A stretch of DNA of 64,000 bases, from positions 1-64,000 of the forward strand of contig NZ_JAIXPP010000087.1 in assembly GCF_027486195.1 (NCBI RefSeq). Reading direction: 5' to 3'. The DNA comes from Novosphingobium sp. GTDB taxonomy: Bacteria; Pseudomonadota; Alphaproteobacteria; Sphingomonadales; Sphingomonadaceae. Positions 1 through 64,000 of the stretch are shown here, piece after piece. Each line of letters begins with the position of its first letter. Position 1 is the first letter of the stretch. The translations under genes were made by a program, and so were the position numbers. The notes under the pieces are model-generated. The model had not been told where the DNA came from and made no database searches. It saw only the letters and a program-made list of their open reading frames with translations.

Positions 1-305
1 AACGGATGGTCGTACATCGATTCCGCCGCGAGGCTGTAGTGGCCGTAGCGCTCCACTTCGTCGCGGAAGGGGCGGATCATCTGGCTGTGGCAGACGTAGC
101 AGCCCTCGCGCACATAGATGTCGCGCCCGGCTTGCTCGAGCGGGGTATAGGGGCGCATCCCCTGCACCTTCTCGATGGTGTTATCGATCCAGAACAGCGG
201 CGCGATCTCGACGATCCCGCCCACTGTCACCGCCGCAAACGCCAGCACTGCCAGCAGCGTGACATTGCGTTCCAGCTTGCGGTGGCGTTCCATGAAAGTG
301 GCCAT
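1..305 (-). CDS. ccoO: cbb3-type cytochrome c oxidase subunit II (partial, C-terminus outside window)
   Basis: Minus-strand translation [101 protein letters not shown], with the CxxCH heme motif; adjacent to ccoN. Confidence 0.93.
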
Positions 306-329
306 TTCGGTATCTCCTGTCAGGCCGGG

Positions 330-1982
330 TCAGATGGCGGTCGCGGGGACGAGCGGCACGTCGCGCGCCGGATCGAACGCGGCCGAGTGCAGCGGTGTTT
401 CCTGCCGATAGTGGCCAAGGATCGTGCGGGTGATGTTGATCGTCATCACCGTGGCGCCCGAGAGGTAGAGCAGCCCGCCGAAGACCCGCAGCGCATACAT
501 CGGGTGAAGCGCGGCGACGGTATCGGCGAAGGAGTTCACCAGATAGCCGTCCGGCCCGTATTCGCGCCACATCAGCCCCTGGGTGATCCCCGCCACCCAC
601 ATCGCGGCGGTGTAGAAAACGATGCCCAGGGTCGCGAGCCAGAAGTGCCAGTTTACCATGCGCAGGCTGTAGAGCCGTGTCCGGCCCCACAGGCGCGGCG
701 CCATGTAGTAGAGGCAGCTGAACGTGATCATCCCGTTCCAGCCCAGTGCGCCCGAATGCACGTGGCCGATGGTCCAGTCGGTATAGTGGCTGAGCGAGTT
801 GACCGACTTGATGCTCATCATCGGCCCCTCGAAGGTGCTCATGCCATAGAAGGCGAGCGCGAGGACCATCATGCGCAGGATCGGATCGGTGCGGATCTTG
901 TCCCAGGCGCCGTTGAGCGTCATCAGGCCGTTGATCATCCCGCCCCAGCTCGGCATCCACAGCATGACCGAGAAGACCATGCCCAGCGTCTGCGCCCAAT
1001 CCGGCAGCGCGGTGTAGTGAAGGTGGTGCGGACCGGCCCAGATATAGAGGAAGATCAGCGCCCAGAAGTGGATGATCGAAAGCCGGTAGGAATAGACTGG
1101 CCGCTCGGCCTGCTTCGGCACGAAGTAGTACATCATCGCTAGGAAGCCGGCGGTGAGGAAGAAGCCCACCGCGTTGTGGCCATACCACCACTGCACCAGC
1201 GCGCCCTGCACCCCGCCGAACACCGGGTAGCTGCGCGATCCGAAGAAGCTCACCGGAATGTTAGCGTTGTTGACGAGGTGGAGCATCGCAACCGTCAGGA
1301 TGAAGGCGAGGTAGAACCAGTTGGCCACATAGATATGCGGTTCCGACCGCTTGAGCAGCGTGCCGACGAAGACCGCGAGATAGGCGACCCAGACCACCGT
1401 GAGCCACAAGTCAACGTACCATTCCGGTTCAGCGTACTCCTTACCCTGGGTTATCCCCATGAGGTAGCCGGTGGCCGCCAGCACGATGAACAGCTGGTAT
1501 CCCCAGAACACGAACTTCGCGAGGTCCGGCAAGGCAAGCCGCGTGCGGCAGGTGCGCTGGACCACGTAGAACGAGGTGGCTATCAGCGCGTTGCCGCCGA
1601 ACGCGAAGATCACGGCGGACGTGTGCAAAGGCCGCAGCCGCCCGAAATTGATCCACTGCAGCCCGAGATTGAGCTGCGGGAAGGCCAGCTCAAGCGCGAT
1701 CCAGAGGCCTGCGAGGAACCCCGCCATGCCCCAGAACACCGTGGCGATGACACCCAGGCGGATCAGATCGTCATCGTAACGTCCTGTATCAACCGGGCGA
1801 ATCGCGGCTACGGGGTCCCAGCCCCGCACCGTGACGACAAGACCGATGAGCGCGGCGAGGCCGCAGATCATCATGTGGACGGCAAAGCCGGTATCGGCCG
1901 CCAGCGCGGTGGCGATCACCGTGAAGAACAACGCGCCGAGCCAGAGGCCAGTGCGCGGGAGTACGGAGTCCATGGAAAGCAC
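330..1982 (-). CDS. ccoN: cbb3-type cytochrome c oxidase subunit I
   Basis: 550 aa multi-TM heme-copper oxidase with conserved His-containing motifs ([45 protein letters not shown]). Confidence 0.95.
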
Positions 1983-2046
1983 CCTTCCAAACGGATGATG
2001 GGATCAAGTCCTGGACCGTCCCTGCCCGGCCTTCGCCCCCGCAACA

Positions 2047-2060
2047 TTGACCGGTGTCAA
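2047..2060. promoter_or_regulatory. FNR/FixK-type box TTGACCGGTGTCAA
   Basis: Perfect dyad TTGAC-N4-GTCAA, 65 bp upstream of the ccoN start. Confidence 0.7.
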
Positions 2061-2236
2061 TTTGCAGCCGGCAATCGTGCCTTCGCTGAAATCATTTGCC
2101 TTTCCGGTTATTTTTTCTCTTCGCAATTTGCGCTCCGTCAATGTTGATGACGTCCCGCCGGATCATTGGACACTCGTGCTGCGAGGCTTGGCAGTCCTGC
2201 AAGGGGCAGGACCCGCGCAGCTTGGGAGCTCTGCTC

Positions 2237-2923
2237 ATGAAGATTGTCCAACTGGCCGCCATCGGCGCGGCGCTCGCCTCCACCGCGCTCATCGCGGCTC
2301 CCGCTCATGCAGGCTCCACCGAGGGCAAATGGCAGATCAAGGTGCTCGGCTCGGCCGTGCTGCCCGATGGCAAGATCAGCCGTGTCGACAAGGACCTCAT
2401 CGGCCTGCCCGCCGGTTCGCAGACCAAGGCGAGCGACAACGTAGTGCCCACGCTGGCGGTCGAATACTTCTTCACGAAAAACATCTCGGCAGAAACGATC
2501 TGCTGCACCAGTTCGCATCACGTCACGGGCGCGGGCGCACTCGCGGGGGCGGCGATCGTCGATCACGCCGTGCTGATCCCCGCGACGCTCACGCTCAAGT
2601 ATCACCTGCCGCTTGCCGGCGGGATCAAGCCCTATATCGGCGCTGGCCCGGCGCTCTACCTGTGGCTGGGTGAACGCCCCGGCGCTGCCGCCGCGTCGCT
2701 GGGCGCGGCCCGCGTGCGCCTGTCTAATGAAGTGGGCGCAGCGGTCCAGGGCGGTGTCGATATCGCGCTCGGCAACAAGGGCTATGGCCTCAGCCTCGAT
2801 GCCAAGAAGTATTGGGTGAACACCACGGCCCACTTCACCACTGCCGGCGGGGTCGAGGCGCTGACAACGCGCCACAAGATCAACGCCTGGATCCTCAGCG
2901 CGGGCGTCTCTTACCGCTTCTGA
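2237..2923 (+). CDS. ompW: OmpW family outer membrane protein
   Basis: Signal peptide MKIVQLAAIGAALASTALIAAPAHA; OmpW-type KVLGSAVLPDG, PTLAVEYFFTKNISAET, LTLKYHLP, KPYIGAGPALY and a C-terminal aromatic (SYRF). Confidence 0.85.
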   Translation: MKIVQLAAIGAALASTALIAAPAHAGSTEGKWQIKVLGSAVLPDGKISRVDKDLIGLPAGSQTKASDNVVPTLAVEYFFTKNISAETICCTSSHHVTGAGALAGAAIVDHAVLIPATLTLKYHLPLAGGIKPYIGAGPALYLWLGERPGAAAASLGAARVRLSNEVGAAVQGGVDIALGNKGYGLSLDAKKYWVNTTAHFTTAGGVEALTTRHKINAWILSAGVSYRF

Positions 2924-3085
2924 CCCATTGCACCGTCAGCGCGGATGGCCTCCGACCCTCCCCGCGCGGCTGTGCATACCTCCCCAGCGGAGGGGCGGCG
3001 GGTGGCAGGCAGGGCTTCGGCCCCGCCGGTCGCCCGTCGTTTTGACTCGTGTGCTGTGCTTGCATCGCGCCAGGTACCCGGCACT

Positions 3086-4114
3086 ATGCCGCACATGACC
3101 GCACCCATCCCGAACTGGACTCGCCGCAGCTTTCTCGCCGCCGGCCTTGCCGCCTGCACGGCACCGGTCGTTCGCGCCCAGTCCATCCCTGCCCAGCCCA
3201 TCCCTGGTCTGCCCCTGCGTGTTGCGCCTGATCGCGAACTGATGGTCCCGGTCGAAGGCGGACGGCTCTATGTCCGCGTGAACGGTGAACTATCCGGTCC
3301 GCGCCTGCCGCTGGTCTATCTCCACGGCGGCCCTGGAAGCGGCCACGCCGGGCTCCTCGCGCTCACCGCGCTGGCGGAGGAGCGCCCGGTGATCCTCTAT
3401 GACCAGCTCGATAGTGGCCGCTCCGATGCACCCGGTGATCCGCGCAACTGGCGGGTGGAGCGCTTTGTCGACGAGATCGAGGCGGTTCGCCGCGCGCTCG
3501 GCGTGGAACGCTGGCACCTCGGCGGCGGCAGCTGGGGCGGCACGCTGGCGCTGGAATACGGGGCGCGGCGGCCTGCAGCGCTGGCGGGTCTGATCATCCA
3601 GTCCCCGCTGGTTTCAACCCGCAGCTGGATTGCCGACGCTGCTGCCCTGCGCCGCGAACTCCCCGCCCAGTGGCGCGCAACGCTGGACGCGTGCGAGAGC
3701 GCTGCACCGCCGGGCAGTGAACAATGCGCGGCAGCGGACGAGGCCTATCTCAGTCGCCATGTCTGGCGCGCTCCGGGGGATCCCCGCGTGGCCGCCTACC
3801 GCAAATCCATGCCGCCCCACGCGGGGGAAGCGGTCTATAACGGGATGTGGGGCCCGGTCGAATTCCGTGCGACAGGCACCTTGCGCGACTATGATGGCGA
3901 GCCGCTGCTGGCGCGCCTCGATGGCCGCCGCACGCTGTTTGTTGCCGGAGAGTATGACGAAGCGCGGCCCCAGACCGTCGCCGGTTTCGCCCGCCGCGTG
4001 CCCCACGCACAGTACCGCACGATTTCCGGCGCCGCGCACGCGATCCTGCGCGACAAGCCCGAAAGCTATCTGCCCATCATCAGTGAATGGTGCCGCCGCA
4101 ACGAGCGCGGCTGA
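3086..4114 (+). CDS. alpha/beta hydrolase, proline iminopeptidase-like (S33), Tat signal
   Basis: Twin-arginine TRRSFLAAGLAAC; HGGPGSGHAG oxyanion motif; GGSWGGTLAL nucleophile elbow. Confidence 0.8.
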   Translation: MPHMTAPIPNWTRRSFLAAGLAACTAPVVRAQSIPAQPIPGLPLRVAPDRELMVPVEGGRLYVRVNGELSGPRLPLVYLHGGPGSGHAGLLALTALAEERPVILYDQLDSGRSDAPGDPRNWRVERFVDEIEAVRRALGVERWHLGGGSWGGTLALEYGARRPAALAGLIIQSPLVSTRSWIADAAALRRELPAQWRATLDACESAAPPGSEQCAAADEAYLSRHVWRAPGDPRVAAYRKSMPPHAGEAVYNGMWGPVEFRATGTLRDYDGEPLLARLDGRRTLFVAGEYDEARPQTVAGFARRVPHAQYRTISGAAHAILRDKPESYLPIISEWCRRNERG

Positions 4115-4118
4115 GTGC

Positions 4119-4859
4119 CTAACCGGCGAGCATCACCAGCGAGCTGCGGTCAAGAATCTCGACATCGCGCCGCCCCGGCAACGCGACCACGCCATCGGCC
4201 TTCAGCTTGGTGAACTGGCGGCTGACCGTCTCGATGGTGAGACCGAGGAGGTCCGCGACCTGCTGGCGCGAGAACGGCAGCGTGAACTGCCGCGCCGGCC
4301 CGGTGTGCGCCATACAGCCGTTGTCAGCCAGCCTCTCGGACATGTCGAGCAGGAAGGTTGCGATCTTTTCGGGCGCGCTCTTGCGGCCCAGCAGCATCAT
4401 CCACGCGCGGGTGCGGTCAAGCTCGGCCAGCGTGCGTTCCAGCAGCTTGTGTTCGAGCTCAGGGTGTTCGCGCGCAAAGCGGTCGAAATCGTTGCGCGCG
4501 AAGACGCAGACGCGCGCATCGGTCAGCGCGACCACGCTGGCGGCGCTGGTCTGGCCAAACGGGCGGCCGATGAAATCGGAAGGGTAAGCGACGCCGACGA
4601 TCTGCTCGCGCCCATCGGCGGTGCTGGTCGTCAGCTTCAGAACACCTTCGATCACGTTGGCGACGAGCAGCGAGTCGTCGTCCTCCCAGATCAGCGGTTC
4701 TCCGGCGGAAACGGAGCGGCGACGACCCATGACACTGAGTGCCGAAATCTCGGGGTGTTCGAGACCGGCGCAAATGGCCCGATTACGGACTATGCAGGTA
4801 TCACAGGCGCTCATCCATTCCGGTTCTACCAGTCGGAACGGTCTGCGGCAATCATGCAT
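4119..4859 (-). CDS. fnrL: Crp/Fnr family transcriptional regulator (FnrL-like, putative 4Fe-4S)
   Basis: N-terminal MHDC...CDTCIVRNRAIC plus VCVF Cys; cNMP-fold; HTH FSRQQVADLLGLTIETVSRQFTKLK. Start codon uncertain (4859 or 4883; the ORF opens at 4976). Confidence 0.85.
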   Translation of the reverse strand: MHDCRRPFRLVEPEWMSACDTCIVRNRAICAGLEHPEISALSVMGRRRSVSAGEPLIWEDDDSLLVANVIEGVLKLTTSTADGREQIVGVAYPSDFIGRPFGQTSAASVVALTDARVCVFARNDFDRFAREHPELEHKLLERTLAELDRTRAWMMLLGRKSAPEKIATFLLDMSERLADNGCMAHTGPARQFTLPFSRQQVADLLGLTIETVSRQFTKLKADGVVALPGRRDVEILDRSSLVMLAG

Positions 4860-4893
4860 CCGTGCTAGCCCGCTAAAAAGCATCACGAAAAGT

Positions 4894-4918
4894 GGGCGGC
4901 CAGGGGTGCTGGCCGCCC
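4894..4918 (-). promoter_or_regulatory. strong hairpin (10 bp stem, 5 nt loop) in the fnr leader followed by T-rich sequence on the minus strand
   Basis: GGGCGGCCAG-gggtg-CTGGCCGCCC; downstream minus-strand sequence ACTTTTCGTGATGCTTTTTAG. Confidence 0.5.
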
Positions 4919-5005
4919 GAAGTCGGGGAGAAATCGGCGGAAGGGGGAATGACAGCCTGATCCTTCCGCGCCCCATCTTTCTGGCAGCGGCGGGCGCAGC
5001 GATCC

Positions 5006-5019
5006 TTGACCGAGATCAA
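5006..5019. promoter_or_regulatory. FNR-type box TTGACCGAGATCAA upstream of the fnr gene
   Basis: TTGAC-N4-ATCAA matches the TTGAY-N4-RTCAA consensus. Confidence 0.65.
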
Positions 5020-5038
5020 ACCAGCAAGCCCGGACGAA

Positions 5039-5060
5039 AAAATTCTACTGTTTGGTAGAA
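5039..5060 (-). terminator. possible weak intrinsic terminator of the flavin reductase gene
   Basis: Dyad TTCTAC-N6-GTAGAA followed by TTTTTT on the minus strand, ~22 bp after the stop at 5082. Confidence 0.4.
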
Positions 5061-5081
5061 AAAGCTGCGTCTGGAAGCGAC

Positions 5082-5567
5082 TCAGTCGGCCAGCAGCGTG
5101 AGGTCGTGATACTGCCCGCGGAAGAACAGCAGCGGATTGCCCTCGTTCTGCTTGCCCAGCGCCTCCACCGCGCCGACCACCAGCCAGTGATCGCCCACTT
5201 CGGTCACGCGCTCAATCGTGCAATCGATCCACGCAATCGCGTTGTCGAGCACCGGAAGGCCTGCCGGGCTTTGCCCGTGGGCCAGCTGCGAAAACTTGTC
5301 ATCGGCGCGCGCGGCGAAGCGGCGGCATAGCGAGAGTTGATCCGCGCCGAGCACGTTGACGCAGAATCGCCCCGTCGCCTCGATCCGCGGCCAGGTGCCG
5401 GAACGCTTGTCCGGAAAGAACCCGACGAGCGGGGGATCGAGCGAAATCGAGGTGAACGAGCCAACGACGAGGCCGTGCCGCTCGCCGCCGGCGGCAAGCG
5501 CAGTCACCACACAGACGCCGGTCGGGTAGGCGCCGAGCACATCACGGAACAAGCGGGGATCGATCAT
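5082..5567 (-). CDS. flavin reductase family protein
   Basis: FRDVLGAYPTGVCVVTA...GLVVGSFTSISLDPPLVGFFPDK...FCVNVLGADQ typical of the flavin reductase-like FMN-binding family. Confidence 0.9.
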   Translation of the reverse strand: MIDPRLFRDVLGAYPTGVCVVTALAAGGERHGLVVGSFTSISLDPPLVGFFPDKRSGTWPRIEATGRFCVNVLGADQLSLCRRFAARADDKFSQLAHGQSPAGLPVLDNAIAWIDCTIERVTEVGDHWLVVGAVEALGKQNEGNPLLFFRGQYHDLTLLAD

Positions 5568-5601
5568 TGCCTCCTACCCGTGTCTGCAAACCGAAACAGG
5601 G

Positions 5602-6336
5602 TCAAGCCTCGATTGCCGTAACGGCACTAAGGACTTGCTCTGCCCATTCCTGGCGGCAGATGAGGAGATCCGGCAAGTAGGTGTCGCGGTTGTTGTAGAC
5701 CAGCGGCGACCCGTCCATGCGGGACACATGCAGACCCGCAGCAGCAGCCACGGCCACCGGCGCGCAGTTGTCCCACTCATATTGCCCGCCCGAATGGAGG
5801 TAGATTTCCGCCTCCCCGCGTACGACCGCAATGGCCTTGGCGCCGGCCGACCCCATCGGCACCAGTTCGCCGCCAAGCATCTTCGCAACTTCGACCGCTT
5901 CATGGGCGGGCCGCGTGCGGCTCACCAGCAGGCGCGGCGGCGTGGCCATCGGCGGCAGGGGCGGCGGCGCGCCGCTGTCGAGCAGGAGATCGAGCCCCGG
6001 CAGCGCCACCGCGCCCAGCGTCGCCACGCCGTCCACCGCGAGGCCGATATGCACCGCCCAGTCGCTGCGCCCCTCGCCATATTCGCGCGTGCCATCGAGC
6101 GGATCGATGATCCACACGCGGGATTTGCCGAGGCGCTCGGGCGTATCCTGCGTCTCTTCGGAAAGGACGCCGTCATCAGGCCGGTGCGCGGCAACTTCGG
6201 CCATAAGCCAGGCATTGGCACGAAGGTCGCCCTCCGCGCCCAGCGCCTTGCCCTCGTGCGTACCTGCGCCGCGCAAGTCCATCAGGATCCGCGCCGCACC
6301 CGCCGCCAGATGCCGCGCCAGTTCGATATCGTCCAT
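5602..6336 (-). CDS. cysQ: 3'(2'),5'-bisphosphate nucleotidase / inositol monophosphatase family
   Basis: WIIDPLDGTREYGEGR (DPxDGT motif) and YEWDNCAPVAVAAAAGL; next to cysNC/cysD. Confidence 0.85.
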   Translation of the reverse strand: MDDIELARHLAAGAARILMDLRGAGTHEGKALGAEGDLRANAWLMAEVAAHRPDDGVLSEETQDTPERLGKSRVWIIDPLDGTREYGEGRSDWAVHIGLAVDGVATLGAVALPGLDLLLDSGAPPPLPPMATPPRLLVSRTRPAHEAVEVAKMLGGELVPMGSAGAKAIAVVRGEAEIYLHSGGQYEWDNCAPVAVAAAAGLHVSRMDGSPLVYNNRDTYLPDLLICRQEWAEQVLSAVTAIEA

Positions 6337-6366
6337 CAACGCCCCTAAGCTCGTCAAATCACGTCT

Positions 6367-8319
6367 TCAGATCACCGGCATCCAGTCGCCGATAATCAGC
6401 GCCACGATGCGTTCTGCCGCTTCTTCGGGGCTTTCGCCCATCGTGTCCACGCGGATTTCGGGTTCTTCCGGCGCTTCATAGGGGCTGTCGATCCCGGTGA
6501 AGTTCTTTAGCGCGCCGCTGCGGGCCTTCTTGTAGAGGCCCTTCACATCGCGCCGTTCGGCTTCTTCCAGCGGCGTATCGACGAAGATCTCGAAGAACTC
6601 GCCTTCCGGCAACAGCGCGCGCACCATGTCGCGCTCGGCACGGAACGGGCTGATGAACGCGGTGAGCACGATAAGGCCGGCATCGGTCATCAGCTTGGCA
6701 ACTTCCGCAACGCGCCGGATATTCTCTATCCGGTCCGCCTCGGTAAAGCCCAGATCCTTGTTGAGCCCGTGGCGCACGTTGTCGCCATCGAGCAGGAACG
6801 TGTGCTTGCCGAGCGCGTGGAGCTTTTTCTCGACCAGATTGGCGATGGTCGATTTACCCGAGCCCGAAAGCCCGGTGAACCACAGCACGGCGGGGCTCTG
6901 GCCCTTCATCCGCGCATGGGCCTCACGCGTCACATCCAGCGCCTGCCAATGCACGTTCTGCGCGCGGCGCAGGCTGAAGTTGAGCATGCCGGCCGCGACG
7001 GTCGCGTTGCTGATCTTGTCGATCAGGATGAAGCCGCCCAATGTCCGGCTCTCGGTGTAGGGCTCGAACACGATCGGGCGATCGGTGGTGATCTCGGCCA
7101 GACCGATCGCATTGAGTTCAAGCGTCTTGGCCGCAAGCCGCTCCATCGTATTGACATTGATGGTGCATTTTGGCTGCGAGACGGTGACCGAAACGGTCTG
7201 GCTGGCCAGCTTGAGCCAATAGGCGCGGCCCGGCACCAGCGGCTCGTCGGCCATCCACACGAGGTTCGCCTCGAACTGGTCGGCCACCTGCGGCGGGGCG
7301 TCGGACGCCGCGAGCACGTCCCCGCGCGAGCAGTCGATCTCGTCCGCCAGGCAGAGCGTGACCGACTGGCCGGCCACCGCTTGCTCAAGATCGCCGTCGC
7401 CAGCGGTTTCGCCTGCGAAACCGGCACTTGGCATCGTCACGATGCGCGTCACCGTGCTCGTCTTGCCCGAAGGCAGCACGCGCACGGCATCGCCCGGCTT
7501 CACCGTGCCGTTCGCGATCAGGCCGGAAAAGCCCCGGAAATCGAGGTTCGGGCGGTTCACCCACTGCACCGGCATGCGAAACACGCCCGCCGCCTCGGCC
7601 GCGGTGTTCACATCCACGGCTTCCAGATGCCCCATCAGCGTCGGGCCGGAATACCACGGCGTATTCGCACTCGGCGCGGTGATATTGTCGCCCTTGAAGC
7701 CCGAGATCGGCATCGCGGTGAAGCCCGCGATCCCGATGCTGGCGGCGAACGCGGAATAATCCGCCACGATCGCATCGTAGCGCGCCTGATCGTAGCCGAT
7801 CAGATCCATCTTGTTCACCGCGAGCACGATATGGCGGATGCCGATAAGGTGCGCGAGGTAGGAATGCCGCCGCGTCTGCGTCAGCACGCCCTTGCGCGCG
7901 TCGATCAGGATCACGGCAAGGTCGGCTGTGCTCGCACCGGTCACCATGTTGCGCGTGTACTGCTCGTGCCCCGGGCAATCCGCCACGATGAACTTGCGCT
8001 TTTCGGTGCTGAAGAAGCGGTAGGCAACGTCGATGGTGATGCCCTGCTCGCGCTCCGCGGCGAGGCCGTCGACCAGAAGCGCAAAATCGATCTCGCCGCC
8101 CTGCGTGCCCACTTTCTTGCTGTCATTCTCAAGCGCTGCGAGCTGATCTTCGAAGATCATCTTCGAATCGTAGAGCAAACGACCGATCAGCGTCGATTTT
8201 CCATCATCCACGCTGCCGCAGGTGATGAAGCGCAGCATCGACTTGTGCTGGTGCAGATCGAGGTAGGCCTCGATATCCTCGGCAATCAGGGCCTCGGTCT
8301 GATAGATGGGGTCGGTCAT
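6367..8319 (-). CDS. cysNC: bifunctional sulfate adenylyltransferase subunit 1 / adenylylsulfate kinase
   Basis: GTPase motifs [34 protein letters not shown]-terminal APS kinase [21 protein letters not shown]. Confidence 0.95.
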
Positions 8320-8336
8320 TCTCTTGATCCTCGTCG

Positions 8337-8407
8337 CCCCGTGCTTGACACGGGGCTGGGCTTTTCTCTTGCTCCGAAGGCAGCCCAGCCCCGGATCAAG
8401 TCCGGGG
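8337..8407. repeat. REP/BIME-like compound inverted repeat between cysD and cysNC
   Basis: CCCCGTGCTTGACACGGGG CTGGGCT ... AGCCCAG CCCCGGATCAAGTCCGGGG; 12 bp perfect inverted repeat 8351-8362/8382-8393 plus a 19 bp palindrome 8389-8407. Confidence 0.65.
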
Positions 8408-8442
8408 TTGACCCTTCGGAACGCTGCGCATTCCGTGGCGGG

Positions 8443-9363
8443 TCAAAAGTACCCCTGCTGCTTCTTGACTTCCATGCCCGCGCCGCCGGCATCCTTGTCG
8501 ATCACGCGGCCCTGCCGCTCGCTGGTGGTCGTCAGTAGCGTTTCCTGGATCACTTCGTTGAGCGTGGTCGCATTGCTCTCCACCGCACCCGTCAGCGGGA
8601 AGCAGCCCAGCGTGCGGAAGCGGATCGAACGTTCCGTGATTTCAGGGCAATAGCCCAGCACCTTCTCGAGCCGCGGCAAGTCGTCGGCCATGAACAACCC
8701 GCCTTCCCACTCGAAGGTCGGCCGCTTCGCCGCGAAATAGAGCGGCACGATCGGCACATCGTTCAGCCGGATGTACTGCCAGATATCGAGCTCGGTCCAG
8801 TTCGAGATCGGGAACACGCGGATGCTCTCGCCCTTGTTCTTGCGGGCGTTGTAGATGTTCCACAGCTCGGGCCGCTGGTTCTTGGGGTCCCAGCCGTGGC
8901 TGGCGGTGCGGAAGCTGAAGATGCGCTCCTTCGCGCGGCTCTTCTCCTCATCGCGCCGCGCGCCGCCGAAGGCCGCGTCAAAGCCCCACTTGTCGAGCGC
9001 CTGCTTCAGCCCTTCGGTCTTCCACATGTCGGTGTGGAGTGCGCCGTGATCGAACGGATTGATCCCGCGCTCCGCCGCTTCCGGGTTCTGGTAGACGAGC
9101 AGCTCCATGCCGCTCTCCTTCGCCATCCGCTCGCGCAGCTCGTACATCGCCTTGAACTTCCACGTCGTATCGACATGGAGCAGCGGGAACGGCGGCGGGC
9201 TGGGATAGAACGCCTTGCGCGCAAGATGCAGCATCACCGCGCTATCCTTGCCCACCGAATAGAGCATCACCGGATTGGTCGCCTCAGCCACCACCTCGCG
9301 CATGATGTGGATCGCCTCGGCTTCGAGCCGCTGGATGTGGGTCAGGGTGGACAGTTCAGACAT
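8443..9363 (-). CDS. cysD: sulfate adenylyltransferase subunit 2
   Basis: [63 protein letters not shown]. Confidence 0.95.
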
Positions 9364-9405
9364 CGCGTTCTCGCGCCTCATGGATTGCGGGCTCCAGATG
9401 GCCTC

Positions 9406-9438
9406 TTGCGCACTGGCGCAAAGCTCCCATATGGGAGC
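9406..9438. promoter_or_regulatory. two adjacent palindromes in the divergent cysD/LuxR-type intergenic region
   Basis: TTGCGC-ACTG-GCGCAA (9406-9421) and perfect 16 bp GCTCCCATATGGGAGC (9423-9438); the second contains the GGGAG SD-like sequence 8 nt before ATG 9447. Confidence 0.6.
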
Positions 9439-9446
9439 ACAACGCC

Positions 9447-10541
9447 ATGGCATTCCTTTCGACCGATCAACGCGAGCTTTACCTGCCGCTCATGGAGGGC
9501 CTGCTGGAGGATCCGCCGTGGCAGCGCTTCCTCGGCAATCTGCTCCAGCGCACCGGCGCGCGGCGGGCGGCGCTGGCGCTCGCGCAGCCGGGATCGCCGG
9601 AGCCCACGCTCACCGTCCGCGCCGACGCCGCCCGCGCCGCGCTCGATCCCCCGCTCGATCTGGCGCGCCTCGCCGCACTCGGTCTGTTCCCCGGCACCGC
9701 CATGCGCACGGGCCGCGTCTACACGCTGGGCGAGATGCTCGATTTCGACGTACCCGCCCGCCTCGGCGCGCAGCGGTCCGCGCTCGGCGCGATGCGGATC
9801 AACCACGCGCGTGCCGTCCGCGTCGGCAGTGCCGGCACCGGCGAGGCTTGGCTGCTCCTCACCCGCGAGCGCGAGGACCTCGGCGCGGCGGACAGCGCGC
9901 TCCTTGCTGCATTGGCCCCGCATCTTGCCGCCGCGCTTGCCGTGCGCGCCGCGCTCGGCAAGGCCGGAATGCGCGCCGCGATGGCGGAAAGCACGCTGGC
10001 CCTACTCGGCACCGGCGAGATTGCGCTTACCGCCAGCGGACATGTCCTCGCCGCCGATCCGGTGGCCGAAAGCCTCCTCATTTTCTCCGCCGAACCCGGC
10101 CCCGCACGCCGCCTCCAACTTCTCCCCGAAACCGCGCGTGCGCTCGAAACCGCCTGCACCGCACTCGCCGGCACTGCCACACCCGAGGCACGCCGCCTCG
10201 TTCGGCTTGGCGAAGATCCGCGCCGCGATCTGCTGCTGCGCCCGGCAGGTCAGGATGCTGGCCATTCTGCTGCTGCGATCGGCTTGATCCGCAGCCCATC
10301 CGGGCGGGTTGCGCGGTCCGCACCAGAGGTCATCGCCAGTACCCACGGCCTTTCCGCGCGAGAGGCTGCGCTGGCCTGCGGCCTCATGCAGGGCGAGACC
10401 ATCGTCGAAGCCGGAACCCGCCTCGGCCTCACCCAGGAAACGGCGCGGAACTACTCCAAGCGTATCTACGCCAAGACCAGCACCACCGGTCAGGCCGATC
10501 TCGTCCGCCTGCTAATGGGCGGCCTCGCACCCTTCTGCTGA
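9447..10541 (+). CDS. LuxR-family HTH transcriptional regulator
   Basis: C-terminal LuxR-type [63 protein letters not shown]. Confidence 0.8.
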
Positions 10542-10598
10542 GGGCTGGACGCGCGGCCCAGCGCTGATATCCTCATCGCGGCAGGCAGGGGGGAGACC

Positions 10599-11294
10599 AT
10601 GAACGCCGAAACCGGATCATCGCTTGATCGCGCGCGCCGCCGCATCGCCTATTTCTCCGTCGCCGCCTGCGCCATGCTTGCGCTGACACTCGTCGGGTTT
10701 GGCGACAACCTCTTCACGAATGTCGGCCAGCCCAGCAATTTCGACCCCAAGTTCATCGCGCACGGCCTTACCAGCCTTGCCTGGATGGTGCTGCTGGTCG
10801 TGCAGTCAACGCTGATCGGCGCAGGAAATCCCCGCCTGCACCGCAAACTGGGTCTTGCAGGGCTGATCATCGCGCTGGGCGTCACGCTCAGCACGCTTTA
10901 TCTCTTTGTGGTGCTGTGGAAAGGCTGGGATCACATGGGTGCGGAAGCCAAGGCAAACCGCCTGCTGCTGCCCGCTTATGCGCTGCTTGTGGGGCTCGCT
11001 TTCGCCAACCGCCACCGCCCCGCGCTGCACAAGCGACTGATCCTGCTCGGCTCGTTCTGCATGCTCGGCCCGGTGCTGGCGCGCACGTTCGATCCATTGT
11101 TCGTGCCCTTCATCGAAGGCTGGCCCGAAAGCGCGATCGAAACGATGTTCTGGCCCTATTTCCTCGGGATCTGGAGCGCTTTCTTCGCCTCGCTCCTTGC
11201 CTACGACGTGGCAACCATGCGCCGCCCCGCCGCCGTCACGCTGGGCGGCATCGCGCTGTTCGCCGCCTGCTGGCTGATCGCGGTCGGCACCTGA
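10599..11294 (+). CDS. hypothetical multi-TM membrane protein
   Basis: 231 aa, several hydrophobic segments, no confident family. Confidence 0.65.
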   Translation: MNAETGSSLDRARRRIAYFSVAACAMLALTLVGFGDNLFTNVGQPSNFDPKFIAHGLTSLAWMVLLVVQSTLIGAGNPRLHRKLGLAGLIIALGVTLSTLYLFVVLWKGWDHMGAEAKANRLLLPAYALLVGLAFANRHRPALHKRLILLGSFCMLGPVLARTFDPLFVPFIEGWPESAIETMFWPYFLGIWSAFFASLLAYDVATMRRPAAVTLGGIALFAACWLIAVGT

Positions 11295-11295
11295 C

Positions 11296-12204
11296 CTACT
11301 CGAAGAACGCCACCCCGCGCACTTCGATGCTCTCCCGGATTTTCGCATCCGGCAGGCTGGTATCGTGAAACGCGGTATGCGGGCAGCGCCAGGTCACCGC
11401 ATGGTCGCTGTCCTGAAACTTGAACAGCAGCACATCGTCCGCCGCCATGTTGGAGAAATACCACCAGCGGTGGCGCTCCCGGTGGCGGAAGATCGTCGCC
11501 GCGATCATCTGATCCTCGCCCTCGACCGGTGCAGTCAGCGCGTCGCCAACCGGGAATTCATCGACCACGAACAGGGTGTTGGACGCGGTCTCCTCATCGC
11601 TCACCGTGCGCCCGTCACAAACCGCCAGCGGCCAGTCCTGCGGGCCGGGTGAAAACGTGCGCCACAGCGAGAAGCAGATGTACCGCTTGTACCCCGGTCC
11701 ATCGGGAAACGTCTGCCCATAGACCCGCGCTGCGGCACGCTTGCCGGTCAGTTCGTTGTAATCGACATGCGCCTCGCCCGCCGGCGGCTGGATCCCGCCC
11801 GAATGGACATAGCCTGCCACCTTCTCCTGCGCACGGCTGGAAAGGTCGCCCGAAGTGCGGATCATCCAGCCCTGCGTCGATACCTTGTCCGCCCCCGTCA
11901 GCCGCGCCACAAGCGCCTCGACCTCGCGCTGGTAGCTGGCATCAACCGCCCCTTTGTCGTGGAAATCGGCAATCGCCGTCTCATGCTTGGCGATCACGAA
12001 ACCGTGCATGTCGAGGCTGAAATGATCGCGCAGCGGCATCCCGTCGCGCACTACGACAGCATAGTCGCGGTAGTCGCCGGTGTTCATCTCCGCGCCCTGG
12101 CTCACATAACGCCGGGTGACGAATTCGCCCTCGTCGAGATAGCGGATCAGCGCCGGAGCCTGCCGCGCGGTTTCCTCGATATCGTCCAGCGCAGCCGTTG
12201 CCAT
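11296..12204 (-). CDS. CmcJ/NvfI-like oxidoreductase/hydroxylase family protein
   Basis: HVDYNELTGKRAAARVY...YICFSLWRTFSPGPQDWPLAVCDGRTV...YFSNMAADDVLLFKFQDS...CPHTAFHDTS, typical of the CmcJ/asaB-like family. Confidence 0.6.
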   Translation of the reverse strand: MATAALDDIEETARQAPALIRYLDEGEFVTRRYVSQGAEMNTGDYRDYAVVVRDGMPLRDHFSLDMHGFVIAKHETAIADFHDKGAVDASYQREVEALVARLTGADKVSTQGWMIRTSGDLSSRAQEKVAGYVHSGGIQPPAGEAHVDYNELTGKRAAARVYGQTFPDGPGYKRYICFSLWRTFSPGPQDWPLAVCDGRTVSDEETASNTLFVVDEFPVGDALTAPVEGEDQMIAATIFRHRERHRWWYFSNMAADDVLLFKFQDSDHAVTWRCPHTAFHDTSLPDAKIRESIEVRGVAFFE

Positions 12205-12235
12205 CGCATTCTCCCATTATCGTTAGGGATACGAA

Positions 12236-13528
12236 CTATATCGGCTGCGGCTCGGGTGTCCACCCTGCGCGCGGAGCGGTTTCGGGGATGCGCCAGAGCA
12301 CCGGCAGGATCACCAGGGCCACCACCGCGATCATGGCGCCGGGCACCGCCGGCCAGCCGGTCCCTTCAAGCAGCATTTGCGCCACCAAAGGCGTGACCCC
12401 GCCAAACAGCGCTGTCGCGCTCGTCACACCCAGCGCGAGGCCGGAAAGCCGTGCCTCGCCGGAAAACTGTTCGGCCGTCGCCACCGCGCCCACCGCGCTC
12501 CATGCACCGCCGAGCGCCGCGAGCAGCACCGCACCCACCAGCGCCGGCCAGACACCGCCATGCGCCATCAGCGAAAACAGCGTGATCGGCCCCGCCGCGC
12601 AGGCAATCGCAATCCCGATCAGCACTGGCCGCCGCCCGACATGATCCGAAAGCGCACCAACCAGCGGTGTCACCGCGATCACCACGAAGGCAGCCACGGT
12701 CGAAAGCGTCAGCGCCGCGCCCTCGCCCACCGCGCCGACCGAGGCGAGGAAGGCGGGCACATAGGTAATCCCGACGTAGTAGCTGATCGAGCCCAGCGCC
12801 GAGATCGCAAAGCCCCGGATGATCCCCGCACGCTGGTGCGTGATCGCATGGCGCAGCGGGTTCTCCGGCACCGTCCCTGCCGCGCGCTGGCGCTCGAACT
12901 CGGGCGATTCGTCCATGTTTGCGCGGGCCAGCAGCACCCCGCCCGCGAGCGCCGCGCCGACAAAGAAAGGAATGCGCCAGCCCCAGGCATCGAGCGTCTC
13001 CGCTGGCATGGCCCAGGTCGTCACCGCCGCCACGCCCACGGCGAGCAGCGCGCCGATCTCGCTCGCCGCCGAAGCGCAACTGGTGATCAGGCCGCGCCGG
13101 TGCGGCCCCGCGCCTTCGATGAGATAGGCGACCACGCCGGTGTATTCGCCGCCCACCGCAAAGGCCATCACGCAGCGCAGCGCGAGCAGGAGGAAGCCCG
13201 CCGCCGGGCCGATCTGCGCGTGCGTGGGCAGCAAGGCGCAGCCCAGCATCGCCGCGGTCATCACCGCCATCGAGAGCAGCATCGCGCGCCGCCGCCCGTG
13301 CCGGTCGCCATAGTGGCCCATGGCAATCGCGCCCAGCGGTCGCATCAAGTACGACACGGCAAAGCCCGCCAGCACCGCTGCCAGCGAGCCCTCGCCGCCG
13401 CCGAACATCACGCGCGAAAGGATCGTAGCGACATAGATATAGAGCGTGAAATCGTACCACTCGACGACTGTCGAGAAACCCGCGATCAGCATCGAGCGGA
13501 GCGAAATAGTCTGATGCGCGGCGACCAT
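12236..13528 (-). CDS. MFS transporter (metabolite:H+ symporter type)
   Basis: STVVEWYDFTLYIYVATILSRVMF...MRPLGAIAMGHYGDRHGRRRAM motif; ~12 TM. Confidence 0.85.
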   Translation of the reverse strand: MVAAHQTISLRSMLIAGFSTVVEWYDFTLYIYVATILSRVMFGGGEGSLAAVLAGFAVSYLMRPLGAIAMGHYGDRHGRRRAMLLSMAVMTAAMLGCALLPTHAQIGPAAGFLLLALRCVMAFAVGGEYTGVVAYLIEGAGPHRRGLITSCASAASEIGALLAVGVAAVTTWAMPAETLDAWGWRIPFFVGAALAGGVLLARANMDESPEFERQRAAGTVPENPLRHAITHQRAGIIRGFAISALGSISYYVGITYVPAFLASVGAVGEGAALTLSTVAAFVVIAVTPLVGALSDHVGRRPVLIGIAIACAAGPITLFSLMAHGGVWPALVGAVLLAALGGAWSAVGAVATAEQFSGEARLSGLALGVTSATALFGGVTPLVAQMLLEGTGWPAVPGAMIAVVALVILPVLWRIPETAPRAGWTPEPQPI

Positions 13529-13569
13529 CAGGCCATCATGCCGCAAGCCTCCGCGCTTGCAAACCGCTT

Positions 13570-13860
13570 TCAGCCAACCCCTTCGGTCACCATCACGCGG
13601 TACGACGCGCCCTTGAGGCGGTGCACCTTGGCGTCCTGATAGGCCGGGCTGTTGTACCAGGCCTTCGCCGCGTCGATGTCGGGAAATTCGATAATCACGA
13701 GGCCCTCTGCGGTCGGCCCTTCCCACGTCTCGTTGGGGCCATAGAACGCCAGCGGCTTGAGCGGATGGCCCGCAATCGAAGCGCCCGCCTTGGCGTTGTA
13801 CTGATCCAGCTCAGCCTGATCGTTCACGCCATCCTTGATGAACACAACATACGCAGTCAT
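13570..13860 (-). CDS. DUF1330 domain-containing protein
   Basis: MTAYVVFIKDGVNDQAELDQYNAKAGASIAGHPLKPLAFYGPNETWEGPTAEGLVIIEFPDIDAAKAWYNSPAYQDAK. Confidence 0.85.
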   Translation of the reverse strand: MTAYVVFIKDGVNDQAELDQYNAKAGASIAGHPLKPLAFYGPNETWEGPTAEGLVIIEFPDIDAAKAWYNSPAYQDAKVHRLKGASYRVMVTEGVG

Positions 13861-13925
13861 TCGGGCATTCCCTCCGTTTTATGAATTTGCAGCCTAGGGT
13901 CGCAATCCCGCGCCGCGCAAGGCTT

Positions 13926-14744
13926 TCAAGTGGCCGACCATCCGGCATCGATCACGAGGTTCGATCCCGTCACCACCCGCGCCGCTTCGCTCGCCAGATA
14001 GAGCACGGACGCGGCGGTCTGCTCGGGCTGGATCGGCTCCTTCACATGCGCCACGCTGAGGTACTGCGCATAGACTTCGTCCTGCGTCAGCCCGGCCCGC
14101 GCACCGATCTCGCTGGCGGTATGCTCGACCATTCTGGTCGGCAGGAAACCGGGGCAGACCGCATTCACCGTAATGCCATAAGCGCCCAGCTCCGCCGCCA
14201 TCGTCTTCGTCATCCCGATCAGGCCGTGCTTGGTCGCGCTGTAGTGGCCGAAGCCCGGCGTGCCGATCAGCCCCGCGACCGAGGCGATGTTGATGATGCG
14301 CCCGCCGCTGCCTCCTGCGATCATCGCCGGAACCACCGCCCGGCTCATCCGCCAGCTGCCGGTGAGGTTGACCGCGATGGTCGTCTCGAAAGTCTCGTCA
14401 TCGAGCAAGTGCATCGGCGTGTTGCCGGTGAGGATACCCGCGTTGTTCACCAGAATGTCGATCCGGCCCAGTTCACCCAGCACCCGCCCGACGAAGGCGT
14501 CGATCTCGGCCTGCCGGCGGATATCGCAAGTGGCATAAAGCGCGCGAACTCCAAGCGCCTCGATTTCGCGCGCCACGGCATCGAGCGCGCCGCCGAGGGC
14601 ATAGCCCACGCTCGGCATCGCCGGTTCGCCCACGTCGCAGATCGCAACATCGGCGCCTGCGCCAGCCAAGGCCAGCGCCATCGCCCGCCCCTGCCCGCGC
14701 GCCGCGCCTGTCACGATTGCCACTTTGCCCGAAAGCCCGCCCAT
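13926..14744 (-). CDS. SDR family oxidoreductase
   Basis: GKVAIVTGAARGQGRAMA; LVNNAGI; YSATKHGLIGMTK. Confidence 0.9.
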   Translation of the reverse strand: MGGLSGKVAIVTGAARGQGRAMALALAGAGADVAICDVGEPAMPSVGYALGGALDAVAREIEALGVRALYATCDIRRQAEIDAFVGRVLGELGRIDILVNNAGILTGNTPMHLLDDETFETTIAVNLTGSWRMSRAVVPAMIAGGSGGRIINIASVAGLIGTPGFGHYSATKHGLIGMTKTMAAELGAYGITVNAVCPGFLPTRMVEHTASEIGARAGLTQDEVYAQYLSVAHVKEPIQPEQTAASVLYLASEAARVVTGSNLVIDAGWSAT

Positions 14745-14826
14745 GCCCGTTTCCCCTCGCCTCACACGGCACGAAGCATGGCCTCTCGCCGCCTGCGCCT
14801 CATCAGGTAAAAGTGATAGGCCTGCT

Positions 14827-16068
14827 TCAGGTCACGGCAGCGCGCACCGCCCACCGCGGATCGTCCCAGGCACGCGTCTCGCACACCTCGCGGATCGCGA
14901 GGACCGCCTCCAGCATGTCGACATGGCGCAGATAGAGCGGCGTCAGGCCGAAGCGCAGCACATCGGGATCGCGGAAATCGCCTATCACGCCGCGCTCCTT
15001 CAGCGCCTGCATGATCCCGTAACCTTCGGGATGCGCATAGGAGACATGGCTCCCGCGCTGCACATCCTCGCGCGGGCTTACGAGCGTGAAGCCGTGGCCG
15101 CCGCACAGTTCGTCCATCAGGTCCATGAACACGCGGCCGAGCTGGAGCGATTTCGCACGCACGGCCGCCATGTCGGCCTCGGCCATCAGGTCCACCCCGC
15201 ATTCGAGCGCAGTCAGTCCCAGCACCGATGGTGTACCGCAGAGGAAGCGCTCGATCCCCTCGGCCGCGCGGTAAAGATCCTCAAAGGCGAACGGCTCGGC
15301 ATGGCCAAACCAGCCTGAAAGCACCGGCACAGCCGCCGCCTGATGCCGCTGCGCCGCAAAGATGTACGCCGGCGCGCCCGGCCCGCCATTCAGGAACTTG
15401 TACCCGCAGCCCACCGCGAAATCCGCATGCGCCGCATTGAGGTCAACCGGTATCGCCCCCGCGCTGTGGCTGAGGTCCCACACCACCAGCGCGCCAACTT
15501 CATGCGCGCGCCGGGTCACCTCCGCCATGTCGCGTGACCTTCCGGTCTTGTAGTGCACCTGTGTCAGCAGCAGCACCGCGATATCCTCGCCGAGCCGGTC
15601 GAGCACCATGTCGCCCGGCACCGCCTCGGCCCGCACCCGCCCGCCCGAAAACGCCGCTATCCCCTGCATCATGTAGAGATCGGTGGGGAAATTGCCGGTC
15701 TCGGAAAGGATCACCGATCGCTCCGGCCGCAAGGAAAGCGCCGCCGTCATCGCCTTGAACAGGTTGATCGAGGTCGAATCCGCCACGATCACCTCGCCGG
15801 GCGCTGCACCCAGCAGGCGGCCTATCTTGTCACCCACCCGGCGCGGGGCATTCATCCAGTCCGCGCCGAGCCACGAGGTGATCAGCCCTTCGCCCCACTC
15901 CTGCGCCACCGCCCGCTCCAGCCGCGCCGTGGTGCGGCGGGGCAGCGCGCCGAGCGAATTGCCATCGAGGTAGATCAGCCCCTCGCGCAGCTGGAAGGCC
16001 GCGCGGAAGGACGCGAGCGGATCGCTTTCATCGAGCGCTTCCAGCGCCGCGCGGCTCCAATCGCTCAT
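14827..16068 (-). CDS. kynU: kynureninase
   Basis: YLDGNSLGALPR...WGEGLITSWLGADWMNAPRRVGDKIGRLLGA...VVWDLSHSAGAIPVDLN...GCGYKFLNGGPGAPAYIF. Confidence 0.95.
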   Translation of the reverse strand: MSDWSRAALEALDESDPLASFRAAFQLREGLIYLDGNSLGALPRRTTARLERAVAQEWGEGLITSWLGADWMNAPRRVGDKIGRLLGAAPGEVIVADSTSINLFKAMTAALSLRPERSVILSETGNFPTDLYMMQGIAAFSGGRVRAEAVPGDMVLDRLGEDIAVLLLTQVHYKTGRSRDMAEVTRRAHEVGALVVWDLSHSAGAIPVDLNAAHADFAVGCGYKFLNGGPGAPAYIFAAQRHQAAAVPVLSGWFGHAEPFAFEDLYRAAEGIERFLCGTPSVLGLTALECGVDLMAEADMAAVRAKSLQLGRVFMDLMDELCGGHGFTLVSPREDVQRGSHVSYAHPEGYGIMQALKERGVIGDFRDPDVLRFGLTPLYLRHVDMLEAVLAIREVCETRAWDDPRWAVRAAVT

Positions 16069-16703
16069 GCCGCGATCTCCCGCAGCACTGCGCGCACCGG
16101 GCTCGCGTCGGCCCCGGCCAGCGGCAGCGGCAGCGCGATCAGTTCATAGACCCCCGGCGGCACCGCATCGAGCACCAGCCCCTCCAGAATGCGCATGTCA
16201 GCAGCGCGCACGGCATGGTGCGCATCCATCGTCTTCGAGGTTTCGGGATCGAGCGAGGCGGCATCGGTGCCGATCAGCACCACACCCAGCGCCGCCAGCC
16301 GCGCGATCACCGCTGCGGAAACGGCGCGAAATCCGCTATCCCACGCCTCATGCGGAAAGCGTTCGTAGGTGCGCAGCAGCACCCGCTGCGCGCCAGCCGC
16401 CTCCAGCGCCGCCCAGTCGATATCTTCCACCTGCACCGCCAGCCCGGAGGCATGGCGCACATCGACCACAACGCAGCGCCCGATATAGGGCTCCAGCGCC
16501 GTCTCGGCGCTCGTCTGCCCCGCCGCGTCATAATGAAACGGCGCATCGGCATGCGTTCCGGCGTGGAGCGGAAACGAGAGCGCACCCACGTTCACCGGGC
16601 ACTGCGCAGAGATCACCGCATGGTGGCTCAGCACGAAAGGCGGCTCGCCGGGCCAGAGCGGCGTCCGCGCATCGAGCCGCTGGGTAATGTCGAAAATCCT
16701 CAT
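16065..16703 (-). CDS. kynB: kynurenine formamidase / arylformamidase (cyclase family)
   Basis: FDITQRLDARTPLWPGEPPF...FPLHAGTHADAPFHYDAAG (HxGTHxDxPxH); overlaps kynU by 4 bp. Confidence 0.93.
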   Translation of the reverse strand: MRIFDITQRLDARTPLWPGEPPFVLSHHAVISAQCPVNVGALSFPLHAGTHADAPFHYDAAGQTSAETALEPYIGRCVVVDVRHASGLAVQVEDIDWAALEAAGAQRVLLRTYERFPHEAWDSGFRAVSAAVIARLAALGVVLIGTDAASLDPETSKTMDAHHAVRAADMRILEGLVLDAVPPGVYELIALPLPLAGADASPVRAVLREIAA

Positions 16704-16912
16704 GCCCCGCCTTATCGCCAAGCGCGGGGAACAATGCACCGGAATTATGGGGCATGTTCCCTCTGCGGTCCCGCAATATGCCACAATCATGCATAGAACT
16801 GCGGAATATCGCTCCTTAGACGCATATCAGAGTGCTTATGGCGCGCACTTTGCGCGGACAGCGCGCGCCCCTTGCGCTATTATGCCCCAACCGGAACCAT
16901 GGGAGACACGCG

Positions 16913-18028
16913 GTGAACGCAGTGGCGAAGACAACCGATCTGTTCGAAAATCCGCTAGGCCTCGATGGCTTCGAATTCATCGAGTTTTCCGCGCCCCAAC
17001 CGGGCCTGCTCGAACCTGTGTTCGCCGCGATGGGCTTCACCCATATCGCCAACCATCGCTCCAAGGCGGTGCAGCTCTGGCGGCAGGGCGGCATCAACCT
17101 CATCGCCAATTACGAGCCAAAGAGCCCAGCCGCCTGGTTCGCGGCCGAGCATGGCCCTTCGGCCTGCGGCATGGGCTGGCGCGTGCGCAATGCCGCCGAA
17201 GCCTACGCCAAGGCGCTCGAACGCGGCGCGGAGCCGGTCGAGGTGCGCACCGGCCCGATGGAGCTCAGCCTCCCCGCCATCCGCGGCATCGGCGGCGCGA
17301 TCATCTATCTGATCGACCGCTATGAAGGCTCACCGCTGGGCGATCTCTCGATCTACGACATCGATTTCGTCTACCTGCCGGGCGTGGATCGCCAGCCCAA
17401 AGGCGCGGGCTTCCACACGATCGACCATCTCACCCACAACGTTTACGGCGGCCGCATGGCGCACTGGGCCGCGTTCTACGAACGGATCTTCAACTTTCGT
17501 GAGATCCGCTATTTCGACATCAAGGGCGAGTATACCGGTCTCACCAGCCGCGCGATGACCGCGCCAGACGGCAAGATCCGCATTCCGCTGAACGAGGAAG
17601 CGAAAGCGGGCGGCGGCCAGATCGAGGAATTCCTGCGCGCCTACAACGGCGAGGGCATCCAGCACATCGCCTTCGCCTGCGACGACCTCCTCGGCGCATG
17701 GGACCGCCTCAAGGTGCTCGGCACCCCGTTCATGACCCCGCCGCCCGCGACCTATTACGAGATGCTGGCCGAGCGCCTGCCCGGCCACGGTGAGCCGGTC
17801 GAGGAACTCCAGAAGCGCGGCATCCTGCTCGATGGCTCGACCGAAGCGGGCGATCCGCGCCTGCTGCTGCAGATCTTCTCCGAAACGCAGATCGGCCCGG
17901 TTTTCTTCGAATTCATCCAGCGCAAGAAGGACGAGGGCTTCGGCGAAGGCAACTTCACCGCCCTCTTCCAGTCGATGGAACGCGACCAGATGCGCCGCGG
18001 CGTCCTCAATGTGGAGACCGCAGCATGA
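16913..18028 (+). CDS. hppD: 4-hydroxyphenylpyruvate dioxygenase
   Basis: [67 protein letters not shown] start likely. Confidence 0.93.
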
Positions 18029-18570
18029 TCCCCCAGATCAAGCGCATCCACCACGTCGCCTATCGCTGCCGCGACGCCAAGGAAACGGTCGCGTGGTACG
18101 AGCGCGTGATGGGCATGCGCTACACCACCGCCTTTGCCGAAGACACCGTGCCCTCCACCGGCGAGCATGATCCGTACATGCACGTGTTCCTCGATTGCGG
18201 CGGCGGCAATGTGCTCGCCTTCTTCGAGCTGCCGAACCAGCCAGAAATGGGCAAGGATCCGAACACCCCCGCCTGGGTGCAGCACCTCGCCTTCGAAGTG
18301 GCGGACGAAGCCGCGCTCCATGCGGCCAAGGCGCATCTCGAAGCCGAGGGCATCGACGTCCTCGGGCCGACCTACCACGGCATTTTCCGCTCGATCTATT
18401 TCTTCGATCCCAACGGCCACCGGCTGGAACTCGCCTGCAATATTGGCACGCCCGCGCAGTATGAGGAGTTGGAGACACTCGCCCCCGTGATGCTCGAGGA
18501 ATGGAGCCGCACCAAACGCGCGCCGCGCCATGCCGAATGGCTGCACAAAGACCCCGCCGCAAGCGCCTGA
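18025..18570 (+). CDS. VOC (glyoxalase/dioxygenase fold) family protein
   Basis: [27 protein letters not shown]...[11 protein letters not shown]...[14 protein letters not shown]; 4 bp ATGA overlap with hppD. Confidence 0.88.
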
Positions 18571-18576
18571 GACGCT

Positions 18577-19692
18577 TCAGCCTGCGCCGAACTCACAGCG
18601 CAGGTCGGCCCCGTTTGCATCGAGCGCGGGGATAGTGGTCGGCAGCGCGCCGGAACGCCCCGGCGGGCGCGGCAGGTCAAACGCCTCGCCGCCCACTTCG
18701 GCGGGTACGCGGCGCAGCGCGGCGTGGGCGGAGACGTCCGCCACGGTCGATACGCGGCCCCACGCGATACGGTGCCGATCGAGCAGCGCGCTGGCGTCAG
18801 CAATGGTCATGGCGGCCAGCACATCGCCCACGATGCGCCCCAGTGTCTCGCGGCTCTCCACGCGGTCAGGGTTGGTCGCAAAGCGCGGATCATCCGCCAG
18901 CGCGGCATCGCCTAGCACGCCAGCGCAAAACCGCCGCCATTCGTCGGGCGACTGGATCGAGATCATCAGCGAGCCGTCAAGGCAGGCATAGGCGGCATAA
19001 GGATAGATCGCCGCATGTTCGAGGCCATGCCGCCCGGTAACACGCCCGGCATGCTCCAGATGCAGCAGCGGCACCGCCATCCAGTCCGCCATCGTATCGA
19101 ACATCGCAATTTCGATGGCCGCGCCCTGCCCGGTCCTCCCCCGCCCGATCAGCGCTTCGAGGATCGCGGCATGCGCGTTCATGCCCGTTGCGATATCCGC
19201 GATCGAAACGCCCACCTTGGCCATGGCTTCGGGCGTGCCGGTAACGGCGCAGATGCCCGCTTCGGCCTGCACCAGCATGTCATAGGCGCGCATCGCGTGG
19301 GCAGCAGTGGACTGCCCATAACCGCAGATGTCGACCGCGATGAGACGGGGATGGACCTCCACCAGTGCGGCCGCATCCAGCCCCAGCCGCGCCGCCGCTC
19401 CCGGCGCCAGGTTCTGGATGAACACATCCGCCTTGCCCACCATGCGCTCGACCATGGCCCGGTCACCTGCGTCCTTCACATCGATCACGACGCTCTGCTT
19501 GCCCCGGTTGAGCCAGGCAAAATAGGCCGATGCGCCGTGGACGGTAGTGTCATAGTGCCGCGCCGTCTCGCCGCCGGCGCGCTCCAGCTTGATCACCCGC
19601 GCGCCGCCATCGGCCAGCTGGCGCGTGCACAGCGGCGCCGCCACCGCCTGCTCCAGCGCCACCACCAGCAGGCCGTCCAGCGCGCCCGCCAT
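18577..19692 (-). CDS. CaiB/BaiF (family III) CoA-transferase
   Basis: LDGLLVVALEQAVAAPLCTRQLADGGARVIKLERAGGETARHYD...YFAWLNRGKQSVVIDVK. Confidence 0.92.
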   Translation of the reverse strand: MAGALDGLLVVALEQAVAAPLCTRQLADGGARVIKLERAGGETARHYDTTVHGASAYFAWLNRGKQSVVIDVKDAGDRAMVERMVGKADVFIQNLAPGAAARLGLDAAALVEVHPRLIAVDICGYGQSTAAHAMRAYDMLVQAEAGICAVTGTPEAMAKVGVSIADIATGMNAHAAILEALIGRGRTGQGAAIEIAMFDTMADWMAVPLLHLEHAGRVTGRHGLEHAAIYPYAAYACLDGSLMISIQSPDEWRRFCAGVLGDAALADDPRFATNPDRVESRETLGRIVGDVLAAMTIADASALLDRHRIAWGRVSTVADVSAHAALRRVPAEVGGEAFDLPRPPGRSGALPTTIPALDANGADLRCEFGAG

Positions 19693-19910
19693 CAGGAACA
19701 GACCTCTCGATCACCCGCATACCGGCAGGCGCGCGGGCTGGGCCATTTGGGCTTACTGGTGCGTTCGACGTTCATATCAGAGAGGCTTTAGCGCAAGCTC
19801 AGCGGGATTTCCTCCCCTTGATGCGCGCAAGGCGAGACAATGGCAGCGGCTTCACCTATTTCGATGCGGCCCCTGCTGCGGTGTCGTCCTCGAAGTCCGG
19901 AAAAGCGCTG

Positions 19911-20687
19911 ATGCCTGATCTCAAGCTCCGCATGATCGATCTCAATTCCGACCTTGGCGAGGGCTATGGCCCGTGGGTGATGGGCGATGACAAGGCCATG
20001 CTGGATATCGTCACCAGCGCCAACATTGCCTGCGGCGGCCACGCCAGCGATCCCGAAACGATGTTTCGCACGCTCACCTTTGCACGTGAGCGCGGGATCA
20101 CCGTGGGCGCGCACCCGAGCTACCCCGACAAGGAAGGCTTCGGCCGCCGCCGCCTGCCCTTCCCGCCGCCCGAGGTGGAGCGCTTTGTCGCCGCGCAGAC
20201 CGGCGCGCTCATGGCCATCGCCGCGCTGGCGGGCACGCGCGTGTCCTATGTGAAGCCCCACGGCGCGCTCGCCAATGTCGCGAGCGAAGACCGCGCCATC
20301 GCCGAAGCCATCGTGCGCGCGGTGCGCGCGATCGACAGCAAGCTTGCCGTGCTCGCCATCTCCGGCACCGTGCTGGAACAGGTGGCGCGCGATGCGGGCT
20401 GCCAAGTGTTCAGCGAGATCTACGCCGACCGTGGCTACACGCCCGCCGGCAACCTTGTCCCGCGCGGCCAGCCCGGCGCGATGATCGACGATTATGGCGC
20501 CGCCGCCGCACGCCTGCTCAGCTGGCTCGAAAACGGCATGATGCCAACCGTAGGGGGCGAACCGGTGAGGCTGGCAGGCCATTCGATCTGCGTGCACGGC
20601 GATGATCCCCATGCCGTGGTCATGGCCCGCGCGATCCGCGTCGCGCTCGGCGGACGCGGGGTCACGGTCGCGCCCTTCCTGCGGTGA
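19911..20687 (+). CDS. pxpA: 5-oxoprolinase subunit A (LamB/YcsF)
   Basis: IDLNSDLGEGYGPW...NIACGGHASDP...GAHPSYPDKEGFGRR...VSYVKPHGALAN. Confidence 0.95.
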   Translation: MPDLKLRMIDLNSDLGEGYGPWVMGDDKAMLDIVTSANIACGGHASDPETMFRTLTFARERGITVGAHPSYPDKEGFGRRRLPFPPPEVERFVAAQTGALMAIAALAGTRVSYVKPHGALANVASEDRAIAEAIVRAVRAIDSKLAVLAISGTVLEQVARDAGCQVFSEIYADRGYTPAGNLVPRGQPGAMIDDYGAAAARLLSWLENGMMPTVGGEPVRLAGHSICVHGDDPHAVVMARAIRVALGGRGVTVAPFLR

Positions 20688-21340
20688 GCATGAGCGCGGT
20701 ATCCGTCCGGCCGATCGGCGAGAGCGCCGTCCTCATCGATTTCGGCGGAGAAATCAGCACCGCAACCAATGAGCGCGTCGTGGCGCTCGATCGTGCGCTG
20801 GCCGGACAGCCGCCGCAGGGCATGATCGAAACCGTGCCGGCCTATGTCTCGCTGATGATCGTGTTCGATCCGCTGCAAACCGAGTGTGACCGGATCGCCG
20901 CCCACGCACTCGCGCTGCTTGAAAGCGCCAAGATAGCGACGCGGCCACCGCGCGAACACGTGATCCCCGTTCGCTACGACGCGGCCTCGGCCCCCGATCT
21001 GGAAACCGTGGCCAAGGCAACCGGCCTCACGCCGGACGAAGTCGTCGCCCAGCACCTCGCCGGAGAATACCGCGTCTTCATGTACGGCTTCGCGCCCGGC
21101 TACGCCTATCTCGGCGGCGTCCCGCCCGCGCTGCACCTGCCGCGCAAGCCCCGCGCCCAGCGCGGCCACCCCGCCGGCAGCGTGATCATCGCGGGCGCGC
21201 AGTGCCTGATCACCTCCCTGCCGATGCCGACCGGCTGGTGGGTGATCGGCCACACCGCGCAAGTGATCCTCGATCCCGCCCGCGCGCAGCCCTTCCTGTT
21301 CGATCCCGGTGATGTGATCCGCTTCGAGCGGGAACGCTAG
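20684..21340 (+). CDS. pxpB: 5-oxoprolinase subunit B (KipI-like)
   Basis: IPVRYDAASAPDLETVAKATGL...EYRVFMYGFAPGYAYLGG. Confidence 0.93.
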   Translation: MSMSAVSVRPIGESAVLIDFGGEISTATNERVVALDRALAGQPPQGMIETVPAYVSLMIVFDPLQTECDRIAAHALALLESAKIATRPPREHVIPVRYDAASAPDLETVAKATGLTPDEVVAQHLAGEYRVFMYGFAPGYAYLGGVPPALHLPRKPRAQRGHPAGSVIIAGAQCLITSLPMPTGWWVIGHTAQVILDPARAQPFLFDPGDVIRFERER

Positions 21341-22336
21341 TTGATGCAAGCGCGCATCCTCTTCGAAGCCGCCGGGCCACTGACCACGATCCAGGATCGC
21401 GGCCGCACCGGCGCGATGCGCTTCGGCGTGCCGCCGTCCGGGCCGGTCGACCGCCTCGCCTTCGCCGCCGCGCTCACCGCGACCGGGGCCGCCGATGGCT
21501 GGGCCTTCGAACTCTCGCACGGCGGCTGTCTCATCACCTGCCACGAAGGCGCAATCGGCTTCGCGCTGTGCGGCGGCGGGTTCCTCGCCGATATCGACGG
21601 CGATGAACCAACGGCCTGGCGCGCGGGCACGCTCCACACCGGCCAGCGCCTGCGTATCCGCGCCGGATCGGGCAACTGGGCCTACCTCGCTTTCGCAGGC
21701 CAGCATGCCGCGCCGCGCTGGCTCGGCAGCAGTGCGACCCATGCCTCGTCCGGGCTCGGCGGCGGCCTGATAGAGGCGGGATCGGCCTACGCATTCGATG
21801 CCCCGCGCGCGCTTGAACCCCGCACGCTGGCACCACCTCCCCCATCCGGACCGCCGGACAGCCTTGCCGTGGTGCTCGGGCCGCAAGATCGCCACTTCCC
21901 GGCAGACGCTGTCCGCCAGTTGGAGCAGGTGCGCTTCACCGCGACGTCCCGCTTCGACCGGATGGGCCGCGTACTCGGCGGCCCGCCACTCGTGCCCACC
22001 TCGATCTCGATGCCCAGCGAACCGGCGCTGCGCGGCTGCCTGCAGGCCGATGGCGATGGCGGCCTCACCGTCCTCCTCGCCGATCACCAGACCACCAGCG
22101 GCTACCCGAAGATCGCCACCCTGATCGGCCCTGATGTGGATCGGCTGGCACAGATGCCGGCCGGGCATACTTTCCGCTTCGACCTCATCGATCCCCACGA
22201 AGCCCTGCGCCGCAGCCGCACCGCCGCAGCGGCCAACGCAGCCTGGCTGCGCAGTCTCACCGCGCCCAGGCGGCTGGACGAACGCTTGTGGTCCAGCAAT
22301 CTCGTCGATGGCGTGATCGATGCAAACGGGGCCTGA
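21341..22336 (+). CDS. pxpC: 5-oxoprolinase subunit C (KipA/biotin-dependent carboxyltransferase-like)
   Basis: GPLTTIQDRGRTGAMRFGVPPSGPVDRLAF; DHQTTSGYPKIATLIGPDVDRLAQ. Confidence 0.93.
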   Translation: MMQARILFEAAGPLTTIQDRGRTGAMRFGVPPSGPVDRLAFAAALTATGAADGWAFELSHGGCLITCHEGAIGFALCGGGFLADIDGDEPTAWRAGTLHTGQRLRIRAGSGNWAYLAFAGQHAAPRWLGSSATHASSGLGGGLIEAGSAYAFDAPRALEPRTLAPPPPSGPPDSLAVVLGPQDRHFPADAVRQLEQVRFTATSRFDRMGRVLGGPPLVPTSISMPSEPALRGCLQADGDGGLTVLLADHQTTSGYPKIATLIGPDVDRLAQMPAGHTFRFDLIDPHEALRRSRTAAAANAAWLRSLTAPRRLDERLWSSNLVDGVIDANGA

Positions 22337-22371
22337 AGGCGAGGAGGAGATTGGAATTGGACGCTGAACCC

Positions 22372-23706
22372 ATGCCAGACGACGTGGACACTGATCTTCC
22401 GCGCATCGACATCGAGCACCTGATCGATGCGGGCCGCTGGAGCGGCTACCAGAAGCGCGTGCTCGCGCTGTGCACCGCCGCGATCCTGCTCGATGGGCTG
22501 GATAACCAGATCCTCGGCTTTGCCATGCCCGCGCTGATGAAGGCGTGGCACCTCCCGCGTGAAAGCTTCGTGCCGGTGGTGGTCGCAGGCCTGCTCATCA
22601 TGTCGATCGGCAGCGGTCTTGGCGGCTGGCTGGGTGATCGCGCCGGGCGGCGCCCCACGCTGGTCAGCGCGGCGGGCCTGTTCGGTCTGGCCACAGCCGC
22701 CTCGGCCTTTGCCGATAGCCTGCCCATGCTGGCCACCTGCCGCTTCATCTCCACCCTTGCGCTTGGCGCCGCGCTTCCGAACGCGACCGCGCTGGTCTCC
22801 GAATTCTCCCCGGCGCATCGCCGCAGCCTTTCGGTCTCGATCAGCATGCTCGCGGTCGTGCTCGGCGGTCTCGTCGGCGGAGCACTGTCCGCGTGGCTGC
22901 TGCCCGTTTATGGCTGGCGCGCGCTGTTCCTTACCGCTGGTGGGCTGACCATCTTGGTGACCGGCGCCCTCCTCGCACTTCTGCCGGAATCGCCGCGGTT
23001 CCTCATGCACCGCCCGCGCCGCCGCGCAGAGCTAGGGCGCGTGCTGCGCGCGTCGGGCTTCGATGTTCCGGCCCGCTTTGCGCCCGAAACATCTGCCGCT
23101 TCCGAACCTGCCATCGGCATCAAGGCGCTGTTCCGCCCCCCGCTGCTTGGCGATACGCTCGCGCTCTCGGCGGCGTTCCTGTTCGGCCTGCTCGGCAATT
23201 ACCTCGTGTTCAACTGGGGCCCGACCATGCTCGCGGCGCTTGGCTATGATCTGGCGGTCGCCTCGCTTGGCGCCGGCGCATTCAATCTGGGCGGGATCGT
23301 CGGCGCGTTGGTTGGCTCGCGGATGATGGACCGCTTCGGCCCGCGCATACCCATGGTGGTAATGGCGATCCTCGGCACCGCCTGCACTTTCGCGATCGGC
23401 CCGATGCTGTCTGGCGGCCTGCACGCGACTTCGCTGGTCGTGCTGGGCTTCGCCGCTGCCGGTGTCTTCATGTCCGGGCTCCAGATCATGCTGTTCTCGC
23501 TCGCCGTCAACGCCTTTCCCGCCCCCATCCGCGCGCAGGGCGTGGGCATCACGCTATCGCTCGGCCGCATCGGCGCAGTCGCCGGTTCCGGCATGGGCGC
23601 GGTGATCGTGGCGGCCGGAATCGTGCCGTTCTTCGCCGTGCTCGGCCTGTCCTGCCTGGCCATCGGCATCGCGGTCCTGGCGGTGCGCCCACGAAAGAGC
23701 GCCTGA
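22372..23706 (+). CDS. MFS transporter, AAHS (aromatic acid:H+ symporter)-like
   Basis: ALCTAAILLDGLDNQILGFAMPALMKAW; GLGGWLGDRAGRRPTL. Confidence 0.85.
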   Translation: MPDDVDTDLPRIDIEHLIDAGRWSGYQKRVLALCTAAILLDGLDNQILGFAMPALMKAWHLPRESFVPVVVAGLLIMSIGSGLGGWLGDRAGRRPTLVSAAGLFGLATAASAFADSLPMLATCRFISTLALGAALPNATALVSEFSPAHRRSLSVSISMLAVVLGGLVGGALSAWLLPVYGWRALFLTAGGLTILVTGALLALLPESPRFLMHRPRRRAELGRVLRASGFDVPARFAPETSAASEPAIGIKALFRPPLLGDTLALSAAFLFGLLGNYLVFNWGPTMLAALGYDLAVASLGAGAFNLGGIVGALVGSRMMDRFGPRIPMVVMAILGTACTFAIGPMLSGGLHATSLVVLGFAAAGVFMSGLQIMLFSLAVNAFPAPIRAQGVGITLSLGRIGAVAGSGMGAVIVAAGIVPFFAVLGLSCLAIGIAVLAVRPRKSA

Positions 23707-23787
23707 TCAGTCCTCCCCGTACCAGTAGCCATCGGCAAAATCGGCGTTAGGATGCTGCACAAACAGAACCGATGGAGAGAGACGCCC

Positions 23788-24561
23788 ATGACTGAACTAG
23801 CCGGCCGCATTGCCCTCGTCACCGGCGCCTCGCGCGGCATAGGCGAGGCCTGCGCCCGCGCCCTCGCTGCGCTTGGCGCGCGCGTCATCGTCACCGATCT
23901 TGCCGCGCCCGAGGCCCTCGCCGAGCAGCTCGGCGGCCTCGCCCGCGCGCACGACGTCACCGATGAGCAGAGCTGGATCGATACGATGGCCTTCGCCCGC
24001 GAAGCTGCCGGCGGGCTCGATATTCTGGTCAACAACGCCGGGCTGTTCATGGCCAAGCCCCTCACCGAAACCACGCTCGAAGATTGGCGCCGCCTCCACA
24101 GCGTCAATGTCGAAGGTGTGTTCCTCGGCTGCAAGCACGCCGTCCCGCTCATGGCCGAACGCGCGATCCAATGGCCCGGCGGGGCCTCGATCATCAATCT
24201 CTCCTCGGTCGCCGGCCTCGTCGGCACCGCGCTGGTCAGCTGCTACAACGCGACCAAGGGCGCCGTGCGGCTGTTCACCAAGGGCGTTGCCATGGAAGTC
24301 GCGCCCTTGCGCATCCGCTGCAATTCGGTCCACCCCGGCATCATCGAAACCGACATGGGCCGCGATCTCGTCTCTCAGTTCGCCGCGGCAACCGGCAGCG
24401 GCGAAAACGACACCCGCGCCAACTTCTCCAATCTCCACCCGCTGGGCCACTTCGGCGTACCGAACAACGTGGCCGACGCCGTCGCCTTCCTCGCCTCAGA
24501 CCGCGCCGCCTTCATGACCGGCTCGGAACTGGTGGTGGACGGCGGCTTTACGGCAAGCTGA
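23788..24561 (+). CDS. SDR family oxidoreductase
   Basis: GRIALVTGASRGIGEACARAL; LVNNAGLF; YNATKGAVRLFTKG. Confidence 0.92.
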   Translation: MTELAGRIALVTGASRGIGEACARALAALGARVIVTDLAAPEALAEQLGGLARAHDVTDEQSWIDTMAFAREAAGGLDILVNNAGLFMAKPLTETTLEDWRRLHSVNVEGVFLGCKHAVPLMAERAIQWPGGASIINLSSVAGLVGTALVSCYNATKGAVRLFTKGVAMEVAPLRIRCNSVHPGIIETDMGRDLVSQFAAATGSGENDTRANFSNLHPLGHFGVPNNVADAVAFLASDRAAFMTGSELVVDGGFTAS

Positions 24562-24579
24562 GATTAACGCGGGCGCTCG

Positions 24580-26382
<1,803 letters not shown>

Positions 26383-26689
26383 GCGCCCGCCGTTAGCAGC
26401 GCAGGCGCGCGGTGTCATCAGGGCCAATCGGACGGGGGGCCGGGCGGCAAGTTGACACAGTTGACACTGTCCTGAGCGATAATTGCAATCGATCAATAGA
26501 GCGCCTTTGATCGATCAGGGCGATCAGCCACCTCAGGCTTGTTGCTTCGAGACAGGGCAGCTTCGGGACCATGCGCGAACCCTGACAGATTCGCGGCGTG
26601 TAGGACAGGTTGATGCGGGGCGGCGCCCCCTGTCCGCCCGATAACCCACCATTTCGGGGCGATATTGACGTCGGCTTTGGTTCCTAATA

Positions 26690-26708
26690 TTAGAATGATC
26701 ATTACTAA
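26690..26708. promoter_or_regulatory. AT-rich palindromic operator candidate upstream of TonB receptor
   Basis: TTAG-AATGATCATT-a-CTAA, 40 bp upstream of ATG 26748. Confidence 0.4.
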
Positions 26709-26747
26709 TCTAATTCCGTCAAAAGATTCCAATTCAAGGGGAGAGCC

Positions 26748-29009
26748 ATGAAGTCTACCACTGCTGCTGCATTCCTGCTGGGCGCGAGCCTGTTCGCGCT
26801 CGCCGCGCCTGCCCTGGCGCAGGACAGCGGTGCCGCCGCCACCGATGCGACCAAGCCCGCTGAAGGCCTTGGCGAAATCGTCGTCACCGCCAACCGCGTC
26901 GCCTCGAGCGCGCAGGACACGCCGATCGCGCTCAACGTCTACACGGGCACTGCGCTCGCAGATCAAGGCGTCAACACGGTCCGCGACCTTTCGCAGATCG
27001 ATCCCAGCGTCAACGTCACCAACTCGACCGGCTCGGCCTATGTCGCGGTGCGCGGCATCGCCTCGACCGACGTGACCGAAATCGGCGATCCTTCGGTGCC
27101 GATCACGCGCGACGGGTTCTTCACCAACCGCTCGTTCGCCATCAGTTCCTCGTTCTATGACGTGGCGCGCATCGAAGTGCTGAAGGGGCCGCAAGGCACG
27201 CTGCAGGGCCGCAACTCGACCGGCGGTCTTGTCAGCATCGTCACCGTCCGCCCGGAGCTGCGCACAGGCGGCTATGCAAGCGCCGAGGCCGGCAACTACA
27301 AGACCTTCAACGGAGAAGCGGGCGTCAACGTGCTGCTCGCGCCGGGCTTCGCGGTCCGCGCCTCGGGCACCGTGCTGAGCCACAAGGGCTACCGCACTTC
27401 GACTGGCCCCGCCTTCGACGGCGACGACGAGAACTTCAAGTCGGGCCGCATTCAGGCGCTCTACAAGGGCGACAATGGTCTTTCAGCGTGGGTTTCGTAT
27501 CAGCATGACAGCCGTGACGTGAACGGCGATGCGCAGTTCCGCGGGACGCTGGGCGGGCCGACGCCGGACTTCGGCAAGGCCAAGGTTTTCACTAGCAACG
27601 CGCCGACCATGACCAAGCTGACAAGCGACCGTGCGCGCTGGGAGCTGGCCTATAGCGCCGACATGGGCCTCAACTTCATCTACTCGGGCGGCTATGACAG
27701 CGCCAACTGGCGCAACCAGCTCGATGCCACCGGCGGCTATCCGGCCAACCGCCAGTTCCGCCAGCAGGAAACGCCCAAGACCTGGAACCACGAATTCCGC
27801 GTGAGCAACGACAAGGGCGGCAAGCTGTTTTTCCAGGCGGGATATTTCTATTTCCAGGAAAAGAACGTCGTCAATTCGGGGATCTACAACCTCGACATGA
27901 CCGGCCCGCTGTTCGGCCCCGGCGGTTTCCTGACCGGAGTGCCCAATGCCGACCAGTCGAACCGATATGGCATCAAGTTCGATTACAACATCCTCACCCG
28001 TTCGCAGGCGCTGTTCGGTCAGGTCGAGTATGACCTGACCGACAAGCTGCAGCTGAGCGTGGGCGGCCGCTATACCTGGGACAAGAAGGTGCGTACCGGC
28101 AATGCCGTGCTGAGCCTGCCCGCGCTCGCCTTCCCGCTGTGTGGCAACGGCTTCCCCGCACCGGGCACGTGCCCGCCTTTCCCGCTCACCACGCCCGGCA
28201 ACGGCAACCTCAGCAAGGGCGAGCCGACCTGGCACGTGGGGCTCAACTACCGTCCTGCTGCGGGCTCGCTGATCTATGCCAAGTATGATCGCGGCTACAA
28301 ATCGGGCGGGTTCAACTCGAACGGCAGCGCGCCTTCGGTCGATTACGGCCCTGAGCGGCTGGATTCGTTCGAGGTCGGCACCAAGAACTCGTTGATGGGC
28401 AACACCCTGCAGCTCAACGCCTCGGCGTTCTACTTCAAGTACAAGGGCTATCAGGGCAGCCAGTTCACTGCGGCAACGAGCAGCGGTTCCGGCGTGTTCA
28501 ACGTCGGCAATGCCTCGATTTTCGGCATCGAAGGCAGTGCGGTCGCGCTGGTCGGCAAGGCCACGCGGATCAACTTCAACGCAACGTACCTGCACACGAA
28601 GTTCGGCGATGGCATCACGATCAACAACGGCGCGACCCCGCCTGCGGCGATCAACATCAGCGGCAACCGCCTGCCCAACGCGCCGGGTTTCACGGCATCG
28701 GGCGGGATCGAGCAGGAGCTCCCGGTCTCGTTCGGCACGTTCACGGCCCGCATCGATGCCAAGTATTCCTCGGCATTCTACTACTCGGTGTTCAACACTG
28801 CCGACACGCAAAGCCCGGAATACGTGCTGGCCAATGCCAGCCTCAAGTTCGCGCCGGAAAACAGCTTCTGGGAAGTGCAGGCCTATGTGCGCAACGTGTT
28901 TGACAAGCAGGTGCTGGCCTATGCGACGCAGAACTTCAACGCGGGCGCCAATACCTATCAGTTCCAGGCCCCGCGCACGTTTGGTGTGCGTGGCAGCGTG
29001 AAGTTCTGA
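26748..29009 (+). CDS. TonB-dependent receptor
   Basis: Signal peptide; plug EIVVTANRVASSAQDTPIALNVYTG...FYDVARIEVLKGPQGTLQGRNSTGGLVSIVT; C-terminal beta-barrel ending GSVKF. Confidence 0.95.
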   Translation: MKSTTAAAFLLGASLFALAAPALAQDSGAAATDATKPAEGLGEIVVTANRVASSAQDTPIALNVYTGTALADQGVNTVRDLSQIDPSVNVTNSTGSAYVAVRGIASTDVTEIGDPSVPITRDGFFTNRSFAISSSFYDVARIEVLKGPQGTLQGRNSTGGLVSIVTVRPELRTGGYASAEAGNYKTFNGEAGVNVLLAPGFAVRASGTVLSHKGYRTSTGPAFDGDDENFKSGRIQALYKGDNGLSAWVSYQHDSRDVNGDAQFRGTLGGPTPDFGKAKVFTSNAPTMTKLTSDRARWELAYSADMGLNFIYSGGYDSANWRNQLDATGGYPANRQFRQQETPKTWNHEFRVSNDKGGKLFFQAGYFYFQEKNVVNSGIYNLDMTGPLFGPGGFLTGVPNADQSNRYGIKFDYNILTRSQALFGQVEYDLTDKLQLSVGGRYTWDKKVRTGNAVLSLPALAFPLCGNGFPAPGTCPPFPLTTPGNGNLSKGEPTWHVGLNYRPAAGSLIYAKYDRGYKSGGFNSNGSAPSVDYGPERLDSFEVGTKNSLMGNTLQLNASAFYFKYKGYQGSQFTAATSSGSGVFNVGNASIFGIEGSAVALVGKATRINFNATYLHTKFGDGITINNGATPPAAINISGNRLPNAPGFTASGGIEQELPVSFGTFTARIDAKYSSAFYYSVFNTADTQSPEYVLANASLKFAPENSFWEVQAYVRNVFDKQVLAYATQNFNAGANTYQFQAPRTFGVRGSVKF

Positions 29010-29033
29010 TCGGCTGAAGCTGCCGGGCTGAAA

Positions 29034-29075
29034 ACGGGGCGGTGGCTGAAGGGTCGCCGCCCCGCTTTGCGTTTT
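29034..29075 (+). terminator. intrinsic terminator downstream of TonB receptor
   Basis: Stem CGGGGCGG...CCGCCCCG followed by CTTTGCGTTTT. Confidence 0.7.
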
Positions 29076-29088
29076 CAGGAAGTGCGAT

Positions 29089-29709
29089 TCAGGCTTGTTG
29101 CGCCGCCTTGGCCGCAAGGAAGGCGGGCCGGGTGCTGGCGCGATCCCAGTAGGCGGCAATTTCCGGGCTGAACTTGTAATCGAGCCCCAAGTCCCTCGCG
29201 AGGAGGAGGGCGTAGGCCGTGCAGATGTCCGCCATCGTGAAGCGCCCGGCGCAGAGCCACTCCCGGCCGTCCTCCAGCGCGCGGGTGAGGTGCTTGAGCC
29301 GCGAGAAGAACCACTGGGTGTAGTCGTCCGCCGCCTGTTTCAGCTTCCTCTCGTCGGGTTCGAAGCGCGTGTAGCGCAGGACGATGGTCTGCGGGAACGT
29401 GAGCGTCGCCTCGCTGCGGTGCATCCAGTCGAGCCAGAGGCCGTAGTCCGCTTCCTCGGGCGATACTGCCAGCGGCGTCGGTCCGTAGCGCGTGGCGAGA
29501 TACTGCGGAATCGCGCTGGATTCGGTCATCCGCGTTTCGCCGTCGACCAGCAGCGGGATCGTGCCGAGCGGGTTCTGCTCCAGATATTCGGGTACGCGGA
29601 CGCGCGGCGGGAACGGCATGGTGTGGAGCTTGTAGGGCAGACCCAGCTCTTCGAGCGCCCAGAGCGCGCGGAAGGAGCGCGCGTCTTTGCAGTGGTAGAG
29701 TTCGATCAT
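29089..29709 (-). CDS. glutathione S-transferase family protein
   Basis: MIELYHCKDARSFRALWALEELGLPYKLHTMPFPPR...NPLGTIPLLVDGETRMTESSAIPQYLATRY. Confidence 0.92.
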   Translation of the reverse strand: MIELYHCKDARSFRALWALEELGLPYKLHTMPFPPRVRVPEYLEQNPLGTIPLLVDGETRMTESSAIPQYLATRYGPTPLAVSPEEADYGLWLDWMHRSEATLTFPQTIVLRYTRFEPDERKLKQAADDYTQWFFSRLKHLTRALEDGREWLCAGRFTMADICTAYALLLARDLGLDYKFSPEIAAYWDRASTRPAFLAAKAAQQA

Positions 29710-29713
29710 GGCC

Positions 29714-31594
29714 CTAGATCAGGCCGCGGCTGATGAGGCATTCCTGCACGGCGCGTTCGCCCATGTCGATCGCGGTGTTGGTGAAGGCGCTGCCCGCCGC
29801 GTCCGCATTGGCGATGGCGATGCGGCCGAAAGTCTGGCGGCCGATCACGTGGGGGCGCAGTTCATCGGGCACATCGGGATCGCCCAGCGTATCATAGGTA
29901 TAGGCATAGCCGTGGGGCCAGCGGTTGACCGTGATCGCGGCGATATCGCGCGCGGCGTTGAAGCCAGCGCCGCCGAGCATGCGCTGGAGCTGGCTGCGGA
30001 TCTCGCGCTCGATGGTGGGGTATTCCTCGGCCAGCATCGCGGCGCGGCCGAGGCGGTTCTGCTCCTTGCGCGGCAGGCCGGGCTGATTGGGATTGCGGAC
30101 CATGTGGATCACGACCGGCTCATCCGGCGTGAGCGCGCTGGCATAGCCGCCGATGTTCATCGGCGTGTCGAGCGAGGCGCCGATATGGTAGCCGTTGGGC
30201 GCGCCGATCGACTTGACGCCGAGCTTGGCCCAGGGGCGCCAGTTCTTCACCAGCACGTTGGTGTACTGCATCGGCACCTTGGATGCGTAGTGCAGCGCTT
30301 CCTTCTGCGCCTGCGGCAGATCGGGCACGATGAACGGGATCACCATGTTAAAGCAGGCCATGATGACGTTCGCGCCGGTGACGGAGACGCGCTTGCCATC
30401 CTTCACATAGATGACGCGCACGGCCTTTTCAGTCTGGCGCGCGGGCTTGCCGATATGTTCGGCGCGGATGACCATGCTGGAGAGGCGAATGCGCGTGGGG
30501 TTGGCCGGATTATCGAGCGCGGCGTAGCGCGCAGGGGCGAGGACGACGCTTTCCTGATCGAGCTTGTCTGACGGGAATGCGCCGGGAATGAGCCGGCTGA
30601 CGAGTAGCCGCGCGACGGTGGCGTTGCCATCGGGCCAGTGGAAATGCTGCGCTTCGGCAGTGATCTGCTCGGGCAGGTCCATGCCCGCAAAGCCCGGCAT
30701 GCGGCCGCCAAGCGCGGCTTCCCACGCGGGGAGCGTATCGACGCGCTTGTTGTTGCGGAAATAGTGGCCGAGGAAGAACGGCAAGCTTTCGGGCAGCATC
30801 TTCGCGTGCTTGAGGAGGTAATCCTGATAGCTGATGTGGCGCAGGTATTCGGCGCGCGCATCGGGCGTCAGGTTCGGCAGGTAGTTGACCTTTTCGGTGT
30901 AGATCCGGCTGAGGTCTGCGCGCACCGCGCCCGTCAGCGGGGCTTCGGCGAAGAACTGCGGCCAGGGCTTTTGGCCCGTACCGGTGACGAGCTTGTCGGC
31001 AAGGAAGTGCTCCTTGTCGAAGAAGGTGGCCGAGCCGAGGCCATCGTAGGCCTTGGTTTCATAGCGGTGGTAGCTGGTGAGATCGACGCCGAGGTCCGCC
31101 ATGAGCTTCTTCGAGGTGAAGCTATAGGGGAACGGCGATTCAATGCTCATCGTGCCGCCGTAGGCAAGGATCTTGCGGCCTTCGTAGGTGAACTCGTTGC
31201 GCTTGGCGTGGCCGCCGAAATCGTCGTGGTTGTCGAGGATGAGGATCTTGCGGTCGTCGCCCAGCGCCTGCCGGTAGAACCAGGCCGCCGCGAGGCCCGA
31301 GATGCCGCCGCCGACGATGACGAGATCATAATGCTCGCCGCTATCGTCCGCCGCGAGGGACCCGCTGAAATCACCATCGCGCGCCATGTGGGCGGCTTCG
31401 AACGAACCGGGATACTGGCCGCGCAGGCCTGTGAGCGCAGGGGGATAGTCCGCCGTGCTGGAAGCGGATGCTGCCGCCTGCGCCATGACCTTGGGCGCAG
31501 CAGCCAAAGCCGCGCCCGCCGCAACGCCGCCGATGAAATCGCGCCGCGCAATCGGCAGATGGAGCCCCAATTCCTTGTCAGACCATTCGCCCAT
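29714..31594 (-). CDS. FAD/NAD(P)-binding oxidoreductase with Tat signal (spermidine dehydrogenase-like)
   Basis: ARRDFIGGVAAGAALAA; YDLVIVGGGISGLAAAWFYRQALGDDRKILILDNHDDFGGHAKRNEF. Confidence 0.82.
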   Translation of the reverse strand: MGEWSDKELGLHLPIARRDFIGGVAAGAALAAAPKVMAQAAASASSTADYPPALTGLRGQYPGSFEAAHMARDGDFSGSLAADDSGEHYDLVIVGGGISGLAAAWFYRQALGDDRKILILDNHDDFGGHAKRNEFTYEGRKILAYGGTMSIESPFPYSFTSKKLMADLGVDLTSYHRYETKAYDGLGSATFFDKEHFLADKLVTGTGQKPWPQFFAEAPLTGAVRADLSRIYTEKVNYLPNLTPDARAEYLRHISYQDYLLKHAKMLPESLPFFLGHYFRNNKRVDTLPAWEAALGGRMPGFAGMDLPEQITAEAQHFHWPDGNATVARLLVSRLIPGAFPSDKLDQESVVLAPARYAALDNPANPTRIRLSSMVIRAEHIGKPARQTEKAVRVIYVKDGKRVSVTGANVIMACFNMVIPFIVPDLPQAQKEALHYASKVPMQYTNVLVKNWRPWAKLGVKSIGAPNGYHIGASLDTPMNIGGYASALTPDEPVVIHMVRNPNQPGLPRKEQNRLGRAAMLAEEYPTIEREIRSQLQRMLGGAGFNAARDIAAITVNRWPHGYAYTYDTLGDPDVPDELRPHVIGRQTFGRIAIANADAAGSAFTNTAIDMGERAVQECLISRGLI

Positions 31595-31706
31595 TGCATC
31601 GCCCCCGTTTCGTCACGCGTCAGGCCATGGTTTGTAATCGCAACGCGGCCTTGCGCAATCGCCCAATTTGCGGCCTCATCGCAGCAGACCCCACAGGAGA
31701 CCGCCG

Positions 31707-32234
31707 ATGCACCGTCCGCTGCTTGCCACCGCCCTCGCCCTGCTTCTCGCCGCCCCCGCTGCAGCCCAGGCGCCTGCATCTCCGGCGGATACCTGCCGCA
31801 ACGACCCCAAGTTCCGCGAGCAGGATTTCACGCTGGGCAGCTGGGACGTCTATACCGGCGAGAAGAAGACCGACGAAGTGACGATGAGCCTGATCCTCAA
31901 CGATTGCGCGATCGAGGAGCACTGGAAGAAGACCGACGGCCACCCCACCGGCAACGGGATCGGCCTGTTCAACTATTCGCGGCTGCTGGGTTCGTGGGGC
32001 TATACCTGGGCGACCGATGACGGGGCGGCCACGGTGTTTCGCGGCAACCTCGTGAAGCCGGGCGAGATGCGCTACGTGACCGAGAAGCCCCTGCCGGGGG
32101 GAAAGGTGCGGCTGCGCCACTGGACGCTTTATGCGATGCCGGATGGCACCGTCCGCGAACTGGCCATCGGCACTGAAGATGGCGGCAAGACGTGGACGAC
32201 GGATTATGACCTCAAGTGGGTGCGGCGGAAGTAA
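31707..32234 (+). CDS. secreted hypothetical protein (DUF1579-like)
   Basis: Signal peptide MHRPLLATALALLLAAPAAAQA; FTLGSWDVYTGEKKTDEVTMSLILNDCAIEEHW. Confidence 0.65.
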   Translation: MHRPLLATALALLLAAPAAAQAPASPADTCRNDPKFREQDFTLGSWDVYTGEKKTDEVTMSLILNDCAIEEHWKKTDGHPTGNGIGLFNYSRLLGSWGYTWATDDGAATVFRGNLVKPGEMRYVTEKPLPGGKVRLRHWTLYAMPDGTVRELAIGTEDGGKTWTTDYDLKWVRRK

Positions 32235-32240
32235 CCGGCT

Positions 32241-33296
32241 TCAGCGCCCCGCGAAGAATGGCAGCGGAGCCCCTGCCCCGGCGTCGAAGGCCTTCCAGTC
32301 TTCGCCCAGCGCGGAGAGCGCGCTGGCGGCGATCTGGCTCTGGGTGAGGCACGCGCTGCCGGGCGCCGCGGCGTGGACGCCAGGACCGACGGCGGCGAGC
32401 CAGATCGCGTCCGAGCCGGGGAAGCCTTCCGGATCGGCAATCGTGTAGTCAGCCGGAGCAAGCTTCCACGCGGCGGCGCTGCCGTGTTCGGTCCAGGCCG
32501 CGCCGGGCTTGGCGCCGCGCCCGTGGTCGGTGGTGACGATCAGCGTGGTGCGCCCGCGCCACGCTGGGTCTGCCTGCGCCATGCGCCAGAGCTCGGCGAT
32601 GAAATCATCGTCGCGGTTCATTGAGGCGAGATACTGCGCATAATCGCCCTCGTGCGCGAACTCGTCGGTATCGCCGAGCGCGACATAGAGCACGCGCATA
32701 TCAGCCGCGGAGCGCAGAGCCGCCTGCGCATCGCGCATCGTGCGGGTTTCGGTGGGATGCGCGCCGGGGCTTTCCCCGTTGACCGGCACGCCGCTGCGCT
32801 TGTCGTTGATGATGTAGGGGAATACGTCCCACGTGCCGTACATGCGCACCTTGCCCGCGAAGCCGGGTCGGCGGTTCAGCCATTCGAGGAAGGTGACGTT
32901 CCGGTTCCAGTTCTTGTCGTTGGTGGTGATCGCGGGATCAGGGCGGCCGGTGAGCAGTTCGTTGTAGCCGGGGTAGGAGAACCACATCGGGTTGGTGACG
33001 CGCATGCACTGGCCCGCATCGCGGTTGCCATGCAGCACGCCGCCCTGCGCGGGCAAGCTGTGGACGAAAGGCATGACCGCAGGCCCGGTCCCCCACGCCT
33101 TCTCGACCGTTTCCTTCCAATCGGGATGGGTGAACTTCGGCTCCGCCACCAGCGCTTTGTCCGGCCCGCGAAAGACGTCCTGCCAGCGCGTGCCGTCCAT
33201 CGTGACGAGGATGAGGCGCTGGCCATCTGCAGGCGCTTCCGCGCGCACAAGCGTAGGAACGAACAGCAGCGCAAGCGCCATCAGCGAACGGATCAT
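32241..33296 (-). CDS. alkaline phosphatase family / sulfatase-like protein
   Basis: RLILVTMDGTRWQDVFRG...LIVTTDHGRGAKPGAAWTEHGS metal-ligand motifs; signal peptide. Confidence 0.8.
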   Translation of the reverse strand: MIRSLMALALLFVPTLVRAEAPADGQRLILVTMDGTRWQDVFRGPDKALVAEPKFTHPDWKETVEKAWGTGPAVMPFVHSLPAQGGVLHGNRDAGQCMRVTNPMWFSYPGYNELLTGRPDPAITTNDKNWNRNVTFLEWLNRRPGFAGKVRMYGTWDVFPYIINDKRSGVPVNGESPGAHPTETRTMRDAQAALRSAADMRVLYVALGDTDEFAHEGDYAQYLASMNRDDDFIAELWRMAQADPAWRGRTTLIVTTDHGRGAKPGAAWTEHGSAAAWKLAPADYTIADPEGFPGSDAIWLAAVGPGVHAAAPGSACLTQSQIAASALSALGEDWKAFDAGAGAPLPFFAGR

Positions 33297-33310
33297 ACCC
33301 AAGTCTCCCA

Positions 33311-35713
33311 TCAGAAGCGCCGCCCGACGCGAAAGCTCACGAAGCGGGGGCGCAGCGGGTAGACCACCACCGAGCCCCGCCCACAAATCGAAATCGCGCA
33401 AGTGGCCGTGCGGCTCTGCTGCGCGCGCTTGTCACCCAGGTTCTCCACGGTGAGCGAGGCGGACCAGGTGTCGCGGCTGATGCCGGCGGAAAGGTCGACC
33501 GTGCTGTAGCCGGGCTGGAGGCCGATCAGGCGCGCCTCGTCGACGTCGAGCGAGGAGGAGACGCTGGACTGGTGGAACGCGGCGGCCTGCAGGAAATAGT
33601 CGAACCTTCCGAGGGTAAACTCGTAGCGCATCAGGCCGGAAAGCTTGAAGCGCGGACTGCCGGCAAAACGCGTTCCCGCCGGCGCGCGCAGCGCATTGGG
33701 ATTGCCCGATGCGCTGGGGATCGTGCAATCGAACGCGGCATTGGTGTATTTGCAGAGGTCCGTGGTGATCACCGCATCGGCATAAGTGCCCGAAACCTGG
33801 AACGAGAGCCCTTGTGCGGGGCGGACGGTCAGATCGGCCTCGACACCCTTCGACCGCGCGCGGCCGGCATTGACGATATCGGTAATGCCGTTCTGATCGC
33901 TGGTGACGGCAAACTGCGCCTGATTGAGCTTTTCAAGGAACAGCGCACCGTTGAACAGCACTTTGCCGCCGAGCCAGCTCGTCTTCCAGCCGATCTCGTA
34001 ATTGGTGAGCTGCTCGACCGCATAGGCCGGTGCGGTGGGGCGCCGGTTGATGCCGCCGGGGCGAAAGCCGGTGGACCAGGTGGCGTAGAGCAGCTTTCCG
34101 GGCGCGGCCTTCCAGCTGAGGTTCAGCTTGTGGCGCACGCCCGAGCCGGTGGCCTTGGCGTCGATGTTGTCGCAGGGGCGCTGGGTTCCGTACGAACCAA
34201 TGGTGCCGGGAAAGCACAGCGCTTCGCCGACCGCGCTGCGGGTGCCATTGAAACCGAAGAAGCCGATCACGTTGTTGTCGTACTTGTAGGCGCGCAGGCC
34301 GCCGGTGAGCGTGAGCGAGGGCACGATATCGAACGCGGCCTCCGCAAAGGCGGCGTAGTCGCGGTCCGTGCGGAACTGGATGTTGGCGTAGTTCACTCCC
34401 GGCAGGCCGGTGACAGACTGCGCATCGGCAAGACCCGGCACGGTATAGAGATTGCGCCAGTTGTTGGTCTGGCGCTGGTAGAACAGGCCCGCCACGATCC
34501 GCAGCCGGTCGCTCGAGGGCGAGGCGATGCGCAGTTCGTGGCTCTGTTTGGTGAAGCGCTCGTCCTGGCTGACGATCTGCGCGGGATTGATCAGGTTCCC
34601 GGCGTTGTTCTTGAAATTGTTGCCGAAATAATCGGGCGTGCTGGCATAGTAGCTATCGTAGAGATAGGCGTAATCCGAATAGTCGGAGGTATAGGCCGCC
34701 TTCCGTTCGAAATATGCGCCCGCATAGGTGAGGTCAAAGGAGCCAAGCTTGCCTTCGATGGCGAGGCTGGCCTGATACCATTCGTCCTTCTGTGCCTCGG
34801 GAAAGAACCGGGTGGTCTTGAGATCGCCAACCGAGGGCTTGAACGCGAAGTTTCCGTTCGAGGTCTGCCGCTGGCCCATGACACTGGCTGTGGCCGTCCA
34901 GTTGTCGTCGAGATCGACCTTGAGCGCGGCGCGCCCGCCATAGGCCTCGATCGAATTCTGGTCCCGGCCAACGAGCGCCTTGTTGTCGCGCACCACGCCC
35001 GAGGTGGGATAGGTGACGCCGCCGGGGGCGCGGACGTTGTCGATGTAGCCGCCATCGTATTGGTAGAAGCCGACGACACGCAGCGCAGCGCGGCTGGAGA
35101 GCGGGATGTTGAGATAGCTTTCGGCGATTCCGCCCGACTTGCCGTGCGCGACGGTGTTGGCGGTGAGATCGACCGAGCCCGAGAAGGCCTTGGTATCGGG
35201 CTTGTTGGTGATGATGCGCAAGGTGCCCGCCTCGCTGCTCGCGCCGAACAGCGTGCCTTGCGGACCTGACAGCGCCTCGACCCGCGCGATGTCGTAAATA
35301 TGGACGTCGATGGTTGAGCCGATCGTGGTGACGGGCTGCTCATCGAGATAGACGCCGACGGTGGGGAGTGAGCCGGTGGAGAGCCGGTTGCCGTTGGAAA
35401 GGCCGCGGAAATAGACCTCCGCCTGCCCCGGGCCATAGCTCGTGTAGGAGAGGCTGGGCAGGAACTTGGCGTAATCGTTGAAATTGCGCACGTTTCGTTC
35501 GGCCAGCGCTTCGGTGGTGAGCGCGACGATCGAAAGCGGGACGTCCTGCAGTTTTTCGCTGCGTTTCTGCGCGGTGACGACGATCTCGCCGGGCGCGGCG
35601 GGCAAGGCCGCAGCCTCCGGCGGCAGGCCGTTAACACCTTGTGCCCGCACCGTTACTGCCGAAGCGAGCGCCAGCAGCGAAACACCGCCAGCCAAGATCC
35701 GCCTGTCCATCAT
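33311..35713 (-). CDS. TonB-dependent receptor
   Basis: EIVVTAQKRSEKLQDVPLSIVALTTEALAERNVRNFNDYAKFLPSLSY...RVEALSGPQGTLFGASSEAGTLRIIT; barrel ends VGRRF. Confidence 0.95.
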   Translation of the reverse strand: MMDRRILAGGVSLLALASAVTVRAQGVNGLPPEAAALPAAPGEIVVTAQKRSEKLQDVPLSIVALTTEALAERNVRNFNDYAKFLPSLSYTSYGPGQAEVYFRGLSNGNRLSTGSLPTVGVYLDEQPVTTIGSTIDVHIYDIARVEALSGPQGTLFGASSEAGTLRIITNKPDTKAFSGSVDLTANTVAHGKSGGIAESYLNIPLSSRAALRVVGFYQYDGGYIDNVRAPGGVTYPTSGVVRDNKALVGRDQNSIEAYGGRAALKVDLDDNWTATASVMGQRQTSNGNFAFKPSVGDLKTTRFFPEAQKDEWYQASLAIEGKLGSFDLTYAGAYFERKAAYTSDYSDYAYLYDSYYASTPDYFGNNFKNNAGNLINPAQIVSQDERFTKQSHELRIASPSSDRLRIVAGLFYQRQTNNWRNLYTVPGLADAQSVTGLPGVNYANIQFRTDRDYAAFAEAAFDIVPSLTLTGGLRAYKYDNNVIGFFGFNGTRSAVGEALCFPGTIGSYGTQRPCDNIDAKATGSGVRHKLNLSWKAAPGKLLYATWSTGFRPGGINRRPTAPAYAVEQLTNYEIGWKTSWLGGKVLFNGALFLEKLNQAQFAVTSDQNGITDIVNAGRARSKGVEADLTVRPAQGLSFQVSGTYADAVITTDLCKYTNAAFDCTIPSASGNPNALRAPAGTRFAGSPRFKLSGLMRYEFTLGRFDYFLQAAAFHQSSVSSSLDVDEARLIGLQPGYSTVDLSAGISRDTWSASLTVENLGDKRAQQSRTATCAISICGRGSVVVYPLRPRFVSFRVGRRF

Positions 35714-35909
35714 CGCCGCATTCCCCCTTGCCGGGCCCCTACGGAATTAACTAGCCGTGATGACGGTGCGATTACAGGGCAATTGCGCAACGATCACAGA
35801 CCGTTTGCGCGGCAGGAGCAGGGGCATTTTCCAAGCCTCTGCCGGTTGTTCCAGATCAATGCGCGTGGACTTTGGTCCGTTATGGTGGGATTAAGCATTA
35901 AAACTTATT

Positions 35910-37361
35910 TTGCAACTGGAGACGACTTTCGTGAGAAGCATGACCGTTCTGGGCGCCGCGTTGGCACTCGCTCTGGTTTCCGCACCTTCCTATGCCGCCG
36001 CGCCCGCCCCAACCGCGCCGCCGAGTGCGGGACAGCAAGCCTTCCGCGATCTTTACCGCGAACTGGTAGAAACCGACACCTCGGTGGCGACGGGCAGTTG
36101 CACGCTGCTTGCGCAGAAGATTGCCGATCGGTTTCGGGCGGCCGGGTTTGCAGAGGATCAGATCACGCTGTTCCGCGACGGGGACTTTCCGCTCGATGGC
36201 GGGCTGGTTGTCACCGTGCCGGGCAAGTCTGCCAAGGCGAAGCCGATGCTGCTGCTCGGCCATATCGATGTGGTCAACGCGCGGCGCATCGACTGGCAGC
36301 GCGATCCGTTCAAATTCATCGAGGAGGACGGCTACTTCTACGGCCGCGGTACATCCGACATGAAAGTGCTTGATGCGATCTGGATCGACACGCTGCTGCG
36401 CTTTCGCGCCGAAGGCTTCAAGCCGAAGCGCACGATCAAGCTGGCGCTCACCTGCGGCGAGGAATCGGGTGCGCGGATGAACGGTGTGCAGTGGCTGGCC
36501 ACGTACCGCCCCGAACTGCTCTCTGCCGCGTTTGCGCTCAACGAAGGCGGTGGCGGCACGACGGACGGGCACGGCAAGGTGCTCAATCAGGCGATGCAGA
36601 TCGGCGAGAAGGCCTATCGCAACTTCGAACTCGAAGCGCTCAATCCCGGTGGCCACAGCTCGACCCCGGTGGATGACAACGCCATCTACGATCTGGCCGA
36701 TGCGCTCCAGCGGGTGCGCGCGCTCAAGTTTCCGGTGCATTTCAACGATACGACGCGAACTTATTTCGCCAAAGTCGGCGCTGCACGCGGCGATGCGCTG
36801 GGGGCCGCGATGGCCCGCCTCGCCGCTGATCCGGCCGATCATGTGGCCGAAGCGGCGGTTTCGACCGACCGCACGCTCAATTCGATGCTGCGCACGACCT
36901 GCGTGGCCACCCTGATTGAAGGTGGCCACGCCTCCAACGCTCTGCCGCAGCGCGCCAGGGCCACGATCAATTGCCGCATCGTGCCCGGAGAGGACACGGA
37001 AACGACCCGCGAGGCGCTGAGCAAGGCCATTGGCAACCCGAATATCCTGATCAACGCGTCCGGCCGCATCCGGCCCGTGGCGGTGCCGCCAGCGCTGGAT
37101 GCGAAGATCGTCGGGCCTGCCGAAAAGCTGGTCGCGCGCTACTATCCGGGCGTGCCGCTGGTGCCCGCGATGATGACCGGCGCGACGGATGCGACCTACC
37201 TCGGGCCGCTCGGCATTCCGACTTATGGTGTGCCCGGACCGCTCGGCGATCCCGATGGCAACGGCCTCCACGGCCTCAACGAGCGGCACTCGGTGGCATC
37301 AGCCTATATCGCGCGCGATTTCCTGCACGATCTCGTCAAGGTCTATGCCGCGCAGGAATGA
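35910..37361 (+). CDS. M20 family metallopeptidase, secreted
   Basis: LLLGHIDVVNARRIDWQRDPFKFIEEDGYFYGRGTSDMK; LALTCGEESGARMNG; GGHSSTP. Confidence 0.9.
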   Translation: MQLETTFVRSMTVLGAALALALVSAPSYAAAPAPTAPPSAGQQAFRDLYRELVETDTSVATGSCTLLAQKIADRFRAAGFAEDQITLFRDGDFPLDGGLVVTVPGKSAKAKPMLLLGHIDVVNARRIDWQRDPFKFIEEDGYFYGRGTSDMKVLDAIWIDTLLRFRAEGFKPKRTIKLALTCGEESGARMNGVQWLATYRPELLSAAFALNEGGGGTTDGHGKVLNQAMQIGEKAYRNFELEALNPGGHSSTPVDDNAIYDLADALQRVRALKFPVHFNDTTRTYFAKVGAARGDALGAAMARLAADPADHVAEAAVSTDRTLNSMLRTTCVATLIEGGHASNALPQRARATINCRIVPGEDTETTREALSKAIGNPNILINASGRIRPVAVPPALDAKIVGPAEKLVARYYPGVPLVPAMMTGATDATYLGPLGIPTYGVPGPLGDPDGNGLHGLNERHSVASAYIARDFLHDLVKVYAAQE

Positions 37362-37376
37362 GCCGCGGCCCACGCG

Positions 37377-38384
37377 CTAGGGCCGCACCAGCAAGTTGCC
37401 GGTGTGACCGCCGGCAAACAGCAGCAACAGCGCCTCGGCGAAGTGATCGATGCCTTCCACGACGTGCTCGGGCAGGTCGATCTTGCCCTCCTGCATCAGC
37501 GCGGCGATTTCCGCCTTCGCCTCGGCGAAGCGGGCGGCATGGTGGGTGACGACGAAGCCCTTCATTGCCGCGTTGCGCTCGGCAAGCTTGAGGTAGTTCC
37601 TGGGTCCGCGCACGTTGCCGAGGTCCGAATACTGCGAGATCGCCCCACAGATCGCGATGCGCGCATCGGCGGGCGCAAGGTTTGCCAGCGCGACATCGAG
37701 GATTTCGCCGCCGACATTGTCGAAGAACACGTCGATTCCGCCGGGGGCTGCCGCTGCCACTTCGGCAGCGAGGTCGGCATTCTTGTAGTCGATGGCGACA
37801 TCGGCGCCGAGCCTTTCGGTGAGGAAGCGGCACTTGTCAGGCCCGCCGGCGATGCCGATCACCCGGCCCCCGCGCGCCTTGGCGAGCATCACCACCATCG
37901 AGCCGACCGCGCCCGCAGCGCCGGACACGAGGACCGTGTCGCCCGCCTTGACCTCCGCCACCGCAATGAGGCCGACCCAGGCGGTGAGGCCGGTGGTGAG
38001 GCCGAGCGGGCCGACATAGTCCGCGGGCTTTAGGCTGTTTGAAAGATCGAGCTTGGTGAGCGCGGCAGCGGGCACCAGCGCACGGGTCTGCGCGGCGAGC
38101 ATGCCATAGACCCAGTCCCCCGCAGCGAGCGATGGATCGGCGCTTTCCACGACCTGCCCGACGCCGAGCGCGCGGACAGTCGAGCCGAGCGGCGCGGTCT
38201 CGTGGAAGCTGCCCGGAGTGAGCGTGGTGCGGATCCATGCGTCCATCGAAAGCGTATCGACCTTCACCACCGCGTGGCCTGCGGGGACGTTCGCGATCTC
38301 GACATCCTCGATGCCGAAATCTTCGAGCAGCGGCATCCCCTCGCGGTACTGCCGGATGAAGACGCGGCGGTTGGTGTGCGGCAT
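37377..38384 (-). CDS. NADP-dependent oxidoreductase (MDR, CurA/leukotriene B4 dehydrogenase-like)
   Basis: VLVSGAAGAVGSMVVMLAKARGGRVIGIAGGPDKCRFL...IDVFFDNVGGEILD. Confidence 0.9.
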   Translation of the reverse strand: MPHTNRRVFIRQYREGMPLLEDFGIEDVEIANVPAGHAVVKVDTLSMDAWIRTTLTPGSFHETAPLGSTVRALGVGQVVESADPSLAAGDWVYGMLAAQTRALVPAAALTKLDLSNSLKPADYVGPLGLTTGLTAWVGLIAVAEVKAGDTVLVSGAAGAVGSMVVMLAKARGGRVIGIAGGPDKCRFLTERLGADVAIDYKNADLAAEVAAAAPGGIDVFFDNVGGEILDVALANLAPADARIAICGAISQYSDLGNVRGPRNYLKLAERNAAMKGFVVTHHAARFAEAKAEIAALMQEGKIDLPEHVVEGIDHFAEALLLLFAGGHTGNLLVRP

Positions 38385-38506
38385 GGGAAACTCCGTGGCG
38401 GGTGGACGAAGCTTCTGGCTAGGTGGCGGGCGCTGGCATCGCCATTGCCATTTTGACTAGCTCGCCCCGGCGGCGCAGACTGGGGGCGCGGCTGAAGGAG
38501 GAAACC

Positions 38507-39274
38507 ATGATCATGCGCACGAGGACAGTCTGGCTGGGGGCGGCCATCGCGGCGCTGATGGCGGGAACCGCAGCGGCACAATCGGCGCAGGATGCGGGTG
38601 CCTTGCTGGGGCGCATTCTCGGCCCGTCCGCGCCGGCGAGCACTGCGGCCAACACCGCGCCGCCGCCTGGGGTGACCAGCAGCGAGGCTTCGGGCGGGCT
38701 CAAGCTGGCGCTGGGCAAGGCAGCGGAGCGGGTGGTTGCGCAGCTGGGCCGGCCGGGCGGGTTTGCCGATGATCCGCGCGTGCGTATCGGCTTGCCGGGT
38801 CCGCTGGGCCGCCTCAACGGGCTGCTCGGGGCGCTCGACCGTGCGGGCGTGACCGATGGACTTTCGGGCAAGCTCAACGCTGCAGCGGAAGGCGCGGTGG
38901 GCAAGGCGCTGCCGCTACTGAAGAGTGCGATCTCGCGGATGACGGTGACAGACGCGCTGGGGATCGTGACCGGCGGCGATACCTCTGCCACCGATTACTT
39001 CCGCCGCACGATGGGGCCGGACCTGCAGCAGACGATGACGCCGGTGGTTGCAAAGTCCCTGTCGGGCGTGAAGGCGTTTCAGGCGCTCGACCGGTTCAGT
39101 GCGAAGAACAGCCTGATCGCGGGCCAGTTCGGCGCGCGGGACCTGACCGGCTATGTCACCCAGAAGGCGATCGACGGGGTGTTCCTCTACCTTGGCGAGC
39201 AGGAGCGCGAGATCCGGCGCAATCCGCTGGGGACCGGCAGCAAGCTGATCGCGAAGATCTTCGGACGCGGTTGA
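38507..39274 (+). CDS. DUF4197 domain-containing protein
   Basis: LKLALGKAAERVVAQLGRPGGFADDPRVRIGLPGPL...ATDYFRRTMGPDLQQTMTPVV...YVTQKAIDGVFLYLGEQEREIRRNPLGTGSKLIAKIFG. Confidence 0.88.
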   Translation: MIMRTRTVWLGAAIAALMAGTAAAQSAQDAGALLGRILGPSAPASTAANTAPPPGVTSSEASGGLKLALGKAAERVVAQLGRPGGFADDPRVRIGLPGPLGRLNGLLGALDRAGVTDGLSGKLNAAAEGAVGKALPLLKSAISRMTVTDALGIVTGGDTSATDYFRRTMGPDLQQTMTPVVAKSLSGVKAFQALDRFSAKNSLIAGQFGARDLTGYVTQKAIDGVFLYLGEQEREIRRNPLGTGSKLIAKIFGRG

Positions 39275-39283
39275 AGTCTGGCT

Positions 39284-41992
39284 TCACCCAACCTTGCGCT
39301 GGTTCGCGAGGGGATCGGGCAGCGGTGCCAAGGTGGACTTGATCGCCACGGCAGCAATGCGGCCGTCCTCGTCGAGGCGAAGGGGCTGCGAGAATTCGAC
39401 ACCCATGCGGTCGTCGCTCGCCCAGCGGCAGGTGGCAGTGACAATGTGGCCGTCTGAAAGCTGGATGCGGAAGATCGTGCCGGCCGGTACGTTCCACAGC
39501 CCCTCGATCAGCGCGCCGGTGAGCGACATGTTGCGCACGGTGCCGTTGTAGCGATGCCCGGCGTGATCGAGCACCACGCGGCGGAGCATGGCCTGGCGCG
39601 CGGCGCGGGCCGAGCGGGGGCCGCGCGCGATGGCCATGAGGCCTGTGGCAAGGCGGGTCAGCGTGGCAGGCGCGGAGAGCGGGCGTTCGTAGATATAGCC
39701 CTGCACATGGCTGCAGCCGAGCATGCGCACGAGATCGAGCTCGTCGAGGGTCTCGACGCCCTCGGCGGTCGTTTCCATGCCGAGCGCTTCGGCAAGGCTG
39801 ACGATCGAGGCGATGATCGCGCCATTGCGGCTGCCGGCCTGCGTCGCGCCGCGCACGAAGGACTGGTCGATCTTGATCTTGTCGAACGGCGCGCGCTTCA
39901 GATAGCCGAGCGAGGAATAGCCGGTGCCGAAATCATCGAGCGCGAGGCGGACGCCGATACCCTTGAGCGAGCGGAACATGGCCTCGGTCCCGGTATCATC
40001 GCCGAGGAAGACGCTTTCGGTGATCTCGAGTTCGAGCCGGTCGGGCTCGACCCCAGCCGAAGCCAGCGCGCTCGTGACCATCGAGGGCAGCGCCGGATTG
40101 GCAAACTGCAGCGGCGATACGTTGACCGCGACGCGCACGTCCGAAGGCCACTTGGCGAGATCCTGGCAGGCGGTGCGCAGCGCCCATTCGCCGATCGAGA
40201 CGATGAGGCCGGCATCTTCCGCGATCGGCACGAACTTGGCTGGCGAAATGAAGCCGTGCTGCGGGTGATTCCAGCGCAGCAGCGCTTCGAAGCCGGTGAT
40301 CCGCTCGGTCGCGGTCTGCACGACGGGCTGATAATAGAGCTCAAGATCGCCTTGCGTGATCGCATCGCGCAGGTCTTCTTCCAGCTGGCGGCGTTCTTCC
40401 GCATCGCTGTGGAGATCGGCAGCGTAGAAGTGGAAACGCCCGCGCCCACCATCCTTGGCGGCATAGAGCGCAAGGTCCGCGTTGCGGATCAGCGCCTCGC
40501 TGGTCAAGCCGTCATCGGGCGCGAGCGCGATGCCGACGGAGCCGCCGATCATCACGCGGCTGCCATCGATCGAATAGGCCTGGCTGATCTGTTCGATGAT
40601 GCGTTCTGCCAGATGGGCGAGCTGTTCGCGCGCGATCTTGCCGGCAAGGATGACCTGGAACTCGTCGCCGCCCAGGCGCCCGACGCGGCCGACGGTGCCG
40701 ATGACGCGCTCAAGGCGCTGCGCGACCTGCTTGAGCAGCGCATCGCCGGCGGGGTGGCCGAGCGTATCGTTGACCTGCTTGAACCGGTCGAGATCGAGAA
40801 GGAACACCGCGCAAGCGCGGTTCTGCTCATTGGGCGCGGTGAGGATCTTCTCCAGCGTCTGCGACATCTGGAATCGGTTCGAGAGGCCGGTGAGCGAATC
40901 GAAATGCGCGAGGCGCGAAGCATGTTCCTGCGAGCGGCGCTTTTCGGTGAGATCGGTGCCCGAGCCGCGGAAGCCCTGGAAGTTGTTGAAGGCGTCGTAC
41001 GTCGGACGTCCGGTGACCGACCACCAGCGTTCCTCGTCATAGACCGCAGCGCGCACCGCCAGTTCGGAGAAGCTGGACCGCGCCGAGAGATGGAAGGCCA
41101 ACGTGCGTTCACCCTCGCCCGATTTCTCGGAAAGGTTGAACAGCTCCGCAAAGGGGCGGCCGATGAAATCATCGACCTTGCGGCCGAGCACGTCCGCAAC
41201 CGGCCGCGATATGTAGGTGATAAGGCCGCGGCGGTCGGTTTCCCAGAACCAGCCCTGCCCCGTCTCCTCATAATCGGCGAGGATCTCCTCGGCGCGGGTC
41301 TGGATGCGGACGCCTTCTTCCACCGCGAGGCGGACCTTGAGATCGATCTCGCGCTGGCGCAGGTAAGCGGCCACCGCGATCACGCCGCCAATGAGCAGCG
41401 ACAGGATGCCGGCCCCGAAATGGGAGACCCAGGTAACGCCGGACCACATCGCGACCTGGGCGGTAAGCATGCCGGCAAGGCGGCCCGATTCGGTCACCGT
41501 GGCCAGGAGCGAGATGGTGACCAGCAGCGCCAGTGCCTGCACCCAGGGAACCACGCCGCTGCCCGCCCACATGCCGATGGCATAACCATAAATGAACAGC
41601 GGAATGCCAATCGAGGCCCCCATCAGCGCCATTCGCACGGCGGTCGAGTGATCGCGGCTTTCCTCGTAGTTCGAGGTGAAGCGCGCGACGAACAGCAGCG
41701 CAGAGGCCAGCAGCGCGAGCAGCGGCGCGATGATCGGGCGGATCGAGAAGTTGGCGAGGGCAAGACCCAAGACGCCGAGCACCATCGGCAGCGCCATGTG
41801 CGGCCATTCACGCGCGATCAGGCCGCGGCCAGGCCCGGTGCCGAACAGGAATGCCGCCCCGGCCACATCGGCCCGGCTGACGGCCGCGGTCGGCACGCGC
41901 TCGCGGCGACGCTGCGTACGCGCGAAATCGCGCGCGGCGCGCGTCGGTTCGGCCTGCGATGCGGCGTTGTCCTCGGGCGATTGGCTCATCAT
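39284..41992 (-). CDS. membrane PAS-GGDEF-EAL-PilZ protein
   Basis: N-terminal TM segments; PAS; intact GGDEF (RLGGDEFQVIL); intact EAL (GFEALLRWNHP); C-terminal PilZ (RRVVLDH...NMSLTGALIEG). Confidence 0.93.
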   Translation of the reverse strand: MMSQSPEDNAASQAEPTRAARDFARTQRRRERVPTAAVSRADVAGAAFLFGTGPGRGLIAREWPHMALPMVLGVLGLALANFSIRPIIAPLLALLASALLFVARFTSNYEESRDHSTAVRMALMGASIGIPLFIYGYAIGMWAGSGVVPWVQALALLVTISLLATVTESGRLAGMLTAQVAMWSGVTWVSHFGAGILSLLIGGVIAVAAYLRQREIDLKVRLAVEEGVRIQTRAEEILADYEETGQGWFWETDRRGLITYISRPVADVLGRKVDDFIGRPFAELFNLSEKSGEGERTLAFHLSARSSFSELAVRAAVYDEERWWSVTGRPTYDAFNNFQGFRGSGTDLTEKRRSQEHASRLAHFDSLTGLSNRFQMSQTLEKILTAPNEQNRACAVFLLDLDRFKQVNDTLGHPAGDALLKQVAQRLERVIGTVGRVGRLGGDEFQVILAGKIAREQLAHLAERIIEQISQAYSIDGSRVMIGGSVGIALAPDDGLTSEALIRNADLALYAAKDGGRGRFHFYAADLHSDAEERRQLEEDLRDAITQGDLELYYQPVVQTATERITGFEALLRWNHPQHGFISPAKFVPIAEDAGLIVSIGEWALRTACQDLAKWPSDVRVAVNVSPLQFANPALPSMVTSALASAGVEPDRLELEITESVFLGDDTGTEAMFRSLKGIGVRLALDDFGTGYSSLGYLKRAPFDKIKIDQSFVRGATQAGSRNGAIIASIVSLAEALGMETTAEGVETLDELDLVRMLGCSHVQGYIYERPLSAPATLTRLATGLMAIARGPRSARAARQAMLRRVVLDHAGHRYNGTVRNMSLTGALIEGLWNVPAGTIFRIQLSDGHIVTATCRWASDDRMGVEFSQPLRLDEDGRIAAVAIKSTLAPLPDPLANQRKVG

Positions 41993-42147
41993 CCGTCAAT
42001 TGCGCTTAACTGCTTTGAGAAACCGTTAAGCACCCACCCAGATCGGACCTTTTTTCCGCAGAATTCCTTAGGTTTGCTTTTGCTCGTCACCGTGCGGTGC
42101 TAGGGCGCAGGCAACGCTTTGATTTACCTGATTACCAAGGAATTCGC

Positions 42148-42966
42148 GTGGCCACGACTGCCAGCTTTACGATGATCGGCGTCGCCGGGCGGCGTCTGCG
42201 GGTGGGGCAATGGCATGTCCAGCCCGCAGCCCAGAGCAAGACCGCGCGCGCCGCGCCGCGCCCGCTCGTGATCCTGAGCGGCATCGGCATGAACATGGAA
42301 ATGCTCGAGCCGATTGCGAGCCGCCTGCCCGATCGCCGCATCATCAGCTTCGACATGCCGGGAATCGGCCAGTCGCCCGATCCGATCTTCCCCTACACGA
42401 TCCCGCACATGGCGCTGACACTCGCCGCGCTGCTCGACCGGCTGCGGATCGATTCGGTCGATCTGCTCGGCATCAGTTGGGGCGGCGCGGTGGTGCAGCA
42501 GTTTGCTTTCCAGCACCGCGCGCGCACCGGCAAGCTGGTGCTTGCGGCAACCTCGGCGGGGGGCACGATGATCCCCGGCAATGCCTCCATGCTTAGCCAG
42601 ATGCTTGATCCGATGGAATATTCTGTCGAGAAGGCACTGCGCCGCAACCTTGCGATGTTCTACAACGGCGGGGGAGCGGACCGGGTCTCGCTCAATGCCG
42701 CAACGGCGCCCTCACCGCTGGGCTGGAGCTGCCAGCTGGCGGCCTATGCGGGCTGGAGCAGCGCGCCGTTCCTGCCGCTGCTGAGCATGCCGGTCATGGT
42801 CATGGGCGATGAAGACGACCAGCTCATCCCGCCCGCCAACCTGCATTTCCTCCACAACGCGATCCCCGGCAGCAAGCTGGAGTTGAGCGAGGGCGGCGGG
42901 CACCTGTTCATGCTGGCCCGCCCCGATGCTTTCATCAAAAAGCTGACCGGGTTTCTCGACGCGTAA
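42148..42966 (+). CDS. alpha/beta hydrolase, intracellular PHA depolymerase (PhaZ)-like
   Basis: GISWGGAVVQQFAFQ lipase box; LVLAATSAGGTMIPG; PVMVMGDEDDQLIPPANLHFLHNAIPGSKL; start codon (GTG 42148 or ATG 42172) uncertain. Confidence 0.75.
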   Translation: MATTASFTMIGVAGRRLRVGQWHVQPAAQSKTARAAPRPLVILSGIGMNMEMLEPIASRLPDRRIISFDMPGIGQSPDPIFPYTIPHMALTLAALLDRLRIDSVDLLGISWGGAVVQQFAFQHRARTGKLVLAATSAGGTMIPGNASMLSQMLDPMEYSVEKALRRNLAMFYNGGGADRVSLNAATAPSPLGWSCQLAAYAGWSSAPFLPLLSMPVMVMGDEDDQLIPPANLHFLHNAIPGSKLELSEGGGHLFMLARPDAFIKKLTGFLDA

Positions 42967-43078
42967 CCGCGAATAGCCGCGGGCGTTGACCCCGGCACGA
43001 TCCTCTGACTTAATCGGCCAGTTAAACGCGACGGCCCTCCGCGATGAGTCGGCTGCGCGGGGATAGAGGAGCCTGCTG

Positions 43079-44827
43079 ATGCCGACCTATGACCTCATCA
43101 TCCGGGGAGGAACCATCGTTGATGGCACCGGCCGTCCGCGCTTTACCGGCGATGTGGCCGTGCAGGGCGGCCTGATCGCCGCCGTGGGCAAGGTCTCCGG
43201 CACCGCGAAGCGCGAGATCGACGCGGGCGGCAAGGTCGTTGCGCCGGGCTGGGTCGACATTCACACGCATTATGACGGGCAGGCGACCTGGGATCAGGAA
43301 ATGGCGCCGAGCTCGTGGCATGGCGTGACCACGGTGGTCATGGGCAACTGCGGCGTGGGCTTTGCGCCCGCCGCAACGGACCGGCATGAATGGCTGATCG
43401 GGCTGATGGAAGGCGTGGAGGATATCCCCGGCACCGCGCTGGCCGAAGGGCTCAAGTGGGACTGGGAGAGCTTCCCCGAATACCTCGATGCGCTGGAGCG
43501 GTTGCCGCGCAGTGTGGACGTGGCAACGCATGTCCCGCACGGCGCGGTGCGCGCTTATGTGCTGGGCGACCGCGAAAAGCCGGGTGCGATTCCGACCGAC
43601 GAAGACATCGAAGCCATGGCCAAAATTGTCGAAGAAGGCGTGCGCGCGGGCGCGCTCGGCTTCTCGACCAGCCGCACGGTGATCCACAAGTCGATCGACG
43701 GCGAAGTGGTGCCGGGCACGACCGCCACCGCCGAGGAGCTGATCCGCATCGGCCGCGCCATGGGCCGCGTGGGCCACGGCGTGTTCGAGATGGCGAGCGA
43801 CATGAAGCGCGAATGGGACGAGTTCGGCTGGATGGGCGCGATGAGCCGCGAGACGGGCCTCCCCGTCACCTTCGCCGCGCTGCAGTCGATCGCCAAGGAA
43901 CTGCCGCTTTCCGAACAGATCGAGGAAATGACCCGCCAGAACGCGGCGGGCGCAAACATCGTCGCGCAGATCGCGCTGCGCGGCAACGGCATCGTGATGA
44001 ACTGGCGCGGGACGGTGCATCCCTTCATGTTCCGCCCGACCTGGGCCGCGCTTGCGGCGATGCCGTGGGAAGACCAGCTCACCCACCTTGCCGATCCGGT
44101 CTTCAAGAAGATCATCCTTTCGGAAAGCAACGTCTATCCCGAAAGCGACATCGTCCACCTCTACCGCGTGATCGGCGAAGGCTGGGCGAACCAGTACGAG
44201 ATGGACGAAGGCTTCGACTACGAGCCGCAGGCGGACGCGAGCATCGCGGCGCGGGCGGCGGCGGCTGGTGTGACGCCGGAAAGCTATGCCTATGACCTGA
44301 TGCTGGCGGATGGCGGCACCGGGTTTATCTATCTGCCGATCCTCAACTACGCTGACGGAAACCTTGATTTCCTTGAGGAACTCCAGTCGCGCGATGATTG
44401 TGTGAACTCGCTTTCGGACGGCGGCGCGCATTGCGGCACGATCTGCGATGCGGCTTCGCCCACCTTCATGCTCCAGCACTGGGTGCGGGATCGCAAACGC
44501 GGTGGGCGGCTCAGCCTTGAGCAGGCGGTGAAGCGCCAGTGCCACGATACGGCGCGGCTCTATGGCATGAACGATCGCGGCGTGATCGCGCCCGGCGCGC
44601 TCGCAGATATCAACGTGATCGACATGGAGGCGCTGAAGCTGGGCAAGCCTTGGCTGGCGTTCGACCTGCCGGCAGGCGGCAAGCGGCTGCTGCAGAAGGC
44701 GGACGGCTATCTCTACACGATCAAATCGGGCGAGGTGACCTTCGAGCAGGGCACCTGGACGGGTGCGGTGCCGGGTGTGCTCGTGCGCGGGCCGCAACAA
44801 GCCGAAATGCTGGAGGCCGCAGAATGA
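43079..44827 (+). CDS. N-acyl-D-amino-acid deacylase / D-aminoacylase family amidohydrolase
   Basis: [26 protein letters not shown]...[17 protein letters not shown]...[21 protein letters not shown]. Confidence 0.93.
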
Positions 44828-45837
44828 GCAATGCAACGATCCGTATCGGCGCCCCGGCGACGCTCGACAGCCTCTACCTCGATCAGGTGCCCGATTGCGG
44901 CGATCCCGGTCCGGGCGAAATCCGCGTGCGCCTGCGCGCCTCCTCGCTCAACTTCCATGACTTCGCGGTGGTGACAGGCATGCTGCCAGCTCCCGCCGGG
45001 CGCATTCCGATGTCGGACGGCGCGGGCGAAGTTGTGGCGGTGGGCGATGGCGTCACGGCTTATGCGCCGGGCGATCTTGTCGTCTCGACCTTCTTCACCA
45101 ACTGGGATGACGGCACTCCGCCAGCCACCGCCTTCACCACGGTGCCCGGCGACGGCATCGACGGCTATGCGCGCGAGGAAATCGTCGCGCCGCAGGGCTG
45201 GTTTACTCGCGTGCCCAAGGGCTATTCCGCCGCCGAAGCGGCAACGCTGACCTGCGCGGGCCTGACCGCGTGGCGCGCGCTGTTTTTCGATGGCGCGGTG
45301 AAACCGGGTTCGACCGTGCTGGTGCAAGGCAGCGGCGGCGTTTCGATCTTCGCGCTGCAGTTCGCCAAGGCGGCGGGGGCGCGGGTCATCGCGACCAGTT
45401 CGTCGGACGCCAAGCTGGAGCGGATGCGCGCGCTGGGGGCGGACGAGCTGATCAACTACAAGGAGGTGCCCGCCTGGGGCCTCAAGGCGCTGGAACTGAC
45501 CGGCGGCGCGGGTGTGGATTGCGTGGTCGAGATCGGCGGCGCTGGCACGCTCGACCAATCGATGATGGCGACTCGCGTGGGCGGCCATGTCGCGCTGATC
45601 GGCGTGCTGGCAGGCTTTGCCGGGCCGGTGCAGACCGCGCTGCTGATGGCCAAGAACCTGCGCGTGCAGGGGCTGACCGTGGGCAGCCGGGCAATGCAGC
45701 TCGACATGATCGCCGGGGTGGAAGCGAACGGTATCCGCCCGGTGATCGACAGCCATTTCCCGCTGGCGAGCCTTGGCGATGCCTTCCGCCATCAGGCGAG
45801 CAACACCCACTTCGGCAAGATCGTCGTCGATATCTGA
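44824..45837 (+). CDS. zinc-type alcohol dehydrogenase-like / NAD(P)-dependent MDR oxidoreductase
   Basis: GSTVLVQGSGGVSIFALQFAKAAGARVIATSSSDAKLERMRALGADELINYK; overlaps upstream CDS by 4 bp. Confidence 0.9.
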   Translation: MSNATIRIGAPATLDSLYLDQVPDCGDPGPGEIRVRLRASSLNFHDFAVVTGMLPAPAGRIPMSDGAGEVVAVGDGVTAYAPGDLVVSTFFTNWDDGTPPATAFTTVPGDGIDGYAREEIVAPQGWFTRVPKGYSAAEAATLTCAGLTAWRALFFDGAVKPGSTVLVQGSGGVSIFALQFAKAAGARVIATSSSDAKLERMRALGADELINYKEVPAWGLKALELTGGAGVDCVVEIGGAGTLDQSMMATRVGGHVALIGVLAGFAGPVQTALLMAKNLRVQGLTVGSRAMQLDMIAGVEANGIRPVIDSHFPLASLGDAFRHQASNTHFGKIVVDI

Positions 45838-45842
45838 CGGGC

Positions 45843-47258
45843 TCAGGCGGCGCGGCGAAGCTCCGCCGCGCCGACCTGACCGGCATCCGCTAGCGCAAAA
45901 CGGCCGACGAGCGCGGCCATGCGATCCGCCTCGCCCGCCAGATTGCGCGAGGCGGCGGTCGCTTCCTCGACCATCGCTGCGTTCTGCTGCGTCATGACGT
46001 CAAGCTCGCGCACGGTCTCGCGGACGTGGCCGATGTTGGTGGCCTGTGCGCTGGCGGCTGAGGCGATGTTGCTGGCAAGCTGCGCGATTTCGCCGACCTT
46101 GCGCACGATCCTCGCGAAGGAATCGCCGGTCTGGCCGACAAGCGCGACGCCGCGTTCCACTTGCACCGAACTCTGCCCAATCAGCGTCTTGATATCGAGC
46201 GCAGCTTCGGCAGAGCGCTGAGCGAGCGCGCGGACCTCGTTGGCCACGACCGCGAACCCGCGCCCGGCATCCCCGGCGCGCGCCGCCTCGACCCCGGCGT
46301 TGAGCGCGAGAAGATTGGTCTGAAAGGCGATGCCATCGATCACGCTGATGATCTTGCCGATCTCTTGCGCGGAAACGGAGATGTCGGTCATCGCCTGGAC
46401 CGCTTCGTCGACCACGCCGCCGCCAGCCTGCGCGTCGCCATGCGCGGCCTGCACGGAATCGTGGAGATGCGCGGCATCGCCCGCCGTACTGCCGACACTG
46501 GCGGCCAGCGCGGTCATCGCGGCAGAGGCTTCCTCGAGGCTGGCGGCCTGCTGCTCGGTGCGCCGGGCGAGGTCGTCCGACGCCTGCCGGATCTCCTGCG
46601 CGCCGACGTCGACCGCGCGGGAAGTCTGCGCGACATCGCCGAGCGCGGTGCCGACCTGCGCGCGCATCGTCTCGAAATCATTTTGGATCGCAGCGAATTC
46701 GGGCGGCAGCGCTTCGAGCGGCGTGCTGAAGTTGCCATCGGTCATGCGCTGGAGTGCCGCGCCAAGGGCATCGATAACCGCGCGCCGGCGCTCCTCCTCC
46801 ACCGCAAAGTAAGTCTCGACTGCGATTTCCATGTCGAGCAGCGCCATCTTGATAAGTGTGGCGATCCGCTTTGCCCTGCCGCGCGAGAGCGGGCCGACCA
46901 TCGCGCCAATGATGGGTTCGAGCACGCTGGCATAGGCCCCGATGTACCACTGCGGGGAAAGGCCGATGCGCGCGTGGACTTTGCCGACCCGTTCGGCGCG
47001 CTGGAAATAATCGGCCGTCGCACCGCCCGCGAAGAGGGCCTGCCAATGGGCGATCTGCTTGGCCTTGGCCGATCCCATGGCAGCTTTCGAAACAAAGAAG
47101 CCGGCCGTTTCGGGCGTGGCGGCGATCCGGTCGTAAAGCTTGTCAAGCGCAGCTGGTCCCGCGCTGGCGACGGCTTTCCCCACTCCTGGAAGACGGACCG
47201 TGTCGTCCGGGCCGATAGAGAAGAAGGCCAGCTTTTTTGCGATGTCGCGGTTGTCCAT
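45843..47258 (-). CDS. globin-coupled methyl-accepting chemotaxis protein (protoglobin sensor, HemAT-like)
   Basis: N-terminal globin-sensor (AALDKLYDRIAATPETAGFF...HWQALFAGGATADYFQRAERVGKVHARIGLSPQWYIGAY) plus MCP signalling domain (IGKIISVIDGIAFQTNLLALNAGVEAARAGDAGRGFAVVANEVRALAQRSAEAALDIK); no obvious TM. Confidence 0.93.
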   Translation of the reverse strand: MDNRDIAKKLAFFSIGPDDTVRLPGVGKAVASAGPAALDKLYDRIAATPETAGFFVSKAAMGSAKAKQIAHWQALFAGGATADYFQRAERVGKVHARIGLSPQWYIGAYASVLEPIIGAMVGPLSRGRAKRIATLIKMALLDMEIAVETYFAVEEERRRAVIDALGAALQRMTDGNFSTPLEALPPEFAAIQNDFETMRAQVGTALGDVAQTSRAVDVGAQEIRQASDDLARRTEQQAASLEEASAAMTALAASVGSTAGDAAHLHDSVQAAHGDAQAGGGVVDEAVQAMTDISVSAQEIGKIISVIDGIAFQTNLLALNAGVEAARAGDAGRGFAVVANEVRALAQRSAEAALDIKTLIGQSSVQVERGVALVGQTGDSFARIVRKVGEIAQLASNIASAASAQATNIGHVRETVRELDVMTQQNAAMVEEATAASRNLAGEADRMAALVGRFALADAGQVGAAELRRAA

Positions 47259-47509
47259 CGTCGTTATCCATCCGGTTTGTGTCCGGTTCGGATAAACTGG
47301 CAACACTTCGAAACGCCAAAATAGCAGCTACGCGCCAATGCCTAGCGGGCCATGGAAGCAGCCAGTCGGTGACCGGCGAATTGCCCGCGAGATTCAGCGA
47401 CGTTATCGATTAAGAGTTACTTCCATCGGCCAAGCCTGCCCTTTCGGGAAGGTTCGCGTGATCAGAGTCGGTGCCGGGAGCCTTGAAAAAGCCCCTGCAC
47501 CGCCCGCGA

Positions 47510-48637
47510 TCACACCCGCATCGGCATCAGCACATAGAGCGCGGGCGACTTGTCGTCCTTACGGATCAGCGTCGGCGCGCCAGCATCGGCGAGGTGGAGT
47601 TCCACGATGTCCCCGTCGATCTGGCTGAGGATGTCCTTGAGATAATTGGCGTTGAAGCCGATCTCGAAGCCCGCGGCGCGGTATTCGGCGGCGATCTCTT
47701 CGGCTGCGGTGCCGTTTTCCGGGCTGGTGACTGAGAGCGTGACCTTGTCGTTCTCGAGCGCCATCTTGACCGCGCGGGTCTTCTCAGTGGCGATCGTGGC
47801 GACGCGATCCACGCCTTCGAAGAAGCTGCGCGGATCAAGGCGGAGCAGCTTGTCGTTCCCGGTGGGGATCACGCGGCTGTAGTCCGGGAAGGTGCCGTCG
47901 ATCAGCTTGCTGGTGAGCACCACGCCGTGTTCACCGCCCAGCGTGAAGCGCACCTTGCTGGCCGAAAGATCAAGCAGCACGGCGGTATCAAGCACATCAT
48001 CGAGCAACTTGCGCAGCTCGCCCACGCACTTGCGCGGCACGATCACGTCCGGCATGCCCTCAGCGCCGTCAGGCCGGGCAATGGTGTAGCGTGCAAGGCG
48101 GTGGCCGTCGGTCGCGGCGGCCTTGAGCACCGGAGTCGCCTCATCCGCCACGTGGAGGAAGATGCCGTTGAGATAGTAGCGGGTTTCCTCGGTCGAGATC
48201 GCGAAGCGGGTGCGGTCGATCAGTTCGGCGAGGACGCGCGCGGGCACTTCGAAGCTCGTCGGCAGATCGCCTTCGACGATCACCGGGAAATCATCGCGCG
48301 GCAGCGTGGGCAGCTGGAAGCGGCTGCGTCCGGCCTTGACGACCATGCGGCCATCGGCGGCATCAAGGCTGACCTGGCTGCCATCGGGCAGCTTGCGCGC
48401 GATATCGAAGAGGAGGTGCGCGGAAACCGTGATCGCGCCGCCACGCTCCACTTCCCGCGCAGGCATCGTCTCGATGATCTGGAGATCGAGGTCGGTTGCC
48501 ATGAGGCGGACCGAGCCATCGGGCGAAGCCTCGATCAGCACGTTCGAGAGGATCGGGATGGTATTGCGACGCTCCACCACCGATTGCACATGGGACAGGC
48601 AGCGTAGCAAGGTCGCGCGTTCGATCGTGGCCTTCAT
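47510..48637 (-). CDS. dnaN: DNA polymerase III subunit beta
   Basis: MKATIERATLLRCLSHVQSVVERRNTIPILSNVLIEA...C-terminal SPALYVLMPMRV. Confidence 0.97.
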   Translation of the reverse strand: MKATIERATLLRCLSHVQSVVERRNTIPILSNVLIEASPDGSVRLMATDLDLQIIETMPAREVERGGAITVSAHLLFDIARKLPDGSQVSLDAADGRMVVKAGRSRFQLPTLPRDDFPVIVEGDLPTSFEVPARVLAELIDRTRFAISTEETRYYLNGIFLHVADEATPVLKAAATDGHRLARYTIARPDGAEGMPDVIVPRKCVGELRKLLDDVLDTAVLLDLSASKVRFTLGGEHGVVLTSKLIDGTFPDYSRVIPTGNDKLLRLDPRSFFEGVDRVATIATEKTRAVKMALENDKVTLSVTSPENGTAAEEIAAEYRAAGFEIGFNANYLKDILSQIDGDIVELHLADAGAPTLIRKDDKSPALYVLMPMRV

Positions 48638-48852
48638 TCTCGTCTCGTGTCCCCCGCCCTTGCGGGTCCCGGCACGGGACCGTTGAGGGCTGTGTAGCTG
48701 GCGTCTCCGCGCCTAAGGAATCGCGGGCGAAGACGGGTTGTTACTGGACTATCTTCCTTAACGCACGCCCCGCCACGGGCAAGCGCAAGCCGCCTTCGCA
48801 GCGGCGAAGCTGTGCATAAATGCAGCGAAAACGGCGGGCTTGCTCCGCAACC

Positions 48853-49389
48853 TCAATCGAGCACCCGCAACGCATCGAACATATGCGCGGTGGCGGCAAT
48901 CCATGCGGTAATCAGGCCCCAGCCGACAGGGGTTACCTTGGCCGGATCGCGGCCGGACTCACTGAGCGCAGTGGAGACGCGGCGCAAGTCTCCCTGCGTG
49001 ACTTGCGTGGCCGGGTTGTTGGCATTGCCGGGGCCGATATCGAGCGCCTTGTCGATGAGGTCGGACGGAATGCCCTCAGCCTTCAGCCGGGAATCGAGCC
49101 CATCGCGCGCCATCCGGCCGAGCACGTAGCCGAAATAGGCATCGCGCTCCTTCTCGCCGAGAAACTGGTCTGCCGCGCAGCGATCGACGAGGGCATGGAG
49201 CGTATCCAGCGCGGGCTTGCTGCGCGCCTCATCCAGCGTGAGCATGCTGTCGGCGAGCTGCGCATCGAGCCCTTCGGGCGCGGCAATCACCGCGCAGGCA
49301 AGCGCCTGGGGCGCGCGGGCCTGCGCTGCAAAGGGCATGGCGGCCAGCGCCAGCAAGAGCGGCGCCAGAGAGGCCAACGGGCGCCGCAT
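48853..49389 (-). CDS. hypothetical secreted protein
   Basis: Signal peptide MRRPLASLAPLLLALAAMPFAAQARA, 178 aa in frame; no family recognised. Confidence 0.55.
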   Translation of the reverse strand: MRRPLASLAPLLLALAAMPFAAQARAPQALACAVIAAPEGLDAQLADSMLTLDEARSKPALDTLHALVDRCAADQFLGEKERDAYFGYVLGRMARDGLDSRLKAEGIPSDLIDKALDIGPGNANNPATQVTQGDLRRVSTALSESGRDPAKVTPVGWGLITAWIAATAHMFDALRVLD

Positions 49390-49394
49390 GGCGA

Positions 49395-50159
49395 TCAGGA
49401 GAGCATCGCCATGCCGCCATTCACGTGCAACGTCTGCCCGGTCATGTAGCCAGCATCGCGGCTGGCGAGAAAGGCGACCGCCGCGCCGATATCGCTGCCC
49501 TCGCCCATGCGGCCCATCGGGATGCGCGCGTTGAGCGCGTCCTTCTGTGCATCGGGGAGCACATCGGTCATCGCGGTGCGGATGAAACCGGGGGCGACGC
49601 AGTTCACGGTGATGCCGCGCGTGGCGAGCTCCTGCGCAAGGCTCTTCGACATGCCGACGAGGCCGGCCTTGGCCGCGGCATAGTTGACCTGCCCCGGATT
49701 GCCAGTGGCACCGACCACGCTGGTGATGGTGATGATGCGCCCGAAGCGGGCCTTCATCATCGGCTTGGAGGCCGCGCGCATCAGGCGGAAGGCGGCTTCG
49801 AGATTGACGCGGATCACGGCGTCCCATTCCTCGTCCTTCATCCGCATGGCGAGGTTATCGCGCGTGATGCCGGCGTTGTTGACGAGGATATCGACCTTGC
49901 CGAGCGTATCGATCGCGGCAGGCACCAGATGCTCGACCTGCTCGGTGTTCGAGAGATCGCAGGTGATCTCGACGTGGTCGTGACCGTAGGTGTCGTTCAG
50001 TTCCTCGCGGAACGAACGCAGCTTGGACGGGTTGGTGCCCGAAAGCGCAAGGCGTGCGCCCTGCTTTGCGAGGGCATGGCTGATCGCCGAGCCGATGCCG
50101 CCGGCAGCGCCGGTGACGAGGGCGGTCATGCCGGTGAGATCGAAGAGGCGGTGTTCCAT
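49395..50159 (-). CDS. fabG: 3-oxoacyl-[ACP] reductase
   Basis: LTGMTALVTGAAGGIGSAISHALAKQGARL; LVNNAGITRDNLAMRMKDEEWDAVIRVNLEAAF; YAAAKAGLVGMSKSLAQELATRGITVNCVAPGFI. Confidence 0.95.
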   Translation of the reverse strand: MEHRLFDLTGMTALVTGAAGGIGSAISHALAKQGARLALSGTNPSKLRSFREELNDTYGHDHVEITCDLSNTEQVEHLVPAAIDTLGKVDILVNNAGITRDNLAMRMKDEEWDAVIRVNLEAAFRLMRAASKPMMKARFGRIITITSVVGATGNPGQVNYAAAKAGLVGMSKSLAQELATRGITVNCVAPGFIRTAMTDVLPDAQKDALNARIPMGRMGEGSDIGAAVAFLASRDAGYMTGQTLHVNGGMAMLS

Positions 50160-50180
50160 GGGTTGCTCCTGAATGGTTTT

Positions 50181-50658
50181 GTTTCTCGCAGAGATGCAGA
50201 GAAGAAGGAAGATCGCGGAGAGCTCACGCGGGCGTGTAGTTGTTTACGAGCCGACGAATCCCTTCTTTCATTGTCGCGCCAGAAAAATTCAGAAGCAGCC
50301 CGACGGGCTGCTTCATCAGTCTCAGATAAGTGATCAATTGCCTCTCATGCGCCTTGGTCAGTTGCTCGACCGCCTTGATCTCCAAAACAAGGCACCCTTC
50401 GATCAGCATGTCGATCCTGAATGCCGCATCGAAGCGTTGACCGTCAAACTCGACAGGCAAGGTCATTTGGCGGTCAACACGCAAACCCCTCGCCTCGAGC
50501 CGACCCGCCAGGATGCTTTCGTAGACGGACTCGAACAATCCCGGGCCTAGCTCTCGATGGATACGAATTGCCTCATCGACAACCGTTGCGCTGATCTGAT
50601 CAACCCGCATTCCTTGCTTCTCTGCGACCTTCTTTCCCTTAGCGTCTCTGCGAGAAAC
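50181..50658 (-). mobile_element. putative GxxExxY cassette bounded by inverted repeats
   Basis: Left end GTTTCTCGCAGAGATGCAGAGAAG...; right end ...AGCGTCTCTGCGAGAAAC (50641-50658); the same termini recur at 63241-63410. Confidence 0.6.
50224..50610 (-). CDS. GxxExxY protein (PD-(D/E)XK nuclease-like, PDDEXK_3)
   Basis: HRELGPGLFESVYESIL (G-LF-E-SV-Y) and RIDMLIEGCLVLEIKAVEQL (D...ExK). Confidence 0.9.
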   Translation of the reverse strand: MRVDQISATVVDEAIRIHRELGPGLFESVYESILAGRLEARGLRVDRQMTLPVEFDGQRFDAAFRIDMLIEGCLVLEIKAVEQLTKAHERQLITYLRLMKQPVGLLLNFSGATMKEGIRRLVNNYTPA

Positions 50659-50661
50659 AGC

Positions 50662-51603
50662 CTAGATTTCCTTCGCGAAGGCTTCGATATCGGCCATGCC
50701 GATGAGGCTGGCAACTGCGACATCGCTTACGGTGCGAGTGATCATCGGGCCGACGACCTTGCCGCCAAGCTCGACGAAGTGCTCCACGCCCGCCGCGCCC
50801 AGTGCGACCATGCTCTCGCGCCAGCGGACGCGGCCGGTGACCTGTTCGACGAGGAGACGGCGGACTTCGGCGGGGTCGGTCACGGCGGCGGCGGTGACAT
50901 TGGCCATGAGGGTGACGCGCAGAGGGCCTGGCGGGGTCTGCGCCAGCGCCTCTGCCATGGCATCGGCGGCGGGCTGCATCAGCGGGCAGTGGAAGGGCGC
51001 GGAAACGGGGAGAAGCATGCCGCGCTTGATGCCGTGCTCCTTGACCATGCCGATGGCGCGCTCGATCGCAGCAGTGTGGCCCGAAAGCACGACCTGGCCG
51101 GGCGCGTTGTCATTGGCGACGGTGCAGACCTCACCTTGCGCGGCGGCTTCAGCCAGCGTGGCGGCCTGATCGATCTCGGCGCCAAGCAGCGCGCACATCG
51201 CACCCTCGCCCACCGGCACGGCGGCCTGCATCGCGGACCCGCGCAGGCGCAGCAGGCGGGCGGTATCGGCGAGGCTGAAGGCTCCGGCGGCGCAGAGCGC
51301 GGTGTACTCGCCGAGGCTGTGGCCGGCGACGAACTGGGCCTTGTCAGCCAGGACGAGGCCGCATTCCTTTTCCAGCACGCGCAGCACGGCGATGGCATTG
51401 GCCATGATCGCAGGCTGGGCATTGGCGGTGAGGGTCAGTTCGTCTTCCGGTCCCTCGGTCATCAGCGCAAAAAGCTTCTGGCCGAGCGCGTCGTCGACTT
51501 CCTCGAAAACTTCACGCGCGGCGGCGCTGGCGGCGGCGAGGTCTGCGCCCATGCCCAGCTTCTGGCTGCCCTGCCCCGGAAAAACGAATGCCCGCATCAA
51601 CAC
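50662..51603 (-). CDS. fabD: ACP S-malonyltransferase
   Basis: AFVFPGQGSQKLGMGADLA; AGHSLGEYTALCAAGAFSL. Confidence 0.96.
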   Translation of the reverse strand: MLMRAFVFPGQGSQKLGMGADLAAASAAAREVFEEVDDALGQKLFALMTEGPEDELTLTANAQPAIMANAIAVLRVLEKECGLVLADKAQFVAGHSLGEYTALCAAGAFSLADTARLLRLRGSAMQAAVPVGEGAMCALLGAEIDQAATLAEAAAQGEVCTVANDNAPGQVVLSGHTAAIERAIGMVKEHGIKRGMLLPVSAPFHCPLMQPAADAMAEALAQTPPGPLRVTLMANVTAAAVTDPAEVRRLLVEQVTGRVRWRESMVALGAAGVEHFVELGGKVVGPMITRTVSDVAVASLIGMADIEAFAKEI

Positions 51604-51626
51604 ACTCCTGCTGTGACGGAGCGCGC

Positions 51627-52451
51627 CTAGTGATTCGCGGGGGTGCCCTCAAGCCCGAATGCGACAATCTTGTTATCAACATCATGCCCGATATCGGCGC
51701 GGCCCAGATAGGGAATGCCGCTGCGGGCGCACCAATCGCGCGCAATCGCCTCCTCGTCGGCGCCGAAGGGGACATCGTTTTCGGGCACATCGCCGACGCG
51801 GCCAAGCCGCAACCCGGCTATGCCCTGAAGCTGCGCGGTCACGTGGAAGAACAGCCGGTCCACTGCATAGAGATGCTCGGAGACTTCCTCGACCATCACC
51901 ACGTGCCCTGAAAGATCGGGCAGCAGCGGCGTGCCGCAGAGCATGGCGAGCGTGGTGAGATTGAAGGCGGCGCGGGGGCGGCCATCCTGCGCCCGCTCGA
52001 CGCCGGAGCGGTCTCCGGCAAGCCAGTGCAAGGTGCGCCGCACGGCCTCATGCCCGCCCTCACGGCGGATATCGCCGGGCATCGGGGCGTGGACGGCCTG
52101 CCCGACACCCGCGCGGTAGAGCGCGGCGAGGAGGTAGCCGGTATCGGAATAACCTAGATACGTCTTGCTGCGGGCAGCTTCGCCCAGCCCGGCGACGGCA
52201 GCGGCGGCGATCCGGTTGGAGCCATAGCCGCCCCGCGCGAACCAGACGGCATCGAACGAAGGATCGTTCGCGCATTCGAGCAAGGCTTCAAGGCGCTGCA
52301 CATCGGTGCCGGCGAAATGCCCCGCTTCCAGAAAGCACTGCGGATGAAACGAAAGCGCAAGGCCCGGAATGTCCGCCGCCAGCGCGGAAACGGCTGCGGC
52401 GTCCTGCTGCGTGATCGGGCGGGCGGGCGCGCAGATGGCAATCCTTGGCAT
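51627..52451 (-). CDS. ldcA: LD-carboxypeptidase (S66 family)
   Basis: MPRIAICAPARPITQQDAA...DAVWFARGGYGSNRI...KTYLGYSDTGYLLAALYR...HVVMVEEVSEHLYAVDR. Confidence 0.88.
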   Translation of the reverse strand: MPRIAICAPARPITQQDAAAVSALAADIPGLALSFHPQCFLEAGHFAGTDVQRLEALLECANDPSFDAVWFARGGYGSNRIAAAAVAGLGEAARSKTYLGYSDTGYLLAALYRAGVGQAVHAPMPGDIRREGGHEAVRRTLHWLAGDRSGVERAQDGRPRAAFNLTTLAMLCGTPLLPDLSGHVVMVEEVSEHLYAVDRLFFHVTAQLQGIAGLRLGRVGDVPENDVPFGADEEAIARDWCARSGIPYLGRADIGHDVDNKIVAFGLEGTPANH

Positions 52452-52505
52452 AGCGCTTCCTAACCCGGTTGCGCCCGGGCACAAGGCCGCATACCGCTTC
52501 GCGCC

Positions 52506-53948
52506 ATGAGCATCGACGACACGGCGAACGAGAGTGTGAACCTCACCGCACAGCCCTGGTTCTTCTGCGGCATCGGCGGTTCGGGCATGCTGCCGCTCGC
52601 GCTGATACTGAAGGGCCAGGGCGCGCAGATCGCGGGATCGGACCGCAGCCGCGATCAGGGGCGCACGCCGGAAAAGTTTGCCTGGCTGGAAAGCCTTGGC
52701 TTCACGCTGCATCCGCAGGACGGCAGCGGCATCACGTCGGCGGAGCAGATCCTCGTCGCCTCCGCCGCGGTGGAGGATACCGTGCCGGAAATGGTGCGCG
52801 CAGCAGAGCTGGGATGCCGCCGCATGCGCCGGGCCGAACTGCTCTCCACCCTGTTCAACGCGGCGCCGATGAGCATTGCCGTGGGCGGGACCAGCGGCAA
52901 ATCGACCGTGACCGGCATGCTCGGATGGATCCTCACCGCCTGCGGGCGCGATCCCACGATCATGAACGGCGCGGTGATGAAGAACTTCGCGGGGCCTGAC
53001 GCGCCCTTTGCCAGCGCGCGGGTCGGCGCGCCGGACGGCCCGTTCGTTTCGGAGGTCGACGAAAGCGACGGTTCGATCGCCGCATACCGGCCGAGCATTG
53101 CGGTGCTGAACAACGTCAGCCTCGATCACAAGAGCCTGGAGGAACTGCGCGGCCTGTTTGGCGATTTTCTGGCGCGGTCCGGTACGGCGGTGGTCAATCT
53201 CGACGACGCGGAAAGCGCTGCGCTGGCCAGCCGGGCGTTAGACGACGCGCTCACTTTCGGCATAGGGGCGAGCGAGGCCGATCTCGGCGTGGTGGAGGGC
53301 AGCGTGGCCGAATCGCCCCTTGGGATTTCAGCCTTGATCGAGCTGCGCCGCACCGGCGAACGCCATGCGCTGGCGCTGGGGGTACCGGGTCGGCACAATC
53401 TCTCCAACGCGCTGGCGGCGCTGGCCGCGGCACACGCGGCGGGCGTGCCGCTGGGCGATGCGGTGCAGGCCTTGGGAACCTACGCAGGCCTTGCGCGCCG
53501 GTTCGACGTGGTCGGGACAAGCCCGGCCGGCGTGACCGTGATCGATGATTTCGGGCATAATCCGGAAAAGATCGCCGCGACGCTGGCCACGCTGAAAGCA
53601 CATCCCGGCCGGGTAATCGCGTTCTTCCAGCCGCACGGCTATGGCCCGCTGCGCCAGATGGGGGCGGAACTGGCGGAAGTGCTGGCAACGCGGCTCTGCG
53701 CCGGAGACACCGCGATCCTGTGCGATCCGGTCTACTTCGGCGGCACGGTGGACCGATCGGTGGGCAGCGAGCGCATCGTGGACATGATCCGCGCCCACGG
53801 CGGCACTGCCGAGCACATCCCGGCCCGCGCCGACTGCGCCCTGCGCATTGCCGAACTGGCTGCGCCCGGTGACCGCATCGTGATCATGGGCGCGCGGGAT
53901 GACACCTTGTCGGCCTTCGCCCGCGACCTGCTGGCGCAACTGGCCTAG
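52506..53948 (+). CDS. Mur ligase family, Mpl-like (UDP-MurNAc:tripeptide ligase / MurC-like)
   Basis: FFCGIGGSGMLPLALILKGQGAQIAGSDRSRDQGRTPEKFAWLESLGF; AVGGTSGKSTVTGMLGWIL; FQPHGYGPLRQM. Confidence 0.82.
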   Translation: MSIDDTANESVNLTAQPWFFCGIGGSGMLPLALILKGQGAQIAGSDRSRDQGRTPEKFAWLESLGFTLHPQDGSGITSAEQILVASAAVEDTVPEMVRAAELGCRRMRRAELLSTLFNAAPMSIAVGGTSGKSTVTGMLGWILTACGRDPTIMNGAVMKNFAGPDAPFASARVGAPDGPFVSEVDESDGSIAAYRPSIAVLNNVSLDHKSLEELRGLFGDFLARSGTAVVNLDDAESAALASRALDDALTFGIGASEADLGVVEGSVAESPLGISALIELRRTGERHALALGVPGRHNLSNALAALAAAHAAGVPLGDAVQALGTYAGLARRFDVVGTSPAGVTVIDDFGHNPEKIAATLATLKAHPGRVIAFFQPHGYGPLRQMGAELAEVLATRLCAGDTAILCDPVYFGGTVDRSVGSERIVDMIRAHGGTAEHIPARADCALRIAELAAPGDRIVIMGARDDTLSAFARDLLAQLA

Positions 53949-53952
53949 GCCA

Positions 53953-54336
53953 TCAGCCCAGCGGACCGACCGCGTCGAGCAGCGATGTGGTGAGCCGGAG
54001 GCCCCGCGTTGTCAGGCTGACATAGCGGCGGCGGGCATCTTCCTGATCGGCCACGCGGACGATCAGCCCCTCACGCTCAAGCCGGGCTATCCAGCGCAGA
54101 ATGGTGGTCGAAGGCAGGCCCGCGCCTGCACAGACGCTGGAAACCTGCAAGGCCGTGCGGGTCTTGCGGGCAATGAACAAGTCCAGAAGAATATCCCAGC
54201 CGGGCTCTCCGAAAAGGCCCTTGACCGGGCTTGCCGCATCGCGGCGGCGGCGCGCTTCATAAAGCAATTTTGCAATGCGGAGTGTCTCCGCATCCAAATC
54301 GACATGACCGTCCAATGCCAACTCCTCGCATGCCAA
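53953..54336 (-). CDS. MarR-type winged-helix transcriptional regulator
   Basis: LQVSSVCAGAGLPSTTILRWIARLEREGLIVRVADQEDARRRYVSLTTRG. Confidence 0.75.
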   Translation of the reverse strand: MACEELALDGHVDLDAETLRIAKLLYEARRRRDAASPVKGLFGEPGWDILLDLFIARKTRTALQVSSVCAGAGLPSTTILRWIARLEREGLIVRVADQEDARRRYVSLTTRGLRLTTSLLDAVGPLG

Positions 54337-54488
54337 GGGACGTTCGCCGCCAAGCTCTTTCGCCCCCGCCGCCGGGCTATCGGAAACATGGCGCTGACTG
54401 TTTTCGCGGTCAGTCTTGTCGTTACGCGACCCTTGGGAATCTTATGATCAATCAGCTATCAATCAGGCTATATATGTAACCATGTTGC

Positions 54489-54532
54489 CCAATATTGGTA
54501 AGCCTGCCGCCAAGAAATCTGGTCCAAATTGG
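54489..54532. promoter_or_regulatory. paired palindromes CCAATATTGG and CCAAATTGG (candidate MarR operators)
   Basis: 54489-54498 and 54524-54532 in the AT-rich intergenic region between the MarR-type gene and the 2OG oxygenase gene. Confidence 0.45.
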
Positions 54533-54648
54533 TTGCAACTTTAGTTATTTTTCATAACTCATCGATGTCAGGTTGGTGATACGGTATCCGGACCGGGTTT
54601 GAGCACCTGCCACTTGGCAGAGAACGGCCGCTGCGGCATGAGCAGCGC

Positions 54649-55326
54649 ATGATCGGATTTCGCCGTCCCAAGCCCGCTACCCAGGATGCCCCTGCACTCG
54701 CCAAAGTGGGCGAGCGGGTGCGCGCGCGGCTTGAGGCTGATCCGAGCGTCTATCGCCTGCCGGTCGATGGAATCGAGATCTATGGCGTGGCGGATTTCTT
54801 CACCGCAGAAGAATGCGCGCGGCTGATCCGCATGGTCGATGCGGTGGCGCGGCCCTCCCCCACCTATCATGGCAATGCCGATAGCGGCCGGACGAGCTAC
54901 ACCGGTGATGTCGATCCCGATGATCCGTTCATCCGCATGCTGGAGCGCAGGATCGACGATCTCATGGGGATCGAGCACGCGCATGGTGAGGTGATCCAGG
55001 GCCAGCGCTATGAGCCCGGCCAGCAATTCCGCGCGCACTTCGATCACTTCGATACCTCGGCCAGCTATTGGCCGACCGAGGAGGGCCGCGGCGGGCAGCG
55101 CACGTGGACGGCGATGGGCTACCTTTCGGACGTCGAGGCAGGCGGCGCGACCGAATTTCCCAAAGTGCCGATTTCGGTCCCGCCGCAGAAGGGCGCGCTG
55201 CTGGTGTGGAACAATATGGGCCGCGACGGGAAACCGAACCCGCTGACCTTGCACGCCGGGCGGCCGGTGGAGCAGGGCATCAAGTATATCGTGACGAAGT
55301 GGTACCGCGCGCGGCCTTGGTGTTAG
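54649..55326 (+). CDS. 2OG-Fe(II) oxygenase, prolyl 4-hydroxylase family
   Basis: QRYEPGQQFRAHFDHFDTS...TAMGYLSDVEAGGATEFPKVPISVPPQKGALLVWNN...TLHAGRPVEQGIKYIVTKWYR (HxD...H...K). Confidence 0.93.
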   Translation: MIGFRRPKPATQDAPALAKVGERVRARLEADPSVYRLPVDGIEIYGVADFFTAEECARLIRMVDAVARPSPTYHGNADSGRTSYTGDVDPDDPFIRMLERRIDDLMGIEHAHGEVIQGQRYEPGQQFRAHFDHFDTSASYWPTEEGRGGQRTWTAMGYLSDVEAGGATEFPKVPISVPPQKGALLVWNNMGRDGKPNPLTLHAGRPVEQGIKYIVTKWYRARPWC

Positions 55327-55640
55327 GGGCGTGAATTGGCGGGCCGCAGATAGCCTTCAACACTAGAGCTTTGGTCGGAGCGCGGTGCCAGATGGGCGCC
55401 AACTAAAGCCCAGGCACCTCCGCCAAGCATGGCCACGGCAAGTAGCGAGGCCCATCCAAGTTCCGCCCAAAAGCGAATTGGGTTTTGGCTCCTCGCAATA
55501 CCCTGACGCGTGCCAAATAGAGCGCCGACGTAACGGATCGGCACTATGGAGCCAGTCTTCAGGGCCTGGAGCACAAACCAAGCAAATTGGCCTGCAAGAG
55601 CAATCGCCAAAATGCCCGCGAAGCCCATGCCATTGCCCAT
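55323..55640 (-). CDS. small membrane hypothetical protein
   Basis: 105 aa with two hydrophobic segments; no recognised family. Confidence 0.45.
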   Translation of the reverse strand: MGNGMGFAGILAIALAGQFAWFVLQALKTGSIVPIRYVGALFGTRQGIARSQNPIRFWAELGWASLLAVAMLGGGAWALVGAHLAPRSDQSSSVEGYLRPANSRP

Positions 55641-55687
55641 TCGCGCCCCCCTTTAGCGTCATTGCGGTGACGCAGTATGCCTCGCCC

Positions 55688-57331
55688 TCACCCCTCCGGC
55701 AGTTCCACGCCTTCCAGCGCTTCCGCGATCAACCGCCGCGTCCCCTCGATCCCGTAGAGGGCGATAAAGCTGCCCATGCGGGGGCCTTGGCTCGAACCCA
55801 GCAGCGTTTCGTAGAGCGCCTTGAACCAATCACGCAGCGCGCCGATGCCGTAGTGCGGGTCCTTGCCGATCTCGTAGACCATGGTCTGGAGGTCTTCGGC
55901 GGTGGCGCTGTCGTCGGTCGCGGCCAGTTCGGCATCGAGCGCAGCGAGGGCGGCGGCCTCATTGGGTTCGGGCTTGCGGCGCTTCAGCGTCGGGGCGACG
56001 AAATCGCGGTTATACGCCAAGGCTGACGTGACCAGCGTATCGAGCGCGGGGTGCGCGGCGGGATCGGCGTTTTCGACATAGTTGGCGAGGTAGGACCAGA
56101 CTTGCGCCCGCGTCGCCTGCGCGCCGAGCACGCCGACGAGGTTGAGCAGGAGGCCGTAGGTGACGGGCAGCGTATCGCCGTCTCCGCCGTGGTAGCCATT
56201 GGCGCGCAGCAAGTGCCAGACCGGGTTGCCGAGCTGCTGCTCTGTGGGCTGGCTGGGCAGCTTTTCGCGGAACTGCCAGTATTCATCGACCGCGCGCGGG
56301 ATGATCCCGGCGTGGAGCGACTTGGCGCTCTTGGGTTCGCGGAACAGGTAGAAGCCGAGGCTCTCCTCGCTGCCGTATTCGAGCCATTGCTCGATGGTGA
56401 GGCCGTTGCCCTTGGACTTGGAAATCTTCTCGCCGTTCTCATCGAGGAACAGCTCGTAGATCAGGCCTTCGGGACGCTTTCCGCCAAGGACCTGCGTGAT
56501 GCGGGCCGACTGGGTGACGCTATCGGTCAGATCCTTGCCGCACATCTCGTAATCGACGCCCAGCGCGCACCAGCGCATGGCCCAATCGACCTTCCACTGC
56601 AGCTTGGACTTGCCGCCGAGGATCGACTGGACGACCATCTCGCCCTGATCTTCAAAGCGCACGAGGCCAGCCTCGGCATCGACGACTTCAACGGGCACCT
56701 GCAGCACTTCGCCGGTCTTGTCGCTGATCGGGAGGACGGGCGAATAGGTGCGGCGGCGCTCTTCGCGCAAGGTGGGGAGCATGATGCCCATGATCGCATC
56801 GAACTTGCGCAGGACGTTCTTCAGCGCCTCGTCAAACGCGCCGGAGTTGTAGCGATCGCTCGCCGAGACGAATTCGTACTCGAAGCCGAACCGATCGAGG
56901 AAATCGCACAGCATCCCGTTGTTGTGGTGCGCGAAGCTTTCGTGCGTGCCAAAGGGATCGGGGATGCGGGTGAGCGGATGACCGAGCTTCGCGGTAAGGA
57001 CGGCCTTGTTGGGCACGTTGTCCGGCACCTTGCGCAACCCGTCCATGTCGTCGGAGAAGGCGATCAGGCGCGTGGGGTGGCCGCCCGTCAGCGTCTCATA
57101 AGCGCGGCGCACGAGCGTGGTGCGCAGCACTTCCTGGAACGTGCCGATATGCGGCAGGCCCGAGGGGCCGTAGCCCGTCTCGAACAGCACGGGGACGAGA
57201 TCACCGCTCGCATCGCGCTTGCCGCCGGGGAAGCGTTTGACCAGCTTGCGTGCTTCCTCAAACGGCCAGGCCTTGGAGGTCTGGCTGGCGGTGAAGACAT
57301 CAAGCGGGGCGGCGGTTTCAGCGTTTTCCAT
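55688..57331 (-). CDS. lysS: class I lysine--tRNA ligase
   Basis: LFETGYGPSGLPHIGTFQEVLRTTLVRRAYE; KISKSKGNGLTIEQWLEYGSEESLGFYLF. Confidence 0.95.
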   Translation of the reverse strand: MENAETAAPLDVFTASQTSKAWPFEEARKLVKRFPGGKRDASGDLVPVLFETGYGPSGLPHIGTFQEVLRTTLVRRAYETLTGGHPTRLIAFSDDMDGLRKVPDNVPNKAVLTAKLGHPLTRIPDPFGTHESFAHHNNGMLCDFLDRFGFEYEFVSASDRYNSGAFDEALKNVLRKFDAIMGIMLPTLREERRRTYSPVLPISDKTGEVLQVPVEVVDAEAGLVRFEDQGEMVVQSILGGKSKLQWKVDWAMRWCALGVDYEMCGKDLTDSVTQSARITQVLGGKRPEGLIYELFLDENGEKISKSKGNGLTIEQWLEYGSEESLGFYLFREPKSAKSLHAGIIPRAVDEYWQFREKLPSQPTEQQLGNPVWHLLRANGYHGGDGDTLPVTYGLLLNLVGVLGAQATRAQVWSYLANYVENADPAAHPALDTLVTSALAYNRDFVAPTLKRRKPEPNEAAALAALDAELAATDDSATAEDLQTMVYEIGKDPHYGIGALRDWFKALYETLLGSSQGPRMGSFIALYGIEGTRRLIAEALEGVELPEG

Positions 57332-57449
57332 AGCGGGGTTCCTTTTGCGGATGGCCCCCCAAAGCGCAAGCGAAAGCAGCGCAAGGAAAAGCTTGTGCGC
57401 AGGGCTGCGCAATCGCTACCGGACTGGAAAGAGAATGTGGGGAGACGGT

Positions 57450-58124
57450 ATGGAATACGACGAAGTCATGCTTGGGCGCCGCAGCATCAGGGGCTACAAG
57501 CCCGATCCGGTGCCGCAGAAGCTGATCGAGGAAATCCTGGCAATCGCGATGCGCGCGCCCACTTCGATGAACACGCAGCCCTGGAATTTCTACGTGATCA
57601 CCGGCGAGCCGCTGGCCCGCATCCGGCGGGGCAATACCGAGCGCATTCTTGCCGGGGAGCCGGATTCGCGCGAGTTCCGCAAGGGCGAGCCGTTTGCGGG
57701 CGTCCACCGCGAGCGGCAGATCGGCGTGGCGAAGCAGCTGTTTTCCGCAATGGGCATCGCGCGCGATGATGCCGCCATGCGGCAGGATTGGGTGCTGCGC
57801 GGCTTTCGCCAGTTCGATGCGCCGGTCTGCGTGATCGTGACCTATGACAAAGTGCTGCAGGGGAGCGACGATACGCCGTTCGATTGCGGCGGGGTGGTCA
57901 ACGCGCTGGTCAATGCCGCGTGGTCGCGCGGGCTCGGCACGGTGATCAACAGCCAGGGCATCATGCAATCGCCAGTGGTGCGCGAACATGCCGGGATCGC
58001 CGACGATCAGGTGATCATGAAAAGCATCGCGCTCGGCTGGCCGGACGAGAGCTTCCCCGCCAATGCCGTGGTCTCGGAGCGCAAGACCGTGGCGGAGGCG
58101 GCGACGTTCGTGGGGTTTGAATGA
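57450..58124 (+). CDS. nitroreductase family protein
   Basis: RRSIRGYKPDPVPQKLIEEILAIAMRAPTSMNTQPWNFYVITGEPL. Confidence 0.93.
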   Translation: MEYDEVMLGRRSIRGYKPDPVPQKLIEEILAIAMRAPTSMNTQPWNFYVITGEPLARIRRGNTERILAGEPDSREFRKGEPFAGVHRERQIGVAKQLFSAMGIARDDAAMRQDWVLRGFRQFDAPVCVIVTYDKVLQGSDDTPFDCGGVVNALVNAAWSRGLGTVINSQGIMQSPVVREHAGIADDQVIMKSIALGWPDESFPANAVVSERKTVAEAATFVGFE

Positions 58125-58167
58125 GGCTGTAACGACCTCCTAACCGGCGCGTGGCAAAATGGGGCGC

Positions 58168-58752
58168 ATGGAGACCCAGACCATGCCGCCGCCCGAGCTC
58201 GATTCGATCCTGCGGCGCGAGCTTTTGCCCGGTGAACGCCTGCTGTGGAGCGGAAGGCCCGATCCCTCGCGCCTGCGCGCGGTCTTCGCGATCTGGTTCT
58301 TCGCGGTGCCGTGGACGGCCTTTGCGCTGTTCTGGGAGGCCATGGCCCTGCTGCCATGGATGGCCAGTTCACACACCCCGCTCGGCATCCAGTGGAGTTT
58401 CGGGATCATCTTCCCGCTGTTCGGCCTGCCCTTCATCGGCATCGGCCTTGGCATGTTGTGGATGCCCTTCAAGGCCCGGCGCAAGGCGGCGCAGACGATC
58501 TACGGCCTCACCGATCGGCGAATGCTGCGCGTGACCGCCGGCACCAAGCGCGAAAGCGCCAGCGTGCTGATCGGCCAGATGGGCCCCATCGACGTAACGG
58601 CCGATGCCGATGGCTATGGAACCTTGCGCATACAGACCGGCACCCGCCTCGACAGCGATGGCGACAAGGTGACCGAACGCTTCGAGGTGCTCGGCGTGCC
58701 CGGCGTGAACCGGCTCGAAGGCCTGCTGCTGGAGCAGAAGTCAGCGCAGTAG
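58168..58752 (+). CDS. PH-domain-like membrane protein, hypothetical
   Basis: LLPGERLLWSGRPDPSRL..., two TM segments, then YGLTDRRMLRVTAG. Confidence 0.65.
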   Translation: METQTMPPPELDSILRRELLPGERLLWSGRPDPSRLRAVFAIWFFAVPWTAFALFWEAMALLPWMASSHTPLGIQWSFGIIFPLFGLPFIGIGLGMLWMPFKARRKAAQTIYGLTDRRMLRVTAGTKRESASVLIGQMGPIDVTADADGYGTLRIQTGTRLDSDGDKVTERFEVLGVPGVNRLEGLLLEQKSAQ

Positions 58753-58756
58753 GCCC

Positions 58757-58813
58757 CCCTCTCCCCACCCTCTCCCCAGTCCTTCGACAAGCGCAGGATC
58801 AGGGGGGAGAGGG
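58757..58813. terminator. bidirectional terminator-like hairpin between convergent genes
   Basis: CCCTCTCCCC (twice, 58757-58766 and 58768-58777) versus GGGGAGAGGG (58804-58813). Confidence 0.4.
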
Positions 58814-58820
58814 CAGCAGC

Positions 58821-59702
58821 TTACTTCAGCAGCGAGAGGACGTTCTGCTGGGCCTGATTGGCCTGCGCAATCATCGCGGTCGAGGCCTGGCTGAGGATCT
58901 GGGCCTTGGCCATGGCGGTCGTCTCGGCCGAATAATCGGTATCGAGAATCCGGCTGCGCGCGTCCGAGAGGTTCGTCACGTTGTCGGTGAGGTTGTTGAT
59001 CACCGATTCGAGGCGGTTCTGGCCCGAACCGAACTCCGCGCGCGCGACGTTGATCGCGGTGAGCGAGGCATCGACGTTGTCCATCGTCGTGCCGGCCGCC
59101 GTGGCGGTGCTGACGTCGATGGCCTGCGGGCTCGTGGCGGAATCGTAGGTGGTGTTGGTGCCGCCAAACAGCTTGGTGCCGTCGATCGCCTTGCTGCGCA
59201 GGTCCACCGTGTCGGAAGTGTTGCTGCCCGTCTGGATCGAGAACGTGGCATCGTCCGAGCCATCCGCCGCAGGAGTCGCGCCGACTACGGTGAACAGTCT
59301 GGTGCCGTTGAACGTGGTTTTTTCCAGCACTTCGCTGACCTGCGAAGTGAGGTTGGCGACTTCCGACTGCATCGAGGTGCGGTCGGTGTCCGTATAGGTC
59401 GCCGACTTGGCCTGAATGGCAAGCTCGCGGATGCGCTGCAGCATCGCGGTCACTTCGTTGAGCGCGCCGTCGGCGGTCTGCGCGAAGCTGATGCCGTCGT
59501 TGGCGTTGCGGATCCCCTGACTCATGCCCTTGATCTGCGAGGTCATGGTGGTGGTGATCGCAAGGCCGGCGGCGTCGTCCTTGGCGCCATTGATGCGCTT
59601 GCCGGTCGAGAGACGCTCCATCGCGACGCCCGCCATCTTCGAGGCAGAATTCGAAGCGTTCGACGCGCGGATCGCACTGATATTGGTATTGATGACTGCC
59701 AT
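58821..59702 (-). CDS. flagellin
   Basis: [60 protein letters not shown]...C-terminal [25 protein letters not shown]. Confidence 0.97.
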
Positions 59703-59883
59703 GATTCCCATTCTCCACTATGGGCCGGAGCGTGGGGCTCCGTTCATGTCCCGATAGGCCAGAACGGCCGAACCTTGCCGGGTTTAAGGCAAGCGCCCTG
59801 CAAGCTGGTGTGAAGTCCATGGGGGAAAGCACGTAAGCCCCCGGCTTGCCCCGCTCCGGGCTTTCCTCTCTAGTGCGCGGGCG

Positions 59884-62682
59884 ATGGCTGCCACTTCCCT
59901 CCCCGCGATCCCCGTCCCGGCGATCCACGCCAGCCACAGTGGCTGCTGGCTGCGCGACTTTGCCGGCACCCGGCCGGTGGGCAAGGGCGAGGCGATCATG
60001 GCGGCGGCCGATACGCCGCTGCTGCTGCTGAATGCGCCGCTGGTGGCGAGCCGGCTGGGCTATCCGGACCTCTCCGGGCTCGATCTGCTGGAACTGTTCG
60101 CGTTCATCCACCCGGCGCGGTTCATGGTGCCGACGCCCAAGGGTCTGGCGCAGGCGCTGGGGCTGGCAGAGCCTGCGAGCGACGACGGCGTGCCCGCGTT
60201 GCTGCAGGCGGCGGCGGATGCGCTGCTCGCTGTCTGCGAGGATCCCGCTTGGCCCGAGCGCGAGGGTGCGTGGAGCGCGCTGCAATCGCTGGTGCGGCTG
60301 CGCTGGCCCTGGGCGGGGCTGCTGAGCCCCCGCATTGCGCAGCCGCAGCGCGCCGAACGCTGGCTCTTCTCGCGCCTGCCGGAATGGGAGGAGGCGCCAG
60401 AGCGGCCACAGCCGGCGCAGATCACGCTCGATGAGGATGCGATCACAGCCCGCCTCGCCGAACTGACCGGCAGCGGGGCGGAAGCGCGCCCGGCGCAGCA
60501 GGCCTATGCGCGGGCGGCGGGCGCGATGTTTGCGCCGCGCGGGCACCAGCGCCAGCCGCACATGGTGCTGGCGCAAGCGGGAACGGGCACCGGCAAGACC
60601 TTCGGCTATCTCGCACCGGCATCGCTTTGGGCCGAGCGTTCGGGCGGGACGGTCTGGGTTTCGACCTACACCAAGGCGCTGCAGCGGCAATTGCGGCGCG
60701 AAAGCAGGGCGGCCTTCCCGCCCGAGCGCGCGGTGCAGGCCGGACGCTCCGGCCCGCCAGTGGTGGTGCGCAAGGGGCGCGAGAATTACCTCTGCCTGCT
60801 GAATCTTGAAGACGCGCTGCAAGGCGGCTTTACCGGGCGGCCAGCGATCATGGCGCAATTGGTCGCACGGTGGGCGGCCTATAGCCAGGATGGCGACATG
60901 ATCGGCGGCGATCTGCCGGGCTGGCTTGGCACGCTGTTCCGCAAGCGGGGGATCACGGCGCTGACCGACCAGCGCGGCGAATGTGTCTATGCCGGGTGCC
61001 CGCATTTCCGCAAATGCTTCATCGAGCGCGCGGCGCGCGCCTCGGCTGGGGCGGAACTGGTGATCGCCAACCACGCACTGGTGATGATCAACGCCGCCCG
61101 CGCGCGCGAGCAGGCGCAGCGGCCGACGCGGATCGTGTTCGACGAAGGGCATCATGTGTTCGAGGCGGCGGACAGCACCTTTGCCGCCGCGCTGACCGGG
61201 GCCGAAACGGTGGAACTGCGGCGCTGGGTGATCGGCCCCGAAGGCAGCCAGCGCGGGCGGCGCCGGGGCCTTGCCGCGCGGCTCGCCGATGTTGCGAGCT
61301 ATGACGACGAAGGTGCCCGCGCGATCGCCGATGCGCGCGAGGCGGCCAGCGCATTGCCGGGCGATGGCTGGCTGGCGCGAGTTGTCGAAGGCGGACCGTT
61401 CGGCCCGATCGAGGACCTGCTCGCCGAAACGCGCGAACTGGTGCTCGCGCGCGACGAAAGCGGCGGGCAGGAAGCGGGATACGGGCTGGAGACCGAAGCG
61501 GCGCAGCTTGGCGGCAGTTTCATCGAAGTGGCGGGCCGCGCGCAGGAAGCGCTTGAGGCGCTGCGCCAGCCGCTGATGCGCCTGGCGCTGCGGCTGGAAG
61601 CCTTGATGGAGGACGGGCCGGACTGGCTCGATGGCCCGGCGCGGGCGCGGATCGAAGGCGCGCGCGGCGCAATTGGCTGGCGCACCGATCTGCTCGCCGG
61701 ATGGGTCAGCCTGCTCGCGCGGCTTGGCGGACCGGGCGATCCCGAATTTGTCGACTGGCTCGCGCTGGAGCGATCCGAAGGGCGCGAATGGGATATCGGG
61801 CTGCATCGGCGCTACCTCGATCCGATGAAGCCCTTTGCCGAGGCGGTGCTGGCTGGCGCGCACGGGGTGATGATGACGTCCGCCACGCTGACCGACGGCG
61901 CGGAGACCCAGAGCGGCGATTGGAGCAGCGCCGTTGCGCGCAGCGGCGCGCCGCATCTCGATGTGCGGCCGCAAGTCTTCGCCGCGGCAAGCCCGTTCGA
62001 CTATGCGCGCAATGCCGAAGTGCTGATCGTGACCGATGTGCCCAAGGGCGATATTCCGGCGCTGGCGAATGCCTATGGGCGGCTGATCGAGGCTTCGGGC
62101 GGCGGCGCGCTCGGCCTCTTCACCGCGATCCGGCGGCTGCGCGCGGTCTATGGCCGGATTGCCGACCGGCTGGCGCGCGGGGGGCTGCCGCTGTTTGCCC
62201 AGCATGTCGATCCGATCGATACGGGTACCTTGGTGGACATCTTCCGCGATGATCCGCGCGCCTCGCTGCTCGGCACCGATGCCTTGCGCGACGGGGTGGA
62301 CGTGCCGGGCCATTCGCTGCGGCTTGTGGTGATGGAACAGGTGCCCTGGCCCAAGCCCTCGATCCTCCACCGCGCGCGGCGACTGGCCCATGCGGAGAAA
62401 TTCGGCGGCGATCAGCGTGGTGGGGGGCAGGCGCATGATGACAGGATCATCCGTGCGCGGTTGGCGCAGGCCTTCGGCCGGCTGATCCGCACCGGAACGG
62501 ACCGGGGGCATTTCGTGGTGCTCTCCTCCGCCTTTCCCTCGCGCCTCCTCTCCGCCTTTCCAGCAGGCACGCCGGTCCGCCGCGTGACGCTCGATGCGGC
62601 TTTACAAAGCGTGGCGGGCCGTGTTTCAGAGAGCGTCGCAGCACCTGCGCCGACCAGCCCGATTGACGAGACCCGCCTTTGA
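59884..62682 (+). CDS. ATP-dependent DNA helicase, DinG/XPD-like with putative Fe-S cluster
   Basis: QAGTGTGKTFGYLAPA Walker A; DEGHHVFEAAD; CVYAGCPHFRKCF cysteines; FGRLIRTGTDRGHFVVL. Confidence 0.9.
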   Translation: MAATSLPAIPVPAIHASHSGCWLRDFAGTRPVGKGEAIMAAADTPLLLLNAPLVASRLGYPDLSGLDLLELFAFIHPARFMVPTPKGLAQALGLAEPASDDGVPALLQAAADALLAVCEDPAWPEREGAWSALQSLVRLRWPWAGLLSPRIAQPQRAERWLFSRLPEWEEAPERPQPAQITLDEDAITARLAELTGSGAEARPAQQAYARAAGAMFAPRGHQRQPHMVLAQAGTGTGKTFGYLAPASLWAERSGGTVWVSTYTKALQRQLRRESRAAFPPERAVQAGRSGPPVVVRKGRENYLCLLNLEDALQGGFTGRPAIMAQLVARWAAYSQDGDMIGGDLPGWLGTLFRKRGITALTDQRGECVYAGCPHFRKCFIERAARASAGAELVIANHALVMINAARAREQAQRPTRIVFDEGHHVFEAADSTFAAALTGAETVELRRWVIGPEGSQRGRRRGLAARLADVASYDDEGARAIADAREAASALPGDGWLARVVEGGPFGPIEDLLAETRELVLARDESGGQEAGYGLETEAAQLGGSFIEVAGRAQEALEALRQPLMRLALRLEALMEDGPDWLDGPARARIEGARGAIGWRTDLLAGWVSLLARLGGPGDPEFVDWLALERSEGREWDIGLHRRYLDPMKPFAEAVLAGAHGVMMTSATLTDGAETQSGDWSSAVARSGAPHLDVRPQVFAAASPFDYARNAEVLIVTDVPKGDIPALANAYGRLIEASGGGALGLFTAIRRLRAVYGRIADRLARGGLPLFAQHVDPIDTGTLVDIFRDDPRASLLGTDALRDGVDVPGHSLRLVVMEQVPWPKPSILHRARRLAHAEKFGGDQRGGGQAHDDRIIRARLAQAFGRLIRTGTDRGHFVVLSSAFPSRLLSAFPAGTPVRRVTLDAALQSVAGRVSESVAAPAPTSPIDETRL

Positions 62683-63224
62683 AAACCCTGGCTCTTCTGC
62701 GCCACGCGAAGTCCGACTGGTCCGATGCGCGGGCGCGAGATTTCGACCGGCCCCTGAATGCGCGCGGGGTGCGCGGGGCGCAGGCGATGGGGCACTATAT
62801 CAAGAGCACCTGCCTGACATTCGAGCGGATCCTCGCCTCGCCCGCCGTGCGCGTGGCAGAAACCATCGAGGAAGCAGGCAAGGCCTGGGGGCACACCTTC
62901 CCGGTCGAATGGGATCGCCGCATCTATCTGGCGAGTTCGGCCACGCTGATCGACCTGCTGCGCGAGCTATCGGGCGAGCCTGACAGCGTGCTGATGATCG
63001 GCCACAATCCCGGCCTCGAAGACCTGATCTTCGACCTCGTGCCCGACGATGGCACCAGCCCGCTGCGCGAGGAAGTGGAAGTGAAGTTCCCCACCGCAAC
63101 CTTTGCGGTGATGGAGCTGAACATCGAGCGCTGGGCCGATCTGGAGGAACACTGCGGGCGGCTGATTTCGATGAAGCGGCCGCGCGATCTTGATCCGGAC
63201 CTGGGGCCGACGCTCAACGATTGA
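62679..63224 (+). CDS. sixA: histidine phosphatase family (SixA-like)
   Basis: MKTLALLRHAKSDWSDARARDFDRPLNARGVRGAQAMG; MIGHNPGLEDL. Confidence 0.92.
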   Translation: MKTLALLRHAKSDWSDARARDFDRPLNARGVRGAQAMGHYIKSTCLTFERILASPAVRVAETIEEAGKAWGHTFPVEWDRRIYLASSATLIDLLRELSGEPDSVLMIGHNPGLEDLIFDLVPDDGTSPLREEVEVKFPTATFAVMELNIERWADLEEHCGRLISMKRPRDLDPDLGPTLND

Positions 63225-63240
63225 GGTGGTGCTGGAATCT

Positions 63241-63410
63241 GTTTCTCGCAGAGACGCCAAGCGAAAGAAGAGCGCAGAGAGCTGATCGGGGCGGCGAAGC
63301 TGCTCCAAATCGACTGTACGGCGGCAGGTGCAAGCATCGAAAAAACAGGAGCCTTTGGCTTAGCGCATCATCTTTGTGCGCTCTGTTTCCTCGGCGTCTC
63401 TGCGAGAAAC
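63241..63410. repeat. 170 bp MITE-like element sharing termini with the GxxExxY cassette
   Basis: 18 bp perfect inverted repeat GTTTCTCGCAGAGACGCC (63241-63258) / GGCGTCTCTGCGAGAAAC (63393-63410); no credible internal ORF. Confidence 0.65.
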
Positions 63411-63430
63411 GCTCAACTTTCTTTGAGCCC

Positions 63431-63883
63431 TCAATCCTCTAGCGCCGCGGCCAGCCCGCCCCGGATCGTTTCGAGGTGGCGGCGCAGGACGCGAAGGGCG
63501 GAGATGATTTCGTCTTCAGCCGGCATGGTGCCAGCGCTCGTCGCAGGCTCGGAAACCGGCGCGGGCGCAACTGCAGACTTGGCGCCGCCCTTCCCCGAAA
63601 GCGCCTGCAGCGCGCCGCGGATGGTGTAGCCTTCGCGGTGGAGGAGCTGATCGATTCGCGCGACGAGCGCGACGTCTTCAGGGCGATAGTAGCGGCGGCC
63701 GCCCGCGCGGGTCAGCGGGCGGAGCATAGGGAACTGTTCTTCCCAATAGCGCAGGACATGCTGCTTGAGGCCGAGCGCCTTCGCTACCTCGCCAATCGTG
63801 CGCAGGGCATCGGGCGCCTTGCCGTCCTGGAACGCAGGAGCGGTGTTTGGCGCGGAACCCGGGGAATCAACTGCTGGCAGCAA
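63431..63883 (-). CDS. MerR family transcriptional regulator
   Basis: [56 protein letters not shown]. Confidence 0.93.
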
Positions 63884-64000
63884 TCCGGTCCTTCAGCATC
63901 TGACTTGCGCGGAACGTCATGACGCGGCGCGGGGTGATGGGCACTTCGACGCCGGTCTTGGGATTGCGACCGACGCGTTCGGCCTTGTCCCGTAACAGAA
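63867..64000 (-). CDS. ihfA: integration host factor subunit alpha (C-terminal part, gene truncated by window)
   Basis: Minus-strand [43 protein letters not shown]. Confidence 0.88.

Follow-up and report, generated by a model that had tools for sequence, protein, structure and literature searches.

A nuclease-like GxxExxY gene bounded by inverted repeats suggests that a palindrome-spreading DNA element has been overlooked

Introduction

In the 64,000-nucleotide stretch of Novosphingobium sp. DNA analysed here (hereafter the window), a short gene enclosed by terminal inverted repeats lies between the host genes fabD and fabG. Its product belongs to the GxxExxY family (TIGR04256; PDDEXK_3, PF13366), which had neither an assigned function nor an associated element before. 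The locus raises the question of what joins a nuclease-like gene to a pair of repeats inside a host operon. A first-pass annotation had proposed that the two form one mobile or selfish unit, in which the protein recognises or mobilises the repeat. Here, we ask how far this proposal holds for the unit itself, for GxxExxY genes of other bacteria, and for related repeats elsewhere in the genomes that carry them.

The GxxExxY unit between fabD and fabG

The features of the locus are as follows.

50181..50658, minus strand: whole unit, the inverted-repeat-bounded GxxExxY cassette between fabD and fabG (478 bp)
50181..50225, plus strand: left arm of the cassette, starting GTTTCTCGCAGAGATGCAGAGAAGAAGGAAGATCGCGGAGAGC, downstream of the minus-strand gene
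50224..50610, minus strand: GxxExxY gene, PD-(D/E)XK family PDDEXK_3, 128 aa
50611..50658, minus strand: right arm of the cassette, starting on the minus strand with GTTTCTCGCAGAGACGCTAAGGGAAAGAAGGTCGCAGAGAAGC and reaching the start codon of the gene
50662..51603, minus strand: fabD, host gene, upstream in the operon
49395..50159, minus strand: fabG, host gene, downstream in the operon

The terminal arms (50180-50197 and 50642-50659) are 94% complementary over 18 nt, with looser similarity over about 45 bp. Elsewhere in the 64 kb, 1,686 pairs with the same spacing scored at most 12, below the arm score of 16. The cassette gene is co-oriented with fabD and fabG; the fabD stop codon lies 3 bp to the right of the cassette, as had been annotated, and the fabG start lies 21 bp to its left, not the 22 bp originally given. 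This PF13366 gene is the sole gene of the 478-bp unit, in agreement with the earlier statement that the cassette carries no transposase, and it is the single GxxExxY gene in the 4.73 Mb assembly. Together, the profile matches described below, the arm alignment and the 1,686-pair control confirm that a GxxExxY gene occupies an inverted-repeat unit at the fabD-fabG junction.

The GxxExxY protein resembles a minimal Cas4/RecB-type nuclease

The 128-aa protein matched PF13366 (E=3e-38) and TIGR04256 (E=5e-38) with scores of 130-131 bits, against curated cut-offs of 35 and 22, making it a clear member of the family. In our alignments, the residues of the GxxExxY motif (G24, E27 and Y30) are invariant, as are the catalytic-type residues E27, D67, E77, K79 and Q91; Y95 is invariant in a set of 15 sequences and nearly invariant in a set of 34. 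The structure predicted for the protein (pLDDT 94.5) had Cas4 (SSO0001) as its top fold match in the PDB (E=2.4e-3, prob 1.0), with modest TM-scores. Other matches, all with modest scores, were a tRNA-splicing endonuclease, MGME1 and AdnAB, with lambda exonuclease further down. A sequence search of solved structures with the protein gave no match, and Cas4 profiles matched it weakly (E about 1e-3). In one paper, a cas4 call made by another pipeline coincides with a GxxExxY domain at the same place (PMC8934634).

The features that define the Cas4/RecB/lambda-exonuclease group of PD-(D/E)XK enzymes are thus present: the core fold, the D...ExK active site together with the motif glutamate, and the QxxxY motif. 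The protein differs from these enzymes in being a minimal, 125-aa stand-alone domain, and the annotated loci that we looked at contain no CRISPR or recombination partner. Based on the structural model and the conserved residues, the protein is best explained as a putative minimal Cas4/RecB-type PD-(D/E)XK nuclease. A role as a defence system was rejected, as PADLOC gave just weak Cas4-like and RT-associated PDDEXK matches. One paper on a Chrysochromulina virus genome lists a GxxExxY protein together with genes for replication and repair (PMC12085832). In the open-access literature, we found no paper that links the GxxExxY family to repeats; an earlier description in a subscription journal is possible.

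Arms bound GxxExxY genes in more than ten phyla

Strong inverted repeats lie directly around the gene in 48 of 71 loci of the host's bacterial family, and several of the family loci without them are genes whose reading frame runs through the arm. An arm translated as a C-terminal tail (e.g. SASSRLRVNQ) was seen at L036, L039, L046, L047, L054, L061, L076, L077, L082 and L084. Outside this family, we used 75 loci from Verrucomicrobiota, Chloroflexota, Acidobacteriota, Planctomycetota, Bacteroidota, Cyanobacteria, Desulfobacterota, Gemmatimonadota and others, including one archaeal MAG. Flanking inverted repeats scored at least 16 in 52 of these loci, from more than 10 phyla, against a cross-locus null of about 6-7%, so the question whether GxxExxY genes are systematically flanked by arms can be answered in the affirmative. 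At a score of at least 12, the count was 67 of 75 loci, compared with 2 of 143 shifted windows on the same loci.

The arms are made up of 8-bp words of the form CRCNRAGR, with three words in 96 of 136 arms and a dominant spacing of 8 bp. The exact words vary between loci, and the two arms within one locus match each other. Different flanking words were found at a Fusobacteria locus (L153), where the gene lies between direct repeats of GATTTAATCCGTGTACCTAT, and at a Treponema locus (L155), where it is flanked by an 11-nt inverted ACACGGATTCG; these two are possibly a second arm class. Two further loci have unusual layouts: L096 (in G068) contains two different armed GxxExxY genes about 2.5 kb apart and also has fabD and fabG, and L156, in a Gemmatirosa plasmid record, has complete short palindromes of matching words on either side of the gene.

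The matching of the two arms raises the possibility that they are selected at gene ends as RNA-level structures, either bidirectional terminators or mRNA-stabilising hairpins, and that GxxExxY came to lie inside them by chance or for its expression. The arms are able to pair as a long stem, and the window has a short copy between convergent genes:

63241..63410, no strand assigned: gene-less short palindrome, with ends as in the cassette, between two convergent genes

However, G.U-type mismatches were not in excess over A.C-type mismatches in the 136 arm pairs (161 vs 141, p=0.27), which indicates that arm matching is apparently kept at the DNA level and not as an RNA hairpin. There was also no match to an Rfam family, and these two results led us to reject selection for an RNA hairpin. 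An RNA-level role, which would in addition leave unexplained why GxxExxY of all genes is arm-bounded in more than 10 phyla, appears improbable.

Gene-less palindromes share the ends of the cassette and accompany the gene

The 4.73 Mb assembly contains the terminal 16-mer of the cassette as an exact match 24 times, mostly in inverted pairs. Besides the cassette, the fetched regions of the assembly contain 23 gene-less inverted pairs of 94-286 bp, whose ends are those of the cassette and whose middles vary; one of them is the palindrome of the window at 63241-63410. Two of the short-copy sites are empty in the closest relative (G320), with spacers of 19 and 22 nt. In several genomes, the loop of one palindrome contains a second one, and the two often differ in word type (L301 and L302 in G328; L303, L304, L319 and L320 in G309; L305 in G118; L317 in G000); nesting affects about 4 of 16 pairs in G309, as counted by eye.

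In a small test of 7 genomes, the short copies were similar to the arms of the gene in the same genome (p=0.022). The two genes of G328 differ in arm type, and short palindromes of either type occur there; the second gene was noticed via the arm spacing and then confirmed by HMM search. In G309, the commonest short palindromes are unlike the arms of its single gene.

Across 301 genomes of the bacterial family, the median word count was 15 with the gene and 1 without it (MWU p=5.5e-23; odds ratio about 20). Within genera having both states, the gene-bearing mean was higher in 29 of 29, and after removal of the gene's own arms an excess persisted in 21-22 of 28-29 (p about 0.01). Among gene-bearing records from other phyla, 10 of 12 have words and 2 of 12 have none, and most gene-bearing genomes tested from other phyla show a word excess. 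Four genomes have the gene and hardly any words (G210, G225, G263 and G271).

Five genomes have many words and no detected gene (G157, G074, G071, G211 and G201). Such genomes would fit a scheme in which the palindromes are spread by another enzyme (RAYT/TnpA_REP or that of an insertion sequence), with GxxExxY a passenger trapped between two of them, and REPs served by a RAYT are a known precedent (PMC3116915, PMC8049555). Yet the Y1 transposase profile PF01797 was not found in five of the six palindrome-rich genomes tested (G000, G257, G309, G068 and G106) and gave one weak match in the sixth (G328), and on this ground we rejected RAYT as the driver. Moreover, the same word type would not be expected to bound a passenger in many phyla. 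We consider it very unlikely that the gene is such a passenger.

Units have moved, and the fab-site copies are faithful to their site

Among genomes of the genus, the closest relative, G320, and about ten others have an empty fabD-fabG junction (2-4 bp), which answers the question of empty junctions in relatives positively. The junction is filled (about 480-534 bp) in nine genomes, and two have a 60-68 bp remnant there that lacks the gene. With the repeat-gene association described above, neither of the outcomes that the first-pass annotation had named as contrary to a mobile cassette, a repeat with no association to the gene or an ancestral arrangement without empty sites, was what we observed. 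In G110, where two sister gene units occupy unrelated sites, the alignment of the two spans exactly the stretch from one arm to the other and ends there, and the arms are more alike than the genes. As the match of these sister copies is confined to the arm-to-arm block, and as palindromes are nested in one another, we conclude that the units move. To the right of filled units, the fabG ribosome-binding site (GGAGC) is repeated, as duplication would give, and selection for a ribosome-binding site also explains this. No clear target-site duplication could be made out at any copy, as the filled and empty sites are too diverged.

The fab-site copies form a near-single lineage, with 5 label changes compared with 25.8 after shuffling. 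Their tree correlates with that of FabD/FabG (Mantel r=0.36, 0 of 2000), and yet their discordance ratio with the host genes is 0.51, about twice that of same-length host fragments among themselves (0.18-0.28; random, 1.0). From these lineage and tree comparisons, the unit is site-faithful, in part vertically inherited and in part exchanged. The cassette is not freely hopping, and is less mobile than a usual transposon. GxxExxY matches were absent from 50,697 phage records and were found in 8 of 72,556 plasmid records and at 2 viral-contig loci, so we discarded the idea that the gene is phage or plasmid cargo.

A site-faithful lineage at one conserved site, empty in close relatives and partly discordant with the host genes, is also what a homing endonuclease element would show. 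A homing-like nuclease would cut an empty junction such as fabD-fabG, and repair from the filled chromosome would copy the cassette, with the arms being structural or regulatory and the dispersed palindromes a side product. This accounts for the near-single lineage with its raised discordance and for the empty junctions, but leaves unexplained the 23 gene-less palindromes with the same ends, the genome-wide co-occurrence of gene and words, and the G110 sister unit at an unrelated site. Homing elements also differ from the unit in their boundaries, in lacking dispersed gene-less copies and in their nuclease subgroup: the fold found here is nearest to Cas4/RecB and to no known homing endonuclease, the homing-endonuclease domain 3r3p being 32nd among the fold matches (E=0.43). 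Given these differences, we regard homing as an unlikely account of the unit.

A proposed two-part palindrome system

Among known systems, REPIN-RAYT is the closest in organisation. There, a low-copy or single chromosomal gene is flanked by a repeat that is dispersed as inverted doublets with variable middles, and the repeats are more numerous in gene-bearing genomes and hardly ever on plasmids (PMC3116915, PMC8049555). The GxxExxY system is alike in all of these respects: its gene is repeat-flanked, the repeat occurs elsewhere as inverted doublets, there are more repeats where the gene is present, and it is hardly ever on plasmids. In contrast, the enzyme here is a PD-(D/E)XK nuclease, whereas RAYT is an HUH Y1 tyrosine transposase (PF01797); the arms are iterated 8-bp words, whereas REPINs are GTAG-type imperfect palindromes; and the GxxExxY system spans more than 10 phyla and includes a gene-bearing unit that has itself moved (G110). 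Because the defining HUH enzyme is absent (the unit has PF13366 only, and G000 has no PF01797), the GxxExxY system is not a member of REPIN-RAYT; by analogy, it is best read as a putative convergent counterpart. MITEs and their parent DDE transposons offer a second parallel, since there, too, a longer copy with the gene is accompanied by short non-autonomous ones that end in the same terminal inverted repeats, but here the gene-bearing copy has PF13366 only and no DDE transposase.

We therefore propose that the cassette is probably the gene-bearing copy of a two-part palindrome system, similar to REPIN-RAYT and built on an unrelated PD-(D/E)XK enzyme. Direct observation underlies several parts of this proposal, namely the bounding of the gene by arms across phyla, the matching of the arms, the co-occurrence of dispersed palindromes, the empty sites, the moved arm-to-arm unit and the nesting. 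That the protein acts on the arms, through recognition of the words, catalysis and copying, is what we infer from its association with them, its intact active site and its Cas4-like fold. Of the original proposal of one mobile or selfish unit, mobility has thus been borne out by the cross-phylum arms, the empty, filled and remnant junctions and the arm-to-arm block, and recognition or mobilisation of the repeat by the protein remains the inferred part.

In the mechanism that we envisage, the 8-bp words iterated in the arms (CRCNRAGR, as a rule three to an arm) are most likely recognised as DNA by the GxxExxY protein. The protein would process word palindromes, leading to their excision or to copying into new intergenic places. 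The gene-less short palindromes (about 65-290 bp) would be non-autonomous copies served in trans, and the gene-bearing copy would move rarely, persisting at favoured operon junctions such as fabD-fabG, where it may often be lost and be exchanged between species at the same junction.

A bolder version of this proposal, which we put forward tentatively and do not favour at present, is that a stand-alone Cas4-like PD-(D/E)XK nuclease suffices as the mobility enzyme of these phylum-spanning elements, reading 8-bp words and spreading gene-less palindromes in a manner distinct from transposition of the HUH, DDE, serine or tyrosine kinds. Because the armed gene and many gene-less repeat copies recur in more than 10 phyla, the data suggest that palindromes are spread through genomes by a kind of DNA element that has been overlooked. 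If the two-part system is real, a protein family found across bacterial phyla, for which neither a function nor a substrate was available, would acquire both, with the arm words as a directly testable DNA substrate. It would also account for the CRCNRAG palindromes that many genomes contain, and would mean that palindrome maintenance of the REPIN-RAYT kind arose at least two times, with unrelated enzymes.
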